Assembly (NCBI GenBank): GCA_029063085.1
Contig: JAIDOW010000073.1
Span: 58,233-122,232, forward strand
Origin: Lachnospiraceae bacterium
GTDB lineage: Bacteria > Bacillota > Clostridia > Lachnospirales > Lachnospiraceae
Direction of reading: 5' to 3'
Length of the DNA stretch: 64,000 nucleotides
Positions 1 through 64,000 of this stretch are shown piece by piece. The notes beneath the pieces are model-generated. The model had not been told where the DNA came from, made no database searches, and was given only the letters and a program-made list of their open reading frames with translations. The first letter of the stretch is position 1. Each line of letters starts with the position of its first letter. The translations under genes and the position numbers were made by a program.

Positions 1-1029
1 ATCCGTAATCACCATATTTTCCCTTATGACCACATCACACTTTGGAGAAAACCTTGGTTCCTCATGAATATCCAGCCCTACACCATGCCCAAGACCATGT
101 CCGAAATATTCACCATATCCGCATTTTGCGATATAGTCTCTGGCAATGGCATCTATTTCACTACAGCGTTTCCCTTCCATAATCCCTTCCATGGCACGTA
201 AGTTTGCATCTAATACAATCTGGTATACCTCCTTCATCTCCTGGGTCGGTCTGCCCACTGCCACCGTTCTTGTCATATCCGAGCAATATCCCTGATAAAC
301 ACAGCCAAAATCCATCGTTACAAATTCGCCCTGTTCTATTTTTTTATCTGTAACCTGTGCGTGAGGCATGGAGGAATTAGCACCACTTGCCACAATCGTA
401 TCAAAGCTTAACCGGGAAGCTCCCCTGCGTTTCATAAAAAATTCCAGCTCCAGTGCAATTTCCGCCTCTGTAACTCCCGGTTTTATCCTGTCCAGTATAT
501 GGGAAAATGCTGCATCCCCAATTGCTTCTGCCTCGGAAATCTTTTGAATCTCTTTCTCATCCTTTATCATCCGGCACTCATGAATGGCATCCCCCTCCAT
601 CTGAAAAGAAACGTTTTTACAGACCTCGCAAAGCTTCATATATCTGGAAAGCTGCATAGTATCCTCTATGGCAATACAAACCCCTTTCTGTTTTTTCAGA
701 TTTTTCTCTCTGTGTTCTTCTCCTTCCCCCTGTAACAGCAGGATTCCTTCTTTCAAAAGTTCTTCAATCAGCTGATACAGAGTTTCTCCATATCCTCTTT
801 TCTCCAGCCTGACCAAAGTAAGGTCCCTGCATTCCTTTTCTACCTGCTCATAATAACGGGAATCCGTAATGATATACCCGGTCACATCCCCTGCCGCCAT
901 CAAAAACAATGCTTCACCACCGGTAAACCCTGTATAATAATATAGATTAGACGGACTGTCGATCAATACTGCATCCGCCTGCTTTTTCAAAAGCACATCC
1001 TTTAAATGCCTTCTTCTTGTTTCAAACAT
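1..1029 (-). CDS. Xaa-Pro aminopeptidase / M24 family metallopeptidase (C-terminus cut by window edge)
   Basis: Minus-strand translation from ATG at 1029 (MFETRRRHLKDVLLKKQADAVLIDSPSNLYYYTGFTGGEALFL...) includes FVTMDFGCVYQGYCSDMTRTV and GHGLGHGVGLDIHEEP, typical M24 metal-binding motifs. Confidence 0.9.
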   Translation of the reverse strand, partial: MFETRRRHLKDVLLKKQADAVLIDSPSNLYYYTGFTGGEALFLMAAGDVTGYIITDSRYYEQVEKECRDLTLVRLEKRGYGETLYQLIEELLKEGILLLQGEGEEHREKNLKKQKGVCIAIEDTMQLSRYMKLCEVCKNVSFQMEGDAIHECRMIKDEKEIQKISEAEAIGDAAFSHILDRIKPGVTEAEIALELEFFMKRRGASRLSFDTIVASGANSSMPHAQVTDKKIEQGEFVTMDFGCVYQGYCSDMTRTVAVGRPTQEMKEVYQIVLDANLRAMEGIMEGKRCSEIDAIARDYIAKCGYGEYFGHGLGHGVGLDIHEEPRFSPKCDVVIRENMVITD

Positions 1030-1055
1030 GAAACTCCTCCTGTCTGCATGACTGA

Positions 1056-2531
1056 TTAAAATGGTTTGGAAAGTACATCCAAGATTTCTTCCATATCATT
1101 GGAATTGGTATCTACCAACTCATCTGCTGCCGCCTCATATCGGGACTTTCTCTCCTTCATAAGCTCACAAATTCTGCCATAAGGATTCTCCCCCTGTAGC
1201 AGCGGCCGGTCTGTGCTGTCCTTTACCCTGTCATAAATGACCTGTGGTGCCGCTGTCAGATAAAATACCCGGCCGGTCTCTTTTAAAAGACGGGCATTGC
1301 ATTCCCGAAGGGGCATCCCTCCACCGGTTGCAAGCACAGTATTCTCCAGATGATCCCGCAGATATACTAAAGTCTCGGTCTCCAGCTTTCTGAATGCCTC
1401 TTCTCCGTCCTCTGCAAAAATATCCGCAATAGACTTGCCTGCCTGTTTTTCGATATAGGTATCGGTATCCAGAAAATGCATACCCAGTTTTCCGGCCAGG
1501 GCTTTTCCGAAAGTGGTCTTTCCGCTTCCCATAAATCCAATCAGAACCCTGTTATCCTTCTTATATACCCTGCGTTTTAAATCCACATAAACCTCTTCCA
1601 CAATCTCCTGGGGAATTGTAATATCATGCCATAATTCATAGGCCGTCACCCCCTGATATAAAAGCATCTTTAAGGAATTATAAGCCTTCCCTCCCTGCTC
1701 TGCTACCATCTGCATAAACCGTGTATTGGCAGGATTATAAATCAAATCTACACCTGTCTTTATTTTTTTATAAAACTCTGCATCCTCCAGTACTGCCTGC
1801 CGGTCATTCGGTGCCAGTCCAACAGCAGTTGCCTGAAATACTATAAGCTCCTGCTCCCTGATTTTCCCATAATCCGCTAAAAGCATGGGTATCACCTTAT
1901 CTGGTGATAAATCTGCTCCCTCTGGATTTTCCTCAAGCCCTGATGCAGCCGTCATACAGCTGTCTTTCCAAATCCGGTTCATCTGATCTGCTATCTGCTT
2001 TGCTTTCTCCAAAGTACGGTTTAAGAGATAAACCTTCCCTGCTCCCTCTAACAGGCACATATAAACCACTGCCTTTGCCGCACCTCCGGCCCCGAGAATC
2101 ACTACCGTTTCATTTTTTAACGAAATTCCATCTTCCTGAATCTGCCGTCTTAATCCCATCATATCCGTATTATACCCTTTATATCCGTGCTTTGCTTCTA
2201 ATCTTACCAGGGTGTTTACGGCACCAATCTGCTTTGCCGCCTCATCAATCTCCACGAGGGATTCCAACACCTGATTCTTGTGGGGCACCGTTACATTCAT
2301 ACCCAGTATATTCAGCTCGTAAGCCCCCTTTACAGCCTGATCCAGCCCTTCTCCTTCCACCTGAAATGGTACATAAACCGAAGAAATCCCCATTTTCACA
2401 CTGATTCCATTATGAATGACCGGTGACAAGGTATGTTCCACCGGATTACCAATCAGACCAATCAATCTTGTATTGCCGTCAATTAACATCTTTTTATTCC
2501 TCTCTTTTGAATGCTGACAGGTCATTGCCAA
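1056..2531 (-). CDS. Bifunctional shikimate dehydrogenase (AroE) - shikimate kinase (AroK) fusion
   Basis: N-terminal LIGNPVEHTLSP..., NVTVPHK, GAGGAAKAV; C-terminal RVLIGFMGSGKTTFGKALA (P-loop), DTDTYIE, ATGGGMPLR. The likely start is the internal MLIDGNTRLIG. Confidence 0.93.
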   Translation of the reverse strand: MAMTCQHSKERNKKMLIDGNTRLIGLIGNPVEHTLSPVIHNGISVKMGISSVYVPFQVEGEGLDQAVKGAYELNILGMNVTVPHKNQVLESLVEIDEAAKQIGAVNTLVRLEAKHGYKGYNTDMMGLRRQIQEDGISLKNETVVILGAGGAAKAVVYMCLLEGAGKVYLLNRTLEKAKQIADQMNRIWKDSCMTAASGLEENPEGADLSPDKVIPMLLADYGKIREQELIVFQATAVGLAPNDRQAVLEDAEFYKKIKTGVDLIYNPANTRFMQMVAEQGGKAYNSLKMLLYQGVTAYELWHDITIPQEIVEEVYVDLKRRVYKKDNRVLIGFMGSGKTTFGKALAGKLGMHFLDTDTYIEKQAGKSIADIFAEDGEEAFRKLETETLVYLRDHLENTVLATGGGMPLRECNARLLKETGRVFYLTAAPQVIYDRVKDSTDRPLLQGENPYGRICELMKERKSRYEAAADELVDTNSNDMEEILDVLSKPF

Positions 2532-2552
2532 ACAATTTCTCCTCCCTGCCTA

Positions 2553-3080
2553 TCATTTTGTATCATATTCCCCTTTTTTTAAATCATTCTTTTTTCGATA
2601 AAGCCATTTTACAAGCTTTTCCGGAATACGCTTTAATATGATCTGAATCTCTTCTTTCGGATTGATCGGATCTAACAAAATGCTGTGAAGACCTGTACGG
2701 TTCGCCCCCCAGATATCAGTAAAAATCTGATCCCCTACAAACAGTGTATTTTCAAGATTCGTATGCAATATAGCCATTCCCTCCAAGTAGCCGCGTCTGG
2801 CAGGCTTCCAGGCTTTATAAACATATTGGACACCCAAAGGATCAGCAAACATCTTTACACGCTCCTTATCATTATTGGAAATCAGACAGATGCGGAATCC
2901 AATCCTGTGAAGCTTCTCAACAAAAATCTCCGCTGCCTCATCTACCGGTTCATCATGCGGTACCAGGGTATTATCAATATCAAATAAAATACCGCGGTAT
3001 CCCTGTTTGTAATATTCCTCCACAGGAATATCTTCCTTTTTATCATAATATCTTTTGGGATAAAACAACTCTATAATCAC
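2553..3080 (-). CDS. YqeG family HAD IIIA-type phosphatase
   Basis: GILFDIDNTLVPHDEPVD, ICLISNNDKERV, FVGDQIFTDIWGANRTG HAD motifs. Confidence 0.9.
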   Translation of the reverse strand: MIIELFYPKRYYDKKEDIPVEEYYKQGYRGILFDIDNTLVPHDEPVDEAAEIFVEKLHRIGFRICLISNNDKERVKMFADPLGVQYVYKAWKPARRGYLEGMAILHTNLENTLFVGDQIFTDIWGANRTGLHSILLDPINPKEEIQIILKRIPEKLVKWLYRKKNDLKKGEYDTK

Positions 3081-3115
3081 CTCTCATCCGATTTTTCTTC
3101 CTTGTATCATAACAC

Positions 3116-3152
3116 AAAAACGGTGTGAAGGAAATCCCTCACACCGTTTCAT
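3116..3152 (-). terminator. Rho-independent terminator downstream of the pilus-locus 1846-aa gene
   Basis: AAACGGTGTGA...TCACACCGTTT inverted repeat (3118-3128 / 3139-3149), followed on the minus strand by a T-rich tract (TTTTTGTGTT), directly after the stop at 3163. Confidence 0.8.
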
Positions 3153-3162
3153 TTACTTTTGG

Positions 3163-6100
3163 TTAAATATCAAATTGTTTTCTGTCTGTCAGATCAATTA
3201 CCAAACTGCTGTCTGATAACCCATGATGACCAAAATCAAAGCCTGCATCTGTTAAATCAAACAAATATGGAACTTTATTAATCTTAACCCTTGCTGACTG
3301 CCACTGATTTGCCTCATCCTTTACACGGATTACAATATATGTGTAGCCATTATAATTTTCAAAGTAGTCTTCCTTCAACAACAATTTAGGGAAAGCAGAC
3401 TCTCTGAGCCTTACACGCTTGCCATTCATATTATCTGCCGCATCATAGGAGGTAATCAATACATGGTTGGTATCAGCTTTATAACTATCTGAGTTATCCA
3501 TGCCATCTCCCTCACCATAATTCAAGTCATAGAATACCAGAATTTCTTTAATATCTGCCGTACCAGCAATCGCTTTAAAATCAAATTCAGGATAAAGTTC
3601 TGCCTGATCGTCATCAATATTATACTGATACATCTTAATAGCATCATTATAGAACAAGGTATTCTTTTCTTTAGATAACGTCTTGTTATCGTCATCATCC
3701 TTCGGATCTACAAACTTATCATCACAATTAGCATGCTTATTGCCTTCTTCGTCACACTTATTATAAAGCTTCAGTTTCGGCTTTGCTTTTCCTTTGGAAA
3801 CACTGTTCACAATAACATTGATAAACAATCGTCTCTCGTCATTGTTATCCTTCATATTACCAGTTACTTTCTGATGACCGGCACCACAGTAGAACACATT
3901 ATTTTTACTGTAAAGGAAGTAAGAATTCATACCATCCTTTGGCGAAGCGGCAAAAATACCACTATCATATCTTGCAAAGTCTTCTCCTACATCAGGATTT
4001 TTACTTACAAAGTTAGCACCGAGGGTATACCATACAGCTACTGTAGGATCCTCCAGATCCAATGCGAACATCTGTGCATGTGTAGGTGAAATCAAAAGTT
4101 CACTACTGATTGCAAACGGATACATCGTAACTCCGCCCTGATTTACTTTCGCAGCTTTTCTGGTACCATACTTAGCCTCAAAACTCGAACCGTCTAAGTC
4201 CGTACCTTTATGGTCAAAACTCTCAAATTCCATACAAACATATCTATATGGAGACGTCGGCTTACTGGCTGCATCACTAAGTGCATACAAATCTGTTACA
4301 CCAACCGGTGTATTACGTTTAATAGAGATTCCTTCCAGTTTACTCGCAACATTTGCATATTCGCTAGGAGAAGATGCAATAATACGTTCTGTCCAGAAAT
4401 ACTTGGAACTGTCTTCTGTCTCATACTGTCTGTACGGGAAACCAGAAGGCGAATCATATATACTGCTGGTAGCAACCTGCGCAGGATCAACCATAAATGT
4501 TACAACACCATTTGTTGTCGTTCCATTTTGCACATTACCTCTGAAAGCACATCTAATTGTTGTTCCATCCGGAACTGCTGTACCACCATCAGTAACCGTA
4601 ATATCAATCTTTAACTTCCCATCAGCAGCAACTTCCGTATTATTTGCATTTGCTGAAAGTGTACCTGTACTTATATCATAGGTCGCTGTAACATTATTTT
4701 TGCCAAGAGCAAAAGATACTGATTCATAATCCATTGCCTGATCTAACTTAATAACCGCAACACCGTTAGCATTTGCAACAACGCTGCTAATCACATTCGT
4801 AGAATTATCTCTATACTTATAGGTTACATTCGGCATACCGTTAATAATAATTTTTACTTTTTCACTTAAAGATGTATGAGGCTGTTCAGCTTCCGTGAAA
4901 GTAGCATCATACACAGAACCCCAACCTTGCCTATTGACATTAACTGTCAAGTCCTTATTAGAAATTTCAAAATCCTTACCATCACCGCCCCAGCTTTCAA
5001 GAACCTCTCCAATATATACTGTTTTCTTGCCAGCCTTTGGAACTGCGACTTCAACCTTAGTACTGCTTCCAATATCCTGTACATGGAAACGATCCATACC
5101 AAATGCACTTCTTAAGGAATTTGTTAAATTAACGGCTCCTTTATCCTTATATTTTGTCATAGTATCATGTGTATTCAAAATAGAACCGCCCTGAGTAACA
5201 TAGGTCTTTAACTGTCCACAGGAAACTGTTGATAAATCTTTATTATTAAATTCATCTGCCAGACCAAGAACAATAATATCATAATTATTCAACAACCAGG
5301 TATTATGGTCAGATGCCTTACGAGAATATTCTTTATAAAGCTTCTTTTTGGCAACCAGTTCATCATATTCTGTAATATAATTACTATAAGCTGTCTTTAA
5401 AGCTGATAAATTAAGTGCACCGACCAGTGGCTGATTACCTCTGTCATTACAATATTCCCAGAACTTATAATATGCCTGGTCAATCATCCAGTTACCTGGA
5501 TTTCCGGCAGTTCCGATTCCTTTTAGGATTACATTCCGCCTGTTACCGCTGCCTGTATTCCTAATCTGGTCTGCTACCTTATAAAGTTCCGACTCTAATT
5601 TTGTCCTGTACAGCGACAGTGTCTGAGATTCTAAGCCCTCTTCATATTCCTCTAAGTACTGCTCTGCTAAAGCTGTTGCTGCACCGATATCTGTATCTGT
5701 ACGTCCTGCTGCATCAGAACACATCTCATCAAATTCGGAAGGTGTAACAATATCCAAGTCAAACTCATAATCACCAGTCTCTAATGTACCGTCTTCCCCA
5801 TGTGTTAAGGTATCTGCAAAATTTTCTTCCCAGTCATCCGTTGCAATAGTCGAATCATATTTTACAATACCAAATCGATGTTCATGCTTACCAACTTTTA
5901 CATCACCCAGTACCGTCTCCTGATCTGCATATGAATTCAATCCAGGATTACCATTCTTATCATTGCCTATTACAAGAACGTTATTTTCCAGTACTCGCAT
6001 AGCCTGTTGGCACTCTGTACAGAAATATAAAGAAAATCCTGACGAGAAACCTGTCTGCTCTGACTTCTCCAACGGCATAATCTGAAGAACCCTGACTGTC

Positions 6101-8703
6101 TTCTTCATCTCACTGTCCAATTTGAATAACGCAGTACCCGTTTTGGTATCACACAATACTCCATTAGCAGCAGTAACCTTAATCTTCCAGTTTACCAGTC
6201 CAAAGAAATCATCATCTAAACTATAAGATAAATTAACTGTTCCACCTGCATTACAGGTCGCACTGCTCACCATCTCCGTATCTGCATAGGTACAATCTCC
6301 ATTAGAATCTATAAAGAGTTCTACAGTATAAGTAGAAGTATCCGCCGCTGTGGTTGTAACACCTGCCGTAAATGCCACCGGATTCTCCGTATTAACCGTA
6401 GAATCATCACCTTCTACATATTCTTTTGGTTTAGCAGTTATCTTAAGACTTGGTCTTAAAGCAGCATTCTCGACCAAATTCCTGATAACCTTTTCATAAT
6501 CTTCACTATAAACTGTAACCTGCCCACCACGGGTGTACCCAAACTCGTTATCTACATTTTCTACTAACCTAGTTGCATTTTGTGCATCGGTATTAATACT
6601 TCCCCATGCAACATTCCCTTTAGAATTACCAGATTTGACCAATTCGTATGTATATGCTAAAAACTGATACATATTACAATCCGGGTCAATCTGCTTTAAC
6701 TCTAACTGCTTTAATCTGTTTTTTTCTGTTGATTTTTCATTAGCAGGATCATATTGATAAGAATCCTCAAACTCCTTCGTTACCACCTGATCAATAATAA
6801 TCGGAAGACCGGAATTTACAAAATCTTTTAACTCATCTCTCTTAATCGTAGTAAGATCATGTCCACTGAACTCTACCGAATTTGTACCACCTGCTACTTC
6901 CCCATAGGTCATCTTGTAGTCTACAAAATTACCTGTATGGGTATACATATCAAACTGGGTCAGACATTTCAATGCACTCTGTACATAATTATTCTGGAAG
7001 TTCCAGTCACTACCGGCATAATTAACATATTCATGTGAAACCAATGCAGATGTATCTCCACCGATATATACCAGATCATAATTCTCCAGTACAACATTCT
7101 TTGTAGAAATCAATTCATCTACAGACATCTGATCCACCTGAATCTGATTATACGGAATACCTGTTGCATGAGATATCTTTGCCTTACTCATTTCAAACGC
7201 ATAATACTCAACATCATCATCTATTTCATCCTTGGTCACGCCGGAAAGCACCTGATCCGGAATTGTGTAATACATACCTTTATATATAGATTCAGGATAT
7301 GCAGAAGCTCGAGCTTTGCGCGGCTGACTCTCGGCTAAATCCGTATCAATCGGATAACAAGGCTGAATCTCAAGTACACGGTATGCACTTCCATTCTCGC
7401 CGCTTGTACTACTGTCTCTGTATTCACTGGTATTGATAATATCTGCAATTCCCTTCGCTGAAGCAACACCATCAGCACCGGCATTATTTAAAGAAGTAAA
7501 AAATCCATAACGAACAGATAAAATATTGGACTGTTTTGCAATACCATTTGCCGTCAGCAATAAATTCATCAGCTTAAGATAATTATTAGTACCTACATAA
7601 GACGAGGAGCCCCCCTCTTCAAAACTTCCTCTAAAATCATAAAGTATATATTTACAAGCTTCTGACAATGCTTTTATTTTTGCAAATAATTCATTTGTCA
7701 TTGACGTAGTCATGATATTATTTTCTAACAAAATAAAATCATAACTTTCATTTAACTGATCCACAGTCAAGGCAGTTGGATTCACAAACGTATACTCAAA
7801 ATCATTAGGTTTCGCCTGACCATAGTATGCTTTATTAATTATGGTACTCGTATTCTCACTACTCATCTTCTGATACATGGAACCCGACTCATTCTGATTT
7901 GTAGTAACAACCAACACTTTACCATTACTTGGTGTCTGGTTTGTATTATATTTTACATAGTATGACTTTTTTTGCAAATTCGCATCAAAAAACTCTTGTG
8001 CACTGGCATCATCTTTCCATGCAAATGTTCTAAAACGAATATGATTTGTTCGAATCTCACTAATTAAATCCTTATAAGTTTTTGATGCACCGACAGATCC
8101 TGAATCTCCCGGCTTCACAAAATCAACAATAACCGGTTTATCCTTCCCTAGAGCATATGTATGAAGATAATTATAAATATCCTCACTCATATTATTATCA
8201 TATGCCGAATACGATGGGCTACTGATATAAATCAAGTCTGCCTTATTCAGGACATCCCCTATAGTTGAATTCTCACCGGTAATATTGGAGTCCACCTTGT
8301 CATTAAGAGTTGTTGCTGCCGCTATATGAATGGTATCCAACAAAATCATATCTGCTTTCATCGTAGCACCTTTCGTACTGTTAGCATCAAATACATTACT
8401 CTTAAAATGACCATTCGAAATATACTGGCTTAAATCCGAACCGTTCACTCCAACCGGAACAATCTCCACAACATTAAATGTCTGAGCCTCGTCTCCTGGC
8501 TTATTCGAATTCTCGATAATTAAATCAATATTCGTCTTATAATCAGATGCAGGATTAGCACCTCTGTTCACAGGCTCTGTCTCTATTTCTTTCTTACTAT
8601 TTGCAGAACCACCTCTTGTCGCAATAGAATAAGAAATTGCAGAGACTGATGTAACCAGAACGACTAATGTAAATATAATAGCAATAATTTTTTTCTTTGA
8701 CAT
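3163..8703 (-). CDS. Very large (1846 aa) exported protein at the end of the type IV pilus operon; resembles DUF5057-type proteins (family from memory, unverified)
   Basis: N-terminal signal/anchor MSKKKIIAIIFTLVVLVTSVSAISYSIA; three recurrences of a V(V/L)(E/Q)IxP motif followed by a D(L/I)(I/V)(Y/V)(I/L) motif; last gene of the pilin operon. Confidence 0.7.
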   Translation of the reverse strand: MSKKKIIAIIFTLVVLVTSVSAISYSIATRGGSANSKKEIETEPVNRGANPASDYKTNIDLIIENSNKPGDEAQTFNVVEIVPVGVNGSDLSQYISNGHFKSNVFDANSTKGATMKADMILLDTIHIAAATTLNDKVDSNITGENSTIGDVLNKADLIYISSPSYSAYDNNMSEDIYNYLHTYALGKDKPVIVDFVKPGDSGSVGASKTYKDLISEIRTNHIRFRTFAWKDDASAQEFFDANLQKKSYYVKYNTNQTPSNGKVLVVTTNQNESGSMYQKMSSENTSTIINKAYYGQAKPNDFEYTFVNPTALTVDQLNESYDFILLENNIMTTSMTNELFAKIKALSEACKYILYDFRGSFEEGGSSSYVGTNNYLKLMNLLLTANGIAKQSNILSVRYGFFTSLNNAGADGVASAKGIADIINTSEYRDSSTSGENGSAYRVLEIQPCYPIDTDLAESQPRKARASAYPESIYKGMYYTIPDQVLSGVTKDEIDDDVEYYAFEMSKAKISHATGIPYNQIQVDQMSVDELISTKNVVLENYDLVYIGGDTSALVSHEYVNYAGSDWNFQNNYVQSALKCLTQFDMYTHTGNFVDYKMTYGEVAGGTNSVEFSGHDLTTIKRDELKDFVNSGLPIIIDQVVTKEFEDSYQYDPANEKSTEKNRLKQLELKQIDPDCNMYQFLAYTYELVKSGNSKGNVAWGSINTDAQNATRLVENVDNEFGYTRGGQVTVYSEDYEKVIRNLVENAALRPSLKITAKPKEYVEGDDSTVNTENPVAFTAGVTTTAADTSTYTVELFIDSNGDCTYADTEMVSSATCNAGGTVNLSYSLDDDFFGLVNWKIKVTAANGVLCDTKTGTALFKLDSEMKKTVRVLQIMPLEKSEQTGFSSGFSLYFCTECQQAMRVLENNVLVIGNDKNGNPGLNSYADQETVLGDVKVGKHEHRFGIVKYDSTIATDDWEENFADTLTHGEDGTLETGDYEFDLDIVTPSEFDEMCSDAAGRTDTDIGAATALAEQYLEEYEEGLESQTLSLYRTKLESELYKVADQIRNTGSGNRRNVILKGIGTAGNPGNWMIDQAYYKFWEYCNDRGNQPLVGALNLSALKTAYSNYITEYDELVAKKKLYKEYSRKASDHNTWLLNNYDIIVLGLADEFNNKDLSTVSCGQLKTYVTQGGSILNTHDTMTKYKDKGAVNLTNSLRSAFGMDRFHVQDIGSSTKVEVAVPKAGKKTVYIGEVLESWGGDGKDFEISNKDLTVNVNRQGWGSVYDATFTEAEQPHTSLSEKVKIIINGMPNVTYKYRDNSTNVISSVVANANGVAVIKLDQAMDYESVSFALGKNNVTATYDISTGTLSANANNTEVAADGKLKIDITVTDGGTAVPDGTTIRCAFRGNVQNGTTTNGVVTFMVDPAQVATSSIYDSPSGFPYRQYETEDSSKYFWTERIIASSPSEYANVASKLEGISIKRNTPVGVTDLYALSDAASKPTSPYRYVCMEFESFDHKGTDLDGSSFEAKYGTRKAAKVNQGGVTMYPFAISSELLISPTHAQMFALDLEDPTVAVWYTLGANFVSKNPDVGEDFARYDSGIFAASPKDGMNSYFLYSKNNVFYCGAGHQKVTGNMKDNNDERRLFINVIVNSVSKGKAKPKLKLYNKCDEEGNKHANCDDKFVDPKDDDDNKTLSKEKNTLFYNDAIKMYQYNIDDDQAELYPEFDFKAIAGTADIKEILVFYDLNYGEGDGMDNSDSYKADTNHVLITSYDAADNMNGKRVRLRESAFPKLLLKEDYFENYNGYTYIVIRVKDEANQWQSARVKINKVPYLFDLTDAGFDFGHHGLSDSSLVIDLTDRKQFDI

Positions 8704-8732
8704 TGTTCTTCTCCCTTCCTTTCTTATTTCTA

Positions 8733-9710
8733 TTATGGTGTAACTCCTCCACCGCCAGTAACCACCTTTTTATATAAGTTCTGCGGTCGGACAGTCAACA
8801 CTGAAGAATTTCTAAACTTAACGGTTTCTGCTGCATTATACTTATAACCTTTAATATCGAACAATGCATCTATCATGAGTGCATTCCCCTCTGCATCAGC
8901 AGACAAATAAAAATCTGACAGATTCTTAGTCAGCAGACCGGTATCTCCAGAATCAGGTGTTGCTCCTAAAAGACTATACCATCTGCTCGCTGTATTACGA
9001 TTCCATGTCTTGCGACTAAGATAAATACTAATACTACCATTCACATTATCTACAAAACGATATATTACGCTCTCTACCTGAGTTGGCTTGCCACCTGCAT
9101 CCATTACATTATATTCTGCATAAATATACTGCGGCTCTATATACAGATAAGTGTCATTTCCCGCCACCTCCTGCTTCAGAATTCTAAAGGATCGGGCATC
9201 CACTATTGCCGATTCATGTAAATCACCATTTAACGGATAATTTCCGTCAGCAACTTTTTCTCCCGGTAACTGGAAAGTATCCATATCTACAATCACCTTA
9301 CGCTCGCCGCCTATATAGTTCCCGTCGGTATCTACCATCTTATTATAATTTCCAAAATTATCGGGAACAATTGTCATATTTGAGGTTGGTACTACACTTA
9401 CGGAACCGGCTACCGGGGAAAGAGCTTCTTTCCTTGATCCAGTAGTCTTATCCATTGTATAGACTGCACCATTTTTTGATCTGACCTGTACATAACTTGC
9501 AGTGACCAGACCATCCATTATATTGGTCATGACCTCTTTTGCTTCTGTCTGCACTTTAATATTTTCCTTAGTTTTCTTCTGTGCTCCTGCTGTCGAACTC
9601 ATAAACTGAACAACCATTACCATGATAATAGATAATAATGCTAAACTGATTAACAGCTCAATCAACGTGAAGCCTCTATTTTTATTTTTTATACCTGACA
9701 ATGACTCCAC
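8733..9710 (-). CDS. Type IV prepilin-like protein (minor pilin)
   Basis: Class III signal KNKNRGFTLIELLISLALLSIIMVMVVQFM. Confidence 0.88.
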   Translation of the reverse strand: MESLSGIKNKNRGFTLIELLISLALLSIIMVMVVQFMSSTAGAQKKTKENIKVQTEAKEVMTNIMDGLVTASYVQVRSKNGAVYTMDKTTGSRKEALSPVAGSVSVVPTSNMTIVPDNFGNYNKMVDTDGNYIGGERKVIVDMDTFQLPGEKVADGNYPLNGDLHESAIVDARSFRILKQEVAGNDTYLYIEPQYIYAEYNVMDAGGKPTQVESVIYRFVDNVNGSISIYLSRKTWNRNTASRWYSLLGATPDSGDTGLLTKNLSDFYLSADAEGNALMIDALFDIKGYKYNAAETVKFRNSSVLTVRPQNLYKKVVTGGGGVTP

Positions 9711-9713
9711 CCC

Positions 9714-10331
9714 CTACTTCACGGAATGATTTCCGGTTGCCGCATCTAACTTAACTGTCGCCACTTTATTGCCATTATATATAATCTCATAACTTCCTGC
9801 TCCGTAACGGACAGAACCATCTGCTTTTTTAAATTCAATTAGCATAGTCTCTGTTCCATCTACAAAGCTGCATTCTCCTGCACCTGCTTCCGGTGTGTAA
9901 TTAATACTGAGAATATTAGGAAGCGTGGTCTCAACTACAGCATTACCATCTGCATCCACCTCTTTCGGTGTAAAAGAAGAACCGTCATTATATCCTAAGA
10001 TTAATGAATAGGATCCTCTTTTAGCAATTGTACCGTCTGCAAAATTAATGTCACTATTATTATACTGAATCAACATACAAAGCGGTGAATCCTTTGCTTC
10101 CGAAACTGCCTTTGTCTTAATCAAAAGACTTCCCATTTGGGCATCCAGAGCAGAAGCCGCTGCATTACATTTTGCCTGTTTGATAATTCCAATTGTTACA
10201 AAAGACATTCCCGACAAGATTGCGATAATCGCAATGACGATAATTGCTTCAATCAATGTGTAACCTTTATTTTTTCTTGTATTTTTATTCTTCCTCATAC
10301 CATCACCGCCTAATCTACATTCTTCTTCCAA
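9714..10331 (-). CDS. Type IV prepilin-like protein (minor pilin)
   Basis: KNKGYTLIEAIIVIAIIAILSGMSFVTIG prepilin motif; likely start is the internal MRKNKNTRKNKG. Confidence 0.88.
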   Translation of the reverse strand: MEEECRLGGDGMRKNKNTRKNKGYTLIEAIIVIAIIAILSGMSFVTIGIIKQAKCNAAASALDAQMGSLLIKTKAVSEAKDSPLCMLIQYNNSDINFADGTIAKRGSYSLILGYNDGSSFTPKEVDADGNAVVETTLPNILSINYTPEAGAGECSFVDGTETMLIEFKKADGSVRYGAGSYEIIYNGNKVATVKLDAATGNHSVK

Positions 10332-13240
10332 TTACGGAAGGAAAGAATATCTTCAAACTGGACAGCACTGATATCTTTCATTGAAACCACAGGGGTATCA
10401 CCACTTTCAGCCGGAGGAACATACTGGGATGTAAATAACCGGAACATATCACAAACAAATCCAAAATTATCAGCCTTGCTTTCTCCACGGGAATAATCAC
10501 ATTCCCGCAAAATAGTCTTAATAACTTCTTCATTGGCAAGAAGGCTCATTGTTGTTTTTCCATTTACCTTATCAAAATTATTAATGATAATTTTGCCACC
10601 GGTTACAATCAACCCCTCAAACTCTTCCACATTATCCTCAAAGGTCACATCGCCCTTAGCAATTACAATTCCTCTTACTTTGCCGTTTTTATATGGCTTA
10701 TTATAATCTGCGGTTGAAGAACCTATCTTACAGGAATCGGCACCAATCTGCACATCTCCTTCAGAAATCCATACACCATATCCACACTTAAGTGTACAGT
10801 ATCTGCTATTTTCCTTATTTACAAGAGAAAAATCAAAATAGTGGTTAATCGGCGTAATAACCTCTTCCTTTAAAGTATGTGCCTGTGTCACAAAAGCACC
10901 CTCACTACTCTTATTTGTAAGAAGCCATTTTACTTCTTTATATTGATCCTGTAACTTACTTGATACACGCTGTGCTGCAACCGCCGCATCACTACCAATC
11001 TGCAATAATGACTGACCGTTATTTCCCTCATTAATCGCATTATTTACATTCTCAGCTGCCTTAACTAAAGGGGCAATATTTCCACTGTTTGCAACAATAG
11101 TAAAATTACCGTCTACCTGTGTAGTAATTGCCGAATTGGTATATATATTCTTATATGGATCCGTTTCTTCCTCACTAACCTGCAGCATTTTCACTTTAAA
11201 ATACTCATAATCGGTAATGTTGATCATTCCATATGTCTCACCTGCAGTCTTCCCACTGGCATCAACTATAGTAGACTCATCAAACATAGCCGCATAATCT
11301 GCAATAAACTGATTCATTACGTTTTTATCTTTTATATCTGCCTTTGAGAAATCCAGAAAATATTTCGTTTTTCCTGAAACAACAGTCTTTACAACTGGTA
11401 TCTTATCAAAGTTGGACCAGATATCCTTGTAAGCATCTACATCTCTTAAACGCTGCGGAAGCTCCAGCCATAATCCATCCGCCTGATCATGTACATTACC
11501 ATCCGGGATATATGCTAGCTGGTTACTCTTAATAGAAATTGCTTCACCAGTGCGGTAATCCTGAATAGCTGTCTTGTCTGACTCATCAATCTTTCCTGTC
11601 TCCACCGTATAGTTATCGGTAACCGTACCGTTCTTTGTCTCCTGTGTCAGATAACTATCTGTTTCACGCTTTACCTCATCCGTCATATTTTCGACAACAT
11701 TACCATTTTTCACAGTATAATTCACAGTCTCTGCGGTCTCTGATTCCTTAGTAGCTTTTGACAACTCAATATAAGACTGTCCTGCCACATATAACGCATT
11801 CGCCTGTTTAAAATCAAGCGTTGTATCCTGTCCGTTCAATATAATCGCACTACTGTTATAATGTGCCTGACCTCTTATACTCTGACCATCCGTAATACCT
11901 GCATGAGTATCCTTTGTAAACTTACGAACACCTTTTTCAATAGATTCTGTAGTATAAGTCCGGTTATCCGTTGAAGCATAATTATATCCATAATACTCTC
12001 CGTTTAACAGAACCGATCCGGAATTGGCATTTACCTCCAAATCATCATAAATATAAGCCCTTGCCTTCATCGTCAAAGAAGCACCTTTCATAACATCACC
12101 AGTCGTACTCTGCCTGAGTGCAAATCCATCCAGCACAATACCATCTGCCCATATATCTGCATAATCAGCAGATGAATTAGCAATATTTGAAATTGTGACA
12201 TCTGCACAATTCATAAGTGCAAGGGACCCCGGAACAATAATCCTGTCTGACGCCAGTATAACAGATGCTCCATCTACATAAAGACCGGAATACATGCTCT
12301 TTACATTAACACCATCACAATTTTTCAAACGATCTTCATCATAAGAATTGACCTTCTGAATCTGATCACTCTTCAAATCTGCTGGAGCAGCAACATCATT
12401 AACCGTTGGAATAGTTCCCGGATTCTCATCATAGCTCTTATTATAAAAATCTGATGCTGCATATATATTTCCGGTTATATTTACCTTATTGCCCAGTGCC
12501 GTCTTACCTTCTTTATCAGTAATCTCAATACCTCTGTCTGCAATCATGGAATAAGCATACAACTCACTAAGATCCGCATTATTTCCGTTAAAATTAACAT
12601 CAAACTCCGGCTTTCCGATAATTAAATCTGTTGTAAGAGTCTGAATAAACGTATCCGGAGCTCCAACCGTACCGGAATCCTTCTTAGATCTTGCGTTTAT
12701 TGTAGAATACTTAGCTTCCCTGCGTAATACAAGATTGTAGATCACCAGCTCATCGTCTGTCTTATTTATATTTCCAATACTCAGCTGAACACCTTCCTTG
12801 GTATCCTCATTTGTATCGCTGTATGGATAACTCAAAAACGATTTTAAATGATCTTCCGCATTACTTGGCTGATAATCCTCATTAGAACTCAACATTTTCA
12901 TATACGTTGTCTTTAAAATTTTATTAGCATCTGCTGGTTCCATTGTCACATATGCCTTTTTACTGGTATCATAATACACCAAAACTTCCAATGTTTCATC
13001 ATATGCCTGATTTAAAACCCTCATAGCATCTCCACCGACACCCGCATATATTTCATCCATCGCCTGCTCCAGATAATAGAAATTATCCCGTGCATTAATA
13101 TCATAGGCTTTCAGCCTATAGCAGAGTGCAACAGCAACCAGAATTGCCGCCACAAGAACTGCAAGAAAGGAAATAGTCGCTACAACCATTATGAAACTGT
13201 TACCTTGATTCTTTTTCTTAATCTTCTTTCTTCTCATCAA
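10310..13240 (-). CDS. Large PilX/GspK-like pilus-associated protein (976 aa)
   Basis: N-terminal KKKNQGNSFIMVVATISFLAVLVAAILVAVALCYRLKAYDINARDNFYYLEQAMDEIYAGV: PilX-like hydrophobic helix without Glu at +5; sits between prepilin genes. Confidence 0.7.
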   Translation of the reverse strand: MMRRKKIKKKNQGNSFIMVVATISFLAVLVAAILVAVALCYRLKAYDINARDNFYYLEQAMDEIYAGVGGDAMRVLNQAYDETLEVLVYYDTSKKAYVTMEPADANKILKTTYMKMLSSNEDYQPSNAEDHLKSFLSYPYSDTNEDTKEGVQLSIGNINKTDDELVIYNLVLRREAKYSTINARSKKDSGTVGAPDTFIQTLTTDLIIGKPEFDVNFNGNNADLSELYAYSMIADRGIEITDKEGKTALGNKVNITGNIYAASDFYNKSYDENPGTIPTVNDVAAPADLKSDQIQKVNSYDEDRLKNCDGVNVKSMYSGLYVDGASVILASDRIIVPGSLALMNCADVTISNIANSSADYADIWADGIVLDGFALRQSTTGDVMKGASLTMKARAYIYDDLEVNANSGSVLLNGEYYGYNYASTDNRTYTTESIEKGVRKFTKDTHAGITDGQSIRGQAHYNSSAIILNGQDTTLDFKQANALYVAGQSYIELSKATKESETAETVNYTVKNGNVVENMTDEVKRETDSYLTQETKNGTVTDNYTVETGKIDESDKTAIQDYRTGEAISIKSNQLAYIPDGNVHDQADGLWLELPQRLRDVDAYKDIWSNFDKIPVVKTVVSGKTKYFLDFSKADIKDKNVMNQFIADYAAMFDESTIVDASGKTAGETYGMINITDYEYFKVKMLQVSEEETDPYKNIYTNSAITTQVDGNFTIVANSGNIAPLVKAAENVNNAINEGNNGQSLLQIGSDAAVAAQRVSSKLQDQYKEVKWLLTNKSSEGAFVTQAHTLKEEVITPINHYFDFSLVNKENSRYCTLKCGYGVWISEGDVQIGADSCKIGSSTADYNKPYKNGKVRGIVIAKGDVTFEDNVEEFEGLIVTGGKIIINNFDKVNGKTTMSLLANEEVIKTILRECDYSRGESKADNFGFVCDMFRLFTSQYVPPAESGDTPVVSMKDISAVQFEDILSFRNWKKNVD

Positions 13241-14703
13241 GTTTCATTACCTCCTTTCGTTCCCTGAAGAATCGGCTGATCTACCGAAGTATCAATGGGT
13301 CCCTCTGTATCCGGCTTCATCCATATCTTTACCTGATATAACCCTCTGCTCTCTTCTGTTGCTTGGTTTAACAAACCGACTGTCGCATCCTTACTCCCTC
13401 CCGAAACTAGAGGTGCAATCGCTATTCTTTCACTAGAAGAAGCACCATCATTAATTAAATTTAAAAAGGTACCCACTCTGCCATCTATTGCTCCACTCAC
13501 ACCCTCGCTTCTCTCATCAGCAGTAACTGCAGAAGCTGCCTTGTACCAGAACTTATGTGCCGCAGATTTTTCATTGGACTTAAGATTACCCTCTGAATCG
13601 ATATTATCACCTATATTATGATATACATGAATCCTCTCTAGAGTATTATCTCCGCTCTCTTTGGTCTTTGCTAACATATGGATATTTACATTATCCCTGC
13701 CAACGGAATTCCCTCTTACATCATTGTAAAGTATGTTCCCTACTTTATCATCTACCGTTCCAGAATCCACGATATTCTGTGAATACGTCGCAGCTGTTTC
13801 TACAAAAAAGAGATTAACTTCAGAATCATCCAGTTCACTTATATCAATTGCAACATAATCATCCTCTGAATAATCCCCGTTATAAACACAAGGATTATAC
13901 ATCAAATAAATATTAGGAAGCTTATCTGCAAATGTCTGTGCATCCGAAACATACTGAATATGGTTATTATCACCAAGTATACCATTAAGATCATGATCAA
14001 TATAATCCAAAACGCACCGAACGATATATCCATCTCGCGAATTACCGGACACCTCCACCGTCATCATTCTGGATGCTGTATCCGCCAAAAATAAATCCAC
14101 TCCTATACCCTGCATCTGCTGGTTGTAACGATCCTCATCAATCTCTTTGAGTGCCTGTAATTTTTTCGTTCGGAACGCAGCAGATGCCATCTTATCATAA
14201 TTCAGCATTGTTCCATCAAATAAAGCCACCTTAGTATGATCGATATCCTCCACAATACCTAATGCCAGATTATTTGGATCAATAAAACCAGCATCATTTA
14301 CTCCCTTATCTACATAATAATCATTGTTAACCTGAATCAGATAATTATATGTCGAACTTTTTGTCCCTATTGTGGTCTTACCTTTCATTGTACAGCTTTT
14401 TCTTTCTGTCAAATCAGTTGGATCTACAGTCGTTACAAATCCACCGCCAAACTCAAAGGTTCCTGCCAAGGTACCATTTGCAACATAATACTCTTCATCC
14501 GTAACCTGATCGATCGGCACCGCTTTAATATGCTCCATCAAATTCTCAGCAAAATCATTACGGTACTGTAACTCTTTTGAACTCGTTGTCATATTCAGGG
14601 ACGATATAATCCCTGAAACAATCGGCAGCATCAGTATCATAAAAATTGCAAGGGATATTAAAATTTCAACCATACTAAAACCAGTATTTTTTTTCTTTAT
14701 CAT
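13237..14703 (-). CDS. Type IV prepilin-like protein (PilV/GspI-like minor pilin)
   Basis: KKKNTGFSMVEILISLAIFMILMLPIVSGIISSLN prepilin motif. Confidence 0.85.
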   Translation of the reverse strand: MIKKKNTGFSMVEILISLAIFMILMLPIVSGIISSLNMTTSSKELQYRNDFAENLMEHIKAVPIDQVTDEEYYVANGTLAGTFEFGGGFVTTVDPTDLTERKSCTMKGKTTIGTKSSTYNYLIQVNNDYYVDKGVNDAGFIDPNNLALGIVEDIDHTKVALFDGTMLNYDKMASAAFRTKKLQALKEIDEDRYNQQMQGIGVDLFLADTASRMMTVEVSGNSRDGYIVRCVLDYIDHDLNGILGDNNHIQYVSDAQTFADKLPNIYLMYNPCVYNGDYSEDDYVAIDISELDDSEVNLFFVETAATYSQNIVDSGTVDDKVGNILYNDVRGNSVGRDNVNIHMLAKTKESGDNTLERIHVYHNIGDNIDSEGNLKSNEKSAAHKFWYKAASAVTADERSEGVSGAIDGRVGTFLNLINDGASSSERIAIAPLVSGGSKDATVGLLNQATEESRGLYQVKIWMKPDTEGPIDTSVDQPILQGTKGGNET

Positions 14704-14720
14704 GGAACAATCACTCCAAT

Positions 14721-15974
14721 CTACTTATATACCTTGACAGAACCTGTCTGGCTTGCAATATCCACACGAGGGGATACGCTGTCATCTCCACTTATTTTTA
14801 CATAAACCGGAAGATTTGTTGTATTGCGAATTGTAACACGGATTCCGGCTTTATCATCATCATTCTTCCTTGCTGATGACTGAAGTAAAACTTTAACATC
14901 TTCACTGGAAGTTACCTCAGCCTCATAAGAAACATCATCCAAAGTATACTTACAATAATTCTTACCGTCTTTCTCATAAAAATCAAAGGTAAGAGTTGAT
15001 ACATCATTGTCACTATTGGAAATTACGCTTGCTTCTTTTCCTGCACCGTTCTGACCTGCCACCTTAGCAGACACATCACTGGTAGATGCATTTAACATTG
15101 CATAGAAATCATAACTGCTTTCAATTGCAGCACCATCATTCTCATCATATTTGTTCAGACCGCTCTCCTTATCTGTACCAGAACTGCCTCCCACTCCGGT
15201 ATTAAAGATATTATTAACACCAATCTCAACTTCATTTAAATCAAGCTGACGCTCCGGTCTTTCCGAACTCTCTACCGAATAGCAGTATAATTCCAATTCA
15301 CCACTGTATAAATCCCCTTCATTATCATACTTAACATCAAGAGAATTAATGGTCATTCTATCAGAATATCCTCCTACATAGTTGATCACATCTTTTAAAG
15401 ACGAATAAGATCCATAATAGGATATTGGAAAGATTGCACGGTAACACTTGAAAGCTGCATCATTTCCCACAGCCTCTCCCTCTGTCAAAGTATCTCCGGA
15501 AGCTGCATTCTCAGTAGAAGCCGCTTCTGTTGTTGCAGTCTCTGTCGTTCCTGCCTCTGTTGTACCGGCTGTATCCGCTGCTGCGCCGCCAAGAGAAGCG
15601 TCAGCACCACCCTGACCCAAGGTATAAAACTGCTCTTTCTGCCCCATCTCCAAAGAATCCAGAGAAAAATCATTGCTCTTCTTCACTCCGTCTAAAAACA
15701 TAACAGTAATTTCCTGATTCATATCTGCCGGAAACGCATTTAATACTTCTTCGAAATCTGCATTAAACTGCTCTGTATCTGCAATATACTGTTCCCTGTT
15801 TGCCTGTTTCTGGTTTAATTCTGCCAGTCTGCTCTCTAACTGTATAATCTCACTGTTAATCGTCTGTACCTGATCATAATTCGGCTTTGCCACATACATA
15901 AGCACGAGGACAGCAGCAGCCACACCTACCAGCCCCAATAATAATGCCTTTTCTGTATCTCCTAATTTCATCAC
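14721..15974 (-). CDS. pilO: PilO-like type IV pilus assembly protein
   Basis: Single N-terminal TM, then coiled coil (YDQVQTINSEIIQLESRLAELNQKQANREQY) and a PilO-like region; located directly after PilM/PilN. Confidence 0.75.
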   Translation of the reverse strand: MMKLGDTEKALLLGLVGVAAAVLVLMYVAKPNYDQVQTINSEIIQLESRLAELNQKQANREQYIADTEQFNADFEEVLNAFPADMNQEITVMFLDGVKKSNDFSLDSLEMGQKEQFYTLGQGGADASLGGAAADTAGTTEAGTTETATTEAASTENAASGDTLTEGEAVGNDAAFKCYRAIFPISYYGSYSSLKDVINYVGGYSDRMTINSLDVKYDNEGDLYSGELELYCYSVESSERPERQLDLNEVEIGVNNIFNTGVGGSSGTDKESGLNKYDENDGAAIESSYDFYAMLNASTSDVSAKVAGQNGAGKEASVISNSDNDVSTLTFDFYEKDGKNYCKYTLDDVSYEAEVTSSEDVKVLLQSSARKNDDDKAGIRVTIRNTTNLPVYVKISGDDSVSPRVDIASQTGSVKVYK

Positions 15975-15982
15975 AACCCCTC

Positions 15983-17626
15983 CTATTCTGCACTGGTTTC
16001 CGGAAGTACTGCATCACCAGCCGCTTCCTCTTCTGTATCATCCTCTACCATTGATACAAAATTTGCCGTAATGTTAAATTCATAATATTTGATTGCCTGA
16101 GCACCCTCTCCGGTACCTTCCTGCTCTGTTTCATTCAGGTCAACTAAAAATGCATTCTCCACACATTCAATTTTCTTTAGCTGAATGATAAACTTCGCAA
16201 TGGCATCATAATCCTTTGTGATACCACTCATCTCAACACCTGCATCACTGGACTTATAGGTATTGATTGCAATGTCCTTTGGCAGGTTATCCTCTAATGC
16301 CTCAAAAAACATGGAAACATTCTCATTCAGGGTTCTGGTCTGTGTATACATATTCTTAATATCTGATAATTTTGCCTTCGCCATATCATAATCGCGGACA
16401 ATCTGGTCAATATCTGCAATCGCCGCAATCTGGTTGTTCAGACTGTCACGCTTTGATATCGCATTATTCTTCATAACAATCGTCACCCCTGCCGCAACTG
16501 CCGCAATCACAATGCCGGCAGCACAAACACCCATACCAATCTTTAAGGTATTTGCATTACTACCCTGCTTTACCTTAGCCTCTGAAGGGACAAATCCCAT
16601 AGGTGCAAAAGCAGCACCAATCGGAGTAATCAGATAAACAGGACTATAAATTTTCAAATCAATTTTCGGATCAAACTTGATGTTATAAAGACTATCCATG
16701 ACTTTTGTCTGAATATTCAGCTGAATCTTAAACAGACCATCAATACCACGAATCAAAGCACCGTCACCGATAAGAAACACATCATCTATCGGCTTATCTG
16801 GATTCTTTGTTACATAGTAATCAATTACACGACCGATATTATTAATCAGATAACGAAACGCTCCTGTAGCTGCATTATCGTCAAAATCAACTGTAATCAG
16901 ACGTTCATTCTGTAACATCGTCATAGCTGTTGTGGCATCTACTCCCTTTTCATCCATAACCTCAGTTACTACTGCATTAGTTCCATACGGTACAGTTCTC
17001 TGTAACAAAAGGGTATCACCCTTTACAATATTCAAAATTGTAGATTCACTACCTAACTGGATTACCATTGTTGTCATTGTAGAACTGGTCTGCGTCTTAA
17101 TCAACTGAAGCATCGCATTACCTATGTAGTCAATTGACTGTATGGTAAATCCTAACATGCTTCCCAATTCATAATAACCTTTCACCATCGCAATTGGTGC
17201 TGCTACTACCATCAGTTTTATCTGTTTGGTCTTATCTTCGTTCACCACATGTTCTAATATAGAATGAGAAACAACGTAATCCTCTATATTAACAGGGAAA
17301 TACTCTGAGGAATTCGCACTCACAATTCCCTTTATTTTATTCTCCTTCACTTCCGGAATTAATACTTCACGGTTTACCACCTTAGTAGATGTCAGAATGA
17401 ATATCACGTTCTTATTGGTAATGCCATTGGCATCCAACTGTTCCCGAATTGCTGATGCAATTTTTTCAGGTTCTTTGATATTTCCGTCCTCATAAGCATC
17501 CTCAGGTGTCTCAAAAATTAATGCATTATGTACATTTGTCTGTTTCTTTATTGAAGGTGTCACTTCAATAATTGTAATACTTTCATTCGTAATGTCTATC
17601 GTTAAGACTTTATTACTTTTTGCCAT
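15983..17626 (-). CDS. pilM: PilM-PilN fusion (actin-like ATPase domain plus membrane/periplasmic PilN-like domain)
   Basis: N-terminal PilM/FtsA-like fold (VLTIDITNESITIIEV..., TTMVIQLGSESTILNIVKGDTLLLQRTVPYG, DVFLIGDGALIRGIDGLF), then TM IGMGVCAAGIVIAAVAAGVTIVM and a PilN-like region (ISKRDSLNNQIAAI...FFEALEDNLPKDIAINTYK). Confidence 0.85.
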   Translation of the reverse strand: MAKSNKVLTIDITNESITIIEVTPSIKKQTNVHNALIFETPEDAYEDGNIKEPEKIASAIREQLDANGITNKNVIFILTSTKVVNREVLIPEVKENKIKGIVSANSSEYFPVNIEDYVVSHSILEHVVNEDKTKQIKLMVVAAPIAMVKGYYELGSMLGFTIQSIDYIGNAMLQLIKTQTSSTMTTMVIQLGSESTILNIVKGDTLLLQRTVPYGTNAVVTEVMDEKGVDATTAMTMLQNERLITVDFDDNAATGAFRYLINNIGRVIDYYVTKNPDKPIDDVFLIGDGALIRGIDGLFKIQLNIQTKVMDSLYNIKFDPKIDLKIYSPVYLITPIGAAFAPMGFVPSEAKVKQGSNANTLKIGMGVCAAGIVIAAVAAGVTIVMKNNAISKRDSLNNQIAAIADIDQIVRDYDMAKAKLSDIKNMYTQTRTLNENVSMFFEALEDNLPKDIAINTYKSSDAGVEMSGITKDYDAIAKFIIQLKKIECVENAFLVDLNETEQEGTGEGAQAIKYYEFNITANFVSMVEDDTEEEAAGDAVLPETSAE

Positions 17627-17659
17627 ATCCGTAGCCTCCCTCGCTAATCAGAAGTTATT

Positions 17660-18508
17660 TTAATAGGGTATCACACCCAAAATTTCCAGATACCAGCTCA
17701 CAAGCTGTGTTCCGCATATCATTGTAATATAAATGCCCAAAGATAAATACGGGCCGAAAGCAAACTGCCTGTTGCTTCCCTTAATCTTCATTAAAGCTAC
17801 ATGTATCACTGACCCTGCAATACATCCAATCCCTAATGCCAAAAAATTAAGTTTCCAGCCTAAAAGTAAGCCAGTTGCTGCCATTAATTTGATGTCACCG
17901 TCCCCTATCACACTGTCAATCTCCTCCTGATACCGATTCTGAAGAATCGGCGTTACAGCAAGATTCACAATGTATAAAAAACCGCTGACTGCAATAAGAC
18001 CAATTAAATATTCTAACCAATTAGAAAAATCTGCAAATAAATGAATCAGTCCGCATATAAAAATAAAAATGTTGCACTCAAATGGAATATACTGTGTATT
18101 CCAATCTACAACTGATAAGAAAAACAACGCAACCGCCGAAAAACCCATCAGCACTCCATCAAGTCCCATCCCTCTCGACCAAAAAGGGAATACATAAACC
18201 AGAAAACCTAATATAACCATTGCAAGCTTTTTAAAATGACTATATGTTTTCTCACAGGAACAGTTTTTCCTTACTGCCAAATAGGATATCAGCATCCAGT
18301 CACTAACAAAATTCGATTGCCCACGTTTGGTCTCCTGCATCGCAATACATTGCTTTTCCAAACCGCACTGCCGGCACGCACTTTCATCCTCTATTTTTTT
18401 AATAAATGCAGAAAGAGGAAGCACAATCCAACACACTGCACTTATTATCAAACCTGTTCCAATCCCAAATATCATTTTCATCTCTGTCTTGTTTTCCTTA
18501 TTCAACAT
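17660..18508 (-). CDS. pilD: Prepilin peptidase (A24 family)
   Basis: Catalytic Asp motifs VVDWNTQYIP and SVIGDGDIKLMAATGLLLG; polytopic; located in the T4P locus. ATG at 18508 chosen over the upstream GTG (18514). Confidence 0.88.
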   Translation of the reverse strand: MLNKENKTEMKMIFGIGTGLIISAVCWIVLPLSAFIKKIEDESACRQCGLEKQCIAMQETKRGQSNFVSDWMLISYLAVRKNCSCEKTYSHFKKLAMVILGFLVYVFPFWSRGMGLDGVLMGFSAVALFFLSVVDWNTQYIPFECNIFIFICGLIHLFADFSNWLEYLIGLIAVSGFLYIVNLAVTPILQNRYQEEIDSVIGDGDIKLMAATGLLLGWKLNFLALGIGCIAGSVIHVALMKIKGSNRQFAFGPYLSLGIYITMICGTQLVSWYLEILGVIPY

Positions 18509-18542
18509 TAACACATCCCCTCTTTTAGAGAGGATGTGTTAA
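18508..18542 (-). promoter_or_regulatory. Strong hairpin (16-bp stem, 3-nt loop) sequestering the pilD Shine-Dalgarno
   Basis: Minus strand TTAACACATCCTCTCT-AAA-AGAGGGGATGTGTTAA, then TG: SD GAGGGG lies in the 3' arm and the stem ends at the A of the ATG. Confidence 0.75.
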
Positions 18543-18590
18543 CCATATTGTTGCCTTACGCAAAACTTATAACAAAATTGTCTTCAACCA

Positions 18591-19085
18591 TCAGGTTCCT
18601 GTAGGTGAACAAGATGTTGCATTATCATTTGTCAGACACTCATCTGCGGTAGGGAATACTAAATGATTACCACCGATACGAACCTTAACTTCATTTCCTG
18701 AAGTGTCTACATAAATTTCAAAATCACCACCTGTTGCAGCAGAACCACTCTTTGCGATACACTTCTTAGACTTAACCTTTGGAATATTTGCTCCAACTGT
18801 ATTTCCAACTGTAGCCATAAAGTCATCAGTAGCCCATGAGCCACCGCCAGTCAACGTAGTCCATGTCTTATCATAACTGCTAGCTGCCGCATCAAAACCA
18901 GCCTCATTAGAAAGTGCCGTCTGAACTGCTGTTGCAATTGCATTACCAGTCTGAATATCTGTAGACACTCTGGACTTATTGATGTACTTGATAAGTGCTG
19001 GTGCAAGAGCACCTGCTAAAATAGCCATAATCGCAATAACGATTATCAGCTCGACCATTGAGAAACCTTTGTTTGTCTTCTTCAT
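18591..19085 (-). CDS. pilA: Major type IV pilin
   Basis: MKKTNKGFSMVELIIVIAIMAILAGALAPALIKYINKSRVSTDIQTGNAIATAVQTA; SD GGAGAG upstream of ATG 19085; follows pilC. Confidence 0.88.
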   Translation of the reverse strand: MKKTNKGFSMVELIIVIAIMAILAGALAPALIKYINKSRVSTDIQTGNAIATAVQTALSNEAGFDAAASSYDKTWTTLTGGGSWATDDFMATVGNTVGANIPKVKSKKCIAKSGSAATGGDFEIYVDTSGNEVKVRIGGNHLVFPTADECLTNDNATSCSPTGT

Positions 19086-19161
19086 AATCATCTCTCCTTT
19101 ACTTATATAAATATTTTTATTAAAACTGTTGTGGTCAACAACAGGTTTAACCGTAATACCT

Positions 19162-19262
19162 CGCAATGCCATCTCAACTCTGCATTGCTATCACCATATG
19201 TCATTACTTTCATTCGCAATGCCACCTCAGCTCCGCCTCGCTGTGGCTGTCGCCATATGTCA
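19162..19262. repeat. Two degenerate direct-repeat copies (~42-48 bp) in the pilC-pilA intergenic region
   Basis: Copy 1 cgcaatgccatctcaactctgcattgctatcaccatatgtca (19162-19203); copy 2 cgcaatgccacctcagctccgcctcgctgtggctgtcgccatatgtca (19215-19262). Confidence 0.75.
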
Positions 19263-19323
19263 AGGTATATCAAGACACCCGCTTACAAGCAAGCTTGACG
19301 CAGATATCTTGATATACCTTGAC
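19259..19323. repeat. 17-bp perfect inverted repeat with 31-nt loop between pilC and pilA
   Basis: GTCAAGGTATATCAAGA (19259-19275) and TCTTGATATACCTTGAC (19307-19323). Confidence 0.85.
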
Positions 19324-19339
19324 GCATTGCTCGTAGTTG

Positions 19340-20551
19340 TTACATATTGTCAATACCTTCGTACATACTGAGGATTGGACCGTATACAGCGGCAACAATC
19401 ATGCCTACAATTCCGGCCATAACCACCATGGTAAGAGGCTCCATCGCCTGTGTCAGGGACTCTGTCGCCAAATCCACTTCCCTGTCATAAAGATCAGCAA
19501 CCTTTTCCATCATGTCTTCAATATTACCAGTCTCTTCGCCAATCTTAACCATCTGTACCAGCATGGTAGGGAAAACTTCCATATCCTTAAGAGGTTTTGA
19601 AAGCGGAAGACCTTTCGCCACCTGAGCCTTGGTATTCATCAGACCATCGCGGAATATCTTATTCCCCATCATTTTAGCAACCTGTTCAATGGAATCCAAC
19701 ATTGGGATACCGGCCGCCATTAATGTACTCAAGGTTCTTGCAAATCTGGCAGAATTAGACTTTATAACCAAATCACTAAAAATCGGAGCATTAATCGCTG
19801 CCTTAGCAAACAACATCTCACCATACGGAGTTGATACAAATGCCTTAACTCCAATCACGATAACTGCAACGATAGCAATCAGGATATACCATTTATGTAA
19901 CACAAAATCACTGCCCGCCATCATGATTCGGGTAGCAAGCGGCAATTGGGTTCCCATATCAGCAAACATTTCCACAAAATTCGGAATAACCGCTATCATA
20001 ACAACGATAACCACCAGCACAGCCACAATCATAACCATAATTGGATAAGTCAAAGCCCCTTTAATCTTACCCTTCAATGCATCATCCTTCTCAAAATGAA
20101 TAGATAATCGTTCAAAAGCAACTTCCATACTACCTGAAGCCTCACCAGCCGAAGTCATATTAATCATAATTGGTGGAAAGATTTCCGGATTCAAACGCAT
20201 CGCATCCGAAAAGGTCCCTCCCTTTTCCACATATATCTTCGCTTCAATCAGTGCATTCTTAAGCGTCTTGTTATCCATCTGTTCCGAAAGCATATCCAGT
20301 GCTGTAATTACAGTTACACCGGCATTCAATATACTTACCATCTGCTTACAAAGAATTGATAAATCCCGGCTCTTAACCTTCTTCTTGCCAAGACTGAATC
20401 CCTTGCCACCCTCTCCGGCATCCTTAATCTCTGTAACAGAAAGTCCTTCACTTTTCAGTTTTTCCAAAGCTTTATCGTGGTCTGCTGCATCAATGGTACC
20501 TTTCCTTGGCTTACCACTCTTATCAACCGCCTTATAATTAAATTGTGCCAT
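19340..20551 (-). CDS. pilC: Type IV pilus inner-membrane platform protein PilC (GspF family)
   Basis: MAQFNYKAVDKSGKPRKGTIDA, LSILCKQMVSILNAGVTVITALDML, MVKIGEETGNIEDMMEKVADLYDREVD. Confidence 0.95.
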   Translation of the reverse strand: MAQFNYKAVDKSGKPRKGTIDAADHDKALEKLKSEGLSVTEIKDAGEGGKGFSLGKKKVKSRDLSILCKQMVSILNAGVTVITALDMLSEQMDNKTLKNALIEAKIYVEKGGTFSDAMRLNPEIFPPIMINMTSAGEASGSMEVAFERLSIHFEKDDALKGKIKGALTYPIMVMIVAVLVVIVVMIAVIPNFVEMFADMGTQLPLATRIMMAGSDFVLHKWYILIAIVAVIVIGVKAFVSTPYGEMLFAKAAINAPIFSDLVIKSNSARFARTLSTLMAAGIPMLDSIEQVAKMMGNKIFRDGLMNTKAQVAKGLPLSKPLKDMEVFPTMLVQMVKIGEETGNIEDMMEKVADLYDREVDLATESLTQAMEPLTMVVMAGIVGMIVAAVYGPILSMYEGIDNM

Positions 20552-20726
20552 TGCATCTCCTCCGCCATTCTTTCCTTATTCATATCTTAGTTTCATCAAA
20601 ATAATTCTGAACAAAATATGAACAATTTATTAACAATTATTTCTGAATATAATGATACTCTATCTTTGTCAAAATTGCAATATTTTTTTGCTGGAAATCA
20701 AAAATATTATAAATTTTAAACAAAAT

Positions 20727-21779
20727 TTACATTTTTTTCTTCAATGCTGCCTGATCCTTTGCATAAATTAGTGCATTTTCACGACTGATTGCCCCTTCTC
20801 TGTACAACTCATACAAATGATCATCCAAGGTAATCATGCCCATCTGACGGCTGGTCTGAATGGTTGACTGAATCTGATGTACTTTCGCTTCACGAATCAG
20901 ACTTCGAATTGCCGGACTTCCAAACATAACCTCAAAAGCCGCTACACGTCCTCTCCCATCTTCTGCCGGAACCAGAGCCTGTGAAATTACACCTTCCAGA
21001 ATCATGGCAAGCTGCACACGAGTCTGCTGCTGCTGATGGGTTGGAAATACGTCAATAATACGGTCGATAGTACTTGCCGCACCAATTGTATGCAGAGTAG
21101 AAAAAACCAAATGTCCGGTCTCAGCTGCTGTAATGGCCGTAGAAATAGTTTCCAGATCACGCATCTCTCCTAGCAGAATAATATCCGGGTCTTCACGAAG
21201 TGCCGCCCTAAGTGCATTTCCATAACTTAAGGTATCCATTCCAACTTCACGCTGGTTTACAACAGATTTCTTATGATGATGTACATACTCAATCGGGTCC
21301 TCCAATGTAATGATATGATCCGTCAGATTCTCATTTGCTTTATTAATAATAGATGCCAGTGTAGTTGATTTGCCGGAACCTGTCGGTCCTGTTACAAGAA
21401 CCAGTCCTCTCTTTTTCTTATATAACTCTACAACCTCTGTAGGAATTCCAAGCTGATCCGGTCTTGGAATTATCGTCTCTACCCGTCGGTAAGCAGCAGC
21501 CATATTTCCCCTATCCATATACACATTTACACGGAATCGTCCAGTTTCGTCAGAATCATAAGAAAAATCGACCTCTCCCCGTTCCTTCAAAATCTGTTTG
21601 TGACGCTCGTGCATTGTCGATCCGATCATCTCTGCCGCATCTGCCGGCTCCAACGGCGGACACTCCACTTCAATCAATTTACCGTTAATTCGAAGTTTCG
21701 GCGGAATACCTACCGCAATATGTACATCGGAAGCCTTCTGCTCAACCGAAAAAGTCAATAATTCTTTGATATCAATCAT
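20727..21779 (-). CDS. pilT: Type IV pilus retraction ATPase PilT
   Basis: QKASDVHIAVGIPPKLRING, LVLVTGPTGSGKSTTLASIINKAN, ITLEDPIEYVHHHKKSVVNQREVG, LLGEMRDLETI. Confidence 0.96.
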   Translation of the reverse strand: MIDIKELLTFSVEQKASDVHIAVGIPPKLRINGKLIEVECPPLEPADAAEMIGSTMHERHKQILKERGEVDFSYDSDETGRFRVNVYMDRGNMAAAYRRVETIIPRPDQLGIPTEVVELYKKKRGLVLVTGPTGSGKSTTLASIINKANENLTDHIITLEDPIEYVHHHKKSVVNQREVGMDTLSYGNALRAALREDPDIILLGEMRDLETISTAITAAETGHLVFSTLHTIGAASTIDRIIDVFPTHQQQQTRVQLAMILEGVISQALVPAEDGRGRVAAFEVMFGSPAIRSLIREAKVHQIQSTIQTSRQMGMITLDDHLYELYREGAISRENALIYAKDQAALKKKM

Positions 21780-21854
21780 GTTTCTTCCCCTTTCATTTCT
21801 CCGTTTTCTTTATAAAGTACTGAACCAGACACCGGACAGCCTTAAGAACAAATT

Positions 21855-23579
21855 CTAATATTCATCTCCGGCTTCATATACAATCTTACGCATCTCTGAA
21901 ATTGATGTGATTCCGTTCAACACATGCTGTGAACAGCTGAGTTTCAAGGTCATCATACCTTCCTTCAAAGCCTGTTTTTCAATCTCATTTGCCGGAGCAT
22001 TCGTAGCAATTACCTGCTGCAGACTTCTAGTAACCGTCATCATCTCGTATACACCGATTCGTCCAGAAAAACCTGTATCATTACAAAGCGGACATCCATT
22101 CGGTTCATATACCACCACATCCTCATCCTGATCTGGTACATTCAAAAGTCTTTTTTCATGCTCTTCAGCATACCTTGGCTGCTTGCAGGTACAAAGTCTT
22201 CTAACCAGACGCTGTGCGATAACTCCCACCAGTGCATCACCTGCCGTATATGGCTCAATTCCCATATCGATCAGACGGGTTACCGTAGATGCTGCCGAAT
22301 TCGTATGCAGGGTAGACACAACCAAGTGTCCTGTAATAGCCGCCTTAACCGCAATATCCGCCGTCTCGCCGTCTCGAATCTCACCGATCATGATAATATC
22401 CGGATCCTGACGCAAGATAGAACGAAGTGCCGCCGCAAACGTCATGTCTGCCTTTTCATTTACCTGACACTGATTAATTCCGTCAATATTTGCCTCCACC
22501 GGATCTTCTACCGTGATAATATTAACACCTTCTGTATTCAGTTCACTCAGTGCCGTATACAGAGTCGTTGATTTACCGGAACCTGTCGGTCCCGTAACCA
22601 GAATGATTCCATGTGGATTACTGAGGATACCATCAAACACCTTCTCCTCCTCTGCACTGAAACCAAGTCCAGACTTCGGTCTCGTCAGACCGTCCTTGGA
22701 AGTAAGACGCATAACCGTCTTCTCTCCATATACTGTCGGAAGCATGGACACACGGATATCAAACTCTTTTCTGTCTACCATAATGGAGATACGTCCATCC
22801 TGCGGCTTACGCTTTTCAGCAATATCCATTCCACCCATAATCTTTAATCTGGCACTGATACCGGAAAGTAATGAATAATCGTAGGACATGACTTGCTTTA
22901 ACACACCGTCAATACGATATCTGACACGCACGGAAGACTCTAACGGTTCGATATGAATATCGGAAGCCCTCTGTCTTACACCGCCTTCCAGAATCTGCTT
23001 TACCAGTAATACAATAGGGGAATTCTCAATATCCGCATTGTATTCATCCTCTTCTGCCTGTGACAGCATATCCTGCTCCCGTTCCTTTCGGTATGCTTCC
23101 GCTGCCTCCATAGCCTGATGATTGCCGTAATATTTGCCGATGGTTTCCGTAACATCATCTTCCATGGCAAACAAAGTCTCTATCTGTGCTCCCGTAATGA
23201 TTCCCAGATCATCCACCGCAATGATATCCATCGGATCTGCCATCGCCACACGAAGGACATTGGGATTATTCTCGTCATACCCTAACGGTATTACCTTATA
23301 TTTCATAACAACATCTTCCGGAATCAGCCTCAAGACATCATCATCAAATTTACATCCCTTTAATTCTATATATTCCACACCCAGCTGTTGGGTCAATGTT
23401 GCAACTAACAATTCCCGGCTGATGAAGCCCTCTTCCAAAAGAGTCTGACCTAATTTCTGACCCTTTTCCTTTTGAAGTGCTAATGCCTGCTGTAATTCTT
23501 CATCAGTGATTGCACCTGCCGCAACAAGCAAATCTCCCATTCTAATTTTTTTTCTTCCTACTCCAATACGCATACACAA
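21855..23579 (-). CDS. pilB: Type IV pilus assembly ATPase PilB (GspE family)
   Basis: N-terminal GspE_N-like region (MGDLLVAAGAITDEELQQALALQKEKGQKLGQ), ILVTGPTGSGKSTTLYTALSELN, RQDPDIIMIGEIRDGETADIAVKAAITGHLV, zinc motif CTC...CPLCNDTGFSGRIGVYE. Confidence 0.96.
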   Translation of the reverse strand: MCMRIGVGRKKIRMGDLLVAAGAITDEELQQALALQKEKGQKLGQTLLEEGFISRELLVATLTQQLGVEYIELKGCKFDDDVLRLIPEDVVMKYKVIPLGYDENNPNVLRVAMADPMDIIAVDDLGIITGAQIETLFAMEDDVTETIGKYYGNHQAMEAAEAYRKEREQDMLSQAEEDEYNADIENSPIVLLVKQILEGGVRQRASDIHIEPLESSVRVRYRIDGVLKQVMSYDYSLLSGISARLKIMGGMDIAEKRKPQDGRISIMVDRKEFDIRVSMLPTVYGEKTVMRLTSKDGLTRPKSGLGFSAEEEKVFDGILSNPHGIILVTGPTGSGKSTTLYTALSELNTEGVNIITVEDPVEANIDGINQCQVNEKADMTFAAALRSILRQDPDIIMIGEIRDGETADIAVKAAITGHLVVSTLHTNSAASTVTRLIDMGIEPYTAGDALVGVIAQRLVRRLCTCKQPRYAEEHEKRLLNVPDQDEDVVVYEPNGCPLCNDTGFSGRIGVYEMMTVTRSLQQVIATNAPANEIEKQALKEGMMTLKLSCSQHVLNGITSISEMRKIVYEAGDEY

Positions 23580-23606
23580 GACTCCTCACAAATTTTAATT
23601 ATTATT

Positions 23607-23612
23607 ATTGTA
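23607..23612 (-). promoter_or_regulatory. Candidate extended -10 (TGGTACAAT) for pilB
   Basis: Minus strand ...GTGGTACAATAATAATAATT upstream of the pilB start at 23579; -35 not clear. Confidence 0.35.
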
Positions 23613-23683
23613 CCACATTACCAAAAAAAAAGAAACAACAAATGTATTTTTGTGGATTTGCATAAAAGGTTTTGTGGAAAAGC

Positions 23684-23710
23684 ACTTTTTCATGCTTTTC
23701 TCATAGAATA
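23684..23710 (+). promoter_or_regulatory. Candidate SigK/SigE-type promoter upstream of sigK
   Basis: AC (23684-85), 16 nt, CATAgaaTA (23702-23710), resembling the SigK consensus AC-N16/17-CATAnnnTA. Confidence 0.45.
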
Positions 23711-23727
23711 ATGAAAAGCCCTTTAAG

Positions 23728-24369
23728 GTGACTCCTATGCAGACATTCAAACAGCCTTTATCAAAGGAATCTGAACTTTACTATCTGAAACAGAGCAGAG
23801 CTGGGGACTTAGAGGCAAGAAATATATTAGTAGAATATAATTTAAGACTCGTGGCACATATCGTAAAAAAATATAATAATTTCGAACGGGATACCGATGA
23901 TCTGATCTCCATTGGCACGATCGGACTGATCAAAGCGATCAATACTTACGATATAGAAAAAGGCAATCGGCTGGTCACTTATGCCTCCCGCTGTATCGAA
24001 AACGAACTGCTGATGATGCTGCGCCAGGAACGGAAATGTTCCCGGGAATTCTCACTGTACGAACCGATCGGCACCGACAAGGAAGGTAATGAGATCAATC
24101 TCCTTGACATCGTGGAATATGAGGGAACCGACATTACCGACCACATTATACTGGAGGATAATATAAAACAGCTTTACCACGCCATCGCCTCACAGCTAGA
24201 CGGCAGGGAACTCAAAGTACTGACACTCCGATACGGTCTGTTTAATAGCCATCCCCTTACCCAGCGAGAGGTTGCCTCGAAATTAAACATCTCCCGTTCC
24301 TATGTCTCCCGAATCGAGAAAAAAGCTCTGTCCAAGCTGCGCAGATCATTTGACGGCTTTCCTGCGTAA
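23728..24369 (+). CDS. sigK: Sporulation sigma factor SigK (no pro-sequence)
   Basis: FKQPLSKESELYYLKQSRAGDLEARNILVEYNLRLVAHIVKKYNN...DDLISIGTIGLIKAINTYD; sigma region 4 QREVASKLNISRSYVSRIEKKALSKL. ATG at 23737 or GTG at 23728. Confidence 0.93.
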   Translation: MTPMQTFKQPLSKESELYYLKQSRAGDLEARNILVEYNLRLVAHIVKKYNNFERDTDDLISIGTIGLIKAINTYDIEKGNRLVTYASRCIENELLMMLRQERKCSREFSLYEPIGTDKEGNEINLLDIVEYEGTDITDHIILEDNIKQLYHAIASQLDGRELKVLTLRYGLFNSHPLTQREVASKLNISRSYVSRIEKKALSKLRRSFDGFPA

Positions 24370-25575
24370 AACAGTTCCGCAGGGAAGGACCATACCCAGA
24401 TCAACAGCAAGGGCCTCTTTGGGATGAGGTGCACTCTCCACAGATTCCATTTTTTCATTCAAAATAGCTCTTACCGTAAGCATCTCATTCCTTCCATCAA
24501 AAAGCATAGCCTCAATACATTCGCCGACACTGAATTTGTTACGCTGCATAAAATAAAGAAGCCCCTTTTCATCAGTCTTCTCTACCGTTCCAATGTACGT
24601 GTAATCCTTTACATACTCATTGCTGTCATATACCTGGGAATCCGAATCGGTTTTTCCAAAGTAAAATCCGGTGGTAAACTGTCTGTAAGTGCATTTTCCA
24701 ATCTCTTCCCTGTAATAAGAAAGATTACTCCTATATAATTCCGGATCTCTGTTAAAATCATCAATCGCTTTCCGATATGTTCTGGCCACTGTAGCAACAT
24801 ACAAAGCCGTTTTCATCCGCCCTTCAATCTTAAAACTATCTATTCCCGCATCCATCAGTTCCGGAATATATTCGATCATACATAAATCCTTGGAATTAAA
24901 TATATATGTTCCTCTCTCATCCTCTTCTACCGGAAAATACTCCCCCGGTCTTTTTTCCTCCATCACACTGTATTTCCACCTACAGGGATGCGTACAGGCC
25001 CCCTGATTTGCATCCCGTCCTGTCAGAAAATGGCTGAGCAGACACCTTCCTGAATAAGAGATACACATGGCACCATGCACAAAGCTTTCAATCTCCATCT
25101 CCTCTGGAATATGCTGTCTGATTTCCTTAATCTCCTTTAAGGACAACTCTCTGGCAGATACCACTCTGGATGCCCCTAACTCATACCAGAACCGGTAAAT
25201 CCCATAATTTGTATTATTGGCCTGGGTACTGACATGTAAATCCACCTCCGGCAGAATTTCCTTCGCCAACATAAAAACGGCAGGGTCTGAAATAATCAGT
25301 GCATCAATCCCAACGGGCTTCAGCTGTTCAAAATAAGCACGGACTCCTTCCAAGTCTTCATTATGGGCAAAAATATTAGCAGTAACATATAACCTGACAT
25401 TTCTTTCATGACAATACACTGCCGCTTTTGCCATCTCCTCAATTGTAAAATTATGTGCCTTTGCCCGGAGTCCAAAGGACTCACCACCAATATATACGGC
25501 ATCCGCGCCATAATCCACAGCAACCTTCAAAACCTCCGGACTGCCTGCCGGGATCAACAATTCACTCTTTCTCAT
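24346..25575 (-). CDS. Peptidase U32 family protein
   Basis: MRKSELLIPAGSPEVLKVAVDYGADAVYIGGESFGLRAKAHNF; ESFVHGAMCISYSGRCLLSHFLTGRDANQGACTHPCRW; SFKIEGRMKTALYVA. Confidence 0.95.
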   Translation of the reverse strand: MRKSELLIPAGSPEVLKVAVDYGADAVYIGGESFGLRAKAHNFTIEEMAKAAVYCHERNVRLYVTANIFAHNEDLEGVRAYFEQLKPVGIDALIISDPAVFMLAKEILPEVDLHVSTQANNTNYGIYRFWYELGASRVVSARELSLKEIKEIRQHIPEEMEIESFVHGAMCISYSGRCLLSHFLTGRDANQGACTHPCRWKYSVMEEKRPGEYFPVEEDERGTYIFNSKDLCMIEYIPELMDAGIDSFKIEGRMKTALYVATVARTYRKAIDDFNRDPELYRSNLSYYREEIGKCTYRQFTTGFYFGKTDSDSQVYDSNEYVKDYTYIGTVEKTDEKGLLYFMQRNKFSVGECIEAMLFDGRNEMLTVRAILNEKMESVESAPHPKEALAVDLGMVLPCGTVLRRKAVK

Positions 25576-25625
25576 TTTATTCACCATCTTATACAATTGC
25601 AATTATACTATTTTCCATTGGTATA

Positions 25626-26267
25626 CTACCGTTTCACCGACAATGCGACTCCATCTCCCAGCGGAATAATGGAAGTATCAAGCCTTTCGTGATTTTTAAG
25701 GGTATATAGATACTCCCTCATCCTGGTATGAATCGTCCGATTTCTGCGATTCACCACATATTTCGAATCCAACACTTCTCCATCCTGTAATACATTGTCT
25801 GATATCAGGACGCCTCCCGCTTCCAATAACCTTATAACATCCGGCAGAAAATGAATGTACTGCCCCTTTGCTGCATCCATGAAAACAAAATCAAAGGAGC
25901 CCTGCAGCTCCTTTAAAATATCTGCTGCATCCCCTTCCAAAAGAACAATACGATCTTCCACTCCAGCCCTTTTAAAGTTCTCCTTCGCCCTCTCAATACG
26001 AGGCTTCCACTTTTCGATAGTTGTGATACATCCTTCTTCGGGAAGAAACCGGCTCATATAAATAGCCGAAAACCCTACCGCCGTGCCCACCTCTAATACT
26101 CTCACAGGCTTTTTTATCAAAAGCATCGTTTTGATCCATTCTTTAGTTTCCTTCCTGATGATCGGAACTTCCTCACGCAGTGCTTCCAGTTCAATGTCCC
26201 TTAATATCCCTTCATCATCCGGATTCATAGAGTTAATAAACGAAGTAATCCTTTCCTCCACAATCAT
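25626..26267 (-). CDS. SAM-dependent O-methyltransferase (YrrM/TrmR-like)
   Basis: RVLEVGTAVGFSAIYMSRFLPEEGCITTIEKW, FDFVFMDAAKGQYIHFL, GVLISDNVL; ATGA overlap with the upstream gene. Confidence 0.88.
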   Translation of the reverse strand: MIVEERITSFINSMNPDDEGILRDIELEALREEVPIIRKETKEWIKTMLLIKKPVRVLEVGTAVGFSAIYMSRFLPEEGCITTIEKWKPRIERAKENFKRAGVEDRIVLLEGDAADILKELQGSFDFVFMDAAKGQYIHFLPDVIRLLEAGGVLISDNVLQDGEVLDSKYVVNRRNRTIHTRMREYLYTLKNHERLDTSIIPLGDGVALSVKR

Positions 26268-26650
26268 GACGCATCCCCGCTTTGCAGCCCGCATATCCGC
26301 CGGCATATCTCATCAGGAGTCATTCCCGGTCCCAAAGTATAGGTTCCTGCAACGATCCTGTCATCATATTTTCCAAGATATACTCTTGCCAGAAACTGAT
26401 ATTTGCCTTCCACAATCCCAAAATCATCCAGCAAAGCCGCTATATCCTTCACCTCAGTCCCCGGTTCAATGGTAATGCTTTTCATATCTGCTGAAGCCGC
26501 TATATACGGAATATCTGCAAACACTTTATATGAAAAGCGATACGATAAAACAAACCCTTCTACCAATACAAGAAGAAGTGCTGCATTGATCAGAATCCGG
26601 ATACTCATAAAAAAAATTATACTTGTTACACTTTCCTTATCCTTTAGCAT
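26264..26650 (-). CDS. Short MltG/YceG-like membrane protein lacking the transglycosylase domain
   Basis: N-terminal TM; ITIEPGTEVKDIAALLDDFGIVEGKYQFLARVYLGKYDDRIVAGTYTLGPGMTPDEICRRI resembles the MltG N-terminal (LysM-like) region only. Confidence 0.7.
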   Translation of the reverse strand: MLKDKESVTSIIFFMSIRILINAALLLVLVEGFVLSYRFSYKVFADIPYIAASADMKSITIEPGTEVKDIAALLDDFGIVEGKYQFLARVYLGKYDDRIVAGTYTLGPGMTPDEICRRICGLQSGDAS

Positions 26651-26661
26651 ATCGTAATTCT

Positions 26662-26994
26662 CTACTCCATATAACTATAGTCTAACTCCAGTTCCTTTGC
26701 GATAATTTCATATACTTCCGTCATTTTTCTAGAAAAAATCTGTTCTGCTACCAGAAATTCATTCACAGCCGGATTACGCAATACTTTTTCATATTCCAGT
26801 CCGAGATTATGAATTTCCTGATAGCGGTTAATACCGTCATCATAACTTTGCAGCTCATAATTACGTCTGCGGAATGTATTCATCGCCTGATACAGTTCCT
26901 GGTTCTCCATCACCTTTTTCATAGTCTGATGGTAATGGATATACTCCTGGCTTTCTTTTATTACCTGATTCAGTTTATATGCTTCTTCTATCAT
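26662..26994 (-). CDS. YlbF/YmcA family regulator-like protein
   Basis: MIEEAYKLNQVIKESQEYIHYHQTMKKVMENQELYQAMNTFRRRNYELQ; start trimmed from the ORF call at 27081, which overlaps rnj. Confidence 0.78.
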   Translation of the reverse strand: MIEEAYKLNQVIKESQEYIHYHQTMKKVMENQELYQAMNTFRRRNYELQSYDDGINRYQEIHNLGLEYEKVLRNPAVNEFLVAEQIFSRKMTEVYEIIAKELELDYSYME

Positions 26995-27026
26995 AATGAC
27001 AGTCATCTTCCTTTCCGGGCAAAATC

Positions 27027-28724
27027 TTATACTTCCGTAATAATCGGAAGTATCATCGGGTTTCTCTTTGTTCTCTTCCATAAAAACTCACCCAGGTCAT
27101 CCTTGATGGAGGTCTTGATTTTCCCCCAGTCTGTAATATTATGATCCAGACAATTATTCAAAGCATCCTCTACTACCTCATGACACTCATCCATTAAGTT
27201 CTCGGATTCTCTGACATACACGAAGCCCCGGGATACGATATCCGGACCTGCCACCAACAGGTTGCTGTGCTTTTCCAACGTCACAACCACTATGATCAAG
27301 CCGTTCTGAGATAAATGCTGTCTGTCACGAAGCACAATGTTGCCCACATCTCCGACACCCAGACCATCCACCAGAATTCCCTGTGAAGTAACATGTCCTA
27401 TCACCTTGGCTTTATCCTTTGACAGCTCCAAAACCATTCCGTTACTTAAAATCTCCACATTGTCTTTCTCTACACCCATCTCCACTGCCAGTTCTGCATG
27501 GCGTTTCAGATGCCTGTATTCTCCATGAACCGGTATTGCATACTGAGGCTTTGTCAATGCATAGATCAGCTTTAATTCCTCCTGACAAGCATGTCCTGAC
27601 ACATGAGTATCCTGAAAGATAACCTTTGCCCCTTTCATTTCCAACTCATTGATAATCTTATTAATTGCCTTCTCATTTCCCGGGATGGGACTGGAGCTTA
27701 GAATAACCGTATCTCCAGGTTTAATGCTCACCTTGCTGTGGATATTAGCAGCGATTCTCGAAAGTGCAGCCATATTCTCTCCCTGACTGCCCGTCGTGAT
27801 CAATACAATCTGTTCATCCGGATAACTTTTCATCTGTTCAATCCCGATCAAAGTATTGTCCGGAATCTGGATAAACCCTAATTCTGATGCCGTATTGATA
27901 ACATTAACCATACTTCTGCCTTCAATCACTACCTTGCGTCCGTATTTATCAGCACTATTGATAATCTGCTGTACCCGGTCCACATTGGATGCAAACGTCG
28001 CAATGATCAAACGATTGTTTTTATTCTCCGAAAACAAAACATCAAAGATATGCCCTACCTTTTTTTCACTCGGCGTAAAGCCCGGACGCTCCACATTCGT
28101 GGAATCTGCCATAAGTGCAAGCACACCTTTCTTACCAAGTTCAGCATATCTTTGTAAATCAATCGTTCCACCAAACACCGGTGTGAAATCTACCTTAAAA
28201 TCCCCAGTATGCACTAAAATCCCCGCCGGTGTGTAAATTGCAAGTCCTGATGAATCCGCAATGGAATGGTTAGAACGGATAAATTCAACCCGGAAACATC
28301 CCAGATTAATGGTTTGTCCATGTTTTACAACCTTCCGCTTTACATTATTTAAAAGATTATGTTCCCTCAATTTGTTATCAATCAGCCCCATTGTAAGCTT
28401 TGTAGCATAGATTGGCATATTCAGTTCTTTTTCAATATATGGTATTGCCCCGATATGATCCTCATGACCATGCGTAACAACAAGACCTTTTACTTTCTCA
28501 ATGTTATCCTTCAAATAAGATACATCCGGTATCACCAGATCAATTCCTAACATATCCTCTTCCGGAAATGCCAAACCGCAGTCAATTACAACAATGGTAT
28601 CTTCATACTCGATGGCTGTAATATTCATGCCGATTTGCTCAAGACCTCCTAAAGGAATAATCTTCACGCTGGGAGCCTGTTCTTCCTTTTTCTTCTTGCC
28701 AGACTCGCCCCTTCTAATATTCAT
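27027..28724 (-). CDS. Ribonuclease J
   Basis: VKIIPLGGLEQIGMNITAIEYEDTIVVIDCGLAFPEEDMLGIDLVIPD, VTHGHEDHIGAIPY, IPVHGEYRHLKRHAELA. Confidence 0.95.
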   Translation of the reverse strand: MNIRRGESGKKKKEEQAPSVKIIPLGGLEQIGMNITAIEYEDTIVVIDCGLAFPEEDMLGIDLVIPDVSYLKDNIEKVKGLVVTHGHEDHIGAIPYIEKELNMPIYATKLTMGLIDNKLREHNLLNNVKRKVVKHGQTINLGCFRVEFIRSNHSIADSSGLAIYTPAGILVHTGDFKVDFTPVFGGTIDLQRYAELGKKGVLALMADSTNVERPGFTPSEKKVGHIFDVLFSENKNNRLIIATFASNVDRVQQIINSADKYGRKVVIEGRSMVNVINTASELGFIQIPDNTLIGIEQMKSYPDEQIVLITTGSQGENMAALSRIAANIHSKVSIKPGDTVILSSSPIPGNEKAINKIINELEMKGAKVIFQDTHVSGHACQEELKLIYALTKPQYAIPVHGEYRHLKRHAELAVEMGVEKDNVEILSNGMVLELSKDKAKVIGHVTSQGILVDGLGVGDVGNIVLRDRQHLSQNGLIIVVVTLEKHSNLLVAGPDIVSRGFVYVRESENLMDECHEVVEDALNNCLDHNITDWGKIKTSIKDDLGEFLWKRTKRNPMILPIITEV

Positions 28725-28726
28725 TT

Positions 28727-29032
28727 TCAAAACTCTACCTCCATATCACTGTCTTCCATTAATTCATCAAAAATAGGAGAAAGAACCGCTAACTCTTTCT
28801 CATCCTCCACAAATTCGTACATTCCGTACTCCTTGTCCCGTTCGTCTATATTCTCTTTTAGAATAAAACATTCTATCTCATCTGTATCATCATCTTCTGC
28901 CGGTGCAACCAGATAATAATTCTTTCCCATCAGCTTTGTCTCTTCCAATACAAAGAATTCCGCTTCTTCTCCGTCATCAAAAGTGATGACAATTGTCTCC
29001 AATTCCTCCATCTCTCTTCCTTTCCGTCTCAT
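28727..29032 (-). CDS. DUF1292 domain-containing protein
   Basis: ETIVITFDDGEEAEFFVLEETKLMGKNYYLVAPAEDDDTDEIECFILKE. Confidence 0.88.
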   Translation of the reverse strand: MRRKGREMEELETIVITFDDGEEAEFFVLEETKLMGKNYYLVAPAEDDDTDEIECFILKENIDERDKEYGMYEFVEDEKELAVLSPIFDELMEDSDMEVEF

Positions 29033-29066
29033 TCAAACACTCTTTATCAAAATAAGGTCTTTTCTC

Positions 29067-29489
29067 CTATCCGTTATTGGCATCCAGATAGCTTTGTAAA
29101 ATCACTGCTGCAGCCATCTTATCTACATAATCCTTGCGGTTTTCCCTTCTCACTCCCGCTTCCATCAATATACGCTCTGATTCTTTTGTAGACAGTCTCT
29201 CGTCCTGCAAAATAACCTCCAAACCGGTTCTTCTCTCAATATGTTCTTTAAAAGACTCCGTAGCCAGTGCACGGGGTCCTGCCGTATTATTCATATTTTT
29301 CGGATATCCAAGCACAACAAAAGAAACCCCATACTCATCGATAATCTCTTCTATCTTGGCCAAGGTCTTTCGTAACTTATTCTCCGACTTTCTCTCTATG
29401 GTCATAATAGGCTGTGCAGTGATTCCCAATTCATCGCTAAGGGCTACACCAACCGTCTTAGTGCCATAATCCAGTCCCAAAATCCGCAT
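29067..29489 (-). CDS. ruvX: RuvX/YqgF pre-16S rRNA nuclease / Holliday junction resolvase-like
   Basis: MRILGLDYGTKTVGVALSDELGITAQP, VVLGYPKNMNNTAGPRA, DERLSTKESERIL. Confidence 0.95.
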   Translation of the reverse strand: MRILGLDYGTKTVGVALSDELGITAQPIMTIERKSENKLRKTLAKIEEIIDEYGVSFVVLGYPKNMNNTAGPRALATESFKEHIERRTGLEVILQDERLSTKESERILMEAGVRRENRKDYVDKMAAAVILQSYLDANNG

Positions 29490-29502
29490 CCTTTGTCTCC
29501 TG

Positions 29503-29769
29503 TTATTTCAATCTTGTCTCGATATAATTCTCCAGCAAGACTTCGATAATCTCATCTCTTTCCGCCTTCATGATCAGACTTCTTGCATTCTTATAACTCG
29601 TTATGTAAGTGGGATCTCCACTCATCACATAACCCACAATCTGGCTCACCGGATTATATCCTTTCTCAGACAGTGCTGTATAAACCTGTGCAAGAATATC
29701 CGTGACAGGTAAATTATTATCTTTTACTACCTCTACAAACTGAGTATTAAATGTATTTTGATTATTCAT
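29503..29769 (-). CDS. IreB family regulatory phosphoprotein
   Basis: [55 protein letters not shown]. Confidence 0.93.
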
Positions 29770-29898
29770 AGCATCACGTCCTTATTTCGATATCTATATG
29801 ATAATATACTTTTCCAAAAGTTGCAAGCTGTATCTTAAAAGCAGACATACAAATCATCAGATAAAAGCCATAATTGTGACAAAACAAGCCGTTTTTTT

Positions 29899-31392
29899 CT
29901 ATAATTCCACCTTCATAATCCGGTTTACAATGTTATCATATGCCGCTATTTTTACTTTAACATATCTTTTTGTATGTCCTGTGAAATAACGGATTCTTTT
30001 ATCATCTTCTTTTACATCCTTCCTGATCATGTCATCTTCTTCATATTCCGTCATTTGCACTTCCACAATATCATCTGACGGTTCACCGTCAGTTAACTCT
30101 TCCTCTATCAACACCTCATCCAGCAATCCTTTCACGGATTCTTCATACGCTTTTTTTTGTTCTGCTGTAAGGTGCAGTAAAATTTCACTCCTCCGCCCTT
30201 TCTCTTCCTCCGGAATCTGACCGGAAAAGCCTGCGGCAGCGGTTCCTCCCCTTACAGAATACCTGAATACATGAATTTCATATAGATTCAGTTTTTTTAG
30301 ATTTTCCAGTGTTATCGCAAACTCTTCCTCGGTCTCTCCCGGAAATCCGACAATTACGTCAGTCGTAATCGCCGGCTTTTCAAAATACCTGCGTATCATC
30401 CCGCATTTTTCCATAAATTCTTCAACCGTATATTTCCGGTTCATCCGCTTTAACGTAGCATCGCAGGCACTTTGAAGCGATAAATGAAAATGTGGACATA
30501 CCTTATCCGTCTTTGAAAGCGTTTCCAGAAAATTTTTCGTGATAATTCTGGGCTCCAAAGAACCCAGACGGATTCTCTTTACCTCCGGAACATCAGCGAT
30601 TTTTTTTATAAGTCTTTCAAGATTCATCTTCTTTTCTTCTCTTGTCCCTATTTCTCCCGTTTCCTCATTCTTCTTAACCAATTCATCATATTGTATACAC
30701 TTTTCTCCGAAATCTGCTCCATAAGAAGAAATATGAATTCCCGTCAATACAAACTCTTTCACCCCTTCTTTTGCAAGGCTTCGGATTTCCTCTAAAATAT
30801 GCTGGGGATTCCTGCTTCTTACCCTTCCTCTTGTGTACGGAATAATACAGTAAGAACAAAATTGATTACATCCATCCTGAATTTTAATGTAAGCCCTCTG
30901 ATGGTCCAGATGGGATGCATCAAGACTTCCCATTTCTTCATATTCCCCGGTCCTGTTAATATCAATATAAGAATCTTTTTTTTCCCTGCTTTGCAAATAA
31001 TCCTCAATTACCCGGATAATATCTTTTTTGCAGTTGTTCCCCACTACAATATCAATAAACTCCTCTTGTTTTAATATCTCATGCTCTGCATTTACATAAC
31101 ATCCCACCGCCACAACCACGGCATCAGAATTTCTTTTTTTGGCACGCCTTAACATCTGCCGGGATTTCTTTTGTGCCATATTCGTAACAGAACAGGTATT
31201 CACAATATAGATATCTGCTTCTGATTCCGGTTCCACTATGAGAAAGCCGGCAGCAAGCAGCTTATCCTTTATGGCGTCCGATTCGTATTTATTGACTTTG
31301 CAGCCTAGGTTGATTACGGCTACCCTCTGTCTCTTTTCGTTTTTTTGATGTTCCATTTCTTTTTCCTTTATAAAATCTTTGTATTTTTCCAT
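29899..31392 (-). CDS. mtaB: tRNA t6A methylthiotransferase MtaB
   Basis: VINLGCKVNKYESDAI, VNTCSVTNMAQKKSRQMLRRAK, IQDGCNQFCSYCIIPYTRGRVRSR radical-SAM motif. Confidence 0.94.
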   Translation of the reverse strand: MEKYKDFIKEKEMEHQKNEKRQRVAVINLGCKVNKYESDAIKDKLLAAGFLIVEPESEADIYIVNTCSVTNMAQKKSRQMLRRAKKRNSDAVVVAVGCYVNAEHEILKQEEFIDIVVGNNCKKDIIRVIEDYLQSREKKDSYIDINRTGEYEEMGSLDASHLDHQRAYIKIQDGCNQFCSYCIIPYTRGRVRSRNPQHILEEIRSLAKEGVKEFVLTGIHISSYGADFGEKCIQYDELVKKNEETGEIGTREEKKMNLERLIKKIADVPEVKRIRLGSLEPRIITKNFLETLSKTDKVCPHFHLSLQSACDATLKRMNRKYTVEEFMEKCGMIRRYFEKPAITTDVIVGFPGETEEEFAITLENLKKLNLYEIHVFRYSVRGGTAAAGFSGQIPEEEKGRRSEILLHLTAEQKKAYEESVKGLLDEVLIEEELTDGEPSDDIVEVQMTEYEEDDMIRKDVKEDDKRIRYFTGHTKRYVKVKIAAYDNIVNRIMKVEL

Positions 31393-31467
31393 ATTGACTT
31401 TTATAACTTAAAAAGTTATCATAGTAGCAGAAATGCCGTTTGGCAAATTTTTTTAGGAGGATTCACT

Positions 31468-31698
31468 ATGAAATCAGTAAAAATTTCTTTAAATTCCATT
31501 GACAAAGTAAAAAGCTTCGTGAATGATATTGCTAAGTTTGAGGCAGAATTTGATTTAGTATCAGGAAGATATGTAATCGATGCCAAATCCATTATGGGAA
31601 TCTTTAGTCTGGATATTTCGCAGCCCATTGATCTGAACATTCATACCGAAGGCGATGATACAGAGATTTTAAAAGCACTGGAACCATATATCATCTAA
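31468..31698 (+). CDS. HPr-family protein without active-site His (Crh-like)
   Basis: MKSVKISLNSIDKVKSFVNDIAKFEAEFDLVSGRYVIDAKSIMGIFSLDISQPIDLNIH; SD AGGAGG at 31455-31460. Confidence 0.85.
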   Translation: MKSVKISLNSIDKVKSFVNDIAKFEAEFDLVSGRYVIDAKSIMGIFSLDISQPIDLNIHTEGDDTEILKALEPYII

Positions 31699-31724
31699 TC
31701 TGTTTTTAATAAAAAGTATATTAT

Positions 31725-31776
31725 GAGCTGCCGCACCAAGAAGAACATTTCTACTTTCTGCGGCAGTTCTTTTTCA
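31725..31776. terminator. Probable bidirectional terminator between the HPr-like gene and thiI
   Basis: AGCTGCCGCA (31726-35) / TGCGGCAG (31759-66), with TTCTTTTT downstream on the plus strand. Confidence 0.55.
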
Positions 31777-31791
31777 TATTATTTCTCATAA

Positions 31792-32988
31792 TTATTTCAT
31801 CAAATCTTCTGCCCTGGCTTCCACAACTTCTACCGACTCTAACGCCTTTTCCATCAACTCCTCTATCACATCGGACAGCTTCTCTTCCGAACGTTTGATA
31901 ATCTCTAAAACCGGCTTCGTGACCGGATGCTTTGCCACAAAAATCGTACAACAGTCTTCGTAGGGAAGGATTGATGTTTCATAGGTATCTATCATTTCCG
32001 AGATATCTACTATTTCCTGCTTGTCCATGCCGATACAGGGACGGAAAACAGGCATCCTGCACACCTCATTGGTGCAGGCAAGGCTGTGCATGGTCTGGCT
32101 TGCCACCTGACCTATGCTTTCTCCCGTTATCAGAGCCTGGCATTTATTTTTTTCGGCCAGTATTTCAGCAATCTTCATCATATAACGCCGCATAATGATC
32201 GTCAGTTCTTCATGGGGACATTTCTCATAAATAGCCAGCTGGATATCCGTAAAATTAACAATATGGAGACGGATCATCCCTGAAAATCCGGATACGATCC
32301 TCGCCAGGTCCACCACTTTCTGCTTTGCACGCTCTGATGTATAAGGAGGAGCATTAAAATAAACTGCTTCCAGTTCCACTCCCCGCTTGGATATCATATA
32401 CCCTGCCACTGGGGAATCGATTCCTCCCGAAAGCAGCAGCATTGCTTTTCCGTTGGTTCCCACTGGCAGTCCGCCCGCTCCTTTTATCGTCGCAGAATAT
32501 AAGTACACTTGTTTTCTTACCTCAATATTCAGTATTACATCCGGATGATGCACGTCCACTGTCAGATTAGGGAGGTTTTCCAAAAGTTCATGTCCGATTT
32601 CACTGTTAATTTCCATGGACTTCATCGGAAACGACTTATCAGACCTTCTTGCATTCACCTTAAATGTGAGCGATTTCTCTCCATAACATTCTTTCATAAA
32701 AGCAACCGATTTTTGTTTGATCGCCTCATACTCTGCCCTTTCCTCCACCACAACCGGGCAGATTCCCACTATGCCGAACACCTTTTTCAGTTCTGCTATT
32801 ACATCTTCATAATCATAATCCGACTCCGCTTCAAGAAAGATCCGACCGTATTCCCTGCGAATCACAAATTCCCCCAAAGCTGCTACATGTTCTTTAATCT
32901 GTCTGCAAAGAACATCCTCAAATACATATCTGTTTTTTCCTTTTGTTCCTATTTCTGCATATTTAATTAAAAATGCTTTATATTTCAT
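31792..32988 (-). CDS. thiI: tRNA 4-thiouridine synthase ThiI
   Basis: FLIKYAEIGTKGKNRYVFED, MLLLSGGIDSPVAGYMISKRG, CRMPVFRPCIGMDKQEIVDI, LPYEDCCTIFVAKHP. Confidence 0.95.
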   Translation of the reverse strand: MKYKAFLIKYAEIGTKGKNRYVFEDVLCRQIKEHVAALGEFVIRREYGRIFLEAESDYDYEDVIAELKKVFGIVGICPVVVEERAEYEAIKQKSVAFMKECYGEKSLTFKVNARRSDKSFPMKSMEINSEIGHELLENLPNLTVDVHHPDVILNIEVRKQVYLYSATIKGAGGLPVGTNGKAMLLLSGGIDSPVAGYMISKRGVELEAVYFNAPPYTSERAKQKVVDLARIVSGFSGMIRLHIVNFTDIQLAIYEKCPHEELTIIMRRYMMKIAEILAEKNKCQALITGESIGQVASQTMHSLACTNEVCRMPVFRPCIGMDKQEIVDISEMIDTYETSILPYEDCCTIFVAKHPVTKPVLEIIKRSEEKLSDVIEELMEKALESVEVVEARAEDLMK

Positions 32989-33002
32989 CCTTTTATCCCT
33001 CT

Positions 33003-34145
33003 CTATTTTCTGGTAAATCTGCGAAGCACCGGCAAAAGCTCTTTTAGCATCTTCACTGTATATTCCGCCTCTTCTATAGTATTATTCTCACAAAAACTGA
33101 ATCGTAGTGTAGATTCCAGCAAATCTTTATCCAGCCCGATTGCTTTTAACACTCCACTGACATCCGGGTGATTGGAAGAACATGCTGCACCAGCCGAAAC
33201 ATAAATTCCTTTTTCTTCTAACGCATGCAGCAGCACTTCACTCCGAACCCCTGCAAAACTTAAGCTTGCAATATGGGAAGATTCTCCGGAATTATCCGTT
33301 ACCCCTTCAATTTCCGTAGCTCCTGCTATTAAAGTCTGTTTTACGGCATTCATTTTTTTAATATTTTCTTCCAGTCTGTCATACATAACCTCCACGGCCT
33401 TTCCCATGCCTGCAATAGCCGTTGTGTTCTCTGTTCCTGAACGCATTCTTCTTTCCTGACCACCGCCATAAAGAATAGGGGCAATTTTTACACGACTGTC
33501 CACAAATAAAGCTCCGCTTCCTTTGGGCCCATGGATCTTATGTCCACTCATGGAAAGTGCATCCACTCCAATCCGTTTTGGATAAATCACCCTCTTTCCA
33601 AATGCCTGAACGGCGTCCACATGATAGATGATGTTTTTATTATAATTTTTAATAATTCCTGCAATTTCTTCAATCGGCTCCACAGTACCGATTTCATTAT
33701 TCACTGCCATTGTAGATACCAAAATCGTATCCTCGCTCAAAGATTCCTTTAAATGCTCCAGATTTACCTTTCCATTTTGATCTACCTCAAGAAAAGTTAC
33801 ACAAAATCCCAATCCTTCCAAGTGTAGTATCGGATTATATACAGAAGCATGTTCTATTTTGGTTGTGATAATGTGATTCCCGGTTCTTTTATTTGCCACA
33901 GCACTTCCAATCAAAGCAAGATTATTCGCCTCTGTACCGCCTGACGTAAAAATAATTTCTTTGGGTTCGCATTTCAGCTCTTTACTTATTATATTTCTGG
34001 AGCGGCGAAGATACTTCTCTGCTCCTACTCCTTTCAGATGCATGGACGAAGGGTTACCATATTCCTCCTCCATCGTCTCCAGCATAATCTCCCGAACCTC
34101 CGGGATAATCTTTGTTGTCGCCGCATTATCAAAATATACTTCCAT
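33003..34145 (-). CDS. Cysteine desulfurase (NifS/IscS-like)
   Basis: MEVYFDNAATTKIIPEVREIM, IIFTSGGTEANNLALIG, DALSMSGHKIHGPKGSGALFV, SAGAACSSNHPDVSGVLKAIG. Confidence 0.95.
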   Translation of the reverse strand: MEVYFDNAATTKIIPEVREIMLETMEEEYGNPSSMHLKGVGAEKYLRRSRNIISKELKCEPKEIIFTSGGTEANNLALIGSAVANKRTGNHIITTKIEHASVYNPILHLEGLGFCVTFLEVDQNGKVNLEHLKESLSEDTILVSTMAVNNEIGTVEPIEEIAGIIKNYNKNIIYHVDAVQAFGKRVIYPKRIGVDALSMSGHKIHGPKGSGALFVDSRVKIAPILYGGGQERRMRSGTENTTAIAGMGKAVEVMYDRLEENIKKMNAVKQTLIAGATEIEGVTDNSGESSHIASLSFAGVRSEVLLHALEEKGIYVSAGAACSSNHPDVSGVLKAIGLDKDLLESTLRFSFCENNTIEEAEYTVKMLKELLPVLRRFTRK

Positions 34146-34197
34146 ATTACCTCCGCTTATACAAATCAACCATATATCCTGACCAGCATAATGCCGG

Positions 34198-34944
34198 CTA
34201 GTCTTCTTCTAACAGAAACATAAGCAGTGATAAAACTGTCATTCCTGCTGTTTCTGTCCTTAAAATCCGATGTCCCAGTGAGATGGTCTTGCCACCACTC
34301 TTTTGAATCATTTCCACCTCTGATGGTTCAAATCCACCTTCCGGTCCGATAAAAATCCCAATGTGCTGTTTTCCTTTCGCTTCTACAATCACTTTTTTCG
34401 AATCATTCATCCCAATTGCATTTTCATACGGCAGTAGGATATAATCCATATTCCGTGCATATCTGCATGCTTCTTCCATTGACATTACATGTGTCACTTC
34501 AGGAATCTTTCCCCGTTTGGATTGCTTTGCTGCACTTAAAGCAACCGCATTCAGCCGCTGAATTTTCCTGTCTGCCTTTTTAGCATCCAGCTTCACCACA
34601 CAGCGCTTCATTTCCACCGGAACAACCTGAAAAGCTCCCAATTCCACTGCCTTTTGCACTACTGTTTCCATTTTATCTCCCTTTGGATATCCCTGAAACA
34701 GGGTAATCTTTGCCGGCAGTTCCCTTGCGGTCTGTAAAATATCAATAATCTTAGCTTCTGCTGTCCTGTTGTCATCTTCATATTTTATAATTTCACAAAG
34801 ATATTCTCTCTCCCCTTTATCGCACACGAGAATTTCTTCTCCAACTTTCATACGAAGCACATTACGGATATGATTGTAATCCTTTCCTGCAATCACAATA
34901 CCATCTGTATTCAATTCTTCCTGATTTACAAAAAAACGATGCAT
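34198..34944 (-). CDS. rsmE: 16S rRNA m3U1498 methyltransferase RsmE
   Basis: MHRFFVNQEELNTDGIVIAGKDYNHIRNVLRMKVGE..., IGIFIGPEGGFEPSEVEMIQ, LGHRILRTETAGMTVLS; start corrected to 34944. Confidence 0.93.
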   Translation of the reverse strand: MHRFFVNQEELNTDGIVIAGKDYNHIRNVLRMKVGEEILVCDKGEREYLCEIIKYEDDNRTAEAKIIDILQTARELPAKITLFQGYPKGDKMETVVQKAVELGAFQVVPVEMKRCVVKLDAKKADRKIQRLNAVALSAAKQSKRGKIPEVTHVMSMEEACRYARNMDYILLPYENAIGMNDSKKVIVEAKGKQHIGIFIGPEGGFEPSEVEMIQKSGGKTISLGHRILRTETAGMTVLSLLMFLLEED

Positions 34945-34975
34945 CTTTTTTCCTCTTTTGCAGATATTGGTAAGT

Positions 34976-37621
34976 CTAATCGCTGCTCTTTTGAAATTTT
35001 TCTTTCCTCTTCCATACACAAAAGCCTGCAAACAGCAAAACACCCGCCAGTGACAATACCATTCCCACCCCTGCATAAGGTGTACAATACTGAAATTCCA
35101 CTTTGTGCTCTCCTTTCTTCAAAGGAATCCCCAGCAATGCTTCACCAATAGTTATATGTTTAGTAGGTTTTCCATCTACATAAACCTCCCATCCTTTCGC
35201 TGCCGGTATGGAAGTCATCATAATCCCGTCTGCATCAGCTGTAATTTTACCTGTAATCGTATTATTCCCATATTCTTCTATCTGATAACGGTTTCTACCA
35301 AGTTTTTCATATACTTTGGAATAATTGTCTTCCTGAAAAGCCGCAATCTGATAAATCAATGTATCATTTTGCAAATCATCAACTACTGCATAAGATATAA
35401 CTGAAATATTCTTTCCTTTTTCCACTACTCCTATATGGAATGTTTTCTGTTTTCCAGAAATTTGATCTTCAAACAATATTTCTCCATCAATAGTAACCGT
35501 GGAATAGATATCTGCTTCACTCTTAAGATAAATATAGTAATCAGATACCCCGTCTGATTCAAATCCGGCAGTCACCGCATCCCCAGAATACATTTTTTTA
35601 AACTCATACCGATAGTGCTGTTTTTCCTCATCAAATTCTACCACTGTTTCCGGATTCTCATCATCTTCTCCTTCTTCATGCACATGGTCAGATTCTTCTT
35701 CCAATCTGTGACCGCCCAACAGAGAACTACAGGTAAATTCAGGCGTTACCGTTTTAAATATAGCTTCCTCACCTGATGCCTTCTTTGCAAAATCATTCTG
35801 AACCTCAAAAGGAGATAACTGGTCGAGATTCCAATTCACAACATCCTCATTTACCATATATCCGAGAGCCGCTATATCATCCATTTCATACAATTGATAT
35901 CCGTTATTTTCTCCTTTCTTCTTCCCTCCACTAAATGCAAGCTCACTCTGGCTCATTCCGTAACGGATATTGCACAGCACATTTAAGAGCGGAGACCCGC
36001 CAAAATATTCATAATATTGTTCCGCTTCTGCCATTCCCAGTTTATCATACATCATCTGCACAGCATCATTCGTATATACAAGTTCTCCGGACGCTGCTGC
36101 CTTGTCCAGCGCAAATCCGTAATTACTCATGATCTGTGTCCCTGCAATCCTTTCACCATTCTGAAGTTCGACAGAATGTGCCAGTACTTCACTTTGTTCA
36201 TGATAATAGCTGGTTTCCACCGGATACATATTATACTCTTCCAACTGCATATATGCATTTACTGCCAGCTCTCCAAAACAAAGCACGGCAAACACGATCA
36301 GCATATTGGAATATTGTATACTTTTCCTGCAATAAAATATCAGCAGCAACAGAATCAGAACATATATCAAAAAAGTCCCTAAATAAACATAATAATCCAG
36401 ATATACCGTAATCTTAAAAAATGTATAGGCAATTCCCGCAATACCTGCCAGCAATACGACAACGACATTCCATAACTTAATCTGTTCCAGCTCTCCAATC
36501 ACTATCATTACCATATAAAGAAGCAGGAAAGATAACAAAAATGCAAAACTGCCATGTGCTTCATTTACTCCGATATATCCATGCCACAAAAGATTGATTC
36601 CTCCGTTACATAAGCCCGCAATCAGCAAAACAAGCAGCAGCATTACACCTTTCTTTTTCATAGGGATAAAGAAAAACAACAATGCAAAAGCAACTCCCGA
36701 TACAGACAGATACAACATCGTATTACCCGTATCTGTCATACCAAGAGAATCACATACAAACAATCTCTGAATAAAACCGGCAAAAGATACAAAAAAGCTT
36801 TTGGCATAATCTCCGATACTCTCCCAAGGGTACAGTCTTTTACTGTGGAGCGTCATCATAACACACGGCACCATTACAAACATTCCAGTAAGCACCGCCG
36901 CTGACAGAGCATACAGATACCGTAATATATTCTTTGCCTGTCCACCTGAAATTCCATCAGACTGCATCACATACCAGATTATAAGAAATATGATAACCGG
37001 AACAGATAATCGAAAATTACAAATTATCATTACCGATAAGCATAAATAGAACCTCTTAAAACCGGTCCCCTCTGCCATTTTCTCTTCAAGAAGCAGAAGC
37101 AGTGGAAACAAAATCCACACATCTCCCCAGCTTACATGGGAAAGGTTTTGAATTAACGTATTACTAAAAGAAAAAGCCATTGCCAGTATCAGGCTCATAA
37201 GCTTCTTATGATACGGAATCTTATTATGCTTTGTATGCATAAAATAATAATTCATTGCTACCATTGCAACAGACCATTTCAGTACCATAACAGCTTGCAG
37301 CATATCAGCAATTCCGCTCTTCGGAACAAGCAGCAACAGAATTGTAAAAGGAGACATCATATACTGAAACAGATTCACCAAAAAATCTGTCCCAAGTCCT
37401 GTATTCCAGCTATAAAACAGGGAACCTCCCTGATGTACCTTATTCCACAGTTCCATATACATTCCATAATATATTGTTCCTGCATCAGCAGACAATATAC
37501 TTCCTTTACCCATCAGCCAGGATTCCCTTATAACAGAATGAATCAAGATCAAAACCCATGGCAGCAAAAATGCAATTATATAATTCCAATTATTCATAAA
37601 AAACTTACGTATCTTGCCCAT
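34976..37621 (-). CDS. YfhO family membrane protein
   Basis: Polytopic; GTIYYGMYMELWNKVHQGGSLFYSWNTGLGTDFLVNLFQYMMSPFTILLLLVPK; C-terminal GIMMTSIPAAKGWEVYVDGKPTKHITIGEALLGIPLKKGEHKVEFQY. Confidence 0.9.
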   Translation of the reverse strand: MGKIRKFFMNNWNYIIAFLLPWVLILIHSVIRESWLMGKGSILSADAGTIYYGMYMELWNKVHQGGSLFYSWNTGLGTDFLVNLFQYMMSPFTILLLLVPKSGIADMLQAVMVLKWSVAMVAMNYYFMHTKHNKIPYHKKLMSLILAMAFSFSNTLIQNLSHVSWGDVWILFPLLLLLEEKMAEGTGFKRFYLCLSVMIICNFRLSVPVIIFLIIWYVMQSDGISGGQAKNILRYLYALSAAVLTGMFVMVPCVMMTLHSKRLYPWESIGDYAKSFFVSFAGFIQRLFVCDSLGMTDTGNTMLYLSVSGVAFALLFFFIPMKKKGVMLLLVLLIAGLCNGGINLLWHGYIGVNEAHGSFAFLLSFLLLYMVMIVIGELEQIKLWNVVVVLLAGIAGIAYTFFKITVYLDYYVYLGTFLIYVLILLLLIFYCRKSIQYSNMLIVFAVLCFGELAVNAYMQLEEYNMYPVETSYYHEQSEVLAHSVELQNGERIAGTQIMSNYGFALDKAAASGELVYTNDAVQMMYDKLGMAEAEQYYEYFGGSPLLNVLCNIRYGMSQSELAFSGGKKKGENNGYQLYEMDDIAALGYMVNEDVVNWNLDQLSPFEVQNDFAKKASGEEAIFKTVTPEFTCSSLLGGHRLEEESDHVHEEGEDDENPETVVEFDEEKQHYRYEFKKMYSGDAVTAGFESDGVSDYYIYLKSEADIYSTVTIDGEILFEDQISGKQKTFHIGVVEKGKNISVISYAVVDDLQNDTLIYQIAAFQEDNYSKVYEKLGRNRYQIEEYGNNTITGKITADADGIMMTSIPAAKGWEVYVDGKPTKHITIGEALLGIPLKKGEHKVEFQYCTPYAGVGMVLSLAGVLLFAGFCVWKRKEKFQKSSD

Positions 37622-37645
37622 AATGATTCTCCAAACCTCTCTTTT

Positions 37646-38605
37646 CTATTTTGCCGTAATGGCTACCCATTCTCCCATATAAGTGATATCTGTTATCGTG
37701 AATCCGTTAGCCTCCAGTGCCTCTTTTACGGCGTTTTCCTTCGTATTGATGATTCCTGATGTGATAAAAACGCCGCCTTCTTTCATAAACGGACGTATCA
37801 CACCTGATAACGGGATGATCACATCTGCTAATATATTAGCTACCACAATGTCATATTGTCCGATATCTGCAATACTGTCTGCAAATTCTCTGTCGCCAAT
37901 AACGTCTCCCTTTACTATCTCGTATCGTTCTTCCGGTATCTGATTCCGTTCCAGATTTTCTTTACTCGCTTTTACTGCCAGTTCATCAATATCAATCCCA
38001 TACACTTTACAGGCACCCAGTTTCAATGCAATGATAGACAGAATGCCACTCCCGCATCCTGCATCCATCACTCTTGTTTTTCCATCAGGATTTATATATT
38101 TTTTTAAATTTGAAATACAAAGCTTTGTAGTCTCGTGAGAACCTGTCCCAAACGCAGTTCCCGGATCAATATTAACAATGATATCCTCCTCATTCACATC
38201 CGCAGTTTCCGTCCATGTAGGCTGAATTACAATATTCTCCTCCAGGCGGAATGGGTGAAAAAATTCCTTCCATTTATTAATCCAGTCCTTATCTTCCGTT
38301 TCGCCAATCAGTATCCTTCCTGATCCTGTATTCATATAAGCGGACATTTCTTCAAGCTGTTCTTTGATATACCCGCATAATTCCTGCACATCAATTCCAT
38401 CATCAATATAACAGGATATCTTCGCCATACCATCATCCATTGGAAGTTCCGGCACAATATCAATAAACATCGCCTTCTTATCTTCCTCCGATAAAGGAAT
38501 GTTATCTTCAATCTCAATTCCCTCAACACCATACTCTCCTAATGCATAGCTGATCATATCTGTTGCCTCTGTTGTTGTTTCAATTGTAATCTTCGTCCAC
38601 TTCAT
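37646..38605 (-). CDS. prmA: Ribosomal protein L11 methyltransferase
   Basis: MKWTKITIETTTEATDMISYALGEYGVEGIEIED, NIDPGTAFGTGSHETTKLCI, VMDAGCGSGILSIIALKLGA. Confidence 0.95.
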   Translation of the reverse strand: MKWTKITIETTTEATDMISYALGEYGVEGIEIEDNIPLSEEDKKAMFIDIVPELPMDDGMAKISCYIDDGIDVQELCGYIKEQLEEMSAYMNTGSGRILIGETEDKDWINKWKEFFHPFRLEENIVIQPTWTETADVNEEDIIVNIDPGTAFGTGSHETTKLCISNLKKYINPDGKTRVMDAGCGSGILSIIALKLGACKVYGIDIDELAVKASKENLERNQIPEERYEIVKGDVIGDREFADSIADIGQYDIVVANILADVIIPLSGVIRPFMKEGGVFITSGIINTKENAVKEALEANGFTITDITYMGEWVAITAK

Positions 38606-38865
38606 AACACTTTCCTCTATCCAATCAAGTATATTTAAGGAAACGCTGATCAAAGCATTTCCCGCACTGGGCTTCTCTAGTCAATTTCTCTATATTTTAA
38701 CAGTTTCCATGCTACATTTCAACCATCTGATACAGTGAAAATCCGGTTTAAAATAGATTTGTGCACCTATCCCTCTATATTTGCTGCATCCTCTGCAAGA
38801 AAAAAGCTGCTACGCCAAGTGAATCAAGAACCATTCACCATGTGTAACAGCTATTTTATGATTTT

Positions 38866-40032
38866 CTATTTTTTCTTTCCTGAGCCTTTTTTCTTATGCC
38901 CGCTAAAACTAAAACCACCTGATGAATCCATAGAACGCCTTGCCGTTGAACCGGTCGCCTCATCAAAATTGTTGAGGATTGTTTTCTGTTCCTCTGTCAG
39001 TTTATCCGGAACCTGAACTACCAGCGTCACATAATGGTCTCCTCTTACATTCTTATTTCGAAGTGTAGGGACTCCTTTACCCTTTAGCTTAACCTTGGTA
39101 TCAGTCTGCGTTCCCGGCTTAATCTCATATTCAATCGGACCGTCAATGGAGTTAATCGTAACATTTCCTCCAAGTGCAGCCTGTGTAAATGTAATCGGTT
39201 CCGTGGAAAACAAATCATACTCCTGTCTTTGGAACTGGGGATGTCTGTCTACAAGCACTGTTACCAGTAAATCGCCTCTGCCACCGCCATTAACACCCGG
39301 TTCTCCTTTTTCACGGATACGGATACTCTGTCCGTTATCAATCCCTGCCGGCACCACCACCTGAATTTTCTTCTTGCTCTTGACATAACCGGTCCCTGAA
39401 CACTGCGTACACTTAAATTTAATCACTTTACCGGTTCCGCTGCATTCCGGACAGGTCTGCACATTCCGGACTACACCAAATAAAGACTGCTGGGTAAATA
39501 CCACCTGACCTTTGCCGTTACACTTTGTACAGGTTTCCGGATTATGTCCCGGCTGGGATCCTGTACCATGGCAAACAACACATTCATCTTTAAGCGGAAG
39601 CTCCAGTTCTTTCTGGCATCCAAATACAGCTTCATCAAATTTGACACGTACCGTTGTTTTGATATTAGCTCCTTTCATCGGTCCGTTCGACTGATGACCT
39701 CTGCTGCCACCGCCAAACATATCTCCAAAGATATCTCCAAAGATATCCCCCATATCGCTAAAATCAAAACCGCCAAAACCTGCACCCATACCACTGTTTG
39801 GATCAAATGCGGCATGACCAAACTGATCATACTTTGCCCGCGAATCCGGGTCGCTTAAAACTTTATATGCTTCGGAAGCCTCTTTAAACTTGGCTTCTGC
39901 CTCTTTATCTCCGGGATTCGTATCAGGATGGTATTTTTTAGCAACCTGCCTGTATGCCTTTTTTAATTCCGATTCCGTTGCACTTTTGGAAACACCCAGA
40001 ACCTCATAATAATCTCTCTTTGTATCTGCCAT
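38866..40032 (-). CDS. dnaJ: Chaperone DnaJ
   Basis: J domain [40 protein letters not shown] region, four CxxCxGxG-type repeats. Confidence 0.98.
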
Positions 40033-40100
40033 CTTCCTCACCTTTATTTACAATGAGTTCCCGCGATTTCCGACCGAAACCGCAGGACTCTGATTTTTGA

Positions 40101-41951
40101 TTATAACTCTGTATAGTCTCCGTCTACTACATCACCCTCTGAATAAACATCCGGACCAGTTGCACCAGTTCCTGCATTTGCACCAGGACCATTTTGCTCA
40201 TACAGTTTTGCAAACAGATTCTGGGCACTTGTCATCAAAGTTTCCTTTGCATTCTTTAACTGCTCTACATCATACTCACTCATGTTCTCTGGATCCGTGC
40301 TTTCCACTAAGCTCTTTAATGCTGCAAGGTCTGCCTCCACCTTGGTTTTATCCTCAGAAGGAAGCTTATCTCCCACATCCTGCAATGCTTTCTCTGTCTG
40401 GAATACCATCGCATCTGCATCATTTCTTGCCTCAATCGCTTCTTTTCTCTTCTTATCCTGTGCTTCATATTCTGCTGCTTCTTTAATTGCCTTTTCGATA
40501 TCATCATCAGACATATTAGAGCCTGCCGTAATCGTAATATGCTGCTCTCTTCCAGTTCCCAAATCCTTTGCAGATACATTAACAATACCGTTTGCATCAA
40601 TATCAAAGGTAACTTCTATCTGTGGAACACCTCGTCTTGCAGGTGCGATACCATCCAAGCGGAAACGTCCCAATGATTTGTTATCTCTTGCAAACTGTCT
40701 CTCACCCTGACAGATGTTAATATCAACCGCATCCTGATTATCCTGTGCCGTTGAGAAAATCTGGCTCTTCTTTGTAGGTATCGTTGTATTTCTCTCAATC
40801 AATCTGGTTGCAACACCACCCATTGTCTCAATAGAAAGGGAAAGCGGGGTAACATCTAAAAGTAAGATTTCACCGGCACCGGCATCACCAGCTAATTTAC
40901 CACCCTGAACAGATGCACCGATTGCCACACATTCATCCGGATTAATTCCCTTAAACGGATCCTTGCCTGTCAACTGTTTTACCTTATCCTGAACAGCTAT
41001 GATACGGGTAGAACCACCAACCAGTAATACTTTATCAAGCTCTGAAGGAGTAAGACCTGCGTCCTTTAAAGCTGTCTGAACAGGTGTTGCAGTTCTTTCT
41101 ACTAAATGAGCTGTCAGCTCATCAAATTTTGCCCTCGACAGATTCATATCAAAATGCTTTGGTCCCTCGGCAGTTGCTGTGATAAACGGAAGGTTGATGT
41201 TGGTTGTCGTAGAAGAAGAAAGCTCTTTCTTAGCCTTCTCTGCGGCTTCTTTCAATCTCTGCATAGCCATCTTATCCGTTGATAAGTCAACACCCTCCTG
41301 ATTCTTAAATTCACTCAACATATAATCTGTAACAACATTATCAAAATCGTCACCACCAAGCTGGTTATCACCTGCTGTTGCCAATACTTCAATAACACCG
41401 TCACCAATTTCGATGATAGATACATCAAATGTACCACCACCAAGGTCATATACCATGATCTTCTGCTCATTTTCATTATCAAGACCATATGAAAGTGCAG
41501 CCGCAGTCGGCTCATTGATAATACGCTTTACATCCATACCTGCAATACGACCTGCATCCTTTGTTGCCTGTCTTTGTGCATCTGAGAAGTAAGCAGGAAC
41601 GGTAATAACAGCTTCTGTTACTTTCTCTCCCAAATAACTTTCTGCATCTGCTTTTAACTTTTGAAGCACCATGGCAGAAATCTCCTGCGGAGAATATTTT
41701 TTGTCATCAATTGCCACTTTATAATCAGAACCCATATGTCTCTTAATAGAAGAAATCGTTTTATCTGCATTAGTTACTGCCTGACGTTTTGCAGGCTCAC
41801 CCACCACTCTTTCTCCTGTCTTTGTAAATGCTACAACGGATGGTGTTGTTCTTGCACCTTCTGCATTATTAATAACAACCGGCTTACCACCTTCCATTAC
41901 AGCCACACATGAATTTGTTGTACCTAAGTCAATACCAATAATTTTTCCCAT
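40101..41951 (-). CDS. dnaK: Chaperone DnaK
   Basis: [32 protein letters not shown]...; [15 protein letters not shown]. Confidence 0.99.
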
Positions 41952-42001
41952 GATTTTTTCCTCCTAAAATTCTAAATATTTATATTAGTTTAAATTTTAT
42001 A

Positions 42002-42664
42002 TTAGTTTGCTACCTTGACCATGCTATGACGCAAAACTTCTTCCTTGTACATATAACCCTTTTGCAGTTCTTCTGCCACTACATTCTCTTCCAATTCCTC
42101 ATCTTCTATATGAAGCACGGCATTATGAAAATCCGGGTTAAACTCAGTACCCTCAGCATTCATCGGTTTCACACCTACTTCTTCCAAAGTTACGATCAGC
42201 TGCTTGTAAATCTTGTCAACGCCCTGCTCAAAAGCACGCTCTTTATCTTCTTCCGGAATTGCCTGTAATGCTCTTTCAAAATTGTCGACAACCGGCAGTA
42301 ATTTTTCCAGAACCTCTTTTGCACCAACATCATACATACGTCTGGACTCTTTCTCATTGCGGTTACGTGCGTTCTCAAATTCTGCAAGAAGTCTTTTGTA
42401 TTTATCATTTGCTTCTTCTGTGAGTTCCTTCTGTTTCTCTAACTCCAGTTCCATCGCTTTATTATTGCCGCCGCTCCGCCGACCGCCTTTCTTACCCTTT
42501 ACAGGTTTCTTCTCCGCATCCTCTGAAACTTCATTTGCCTCTACTTCTGTCTCCTCAGTGGATTCTACCGCTACTTCTTCTACACTCTCTTGTGCAGCAT
42601 TGCCGGCAGGCTTGCTCTTCTTTCCTGCACTTCCCTTTGCATTACCTTTTTTCTTTTCTTCCAC
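42002..42664 (-). CDS. grpE: Nucleotide exchange factor GrpE
   Basis: EEANDKYKRLLAEFENARNRNEKESRRMYDVGAKEVLEKLLPVVDNFERAL...; likely GTG start at 42664 with GAGGTG upstream. Confidence 0.95.
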   Translation of the reverse strand: MEEKKKGNAKGSAGKKSKPAGNAAQESVEEVAVESTEETEVEANEVSEDAEKKPVKGKKGGRRSGGNNKAMELELEKQKELTEEANDKYKRLLAEFENARNRNEKESRRMYDVGAKEVLEKLLPVVDNFERALQAIPEEDKERAFEQGVDKIYKQLIVTLEEVGVKPMNAEGTEFNPDFHNAVLHIEDEELEENVVAEELQKGYMYKEEVLRHSMVKVAN

Positions 42665-42674
42665 TTTGACACCT

Positions 42675-43706
42675 CTAATCTTTCTTCTTAAATATTGTAT
42701 CCAACTCACCCGTAAGATTTTTAAGGGTGCTGACTACTTTCTGATAATCCATCCGCTTTGGTCCTATAATACCAATTGTTCCTTTCGCACCTTCCGCCAG
42801 TTCGTAGGTAGCAGTCACAATACTACAGTCCTTCATATTAGAAACCGGTGACTCTTCACCGATATACACCTGAATACCATTTGAATTATCGCTGTTAATC
42901 GTCTCATCAATCAGCTCATCCAATCCCTGTCTGTCCTCTAGCGCCTCAAGAAGCTTTGTTGTCTGTTCTATATTGCCAAGTTCCGGATATTTCAGCATAT
43001 TCGTGGTTCCACTGGTATAAATCTCCACCTCATCTGCCTCATGTATCGCTTCTGCAATCCCCTGAAAAATATTTTCCATGACATCTGCAAACTCGCCCGC
43101 CTGTGACTTAATGGTCTGTATCATCTCAAGATTGATATCCTGCAAAGATGCTCCCTGTAAAAATGTGTTCAGCAAAACATTAAGCTTTAACAGCTCATCA
43201 TTTCCGAGAAGGCGTTCCACCTGCATAAGCTTATTCTTAATAACATTCCCGTCTACTACGATAACTGCCAATAGCTGGTTCTCATCCACCTGTGACAGCT
43301 GTATAAACTTAAGTTTCGAATTCTGATACTGCGGAGCAGTAACCAATGTTGCATAATTCGTGTTATATGCCAGCACTTTTGCAACCTGCTTCAAAAGAGA
43401 TTCCATCTTATCCACACGCTCTAAAAGCTGTGTCTTCATCTCCTCCATCTCAGTATCTTTTTCTGCCATCATATGATCCACATAAAGGCGGTATCCTGCA
43501 TCAGTGGGAATTCTTCCAGCAGACGTATGAGGCTGCATGATCAGTCCAAGCTCCTCTAAATCAGCCATCTCATTGCGAATTGTCGCAGAACTAAGGTTCA
43601 AATCAGTATATTTGGATATTGTCCTTGAACCAACCGGTTCTCCGGTTTCCAGATAATTAGAAATGATTGCCTTTAATATCTTCCGTTTGCGCTCGTCTAA
43701 TTCCAT
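42675..43706 (-). CDS. hrcA: Heat-inducible transcription repressor HrcA
   Basis: MELDERKRKILKAIISNYLETGEPVGSRTISKYTDLNLSSATIRNEMADLEELGLI. Confidence 0.97.
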   Translation of the reverse strand: MELDERKRKILKAIISNYLETGEPVGSRTISKYTDLNLSSATIRNEMADLEELGLIMQPHTSAGRIPTDAGYRLYVDHMMAEKDTEMEEMKTQLLERVDKMESLLKQVAKVLAYNTNYATLVTAPQYQNSKLKFIQLSQVDENQLLAVIVVDGNVIKNKLMQVERLLGNDELLKLNVLLNTFLQGASLQDINLEMIQTIKSQAGEFADVMENIFQGIAEAIHEADEVEIYTSGTTNMLKYPELGNIEQTTKLLEALEDRQGLDELIDETINSDNSNGIQVYIGEESPVSNMKDCSIVTATYELAEGAKGTIGIIGPKRMDYQKVVSTLKNLTGELDTIFKKKD

Positions 43707-43743
43707 GCACCAAACCCCTTTCCTGCCCTTTCGCCATTCGTTA

Positions 43744-43770
43744 TTAGCACTCATTGTTTTCGAGTGCTAA
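43744..43770. promoter_or_regulatory. CIRCE operator (HrcA binding site)
   Basis: Perfect TTAGCACTC-N9-GAGTGCTAA upstream of hrcA; TTGACA (minus strand, 43810-43805) further upstream. Confidence 0.98.
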
Positions 43771-43882
43771 TATCTGAATATAGAGTAACACCAGCTTACA
43801 CATTTGTCAAGAAAAAAACACGAAAAATTGTAAAGTTTTATTACTATTCAGGCTATCAGACTGGATAACAGCAAAATTTTAT

Positions 43883-45784
43883 CTATTTCCATATTCCCTC
43901 TATTTTATCAGGATTTTCCAACAGTGTCTGCGTCTGTTTTTTCAGATCCAGTGCCCGCGTATAATATTCATTCTGCTGTTCCTTGCTGAAATCCTGATAA
44001 CGCCTTCCTCTGTAATCTTCTATCACATATCTCGTATCAATGGGATAATCATACCTTACACCTATATTATAATAGCACTGTGTTGTAAGCGGCATCCCAA
44101 TCTTCATTAAGATACTGGCAGATAAAAAAGAAACATTCATATCCGTGCCCCTTTCTTTATCCATATTAAAATTGTCCCATATGATATATGGAGTAGAATA
44201 AGCCAGAGTCTCCTCCTGATTCCCTGCTCTCAATAGTTCCAATGCATAGCTTGGTGCATGATCTCCAAAAAAGACAATCACTGTAGGCTCTTTTTGCTTT
44301 TCAAAATAATCTGTCAGTTTTTTAAGTGCCTCCCCACTCTTAGCAATCCCGCTTATATACTCCTCAAACCACTTTCTCTTATTCGCTCCATATCCGGTTT
44401 CCTTGCCGTTGAATGTAACCTTAATATCATCCGGCACATTTTCCTTTTCCTCTCCGTTAATAATGGCAATGTGATTTGCAACAGATACACCAAAACAAAA
44501 AAACGGTTTTTCCCCTTCTTTATTCTTCTCATACTGATATATAATCTCATTTGTCAGCGAGTCATCCGATATATAGCCGCACATATCTGTATACTTCATT
44601 TGGGAACGGTCTATAAATTTGTCAAATCCCATTCGCGGATATGCCCTGTAACGATCCCAGAACGTTCCGTTATATGGATGAACTGCCATGGTATAATATC
44701 CTTTTTCTTTTAAATACCACGCAAAAGCCGGCTGGTCTTTTGAAAAATAATCTTTGTAAGGGCAGGAACCTGAACGCATACCCTTTGTATTCCATCCTGT
44801 CAGAAACTCAAATTCGGAAAAATGCGTACTCCCACCATAGACATTAACCATAACATTACCATAACTGCTTTCTTCCTTTACTTCCTCGAAAGCAGACATG
44901 GGATTCTCACTGTAAGATACCGTTCCTTCGAACCGGTTTACATCATAAAATGCCTCACTCATGATCACAATGATATTCGGATACTGTTCTTTCAAACCGG
45001 AAGCATTTTTATTCATGACAGCATTCCCACTCTCCTCCATTATACGCCTGCCTTTCTCTACGTACTGGTAATAGGATGCCTCTGCTTCTTCCACCGTATA
45101 CGGCTTTTGCAATCTGGCTGTCAGTACACTCTCCACAAAATATACCAAAGGTCCTGTTTTATCGGCAGACCTTACCTCCGTCAGCATCGCCATCTCACTT
45201 TTTTTCATATCAAGGGCAAGAAACAGAAGCAAAACAACACTAAGACCTGCTAAAAATCTCCGCAGCATATTGACATTCTTTTTATCATGAATACCTGTGC
45301 GAAACCGGATCACATCAAAATAAATCCAGATAAAAATACAGAGTATTCCTGCACCCATACAAATCCACGTACCAGAATATGTACGCATCTCTGCTTTGCC
45401 TGCAACTTTGGCAGCCTCTGATAATTTTGAAAAATCTGATACCGTTATACATTCATTAAGACCTGCCCATTTCATATTATTAACAACGGAAAACAGTGCC
45501 AGAAACACACCTGGTATCAGATAAGATACCAGAACTCTCTTAAAGGGAATATAGCATAACAAAACCAAAAACAGGCATAACAGGAAATTATATATCAGAA
45601 AATAAATGTTATCTTTCCTAAACCATTCCGAAAAAACATAGGAATCCGCAAAGGTAATACACTGCATCATAACCATCAGAAAAAAAGCCTGTAATATAAA
45701 TATAGCAGACAGCATCAAGCCATTTTTATTTTGCAAATAACATAAGTTTCTATCCGTAGTTCTTTTTGTTGATAAATCAGTCAT
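43883..45784 (-). CDS. LTA synthase family / sulfatase-like phosphoglycerol transferase
   Basis: N-terminal TM helices; YPNIIVIMSEAFYDVNRF, VYGGSTHFSEFEFLTGWNTKG, TVIVFFGDHAPSYAL. Confidence 0.9.
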   Translation of the reverse strand: MTDLSTKRTTDRNLCYLQNKNGLMLSAIFILQAFFLMVMMQCITFADSYVFSEWFRKDNIYFLIYNFLLCLFLVLLCYIPFKRVLVSYLIPGVFLALFSVVNNMKWAGLNECITVSDFSKLSEAAKVAGKAEMRTYSGTWICMGAGILCIFIWIYFDVIRFRTGIHDKKNVNMLRRFLAGLSVVLLLFLALDMKKSEMAMLTEVRSADKTGPLVYFVESVLTARLQKPYTVEEAEASYYQYVEKGRRIMEESGNAVMNKNASGLKEQYPNIIVIMSEAFYDVNRFEGTVSYSENPMSAFEEVKEESSYGNVMVNVYGGSTHFSEFEFLTGWNTKGMRSGSCPYKDYFSKDQPAFAWYLKEKGYYTMAVHPYNGTFWDRYRAYPRMGFDKFIDRSQMKYTDMCGYISDDSLTNEIIYQYEKNKEGEKPFFCFGVSVANHIAIINGEEKENVPDDIKVTFNGKETGYGANKRKWFEEYISGIAKSGEALKKLTDYFEKQKEPTVIVFFGDHAPSYALELLRAGNQEETLAYSTPYIIWDNFNMDKERGTDMNVSFLSASILMKIGMPLTTQCYYNIGVRYDYPIDTRYVIEDYRGRRYQDFSKEQQNEYYTRALDLKKQTQTLLENPDKIEGIWK

Positions 45785-45823
45785 TTTCTAATACTTCCTT
45801 TGAATACATTCGATATCTGTCTC

Positions 45824-45866
45824 TTTTAAAAAAAGAAAGTCCGGGGAGCTGCCTCGGACTCTCTTT
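45824..45866 (-). terminator. Rho-independent terminator after the Big_2 protein gene
   Basis: Minus strand AAAGAGAGTCCGAGGCAGCTCCCCGGACTTTCTTTTTTT: GC-rich stem followed by T7. Confidence 0.88.
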
Positions 45867-45874
45867 ATCATGTT

Positions 45875-48800
45875 CTATTTGACCTGAATCTTAATACTTG
45901 CTTTCTTTCCACTGCCATCCTTGGCTTTCGCCGTAATCTTTACCTTGCCCTTTGCTTTTGCAGTTACCTTACCCTTAGAATTAACATCCGCAATCTTTTT
46001 ATTACTTGATGTCCATGTCAATTCCTTGCTGATTCCTTTGGATGGGGTAAACCTTACCTTAATCTTCATGGATTTACCGACTTTCAGTGTCTTCTTTCCG
46101 GTCAGCTTGATTTTCTTTACTGCCTGCTTCATAACAGTAATTTTATATACTGCTTTAATACTGTTGTTTTCTGCCGAAACTGCTGTAACCGTTATCTTTT
46201 TCCCTTTAGCGGCTTTTTTGACTGTTACAACACCTTTGCTGTTAACAGACGCATATTTACTGTTGTTTACTTTCCAGACAACCTGCTTATTCGCTGCATT
46301 TTCAGGATACACATTGCAAGTCAGTGCAATCTTTTTGCCCGGTGCGACTTTCTTGGTATCACCAGTAATTTTAAGACCGGATACTTTTATATTTTCGATT
46401 TCTGGCGGTGTTACGATCGGATCTTTTTCTGGCGGTGTTACAACAGGATCTTTTCCTGAACCTTCTTCCTTCACTGTGACCATGCAGGAAGCAGTTGTGC
46501 CGCTTCCATCCTTTGCAACCACTCTGATCTCTGCATTCCCTGCTGTTATACCTGTTACATTTCCGTTCTCATCTACCGTTGCAACCAATGGATTGCTGCT
46601 GATCCACTCCACTTCTTTATTATCTGCCATTTCAGGCTCTATTCCCACAATCTTTATCTGGAACGTTCCGTTTTTATCTATGGTCTTTTGTTCTGTATCC
46701 AACACGATTTTACTGACAAATACCGTTTCCGCAGACTTCTGAACTGTAACAGTACAGCTTCTGGAGTTTCCATCAATCTCTGCCGTAATCACTGCTATTC
46801 CCTCTGATCTGGCTTCCACCTCTCCGTTTTCGTCCACACTTGCGATATCCGGGTTATTACTCTTCCACCTTACAGTATAGGAATCCGCTCCTTCCGGTAC
46901 AGCCGGAATAATAGATAATCTTTCCTTCTCTCCGATCTTCATTGTCATGGAAGTTTTATCCAGTTCAAAATTGATAACCGGACTGTTTACTGTTACTGTA
47001 CAGGAAGCAGATATACCACTCTCATCCTTTGCCATCGCCATGATCACTGCCTGCCCTGCAGCTACACCTGTCACGTTTCCGTTCTCATCTACCGTTGCAA
47101 CCAATGGATCGCTGCTAATCCATTCCACTTCTTTATTATCTGCCGTTTCAGGCTCTATTCCCGTAATCTTTATCTGGAACTTTTCGTTTTTATCTATGGT
47201 TTTTTCTGCGATATCCAATACGATTTTACTTACCAGTATCGGTTCAGGCTTTTCAACCATAACGGTACAGCTTCTGGAAATTCCATTAATTACCGCAGTA
47301 ATCACTGCCGTTCCCCCTGACTTGGCCTCTACTTCGCCGTTTTCATTCACGCTCGCAATATCCTGATTGTCGCTCTCCCACTTAACGGTATAAGGATCTG
47401 CATTTTCCGGTACGACAGAGGTAACAGATAAGCTTTCCCAGTTTCCAATCTGCATTGACACGGCTGTCTTATTCAGAGCAAAACCTGTCACCGGGTTTGA
47501 AACCGTTACTGTACATGTTTTTTCAAATCCACCTGCTCTTACCGTTATCTCTACTGTTCCTGTCTTTTTTGCTGTTACAATTCCTGTATCAGCATTTACT
47601 TCCACAATTCCTTCCTGATTGCTTAAACCATATTCTATATTGCCAATTACCGCTCCTGACGGTTCAGGTATGACCGTAATTGCCTCCTGTTGTCCTGCCT
47701 TCAAATCCATATGCTCCGGTATAACCTGAATCCCCGTTAAATTCTCCGACGTAGGAGCTGTCACAGTCACCATACAGGTATTTACAATCTCCTCTGTTCC
47801 ATTATGAATCTTAGCCGAAATGGTAACCGTTCCCGCATTTTTTGCCGTAATCTTTCCATTCAAAACATCCGCAACCGAAGAGTCACTGCTGCTATATGTT
47901 ACAGTATAGGCATCCGGATTTGCCGGTGTTGTAGATGCAATATAGATTGTCTCCGAGTTACCCGCTGTCAGCGTCACAGTCTCCTTATTCAATGTAAATC
48001 CAGTAAGCGGATTCGCCACTGTCACCGTACAAATTTTCGAAATACCATTGATGACCGCTGTAATTACAGCCGTTCCGGTTCCTGCCGCTTTTACAACACC
48101 GGTATTATCTACCGTTGCAACACCGGAATCACTGCTGCTCCACATTACGGTATAGGTATCCGGATTTGCCGGCGTCGTAACAGGAGTCAGCTTCCAAATC
48201 TCACCGCCTTTTAACGACAACTCCTCCTTATCCAGGTAAAAATCTGTCACAGGATTCGTCACCTTCACCGTACAGGTTCTGGAAATACTGTTAATCTTCG
48301 CCGTAATCACCGCTGTTCCGGTTGATACTGCTGTTACATTACCGTCTTTATCAACTGTAGCAACTTTTGTATCATTACTGCTCCATATATTCTGCCAGTT
48401 CACCGAAAATTCTTCCGCATCTGACGGTGTTATGCTGGAAATTTCAAGTTTAAAACCTTCACCGGTTTTAAGAGCCTTATTGGCTTCATTTAAAGTAAAA
48501 TCAGTGATTACCACAGGTTTTCTCATGATATCTATAGAAACAGTAATTGTAGTGTAATTAGCCTTATCCGAACCTGTATATTCTGCTATAGCCGTAACCA
48601 TCTCTTCAGAAACCAGAGCCTTTGTTCTGTCTGCCTCCTGCCAGATCCATCCGTCAGGCAGTGTCACATCGCCAACCGTTTTTACATTATAATCAGCTTC
48701 CATATATGTATTCGGTGTATTGGAAGGTTTCGCTGCCTTCGTAATCCAAAAAAATTTCGTAAAAGAACCTGTATACTCGGAACTGTCTATTGCCTGAATA

Positions 48801-49762
48801 GTTACAGCAGCCTTATTTGCACTCGTGCTGACATTAATATTATTTTTATATACCAGTTGATAATCTACTCCCTCTGTCAAAGTCTTATCCCCGTCTTTAA
48901 CCGTTATCTTTTCTGACGGTATAATCTCACTTCCAGTATATACATGATTAGACAGGGTATCTGGCGTTATGGTCAACTTATTAATCTCTTTCTTGGGCAC
49001 AGATGTTGTGACAGCCTGAAACGTTATAGGTGTATTCCATTCCGTTGCTTTACTACTTGCCGAAGGTACAAACCAGAGACTCCAGTAGTATGTTTTGCCT
49101 GCCTCCAATTCACCTTCCCAATATTTAGCAGTTTTCCCCGCTGCCTTTGCATTCTCCACATAATTATCACCAAAAAACTGATAACTAATAGCACTTGTAT
49201 CAAATGCAAATTTGTATTTATCAGTTACCTCTGGTGTAAACTTAAAATATATTTTCTCATCTCTCACACTAGCATTTAACTTTTTCAACAATATAGTATC
49301 TGAATAACCATCTGTTAAAGTTATTGTATTTGCATCTGTTCTTTCTACCCAATAATTCGCATATAGCATTAAATCATTTGTTACAGGCTGATCCAGATTA
49401 TACGGTTCACCAGATGGATAAGACCATGGTTTTGCCTCACTTTTATACCACCCTAAAAAATGATATCCTTCCATATAAGGTTCCTCCAGCTTTGGCAATT
49501 CGGAACCCTCATCCATCATCTCCGTAAAATGACAATACCGGTTGTTAATTTCATGACCTTCCTCTGGATCTTTTTTTATTGAATCATAAAACGTAACCCT
49601 GTATGTCGATACACTGGCAGCAAAAGATTCCAACGGCTGTACCAATACCATTAAGGCTACCAGTACCATACTGAGAATCCTATACACCTTTGACCTCCTG
49701 CTCTTATGGGATACCATCAAAACACTATTGCCAGTTCCCCACCTTCTTACCTCATCATCCAT
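45875..49762 (-). CDS. Large secreted multi-domain Ig-like (Big_2) surface protein with an N-terminal InlB B-repeat-like domain
   Basis: Signal peptide region VYRILSMVLVALMVLVQPLESFAAS; GYHFLGWYKSEAKPW...LMLYANYW; many VxWxSSdxxVATVDxxGxVTaxxxGtAxITA repeats. Confidence 0.9.
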   Translation of the reverse strand: MDDEVRRWGTGNSVLMVSHKSRRSKVYRILSMVLVALMVLVQPLESFAASVSTYRVTFYDSIKKDPEEGHEINNRYCHFTEMMDEGSELPKLEEPYMEGYHFLGWYKSEAKPWSYPSGEPYNLDQPVTNDLMLYANYWVERTDANTITLTDGYSDTILLKKLNASVRDEKIYFKFTPEVTDKYKFAFDTSAISYQFFGDNYVENAKAAGKTAKYWEGELEAGKTYYWSLWFVPSASSKATEWNTPITFQAVTTSVPKKEINKLTITPDTLSNHVYTGSEIIPSEKITVKDGDKTLTEGVDYQLVYKNNINVSTSANKAAVTIQAIDSSEYTGSFTKFFWITKAAKPSNTPNTYMEADYNVKTVGDVTLPDGWIWQEADRTKALVSEEMVTAIAEYTGSDKANYTTITVSIDIMRKPVVITDFTLNEANKALKTGEGFKLEISSITPSDAEEFSVNWQNIWSSNDTKVATVDKDGNVTAVSTGTAVITAKINSISRTCTVKVTNPVTDFYLDKEELSLKGGEIWKLTPVTTPANPDTYTVMWSSSDSGVATVDNTGVVKAAGTGTAVITAVINGISKICTVTVANPLTGFTLNKETVTLTAGNSETIYIASTTPANPDAYTVTYSSSDSSVADVLNGKITAKNAGTVTISAKIHNGTEEIVNTCMVTVTAPTSENLTGIQVIPEHMDLKAGQQEAITVIPEPSGAVIGNIEYGLSNQEGIVEVNADTGIVTAKKTGTVEITVRAGGFEKTCTVTVSNPVTGFALNKTAVSMQIGNWESLSVTSVVPENADPYTVKWESDNQDIASVNENGEVEAKSGGTAVITAVINGISRSCTVMVEKPEPILVSKIVLDIAEKTIDKNEKFQIKITGIEPETADNKEVEWISSDPLVATVDENGNVTGVAAGQAVIMAMAKDESGISASCTVTVNSPVINFELDKTSMTMKIGEKERLSIIPAVPEGADSYTVRWKSNNPDIASVDENGEVEARSEGIAVITAEIDGNSRSCTVTVQKSAETVFVSKIVLDTEQKTIDKNGTFQIKIVGIEPEMADNKEVEWISSNPLVATVDENGNVTGITAGNAEIRVVAKDGSGTTASCMVTVKEEGSGKDPVVTPPEKDPIVTPPEIENIKVSGLKITGDTKKVAPGKKIALTCNVYPENAANKQVVWKVNNSKYASVNSKGVVTVKKAAKGKKITVTAVSAENNSIKAVYKITVMKQAVKKIKLTGKKTLKVGKSMKIKVRFTPSKGISKELTWTSSNKKIADVNSKGKVTAKAKGKVKITAKAKDGSGKKASIKIQVK

Positions 49763-49831
49763 AAATTACTCCTCCTTATATTTTTTATATATCGTTTCCC
49801 TTCCATCAGGAAATAGATTTCATCATAAACT

Positions 49832-50290
49832 TCACGTCCGTTTAATAAATGTCTGGCTGCACTTCGGGCAGCGGATATTGACTTTATTTCTTCCTTTTGG
49901 TATACGGATTATCTGCTTACAGGTACTGCATACAAAATATGCATACTCTGTATCCCGTAAAGTCTTTATCTTCATCTTCACACATAACTTTAAATACTGA
50001 CAATATACCACAACGCTTCCCATGTACCGCATATAAAAAGCATTTTCCCTGCTCCTCTTATCCAGTTTTTTAGAAAATACCCGCATATAGCAAAGCACTA
50101 CAAAAACTGCTCCTACCAATGTGAAAATCCAGTTTCTTGTAAACAGGGCAATCACAATAAAAATAAAGCCTACCAGCATCAGCAGATTATTCAGTTCATC
50201 CAGTCCACATCTTTTTGACATGGCATTGCCAATATCTTCCCTTAACATTGTTAAATATTTGTTTAACATGACAATATCCTCTCTTGACAT
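49832..50290 (-). CDS. Small membrane protein with C-terminal zinc-ribbon-like motif
   Basis: Two TM segments (MLVGFIFIVIALFTRNWIFTLVGAVFVVLCYMRVF), then CSTCKQIIRIPKGRNKVNIRCPKC. Confidence 0.6.
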   Translation of the reverse strand: MSREDIVMLNKYLTMLREDIGNAMSKRCGLDELNNLLMLVGFIFIVIALFTRNWIFTLVGAVFVVLCYMRVFSKKLDKRSRENAFYMRYMGSVVVYCQYLKLCVKMKIKTLRDTEYAYFVCSTCKQIIRIPKGRNKVNIRCPKCSQTFIKRT

Positions 50291-50384
50291 CCAGTTTCAA
50301 AATCAAGGCTGCAACAGCTCCATTTTCCTCTACAGCCTGTATTCATATGATACATCCAACAAACACTATTATCAACCAAAATAT

Positions 50385-51698
50385 CTATAGCATAAATTCT
50401 GCCATTATCACATTGCTGACATCGAGTCCTGCATCGCTTAAATATATACTGTCTTCTCGTTCTATAAGCATACCCATATCAATATACTTATCTATCACTT
50501 TTCCATAAACACTTTCTGCCGTAACTCCAAACCGTTCTTTGAATTCTGTCTTGGAAATCCCTTTTAACATTCTAAAACCCAAAAACATGAATTCTTCCAT
50601 CTCCTCTTTACGCTTAAGGATATGCAGGTCTTTATAATAATCCCTAATAAACTCGGAAAGGATATTTTCTCCATATACATCTTCTTCATATATAGCATCC
50701 TCAGTTCTTCCAAGCATCCGAAACATTTCCGTATATTCATCTTCCTGCATGCTTCCACACTGGGAAAAACGCCCGATATATTCTTCCAAATTCTCCACTC
50801 CATGAAACCTTACTTTCTGATACCGGTTATCTGGAAACCTTACATTCAGATAAGAGGAAGCCCCCAGTCCCACTCCCAGATATTCCCCACCAGTCCAATA
50901 CACGATATTATGCCGGCATTCAAAACCAGTCCTTGCGTAATTGGAAATCTCATAACGGGAATATCCGCTGTTTTGCAAAAGTGTTTTCGTCCTTGCATAC
51001 AAAAGTCTGTCCACTTCTTCTGATGGAAGTTCTTTTAACAGTTCCCCATCCTCACTAAAAGGTGTCCCCTCTTCTATGATCAGGCTGTATGCTGAAATAT
51101 GCTCCGGCTGCATTTTTACCACTTTTGCCAGTGTATGAATATAGGATTCCACACTCTCTTTTGGGAGTCCTGACATCAGGTCAACATTGATATTATTAAA
51201 CCCTGCCTGCCTCGCACTATTATATGCAGCTATAAACTGGTCATAATTATGCACCCTCCCCAGTATCTTTAACATATCATCATTGGTGCTCTGTAATCCA
51301 ATACTCAGCCGATTAATCCCCAGCCGGCGATACTCCTCAAGCTTTTCCCTTGTCAGGCTGTCCGGATTGCCCTCAATTGTAATTTCCGCTCTTTTGTCTA
51401 TTACAAAAACCTTATCAATCGTCTGAATAATCTGCTCTATCAGTGAGACATCCATATAAGACGGTGTACCTCCCCCAATAAAAACAGTCTGTAACACATA
51501 TTCCCCAGCAATCGAACTGTAAGCCTCTATCTCTTTACAAAGTGCAGATACATATTGCTTCTGTCTTTCATATCCATATCCGCTAAAAGACAGGAAATCA
51601 CAATACAGACATTTTGATTTACAAAATGGAATATGTACATATAAACTTAAATCCCTTACTTCCGGCTCCATTTTAATTCCCCTGTCTCTTGTAACCAA
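50385..51698 (-). CDS. hemW: Radical SAM HemW (coproporphyrinogen III oxidase-like)
   Basis: LSLYVHIPFCKSKCLYCDFLSF, TVFIGGGTPSYM, INVDLMSGLPKESVESY. Confidence 0.94.
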   Translation of the reverse strand: MVTRDRGIKMEPEVRDLSLYVHIPFCKSKCLYCDFLSFSGYGYERQKQYVSALCKEIEAYSSIAGEYVLQTVFIGGGTPSYMDVSLIEQIIQTIDKVFVIDKRAEITIEGNPDSLTREKLEEYRRLGINRLSIGLQSTNDDMLKILGRVHNYDQFIAAYNSARQAGFNNINVDLMSGLPKESVESYIHTLAKVVKMQPEHISAYSLIIEEGTPFSEDGELLKELPSEEVDRLLYARTKTLLQNSGYSRYEISNYARTGFECRHNIVYWTGGEYLGVGLGASSYLNVRFPDNRYQKVRFHGVENLEEYIGRFSQCGSMQEDEYTEMFRMLGRTEDAIYEEDVYGENILSEFIRDYYKDLHILKRKEEMEEFMFLGFRMLKGISKTEFKERFGVTAESVYGKVIDKYIDMGMLIEREDSIYLSDAGLDVSNVIMAEFML

Positions 51699-51718
51699 TT
51701 TGCTTTAGTGCTAATTCG

Positions 51719-53533
51719 TTATTCGTCATCTAATTTTAATACGCTCATAAATGCTTTCTGAGGAATCTCTACGTTCCCAATCTGGCGCATACGCTTTTTC
51801 CCCTCTTTTTGTTTTTCAAGAAGTTTCTTCTTTCTGGAAATATCACCGCCATAACACTTGGCAAGAACATCTTTGCGCAAAGCCTTTACGGTTTCTCTGG
51901 CAATAATCTTGCTTCCAATTGCTGCCTGAATCGGTATTTCAAATAAATGTCTCGGTATTTCCCCTTTCAGCTTTTCACACATCCTGCGCCCTCTCTCATA
52001 AGCAGTATCTGCATGTACGATAAAAGAAAGTGCATCCACCTCTTCTTTATTAATCAAAATATCCAGTTTTACAAGATTAGACCTTACATAACCATTTAAT
52101 TCATAATCAAAAGATGCATACCCTCTTGAACGGGATTTTAATGCATCAAAGAAATCATAAATAATCTCATTAAGTGGCAGGTCATATTTCAAAAGTGCCC
52201 TGCTCTCCTCCATATATTCCATACTCTTATACACCCCCCGCCGTTCCTGGCAAAGCTGCATAATTGCACCCACATAATCCTTTGTCACCATAATCTCTGC
52301 CGCAACAAAAGGTTCTTCCATATAGTCAATCTGAGAAGGGTCCGGAAGATTAGACGGATTAGTTAGTTCTATCATCTCTTTGTCTGTCTTGTAAACACGA
52401 TACACAACACCTGGTGCCGTCGTCACTAAATCCAGATTATATTCCCTCTCCAAACGTTCCTGAATGATCTCTAAATGCAGCAGACCCAGAAAACCACATC
52501 GGAACCCAAATCCCAACGCAATGGAAGTCTCTGCTTCATAACTAAGTGCGGCATCATTCAACTGAAGCTTTTCTAACGCATCTCTGAGATCAGGGTATTT
52601 CGCTCCATCCGCCGGATAAAGGCCACAATACACCATTGGATTCGCTTTTTTATAGCCAGATAATGCCTCAGCACAGGGATTCCCTGCATCCGTCACCGTA
52701 TCTCCTACCTGTGTATCTTTCACATCTTTTAAACTTGCCGTAATATAACCTACCATCCCCGCAGATAACTCATCCTGCGGAATAAACTGACCTGCACCGA
52801 AAATCCCAACCTCCACGACCTCAACTGTTGCTCCAGTGGCCATCATTTTGATAGTACTTCCCTTCTTTACAGAACCGTCAAACAAACGGCAAAAAATTAT
52901 AACGCCCTTATATGCATCATACTTGCTGTCAAAAATAAGTGCTTTAAGCGGAGCTTCCACATCACCGGAAGGGGCGGGAATCTTTGTCACAATCTGTTCC
53001 AATACCTCATCAATATTAAGCCCAGTCTTCGCAGAAATTCTCGGAGCATCCTGTGCCTCGATCCCAATTACATCCTCAATTTCATTCATTACCCGATCTG
53101 GATCTGCACTTGGTAAATCTATCTTATTGATCACTGGCATAACATCCAGATCATTATCTATTGCCAGATATACATTCGCCAAAGTCTGTGCCTCAATACC
53201 CTGGGCAGCATCCACTACCAGTATCGCTCCCTCACAGGCCGCAAGACTTCTGGATACCTCATAATTAAAATCCACATGTCCCGGAGTATCAATCAGATTA
53301 AAGATATATTCTTCTCCATCCTGTGCCTTATAAACAATACGTACCGCCTGTGCCTTAATGGTAATACCGCGTTCTCTTTCCAGTTCCATATTGTCAAGAA
53401 CCTGTGCCTGCATCTCCCGGTCGGTCAATAATCCTGTTCTCTCAATGATCCTGTCCGCCAGGGTCGACTTCCCATGGTCAATATGGGCGATAATACAAAA
53501 ATTGCGAATCTTACTCTGGTCTAAATGTGCCAT
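51719..53533 (-). CDS. lepA: Elongation factor 4 (LepA)
   Basis: [27 protein letters not shown]...; full-length LepA with C-terminal [34 protein letters not shown]. Confidence 0.98.
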
Positions 53534-53581
53534 CTTTTTTCTCCTGTTCTGTGTATCCTCAAGTGTATATAGTATACCACA

Positions 53582-54715
53582 TTATTCCTTTTTACTCAAC
53601 ACTTTATCAAGGATTGCAGCCAGCGGTTCCATCGCATTCTTCTCCTCCTGCACCGTGTTATTTTGTGCCCCGGCTTCAATCAGAGCAGCTCTCGGCATTA
53701 AATGAAGATTATACCGCAGACTTCTCACATATATTTTCCTTATGTAATCACCATAATGCTCTTTTCCTGCCAGATACATTTGAAAACTAAAGGAAAGATT
53801 TGTCAGTTTATTAGGATTTTTCAAATATTCGATTTCTCCGTTCATATTCGACCGGCTCACTCCATTTAGAAACATAATTTTGGCAGTAGGTTTTCCGTTC
53901 ACCTCTGTTACCAGATGTGTTTCTTCATTCACTCCGTCCCTATGTAAATCAATGACCACTTCTATCGAAGGATTTTCCTGTAAAATTTTTGTTACGTTTG
54001 CATACGCATTTTCATAGGCCTTACTTCGGTCAAGCACTCCGTCTATCATGTCATATGCCGTTTCATCATGGTATACTGAGATACCATACTCTTTTCTAAG
54101 AATCTCGGCTAGATAACTTCCTACACCTATGATCGTGTCCTCCTTTACCCCCTCCCTGCTGTCGGCAAAACTCTCTGAGCCATGGGTATGGTATATTAAA
54201 ACTTTATATTCATTATTACCCTCCACTCCTCCGTTTTTTATACCTTCAACCGATAAATCCACATCCAGCAGATTCTTAATATCCAGTTCCTCTGCCGTCA
54301 TACTCGTATTGCTATCCACCACAAAAATTTTATTCAATAAAAATTCCGGTTTTTCCAGTTGTTCCCTGCTATATGTTGTCCCATTTGTTCCATCTGCCAA
54401 GGTTGTCACAGGGTCAGGGGGGACTGCCTCCTGTTCCTGCTCTGCCATGACACTGTCACCACCTACCGGTTCCTCATTCTCATCCTCAAAAAACCAGTCC
54501 GGCACTTCATAACCGGCAGCATAATCCACAGACGGATTTCCGTATTGTGTCTCAAAAGCCAGAAGTGGTATTATTTGTGCAGTAGCTCTCAAAAACCAGT
54601 CCGACTCCTTAGAAAACGGTTCCATAAATAAAAACCATGCAATCATAACGGCTGCCACTGCCAGTCTCTTTCTATTCAGTTTTTTTGCGGAATCCAGATA
54701 ATGATAATTTTTCAT
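53582..54715 (-). CDS. spoIIP: Stage II sporulation protein P
   Basis: KVLIYHTHGSESFADSREG, VGSYLAEILRKEYGISVYHDETAYD, VVIDLHRDGVNEETHLVTEVNGKPTAKIMFL. Confidence 0.94.
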   Translation of the reverse strand: MKNYHYLDSAKKLNRKRLAVAAVMIAWFLFMEPFSKESDWFLRATAQIIPLLAFETQYGNPSVDYAAGYEVPDWFFEDENEEPVGGDSVMAEQEQEAVPPDPVTTLADGTNGTTYSREQLEKPEFLLNKIFVVDSNTSMTAEELDIKNLLDVDLSVEGIKNGGVEGNNEYKVLIYHTHGSESFADSREGVKEDTIIGVGSYLAEILRKEYGISVYHDETAYDMIDGVLDRSKAYENAYANVTKILQENPSIEVVIDLHRDGVNEETHLVTEVNGKPTAKIMFLNGVSRSNMNGEIEYLKNPNKLTNLSFSFQMYLAGKEHYGDYIRKIYVRSLRYNLHLMPRAALIEAGAQNNTVQEEKNAMEPLAAILDKVLSKKE

Positions 54716-54743
54716 ACTAACATTCTATTCCGCATTTTCATTT

Positions 54744-55649
54744 CTATGCTAATGCTGCCTGATTGATTGCTTCCGAAATTGTATAACTGATCCTCTTCAC
54801 GGCTTCATCTATATCTTTTGGCGTTACAAACATATTTTCCAGATAGGGGGTAACCATTTCGCAGGCAAGCTGATATCTCTCCTCCTCATTAAATTTTTTC
54901 AGCACATTTTTAGTAGCCTGTTTTCCGATAGCCGCAACCATAACTTCCATTGCATCATTTACAATGGTAGGCACTGCTATCACAGTCGGCACACCAATTG
55001 CCAGAACGGGCACACCGACATTTTCTTCATTTATCGCCTTTCTGTGATTTCCTACTCCCGAACCCGGAGTAATTCCGGTATCTGCCAGCTGAATAGTCTT
55101 ATTTAACCGGTCAGATTCCCTTGCGGCCAAAGCATCGATTACAATTAAAAGTTCCGGTTTTATCTCTTTGACCAGTGCATTTAAAATCGTTAAAGACTCC
55201 ATCCCCGTCTGTGCCATCACCCCCGGTGCAATCGCACTAATTTCCACGCTCTTGGAAATAATTCCTTCTTTTAATAAATGTCTTGTCACATACAGATTAT
55301 CAATCACAAAGGGGCCCAGTGCATCCGGAGTCACTTCTCTATTTCCAAGTCCTGCCACCATAATCTTTTTTTTGTTCCCGATAAACTGTCTTAAATGTCT
55401 TGAAAGCACCTCCATCATTGGCTGATGAAATCCCTCATCATGCTGTCTTAACTGCTCGCTTTCCAACGTAATATAAGTTCCGATCGGTTTTCCCAAATTC
55501 ATGGCACCCTCATCATTTTCCACTACGATGCGCACTTCTTTTATATCTGTATCTCCATTATTTTTTGTCATTACATGTACGCCTTTTATCGGTTCATCAC
55601 TTTGTAAATCTTCTTTCATCTCTACCGCAAGGTCTGTTCTGCCACGCAT
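54744..55649 (-). CDS. gpr: GPR spore germination endopeptidase
   Basis: MRGRTDLAVEMKEDL..., VAGLGNREVTPDALGPFVIDNLYVTRHL, LIVIDALAARESDRLNKTIQLADTGITPGSGVGNHRKAI; SD AAGGAG before ATG 55649. Confidence 0.95.
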   Translation of the reverse strand: MRGRTDLAVEMKEDLQSDEPIKGVHVMTKNNGDTDIKEVRIVVENDEGAMNLGKPIGTYITLESEQLRQHDEGFHQPMMEVLSRHLRQFIGNKKKIMVAGLGNREVTPDALGPFVIDNLYVTRHLLKEGIISKSVEISAIAPGVMAQTGMESLTILNALVKEIKPELLIVIDALAARESDRLNKTIQLADTGITPGSGVGNHRKAINEENVGVPVLAIGVPTVIAVPTIVNDAMEVMVAAIGKQATKNVLKKFNEEERYQLACEMVTPYLENMFVTPKDIDEAVKRISYTISEAINQAALA

Positions 55650-55722
55650 ATAGATATCTCCTTCCACTTGCATCCCATTAAAATTTTCTTACCACAATAA
55701 GGTATTTTTATATCTATAAATA

Positions 55723-55750
55723 TTGACCGTTTTCCCCCTCCTTATACACT
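55723..55750 (+). promoter_or_regulatory. Candidate sigma-A promoter reading into element A
   Basis: TTGACC (55723-55728), 16 nt, TACACT (55745-55750); element A begins 12 nt after the -10. Confidence 0.4.
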
Positions 55751-55762
55751 ATCTTCTTTATT

Positions 55763-56028
55763 AAATTCTTGTTTATCTTAAGAGGGACGCTTCCATACGG
55801 TGTTGGTGGCGGACGCAGGAAAAGGGGGCTTATGGTTTCCACGAGAGACACACTTGCGTTCTAACTTCAACGTAGCGGTACATAAGAGGCTATCCTGCAA
55901 GCAGGCTACCCTCTAAGTACCGACGTTTTCAGACGGGTCTCTCTTAGGATAACCATAAGCCCCCTTTTCCTGCTGTGTACCGATACCGTCGTATGGAAGC
56001 TGTTTCCTGATACAATATACAAGAATTT
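55763..56028 (+). ncRNA. Element A: 266-bp multi-stem structured element (candidate ncRNA or structured mobile element)
   Basis: AAATTCTTG...AAGAATTT ends; stems GCTTCCATAC/GTATGGAAGC (55789-98/55991-56000), 23-bp GCAGGAAAAGGGGGCTTATGGTT/AACCATAAGCCCCCTTTTCCTGC (55815-37/55951-73), GAGAGAC/GTCTCTC, CGGTAC/GTACCG, CCTGC-AA-GCAGG. Confidence 0.65.
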
Positions 56029-56179
56029 CTGCCCTGCGGGCGGCACAGCTGGTACTATGTGACTGGTTAGTTATTGGACTTTAAAATATTATTTATTACC
56101 ATCCGGTAAGAAAAGCAATATTTGATAAGAGATTACCTTCAGCCCAGAACAAATATCCCCTGCCCCACCGGAGGCAAAT

Positions 56180-56449
56180 AAATTCTTGTGTTGATTCTAC
56201 CAAAAAACAGCTTTCAACATGAGCTTTTGAAAAGTCTAAGCTGTGGGGAAATACTTTGCTGTTTCTCGGTAGGACTTTCGCACCCATCGGTACTTAACGA
56301 TTGGATGTCACAGACGTCCAAGAGTTTAGTACCGCTATGTGTGCGAAGGAGCGCAAGCGGGGACGAACGAGAACAGCAAGTATTTCTCCACAGCGGACTC
56401 CACCAACCCCTCATGTTGAAAGCGTCCCTAGTAAGCTAAACAAGAATTT
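56180..56449 (-). ncRNA. Element B: 270-bp homolog of element A in opposite orientation
   Basis: AAATTCTTG...CAAGAATTT ends; stems GCTTTCAACATGAG/CTCATGTTGAAAGC (56210-23/56410-23), GCTGTGGGGAAATACTTTGCTGTTTCTCG/CGAGAACAGCAAGTATTTCTCCACAGC (56240-68/56368-94), CGGTAC/GTACCG (56288-93/56329-34). Confidence 0.65.
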
Positions 56450-56461
56450 ATAAAAAAATAA

Positions 56462-56490
56462 TTGACAAAGGGGAAAACTTTGAGTATTAT
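56462..56490 (+). promoter_or_regulatory. Sigma-A promoter of rpsT
   Basis: TTGACA (56462-56467), 17 nt, TATTAT (56485-56490). Confidence 0.8.
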
Positions 56491-56586
56491 AAGTGAGTAT
56501 GTTTACATTAGATTGTCCGTGTCCGGTTTTAATGTAAAACCATAAAAATAAACAATAAATATTATTATGCAATGGAGGTGTCTGAT

Positions 56587-56850
56587 TTGGCTAATATCAA
56601 ATCTGCAAAGAAGAGAATCAAAGTTATCGAAACAAAAACTTTAAGAAACAAGATGGCAAAGTCTAAATTAAAAACTATCATCAAGAAGTTTGATGCTGCT
56701 GTAGCTGCTAACGATAAGGCTGCTGCTGAAGCTCAGTTAAAGGTTTGTACATCTGAACTTAGCAAGGCTGCTGCTAAGGGAATCCTGCACAAGAATACCG
56801 CTTCTAGAAAGATTTCTCGTCTGGCTGCTACTGTTAATAAAATGGCTTAA
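56587..56850 (+). CDS. rpsT: 30S ribosomal protein S20
   Basis: (TTG)[37 protein letters not shown]...; SD GGAGGTG at 56574-56580; TTG start fits the S20 N-terminus [10 protein letters not shown]. Confidence 0.96.
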
Positions 56851-56872
56851 GAGAATATATATTTTTGCATTC

Positions 56873-56906
56873 AAAAAGGACTGATTAACCCACAGTCCTT
56901 TTTTAT
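56873..56906 (+). terminator. Rho-independent terminator after rpsT
   Basis: AAAAAGGACTG-ATTAACCCA-CAGTCCTTTTTT. Confidence 0.9.
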
Positions 56907-56932
56907 TTTATAAAAAATCCCTCTAAAACGTC

Positions 56933-57913
56933 CTATGGGGTGCTGAATTCAACAATCAGCAGTTCCACTCCCACAATGTCCGATATCTGTCCTGTCTTAA
57001 TGCCCTGATCCGTTTCCTGGCATTTTCCCACCATCTTTTTTAACGTTTCATAAGAATATTTGCCTGCCTGTGCTGCATATTTTTTTACACTGAACGGTGG
57101 AATTCCACAAGCAGAAGCAATCTGCTTATTATCCTTCCCTATATTAGACAATTCCGAAATCTGCATTAAAATATGAAAATGTCTGGTCAGCATATACAAT
57201 ACCCGCATAGCTGGTTCCTTCAATGCCAGAAGATCATGGTATAACAGCAATGCCTTGTCCTGATTATGATTGCCAATGGCGTCTAACATATCAAACATTT
57301 TATCCGCTGCCTGGCTTACACATACTTCCTTAATATCCTCCACTGTAATCTGCTTTCCTTCCAGCCGGTAACAAAACAGCTTTTCCAGTTCATTTTTTAG
57401 GAGCAGCATATCCGTTCCCATATGCTCCACAAAATAAAAAACGGCAGCTTCATCAATCTGTTTTCCTTCTGACCTGCACAATCCTTTTACCCAGGAAATC
57501 AGCATTTTTTCATCCGGAGTGTTCATCTCTGATACATAACCGTTTTTTCCTATCCATTTAAACAAACGGTTGCGTTTGTCTACATCCTTTTCCACAAATA
57601 TCATATAAGTAGATTCAGGAAATGCTGCCAGATGTTTTTCAAAATCCTCCGGCGTCTTTTTTAACAAACCACTGTTTTCCAGCACGATCACTCTGTGATC
57701 CGAAAAAAATGGAAGGGTTTCTCCGATATCCAGCACATTCTGAACAGGAATCCCATTCCCCTCAAAGTAATTCAGATTCATATTATCATCCGGATCGACC
57801 AATGCCTTTACCAATTTATCCTTATACTGCCGTTTCAGATAATCCTCCGCACCAAACAGCAGGTAAAACTGCTTTATTTTATTTGTCTCGATATCTTGAT
57901 TAATATTTTTCAT
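56933..57913 (-). CDS. holA: DNA polymerase III subunit delta
   Basis: FYLLFGAEDYLKRQYKDKLVKAL...; LLKNELEKLFCY; position next to comEC and rpsT is typical. Confidence 0.92.
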   Translation of the reverse strand: MKNINQDIETNKIKQFYLLFGAEDYLKRQYKDKLVKALVDPDDNMNLNYFEGNGIPVQNVLDIGETLPFFSDHRVIVLENSGLLKKTPEDFEKHLAAFPESTYMIFVEKDVDKRNRLFKWIGKNGYVSEMNTPDEKMLISWVKGLCRSEGKQIDEAAVFYFVEHMGTDMLLLKNELEKLFCYRLEGKQITVEDIKEVCVSQAADKMFDMLDAIGNHNQDKALLLYHDLLALKEPAMRVLYMLTRHFHILMQISELSNIGKDNKQIASACGIPPFSVKKYAAQAGKYSYETLKKMVGKCQETDQGIKTGQISDIVGVELLIVEFSTP

Positions 57914-57923
57914 ATCTGCTCTC

Positions 57924-60188
57924 TCAATCTTTTATGTACGTTTCTATCCGGTACTTTTCCCCATCTGTATCTATGGTAATCGCTCCGTTATCCTTTGTCA
58001 AATAAATATTTTTGCAATACTGCCCAAGACGCTTCATAACATCCTTCGCAGGATGGCCATATTGGTTTCTCTCCCCGACAGAAATACAGGCCGTATCAGG
58101 CGAAAAATGTTTTAAAAACTCCTCACTGGAAGATGTTGCCGACCCGTGATGTGCAACCTTAAGAACTTCTATACTGCCTGCCATTTTATCTGCAATCTCT
58201 TTTTCTATCACCTCATCCATATCTCCAGTAAACAACATATCAAAATTATGATAAGTAAGCCATAAAACAATACTTCCCTGATTCTTATCTTCGTATCCCT
58301 GTTTCCCCGGGTTTAGACAGTAAAATTCAACATCTCCCACAGAAAGTCTGTCTCCTGTTTTTATATAATAAATATGGCACCCTTTCTCTTGTGCTTTTTT
58401 CTCCAGAGAACAAAACGCACTGTCTGGATTGGCAATCGCAGGCAGGACAAAATTTTTAATAATAACCTTATCATCCTCCAAAAGCTCTAAAATTCCACTA
58501 TAATGGTCACTGTCACTATGAGTGACAAACACATAATCCAAAGCTTTCGCACCATGATATTTCATTCCGCTTTTTAATATGTAGGTTCCCACATTCTGCT
58601 TGGAACTACTTCCCCCATCAATCAGAATATGCTTTCTGTCCGGTGTACGAATATAAATGCCATCTCCCTGTCCTACATCAAACATACAGATTTTAAGTTT
58701 TCCGGGAAGATACAGACTGCCTAGCAAAAGACAAAAACAGACTGCTGTAAGACCTACTACTTTCCGCTTCTTCCTACAGGCAGCTATCAGAAAAACCGCA
58801 AGTATCCCATAATAAACGGCTATCCAGATTACAGTGGGTCTTCCGGTACAGATTGTATGAAATGGCAACTGTTCGCTCCATTCGCATAACTGCTCATACA
58901 ATCGAAATATCATCTGTGCCGGCTTCGCAAACAGATATGCCCCATCCAGGAAAAAACATCCTGTTATTCCCGCCCCGATCAGCAGAGCCAGCAGCAGGCT
59001 CATAACGGGTACGACTACTATATTTAAAAAAACTCCGTATAGCGGCACTTCATAAAAATAATATAACAGGATTGGGAACAGAGTTATCTGCACACTGATG
59101 CTGACTGCCAGCCCTTCCCCAAAATAAGAAAACTTTCCAAATATCTGCTTCCATACCGGATTCACGACAGCAATCCCGATCACAGCTCCAAAAGATAATA
59201 AAAAACCCACCTGCGTAATCTGATATGGATTTATCATAAGCATAACAAGTAAAGCCGTAGCTATTGCGGTTATCATGTCATAACATCTTCCACTGACATC
59301 CGCACCCATAGAAAGTATCAGCATAACGACTGCCCGCAAGGTTGCACCTGAAAGTCCTGTCATAATACCATACAATAAAATAAAAAAGATTCCTGCTCCT
59401 GCGGCTGCCAAAAAACTCCCGGATATTTTCCTTAAAATACGGTAAAGCGTTCCTCCGATCATTGCAATATGAAGACCGGAAATAGCGATAAGATGCGCAA
59501 TTCCATTTCTTTGATAAAGATTTTTAATGTCTTTATCCATCTCCTCCTTATCACCCAATACCATTGCTTTTGCCAGGGAAGAATCTTTTATTTCAAACAC
59601 CTTATCATAAATCCCGCCCAGTTTTTTCCTTATCCGGTAGAGCCACTCCCTTATCGGAATCATGACGGACTCCTTTTTATGAATCGCCACATTGTTTAGG
59701 GAAAGAAAAATGCCTTTTCCATATTGATAACTCTCCTCATCATAACCTCCCGGATTGGAAGCCTTTGAAAACGTCTTTACTTCTCCGGTTCCGGTTATTA
59801 CACTTCCAAGGATAAACTCCTGATCCGTTTCCAGAATAATAGATATAGAAAGGCTTTTACCCTCTATCACAGAACTTTTGATTATATATTTATTTCTACT
59901 GCCGGATTCCTCCCTCTTTTCCACCCTGCCGCAAAAAAACACTTTTTTTCCGTCAGGCATCCTGCAAAACTCCAGACATTCCTGCATATAAAGCAAGCGG
60001 GCAGCTCCGAATAAGAAAAATACACTTCCCAGTAAGATGATCGTTTTATTCTTCTTTAATAATATAACCGGAAGTACCCCAGCCATTATCCCTGCCATTA
60101 AAACACCTGTCAAACCTATCGGTAAGATCCTGCATAGTACTTCTCCAAGCATGAACAAGATTGCCCAATAAAGTACAGGTCTGTTCAA
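57924..60188 (-). CDS. comEC: ComEC/Rec2 DNA internalization channel
   Basis: LYQRNGIAHLIAISGLHIAMIGGTLYRIL; C-terminal metallo-beta-lactamase-like domain ICMFDVGQGDGIYIRTPDRKHILIDGG...VTHSDSDHYSGI...VAHHGSATSSSEEFL. Confidence 0.95.
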   Translation of the reverse strand: MNRPVLYWAILFMLGEVLCRILPIGLTGVLMAGIMAGVLPVILLKKNKTIILLGSVFFLFGAARLLYMQECLEFCRMPDGKKVFFCGRVEKREESGSRNKYIIKSSVIEGKSLSISIILETDQEFILGSVITGTGEVKTFSKASNPGGYDEESYQYGKGIFLSLNNVAIHKKESVMIPIREWLYRIRKKLGGIYDKVFEIKDSSLAKAMVLGDKEEMDKDIKNLYQRNGIAHLIAISGLHIAMIGGTLYRILRKISGSFLAAAGAGIFFILLYGIMTGLSGATLRAVVMLILSMGADVSGRCYDMITAIATALLVMLMINPYQITQVGFLLSFGAVIGIAVVNPVWKQIFGKFSYFGEGLAVSISVQITLFPILLYYFYEVPLYGVFLNIVVVPVMSLLLALLIGAGITGCFFLDGAYLFAKPAQMIFRLYEQLCEWSEQLPFHTICTGRPTVIWIAVYYGILAVFLIAACRKKRKVVGLTAVCFCLLLGSLYLPGKLKICMFDVGQGDGIYIRTPDRKHILIDGGSSSKQNVGTYILKSGMKYHGAKALDYVFVTHSDSDHYSGILELLEDDKVIIKNFVLPAIANPDSAFCSLEKKAQEKGCHIYYIKTGDRLSVGDVEFYCLNPGKQGYEDKNQGSIVLWLTYHNFDMLFTGDMDEVIEKEIADKMAGSIEVLKVAHHGSATSSSEEFLKHFSPDTACISVGERNQYGHPAKDVMKRLGQYCKNIYLTKDNGAITIDTDGEKYRIETYIKD

Positions 60189-61157
60189 TTATTCTTCTGC
60201 CTCCTCCTGTTCTATCAAATCCAGATTCCGCTCAAAAATACCATCAAAAGGCAATGTCTCTCTGAAAAATTCCTGCTTCTCCCCATTTCTCAAAAATTGC
60301 ACCTTGGAAACTGTTGGCAATTCTACCAGAGAATTTACAATAGAATATATAATGATATCATTTTTTAACGGATTATCCGCATTATAAAATTCATCACTTA
60401 AATCCACATAACAGATTCCATCCTTCACCAAAATATTACGTATTGTCGTTGACTTTGGAATCGTAGCAGTATATTCTTCTGTTCCTGGTCCCTCAATTAA
60501 AGATTCTATCACCAGTCTGTCTAAGGAAGTTGTATTGGAAATCTCCACAGCTTTACGGTATTCTTTTAATGCTTCTCCCGACTGGCTTGCAAAATATAAT
60601 ACAATTGCTCCTTTTTGCTTATATCCACTCTCGTTGCCAAATGACATCGTAAAGGAATCCTGATCAAAATTTTCCGTTACCGTCGCTGTGTCCTCATTGG
60701 TACTCGCGACATCTGTCAAAGAAAGTGAAATGGAATTGACATCCTCCAACTGTAACAGAGTCTTAACAATACTGGCTTTAAAAAAAAGAAGGGTATCTGC
60801 GTTTATGGCATCATAAACAATATTAAAGGACACTTCCAGCCTTCCTGACTTCTCTCCAAGCACAGAACCAAGATAAGTTAAACCATCCGGTATCGGTGAT
60901 TGAATTCTCTCTGTTGCCTCTACATCAAAAAGATTATTGATTATTTTAGAAACTGTATCAGTCAACGGTTCTTCCCGGTCTATGGTATAGACTTCGGGAA
61001 CAATTCCTGTCTTATCGAAATTAACATAATATATATATATCTGGTTTTCCCCCAACGCTTTCTTATCACTTTCCCCGCTTTCCACTTTTCCACAGGCAGC
61101 AAGAAGCATGACAGCAAGTATCAGGAAACATAATCTTATTTTTTTCATTTTCTTCAC
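60189..61157 (-). CDS. GerMN domain lipoprotein
   Basis: Lipobox LAVMLLAACGK; VLYFASQSGEALKEYRKAVEIS...LVIESLIEGPGTEEYTATIPKSTTIRNILVKDGICYVDLSDEF. Confidence 0.85.
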   Translation of the reverse strand: MKKMKKIRLCFLILAVMLLAACGKVESGESDKKALGENQIYIYYVNFDKTGIVPEVYTIDREEPLTDTVSKIINNLFDVEATERIQSPIPDGLTYLGSVLGEKSGRLEVSFNIVYDAINADTLLFFKASIVKTLLQLEDVNSISLSLTDVASTNEDTATVTENFDQDSFTMSFGNESGYKQKGAIVLYFASQSGEALKEYRKAVEISNTTSLDRLVIESLIEGPGTEEYTATIPKSTTIRNILVKDGICYVDLSDEFYNADNPLKNDIIIYSIVNSLVELPTVSKVQFLRNGEKQEFFRETLPFDGIFERNLDLIEQEEAEE

Positions 61158-62585
61158 CTAACTAACATATTTGAGAGGAATTCTTACCGTAAAGGTTGTT
61201 CCTTCTCCCGGTTCTGAATAAAGCTTAATCGCCCCTTTATGCATTAAGACTGCATTTCTGGTAATCGCAAGTCCTAAACCAGTACCTCCTGTTTCCCTGC
61301 TTCTTGCTTTATCCACACGATAAAACCGTTCAAAAACCTGAGCCTGGCATTCCTCCGGTATTCCCACGCCATCATCCTGCACTTTGACATAAAAAAATTT
61401 ATGATCTGCATTTAATGATACATGAACATTTCCGCCATCATTATTATATTTAACTGCATTTTCTATCAGATTGGAAAACGCCAGTGACATCTTAACCTCA
61501 TCTACTTCTCCGACCACTTCCCGAAAGCTTTCAAAGACTACCTCAATATTACGCTTTGCAGCCAGGGGCTTTATCCTTTTTAACAATAATTCCAGCAAAA
61601 TATTAATATTAACCGGTTCAACATTTAATCCCGATGCTTTCTTATCCATCTTGACCAACGTCAGCAGATCATTAATAATCTTACTCTCACGGTCAATCTC
61701 TTCCACCATGTCTGTCATAAATTCCCGGTACATTTCATTTGGCACCTCTTCCTGCATCAGCAAAGAATCTGCCAGCACTTTCATAGATGTAATAGGCGTT
61801 TTCAGTTCATGGGATACATTGGAAACAAACTCCTGTCTGGAATCTTCCAGCACCTGCATCTTATCCAGCAACACATTAAAGGAATCTGTCAATCTGGACA
61901 ATTCATTATAACGGCTTTTCACCTTTAAATCTTCCAGCTGCCCTTCACTCAATCCTGAAATCTGCATATTCAGCCGGTTTATATCATATACACTGACGTT
62001 ACATATAATAAATGCTGCCACAAAAGCCATTAGCGAGAACAGCAAAATCAATACATCTGCCTGCATGGAAATATACGCATTGGTATTCTCAATATCCTTA
62101 AGTGAAACCATGGCGATCATGGCACCATTCACTGTTCTATCCACGTTGACAATTGGTATGATAATTTCTGCATAGTCATCCACCATCCGGATATTTTTAT
62201 CCTTCTCACCACGCATTACCTTTACAACTTCATCGTAAATAATATAATTATTCTGGTCAATGGTATAGGTATCTTTTACAATCCTGTAACTGGAATCAAT
62301 GACCAAAATCCTGCCTTCCCAAACATTAGCAAGCTGGTCAATCTCTACATTCAGATTACTCTGTAATGCATCAATAGTAAACTGATTTACCAAAATCTGA
62401 TTTCCCAAAATGCTGCACTGGTTCTGTACCAGTAAAAGTTTCTCTTCAATCGTCTTATCATTGTAAGACTTTTGCAACAGCAGGTTAAATGTAAACATGG
62501 AAAGCAATGCCAGCAGAAAAAAGGAAATAAAAACAACGACCTTAAGACTTCGGAGTGGATTAGATTTTATCTTATTTCTTAAAAT
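61158..62585 (-). CDS. Two-component sensor histidine kinase (HAMP-HisKA-HATPase)
   Basis: EFVSNVSHELKTPITSMKVLADSLL (H box), NLIENAVKYNN, VQDDGVGIPEE, RETGGTGLGLAI. N-terminus extended past the TTG ORF call (62507) to a possible ATT start at 62585. Confidence 0.9.
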   Translation of the reverse strand: MLRNKIKSNPLRSLKVVVFISFFLLALLSMFTFNLLLQKSYNDKTIEEKLLLVQNQCSILGNQILVNQFTIDALQSNLNVEIDQLANVWEGRILVIDSSYRIVKDTYTIDQNNYIIYDEVVKVMRGEKDKNIRMVDDYAEIIIPIVNVDRTVNGAMIAMVSLKDIENTNAYISMQADVLILLFSLMAFVAAFIICNVSVYDINRLNMQISGLSEGQLEDLKVKSRYNELSRLTDSFNVLLDKMQVLEDSRQEFVSNVSHELKTPITSMKVLADSLLMQEEVPNEMYREFMTDMVEEIDRESKIINDLLTLVKMDKKASGLNVEPVNINILLELLLKRIKPLAAKRNIEVVFESFREVVGEVDEVKMSLAFSNLIENAVKYNNDGGNVHVSLNADHKFFYVKVQDDGVGIPEECQAQVFERFYRVDKARSRETGGTGLGLAITRNAVLMHKGAIKLYSEPGEGTTFTVRIPLKYVS

Positions 62586-63258
62586 AGTAACCCACTCCCC
62601 ACTTTGTCTGAATATATTTTGGATCCCCCGGATTGGATTCTATCTTCTCCCGCAGCCTTCTTACATGGACATCTACCGTTCTTCCGTCTCCTAAGGCATC
62701 ACTGCCCCAGACCTCCTTTAACAAATCATCTCTGGAATATACTTTATTGGGATGAAAAAGCAGCAATGTCAGAATATTGAATTCCTTCGCTGTAAGATTA
62801 ATCTCTTTTCCTGCCAGAGATACTCTCCGGCTGTCCATCTCTATCTTCAATTCTCCTTCTATCAGGGTTTTGGGATTATCGGCAACAGGAACTTTTTTCT
62901 GATTCCTGCGGATTATCGCCTTGATTCTTGCTTTTACTTCCAAAATATTAAACGGTTTGGTAATGTAATCATCTGCACCATATTCCAGGCCCAGTATTTT
63001 ATCCATATCCTCCCCTTTTGCTGTCAGCATAATAATCGGCACGTCCGAAAATTCCCTAATCGCCTGACACACTTCAAAACCAGATAATCCGGGAAGCATA
63101 ACATCCAGAAGAATGATATCAAAATCATTATTTTTCGCCAGTTCCAGTGCTTCTTCTCCATCATAGGCAGCAGTTACCACCATCTCATCCTGTTCCAGGG
63201 AAAATTTGATACCTTTTACAATTAATTTTTCATCATCTACTACCAATACCTTTTTCAT
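62572..63258 (-). CDS. OmpR/PhoB family response regulator
   Basis: KKVLVVDDEKLIVKGIKFSLEQDE, IILLDVMLPGLSGFEVC; winged helix VYSRDDLLKEVWGSDALGDGRTVDVHVRRLREKIE. Confidence 0.96.
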   Translation of the reverse strand: MKKVLVVDDEKLIVKGIKFSLEQDEMVVTAAYDGEEALELAKNNDFDIILLDVMLPGLSGFEVCQAIREFSDVPIIMLTAKGEDMDKILGLEYGADDYITKPFNILEVKARIKAIIRRNQKKVPVADNPKTLIEGELKIEMDSRRVSLAGKEINLTAKEFNILTLLLFHPNKVYSRDDLLKEVWGSDALGDGRTVDVHVRRLREKIESNPGDPKYIQTKWGVGYYFKK

Positions 63259-63327
63259 TCCAAATCTCCTCTATTTTGTGACGGTTTTATATAGCAAGTT
63301 TCCATGTTTCTTTCTATTCTGTTATCA

Positions 63328-63897
63328 TTATATCTTTATCTTGTCTTTTATTTTATTAAATACACCTTCCTTAATGCCAGGAATCTCCATCAATTCTTCG
63401 ATAGATTCAAAACTTCCATGCTCCTGCCTGTATTGAATGATGGCAACTGCCTTTGATTCTCCAATTCCCGGCAATGCCATAAAATCTTCTTTTACAGCCG
63501 TATTAATATTGAGCAGCCCATCTTCTTCCGAGGCAGACTCAGCTCGGATATTTTCTCCAATTCCCGGAACATATAATGTCTGTCCATCCGTCACATGTTC
63601 TGCCTGATTCAAAGCCTCTGCATTTCCATCCTCCAGAACACCTCCTGCAAGCAGTAAAGCATCACAGATTCTGGATTCTTCAGTCAGACAGTATACACCC
63701 GGCTGCTTCACATATCCACAGACATATACATAAATCTCCTCTGATTGAGCCGTCTGCTCTTTTGATGAAACTGTTTCCTGCACTTCCTCCGTAATCAGGG
63801 ATTCCGTGTCAGCAGTCATCACCACGTCCTCCTGTCCCATACAGCCCATCAGTATGCTTATACAAAAAAACAGTCCTATTATAAGTTTAAATCTCAT
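63328..63897 (-). CDS. comEA: ComEA-like DNA-binding lipoprotein (SLBB + helix-hairpin-helix)
   Basis: Lipobox ISILMGCMG; YVYVCGYVKQPGVYCLTEESRICDALLLAGG; LLNINTAVKEDFMALPGIGESKAVAIIQYRQEHGSFESIEELMEIPGI. Confidence 0.93.
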   Translation of the reverse strand: MRFKLIIGLFFCISILMGCMGQEDVVMTADTESLITEEVQETVSSKEQTAQSEEIYVYVCGYVKQPGVYCLTEESRICDALLLAGGVLEDGNAEALNQAEHVTDGQTLYVPGIGENIRAESASEEDGLLNINTAVKEDFMALPGIGESKAVAIIQYRQEHGSFESIEELMEIPGIKEGVFNKIKDKIKI

Positions 63898-63906
63898 AAA
63901 AAATTC

Positions 63907-63946
63907 CTCCTAAAATTTGTATCTAAATATGAAATCATTTTAGGAG
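63907..63946 (-). promoter_or_regulatory. Inverted repeat pairing with the comEA Shine-Dalgarno
   Basis: CTCCTAAAAT (63907-16) / ATTTTAGGAG (63937-46), 20-nt loop; on the minus strand the arm nearest comEA contains the SD AGGAG. Confidence 0.6.
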
Positions 63947-64000
63947 TGTGACAAATGATCGAAAATAAAACTAAGATATAGTATCATCATACCTAAAAAA

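Follow-up and report, generated by a model that had tools for sequence, protein, structure and literature searches.

The bodies of MITEs are usually viewed as transposon leftovers. Among small bacterial repeats, the Correia/NEMIS elements of Neisseria are non-coding and intergenic, with terminal inverted repeats and target duplications, and NEMIS, co-transcribed with the adjoining genes, form long hairpins open to cleavage by RNase III (PMC2229807, PMC10969869). REPINs are intergenic, hairpin-forming inverted doublets with a spacer and compensatory changes (PMC3116915), and the CIR repeats of Caulobacter and Brucella have two hairpin arms joined by a linker (PMC2229807).

The repeat described here lies in a 64,000-nucleotide stretch of Lachnospiraceae DNA (the window). 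It resembles Correia/NEMIS in being a small non-coding intergenic hairpin repeat with terminal inverted repeats, but its host clade and ends differ, and its conserved multi-helix core with a GNRA mini-hairpin is not described for those elements. With REPIN/BIME elements it shares the inverted doublet with a spacer, and close core pairs found by a strict pattern are divergent; however, its arms are ~270 bp long versus 20-40 bp, RAYT (Y1) transposases are missing from many of its hosts, and its relatives have DDE-type target duplications. CIRs likewise consist of two hairpin arms and a linker, but they are defined by an exposed GANTC motif. In IS231/IS4 mobile insertion cassettes and MITEs, as in some relatives of our repeat, IS4-family ends surround non-transposase content. 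Unlike in those cassettes, the passenger here is a folded non-coding module that recurs on other, unrelated ends, and the window's own ends have no known parent. In the open-access literature we found neither Lachnospiraceae repeats of this type nor a description of one conserved multi-helix module common to MITEs with unrelated ends. Taken as a whole, the locus is likely to be a non-autonomous mobile repeat between gpr and rpsT, with a conserved single-strand-folding core that is shared by several MITE families and acts as RNA.

A two-armed repeat between gpr and rpsT

An earlier note on this DNA, made from the letters alone, had described two related non-coding elements, A on the plus and B on the minus strand, and gave their end points correctly (Table 1). 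A and B align in order, with a common start (AAATTCTTGTTTA), a common end (ACAAGAATTT) and the linkers that had been listed for both, and no conserved ORF was seen in either, in agreement with the claimed lack of coding capacity. As had also been observed, their stems differ in sequence yet pair: the P1 helix of B is complementary at 14/14 positions, and the long helix of A was recovered as an inverted repeat. The view of A and B as two separate elements has to be given up, since A, spacer and B recur jointly in the window's own genome, as eight complete copies (687-696 bp) and numerous fragments, of which several lie at contig ends. A and B are thus arms of one unit.

Table 1. Features of the repeat unit and its surroundings (window positions)
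Feature	Position	Strand	Basis
Whole repeat unit, 687 bp (arm A, spacer, inverted arm B)	55763..56449	.	Recurrence in genome; gpr-rpsT spacer without unit in sister species
Arm A, long hairpin	55763..56028	- (strand with GNRA and tandem G.A)	Fold z -13.5; R2 match
Conserved core of arm A	55831..55954	-	Model R2, 74.7 bits
GNRA mini-hairpin of core A, AC-GCAA-GT on minus strand	55852..55859	-	Sequence; R2 alignment position
Spacer, 151 bp, conserved among copies	56029..56179	.	Alignment of 11 copies
Arm B, long hairpin	56180..56449	+ (strand with GNRA and tandem G.A)	Fold z -10.2; R2 match
Conserved core of arm B	56257..56379	+	Model R2, 75.0 bits
GNRA mini-hairpin of core B, GC-GCAA-GC	56351..56358	+	Sequence; R2 alignment position
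Left terminal inverted repeat of unit (AAATTCTTGTTTATCTTA..)	55763..55795	+	Inverted repeat I1, 83% over 42 nt
Right terminal inverted repeat of unit	56417..56449	-	Inverted repeat I1
Inner end of arm A, ACAAGAATTT	56019..56028	+	Inverted repeat I4
Inner end of arm B, AAATTCTTGT	56180..56189	+	Inverted repeat I5
rpsT promoter-like site, TTGACA-17-TATTAT, just outside unit (context, not part)	56462..56490	+	

The unit sits between gpr (spore protease, minus strand) and rpsT (S20, plus strand), gene names being read from the ORFs. The insertion site was compared across twelve sister species that have a gpr match within reach of rpsT, one of which (G001) carries gpr in the opposite orientation. 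The gpr-rpsT spacer is free of the core in 11 of the 12, and at least ten species lack the unit there. One species (G018) has a different, solo core within this spacer, and another (G022) has a core-less remnant with CAATGTCATT ends. The promoter-like site of rpsT is also present in sister species without the unit. Empty sites and multiple copies together bear out the half of the earlier proposal that spoke of a mobile element. Elsewhere in the window (45875-49762, minus strand), a 1295-aa ORF with repeated Ig-like stretches (SS..ATVDENG.VT) probably encodes a surface protein.

Fold and strand of the conserved core

Each arm is a long hairpin with a variable, self-complementary stem capped by a conserved core of ~120 nt, and each folds far more stably than shuffled sequences (z values in Table 1), with 0/200 shuffles as stable for either arm. 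The core comprises P1 and a three-way junction that includes the GNRA mini-hairpin; P2 has a YU bulge, and the fold is completed by a U.U mismatch, tandem G.A pairs and a variable apical stem. Across 80 diverse sequences, 87% of the cells of this 29-pair structure are paired, versus 32-41% when the partners are slid, and changes on both sides occur at 26 of the 29 pairs. The covariation score is 0.437 versus 0.189 in shuffles, a type of test that sequence relatedness inflates and that is not fully independent here, because the alignment rows were gathered with a first covariance model (R1) already holding 15 of the 29 pairs; the P0, P1 and upper P3 pairs are absent from R1. This model, which originated from a 40-nt match to other species, was built from the opposite strand and has been replaced by R2, in whose alignment arm B deviates at P1. 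The many homologs with compensatory changes support the other half of the earlier proposal, an undescribed structured RNA family.

Of 159 distinct cores, 153 have a GNRA mini-hairpin loop and none has GNYA. An A.G pair adjoins the mini-hairpin in 77 of the 80 sequences, and tandem G.A/A.G forms the internal loop of P3 (with tandem G.A at 49/80 and 55/80). Wobble evidence on the strand is equivocal: over the 29 R2 pairs, summed by hand, G.U and A.C number 97 versus 75 for the GNRA strand, and the 15 R1 pairs favour the opposite strand by 39 versus 14, where a single pair, C.A on the GNRA strand in 19/80 sequences, accounts for 20. Because the unpaired loop motifs decide the matter, we assign the functional strand as plus for B and minus for A. 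The orientation first assigned to the elements is thereby reversed, as the RNA-like loop motifs fall on the other strand.

These loop motifs also bear on the nature of the folded molecule. GC-GNNA-GC mini-hairpins and tandem G.A pairs are stable in DNA too, and the fold could act as single-stranded DNA or a cruciform in transposition or replication, comparable to the REP/REPIN hairpins read by a Y1 transposase. The occurrence of GNRA, with no GNYA in 159 cores, is however an RNA rule, whereas DNA would allow the looser GNNA. With the findings on mobility given below, we regard a role as DNA as unlikely, and the core probably works as RNA rather than as single-stranded DNA.

Some further features of the core deserve mention. 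In L189 and L199 (G016) and L051 (G006), a similar ~60-nt hairpin (ATGCCTGAGACCTTAGCGA..GAGCTTAGTTCGAAG) occurs at the GNRA mini-hairpin, as if a smaller element were nested there, and in L010/L025 of the window's own genome (C80) an ~80-nt insertion (TTGCCACCCAACC..CTACCTTAAAT) lies beside the mini-hairpin of one B arm. An 11-nt tetraloop receptor adjoining P1 was considered and set aside as only a lead, since CCUAAG is found 5' in some copies (including arm A of the window) and the canonical UAUGG partner is absent. The P3 motif was likewise rejected as an independent mini-element, nearly all of its matches looking like core variants.

Transposon ends that carry the core

In relatives, the core is found within units with two other, mutually unrelated sets of ends. 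In G016, it lies within 209-bp units with TAGGCRWTTGCGAAAC ends, with target duplications of 10-14 bp as called and 10-13 bp by eye; this chassis has terminal inverted repeats and target duplications, and an autonomous parent was not found for it. In G006 and a mouse-gut genome, the units end in CAATGTCATTAAGTTAAG and the duplications are mostly 10 bp. This second chassis shares its 18-bp ends and ~10-bp duplications with autonomous IS4-family parents of 1562-1740 bp, so that these relatives combine the terminal inverted repeats, target duplication and autonomous parent expected of MITEs. An exact 10-bp duplication flanks four of six distinct autonomous IS4-family elements, and two of the parent proteins pass the NCBIfam IS4 model NF033592. 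The core is never the parents' own content; one parent (L345) is itself inserted inside a core.

Overall, 45 of 188 testable cores are flanked by a 9-14-bp target duplication together with terminal inverted repeats, versus 1.1 on average, and at most 4, with swapped flanks. We further note mini-units of 53-68 bp that keep the ends and lack the core, at least some of them with target duplications, which indicates that the core is not required for movement.

The window unit has a third set of ends. Its 42-nt terminal arms are 83% complementary, and it is dispersed, non-coding, multicopy and absent from orthologous sites, as expected of a MITE; however, 0/8 complete copies have a target duplication, even with end shifts of 3 bp allowed, and we therefore describe it as MITE-like, not as a proven MITE. 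In the window's own genome no DDE_Tnp_1 gene or IS4 parent was found, the DDE_Tnp_1 search gave no matching transposase for this chassis, the IS4 fragments of close relatives lack the right ends, and the pairs of terminal inverted repeats in the loci examined include no autonomous copy. Because the sets of terminal repeats are unrelated and the IS4 parents lack the core, one folded module appears to ride several transposon chassis. A link to MITEs, which the earlier note had set against its own proposal, thus holds for the relatives, with their terminal inverted repeats and duplications, and leaves the conserved fold unexplained, the parents being without the core. That the locus is a mobile repeat with a conserved single-strand fold is a reading in which we have high confidence.

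The way in which the units move offers a second view of the single-stranded DNA or cruciform alternative. Inverted doublets with a spacer, as in REPINs (PMC3116915), and a chassis without target duplication, as in the window, would be in keeping with it, but the core-less mini-units retain their ends and, at least in some cases, duplications, and Y1 transposases are missing from many high-copy genomes. Y1/RAYT was rejected as a general mobiliser, Y1 being absent from 8 of 18 core-bearing genomes tested.

Several side observations concern the target sites and the parents. The TAGGC-ended units of G016 (L131-L150, L187-L206) tend to insert at AT-rich, -10-like sequences a short way upstream of ribosome sites, and the 10-13 bp that they duplicate correspond roughly in length to a transcription bubble. 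Units with CAATGTCATT ends (L227, L155, L344-L373) often have target sites beginning GTTCAG and are nested in another repeat with GTAACAGT..ACTGTTAC ends. In four autonomous IS4 elements (L346, L356, L369 and L373), the transposase gene is preceded by a strong hairpin in its leader (GGCCGCTCTCGCT..AGCGAGAGCGGCC).

Distribution, genomic context and possible role

With R1, the core was found in 27/27 genomes of the genus, at 1-126 copies each (lower bounds, because the assemblies are mostly drafts), and in 118 of 299 genomes sampled across Lachnospiraceae, corresponding to 117 of 298 genera. With R2, an order-level sample gave matches in 22 of 247 genomes, all 22 in the same family, and a phylum-level sample in 5 of 399, one of them in another family; the E-values of these home-made models are rough. 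The core is thus nearly absent outside Lachnospiraceae. Among the matches listed in a pattern scan, the named hosts are mostly Lachnospiraceae, largely metagenome-assembled genomes from animal or human gut, and tallies of this regular-expression type cover only cores that fit the pattern. In Rfam 15, a comparison that the earlier note had proposed, no family (HEARO, GOLLD, ROOL and group II introns included) reached its gathering score in the window or in cores of 12 relatives, and the plasmid, phage and viral collections gave no match to the element.

Of 188 cores examined, 184 are intergenic, the arrangement of the flanking genes is near background, and the cores are oriented 56:55 with respect to co-directional neighbour genes, half of the insertions thus presenting the other strand to the mRNA. 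The near-background arrangement and balanced orientation argue against a gene-specific switch, and a search for a partner protein adjoining the cores found only ordinary, diverse neighbours. A cis-regulatory RNA tied to one gene was rejected on account of this random orientation and the diverse neighbours. The broader idea that a riboswitch-like or leader element governs the gene next to it draws on the position upstream of rpsT here and on the many G016 copies that lie, by eye, directly upstream of a ribosome site, which would place the core in the leader if the promoter lies beyond the core. With such diverse neighbours, random orientation and one core pair (L119) between convergent gene ends, it was already disfavoured and is very improbable. 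Random orientation without gene-specific context would also suit a fold acting as DNA.

Every close core pair that the strict pattern detected is divergent (11 listed, of which L246 is a single core read on both strands); the covariance-model search shows that tandem core neighbours also exist, and in other species the core mostly occurs solo. Three species share a copy between secY and adk, with an identical offset from secY. This copy has stayed alignable while the adjacent downstream spacer became unalignable, with six pairs showing kept double changes and seven variable pairs broken in at least one species. This copy bears on the possibility that the element bodies are inert, with an unselected core whose stems seem conserved through the shared ancestry of recent palindromic MITE copies. 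High copy number, near-background gene context and random orientation fit inert bodies, as does the 75-97% identity of many copies within one genome; but the secY-adk copy kept its double changes next to a spacer that became unalignable, and the loop motifs and covariation persist over more than 100 genera and different chassis, which makes inertness quite unlikely.

A strand-specific fold in random orientation would also fit a self-contained RNA, and the core might be a stand-alone small RNA gene acting in trans and multiplied by transposons. We identified no promoter common to the units, however, and the promoter-like matches of the window unit are near chance, save the rpsT promoter outside it, so that such a gene seems unlikely. 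We infer instead that the core most likely functions as a folded RNA within transcripts that run through a copy and the genes beside it.

In our preferred reading, a non-autonomous repeat with two inverted arms has been inserted between gpr and rpsT, and its core would be a module common to several Lachnospiraceae MITE families with different terminal repeats, which transposases would mobilise in trans. On this view the repeat is a passenger of transposons, its folded body being kept for its effect as RNA. Within a leader, a copy would introduce a capped, self-contained hairpin; the ribosome site further down would stay accessible, the hairpin may shield the transcript or direct where it is cut, and we propose that insertions near promoters are tolerated for this reason. 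With the arms in fixed divergent pairing, a transcript from either side would contain one copy of the GNRA strand. By analogy with the NEMIS of Neisseria, the core might, tentatively, insulate transcripts. Somewhat more doubtful is the idea that the core is selfish, an RNA module with possible catalytic or protein-binding activity that works at the RNA level and has spread family-wide on several unrelated transposon ends, some copies, such as that at secY-adk, having become fixed RNA elements of the host.

Although abundant in Lachnospiraceae genomes, the repeat matches no catalogued RNA family. An intricate fold with tertiary-type motifs is conserved in over 100 genera of a dominant gut family and on different transposon ends, and such conservation implies selection on the element body itself. 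The repeat thus offers a testable system for a transposon passenger that may act as RNA and for the effects of its hairpins on adjoining genes.
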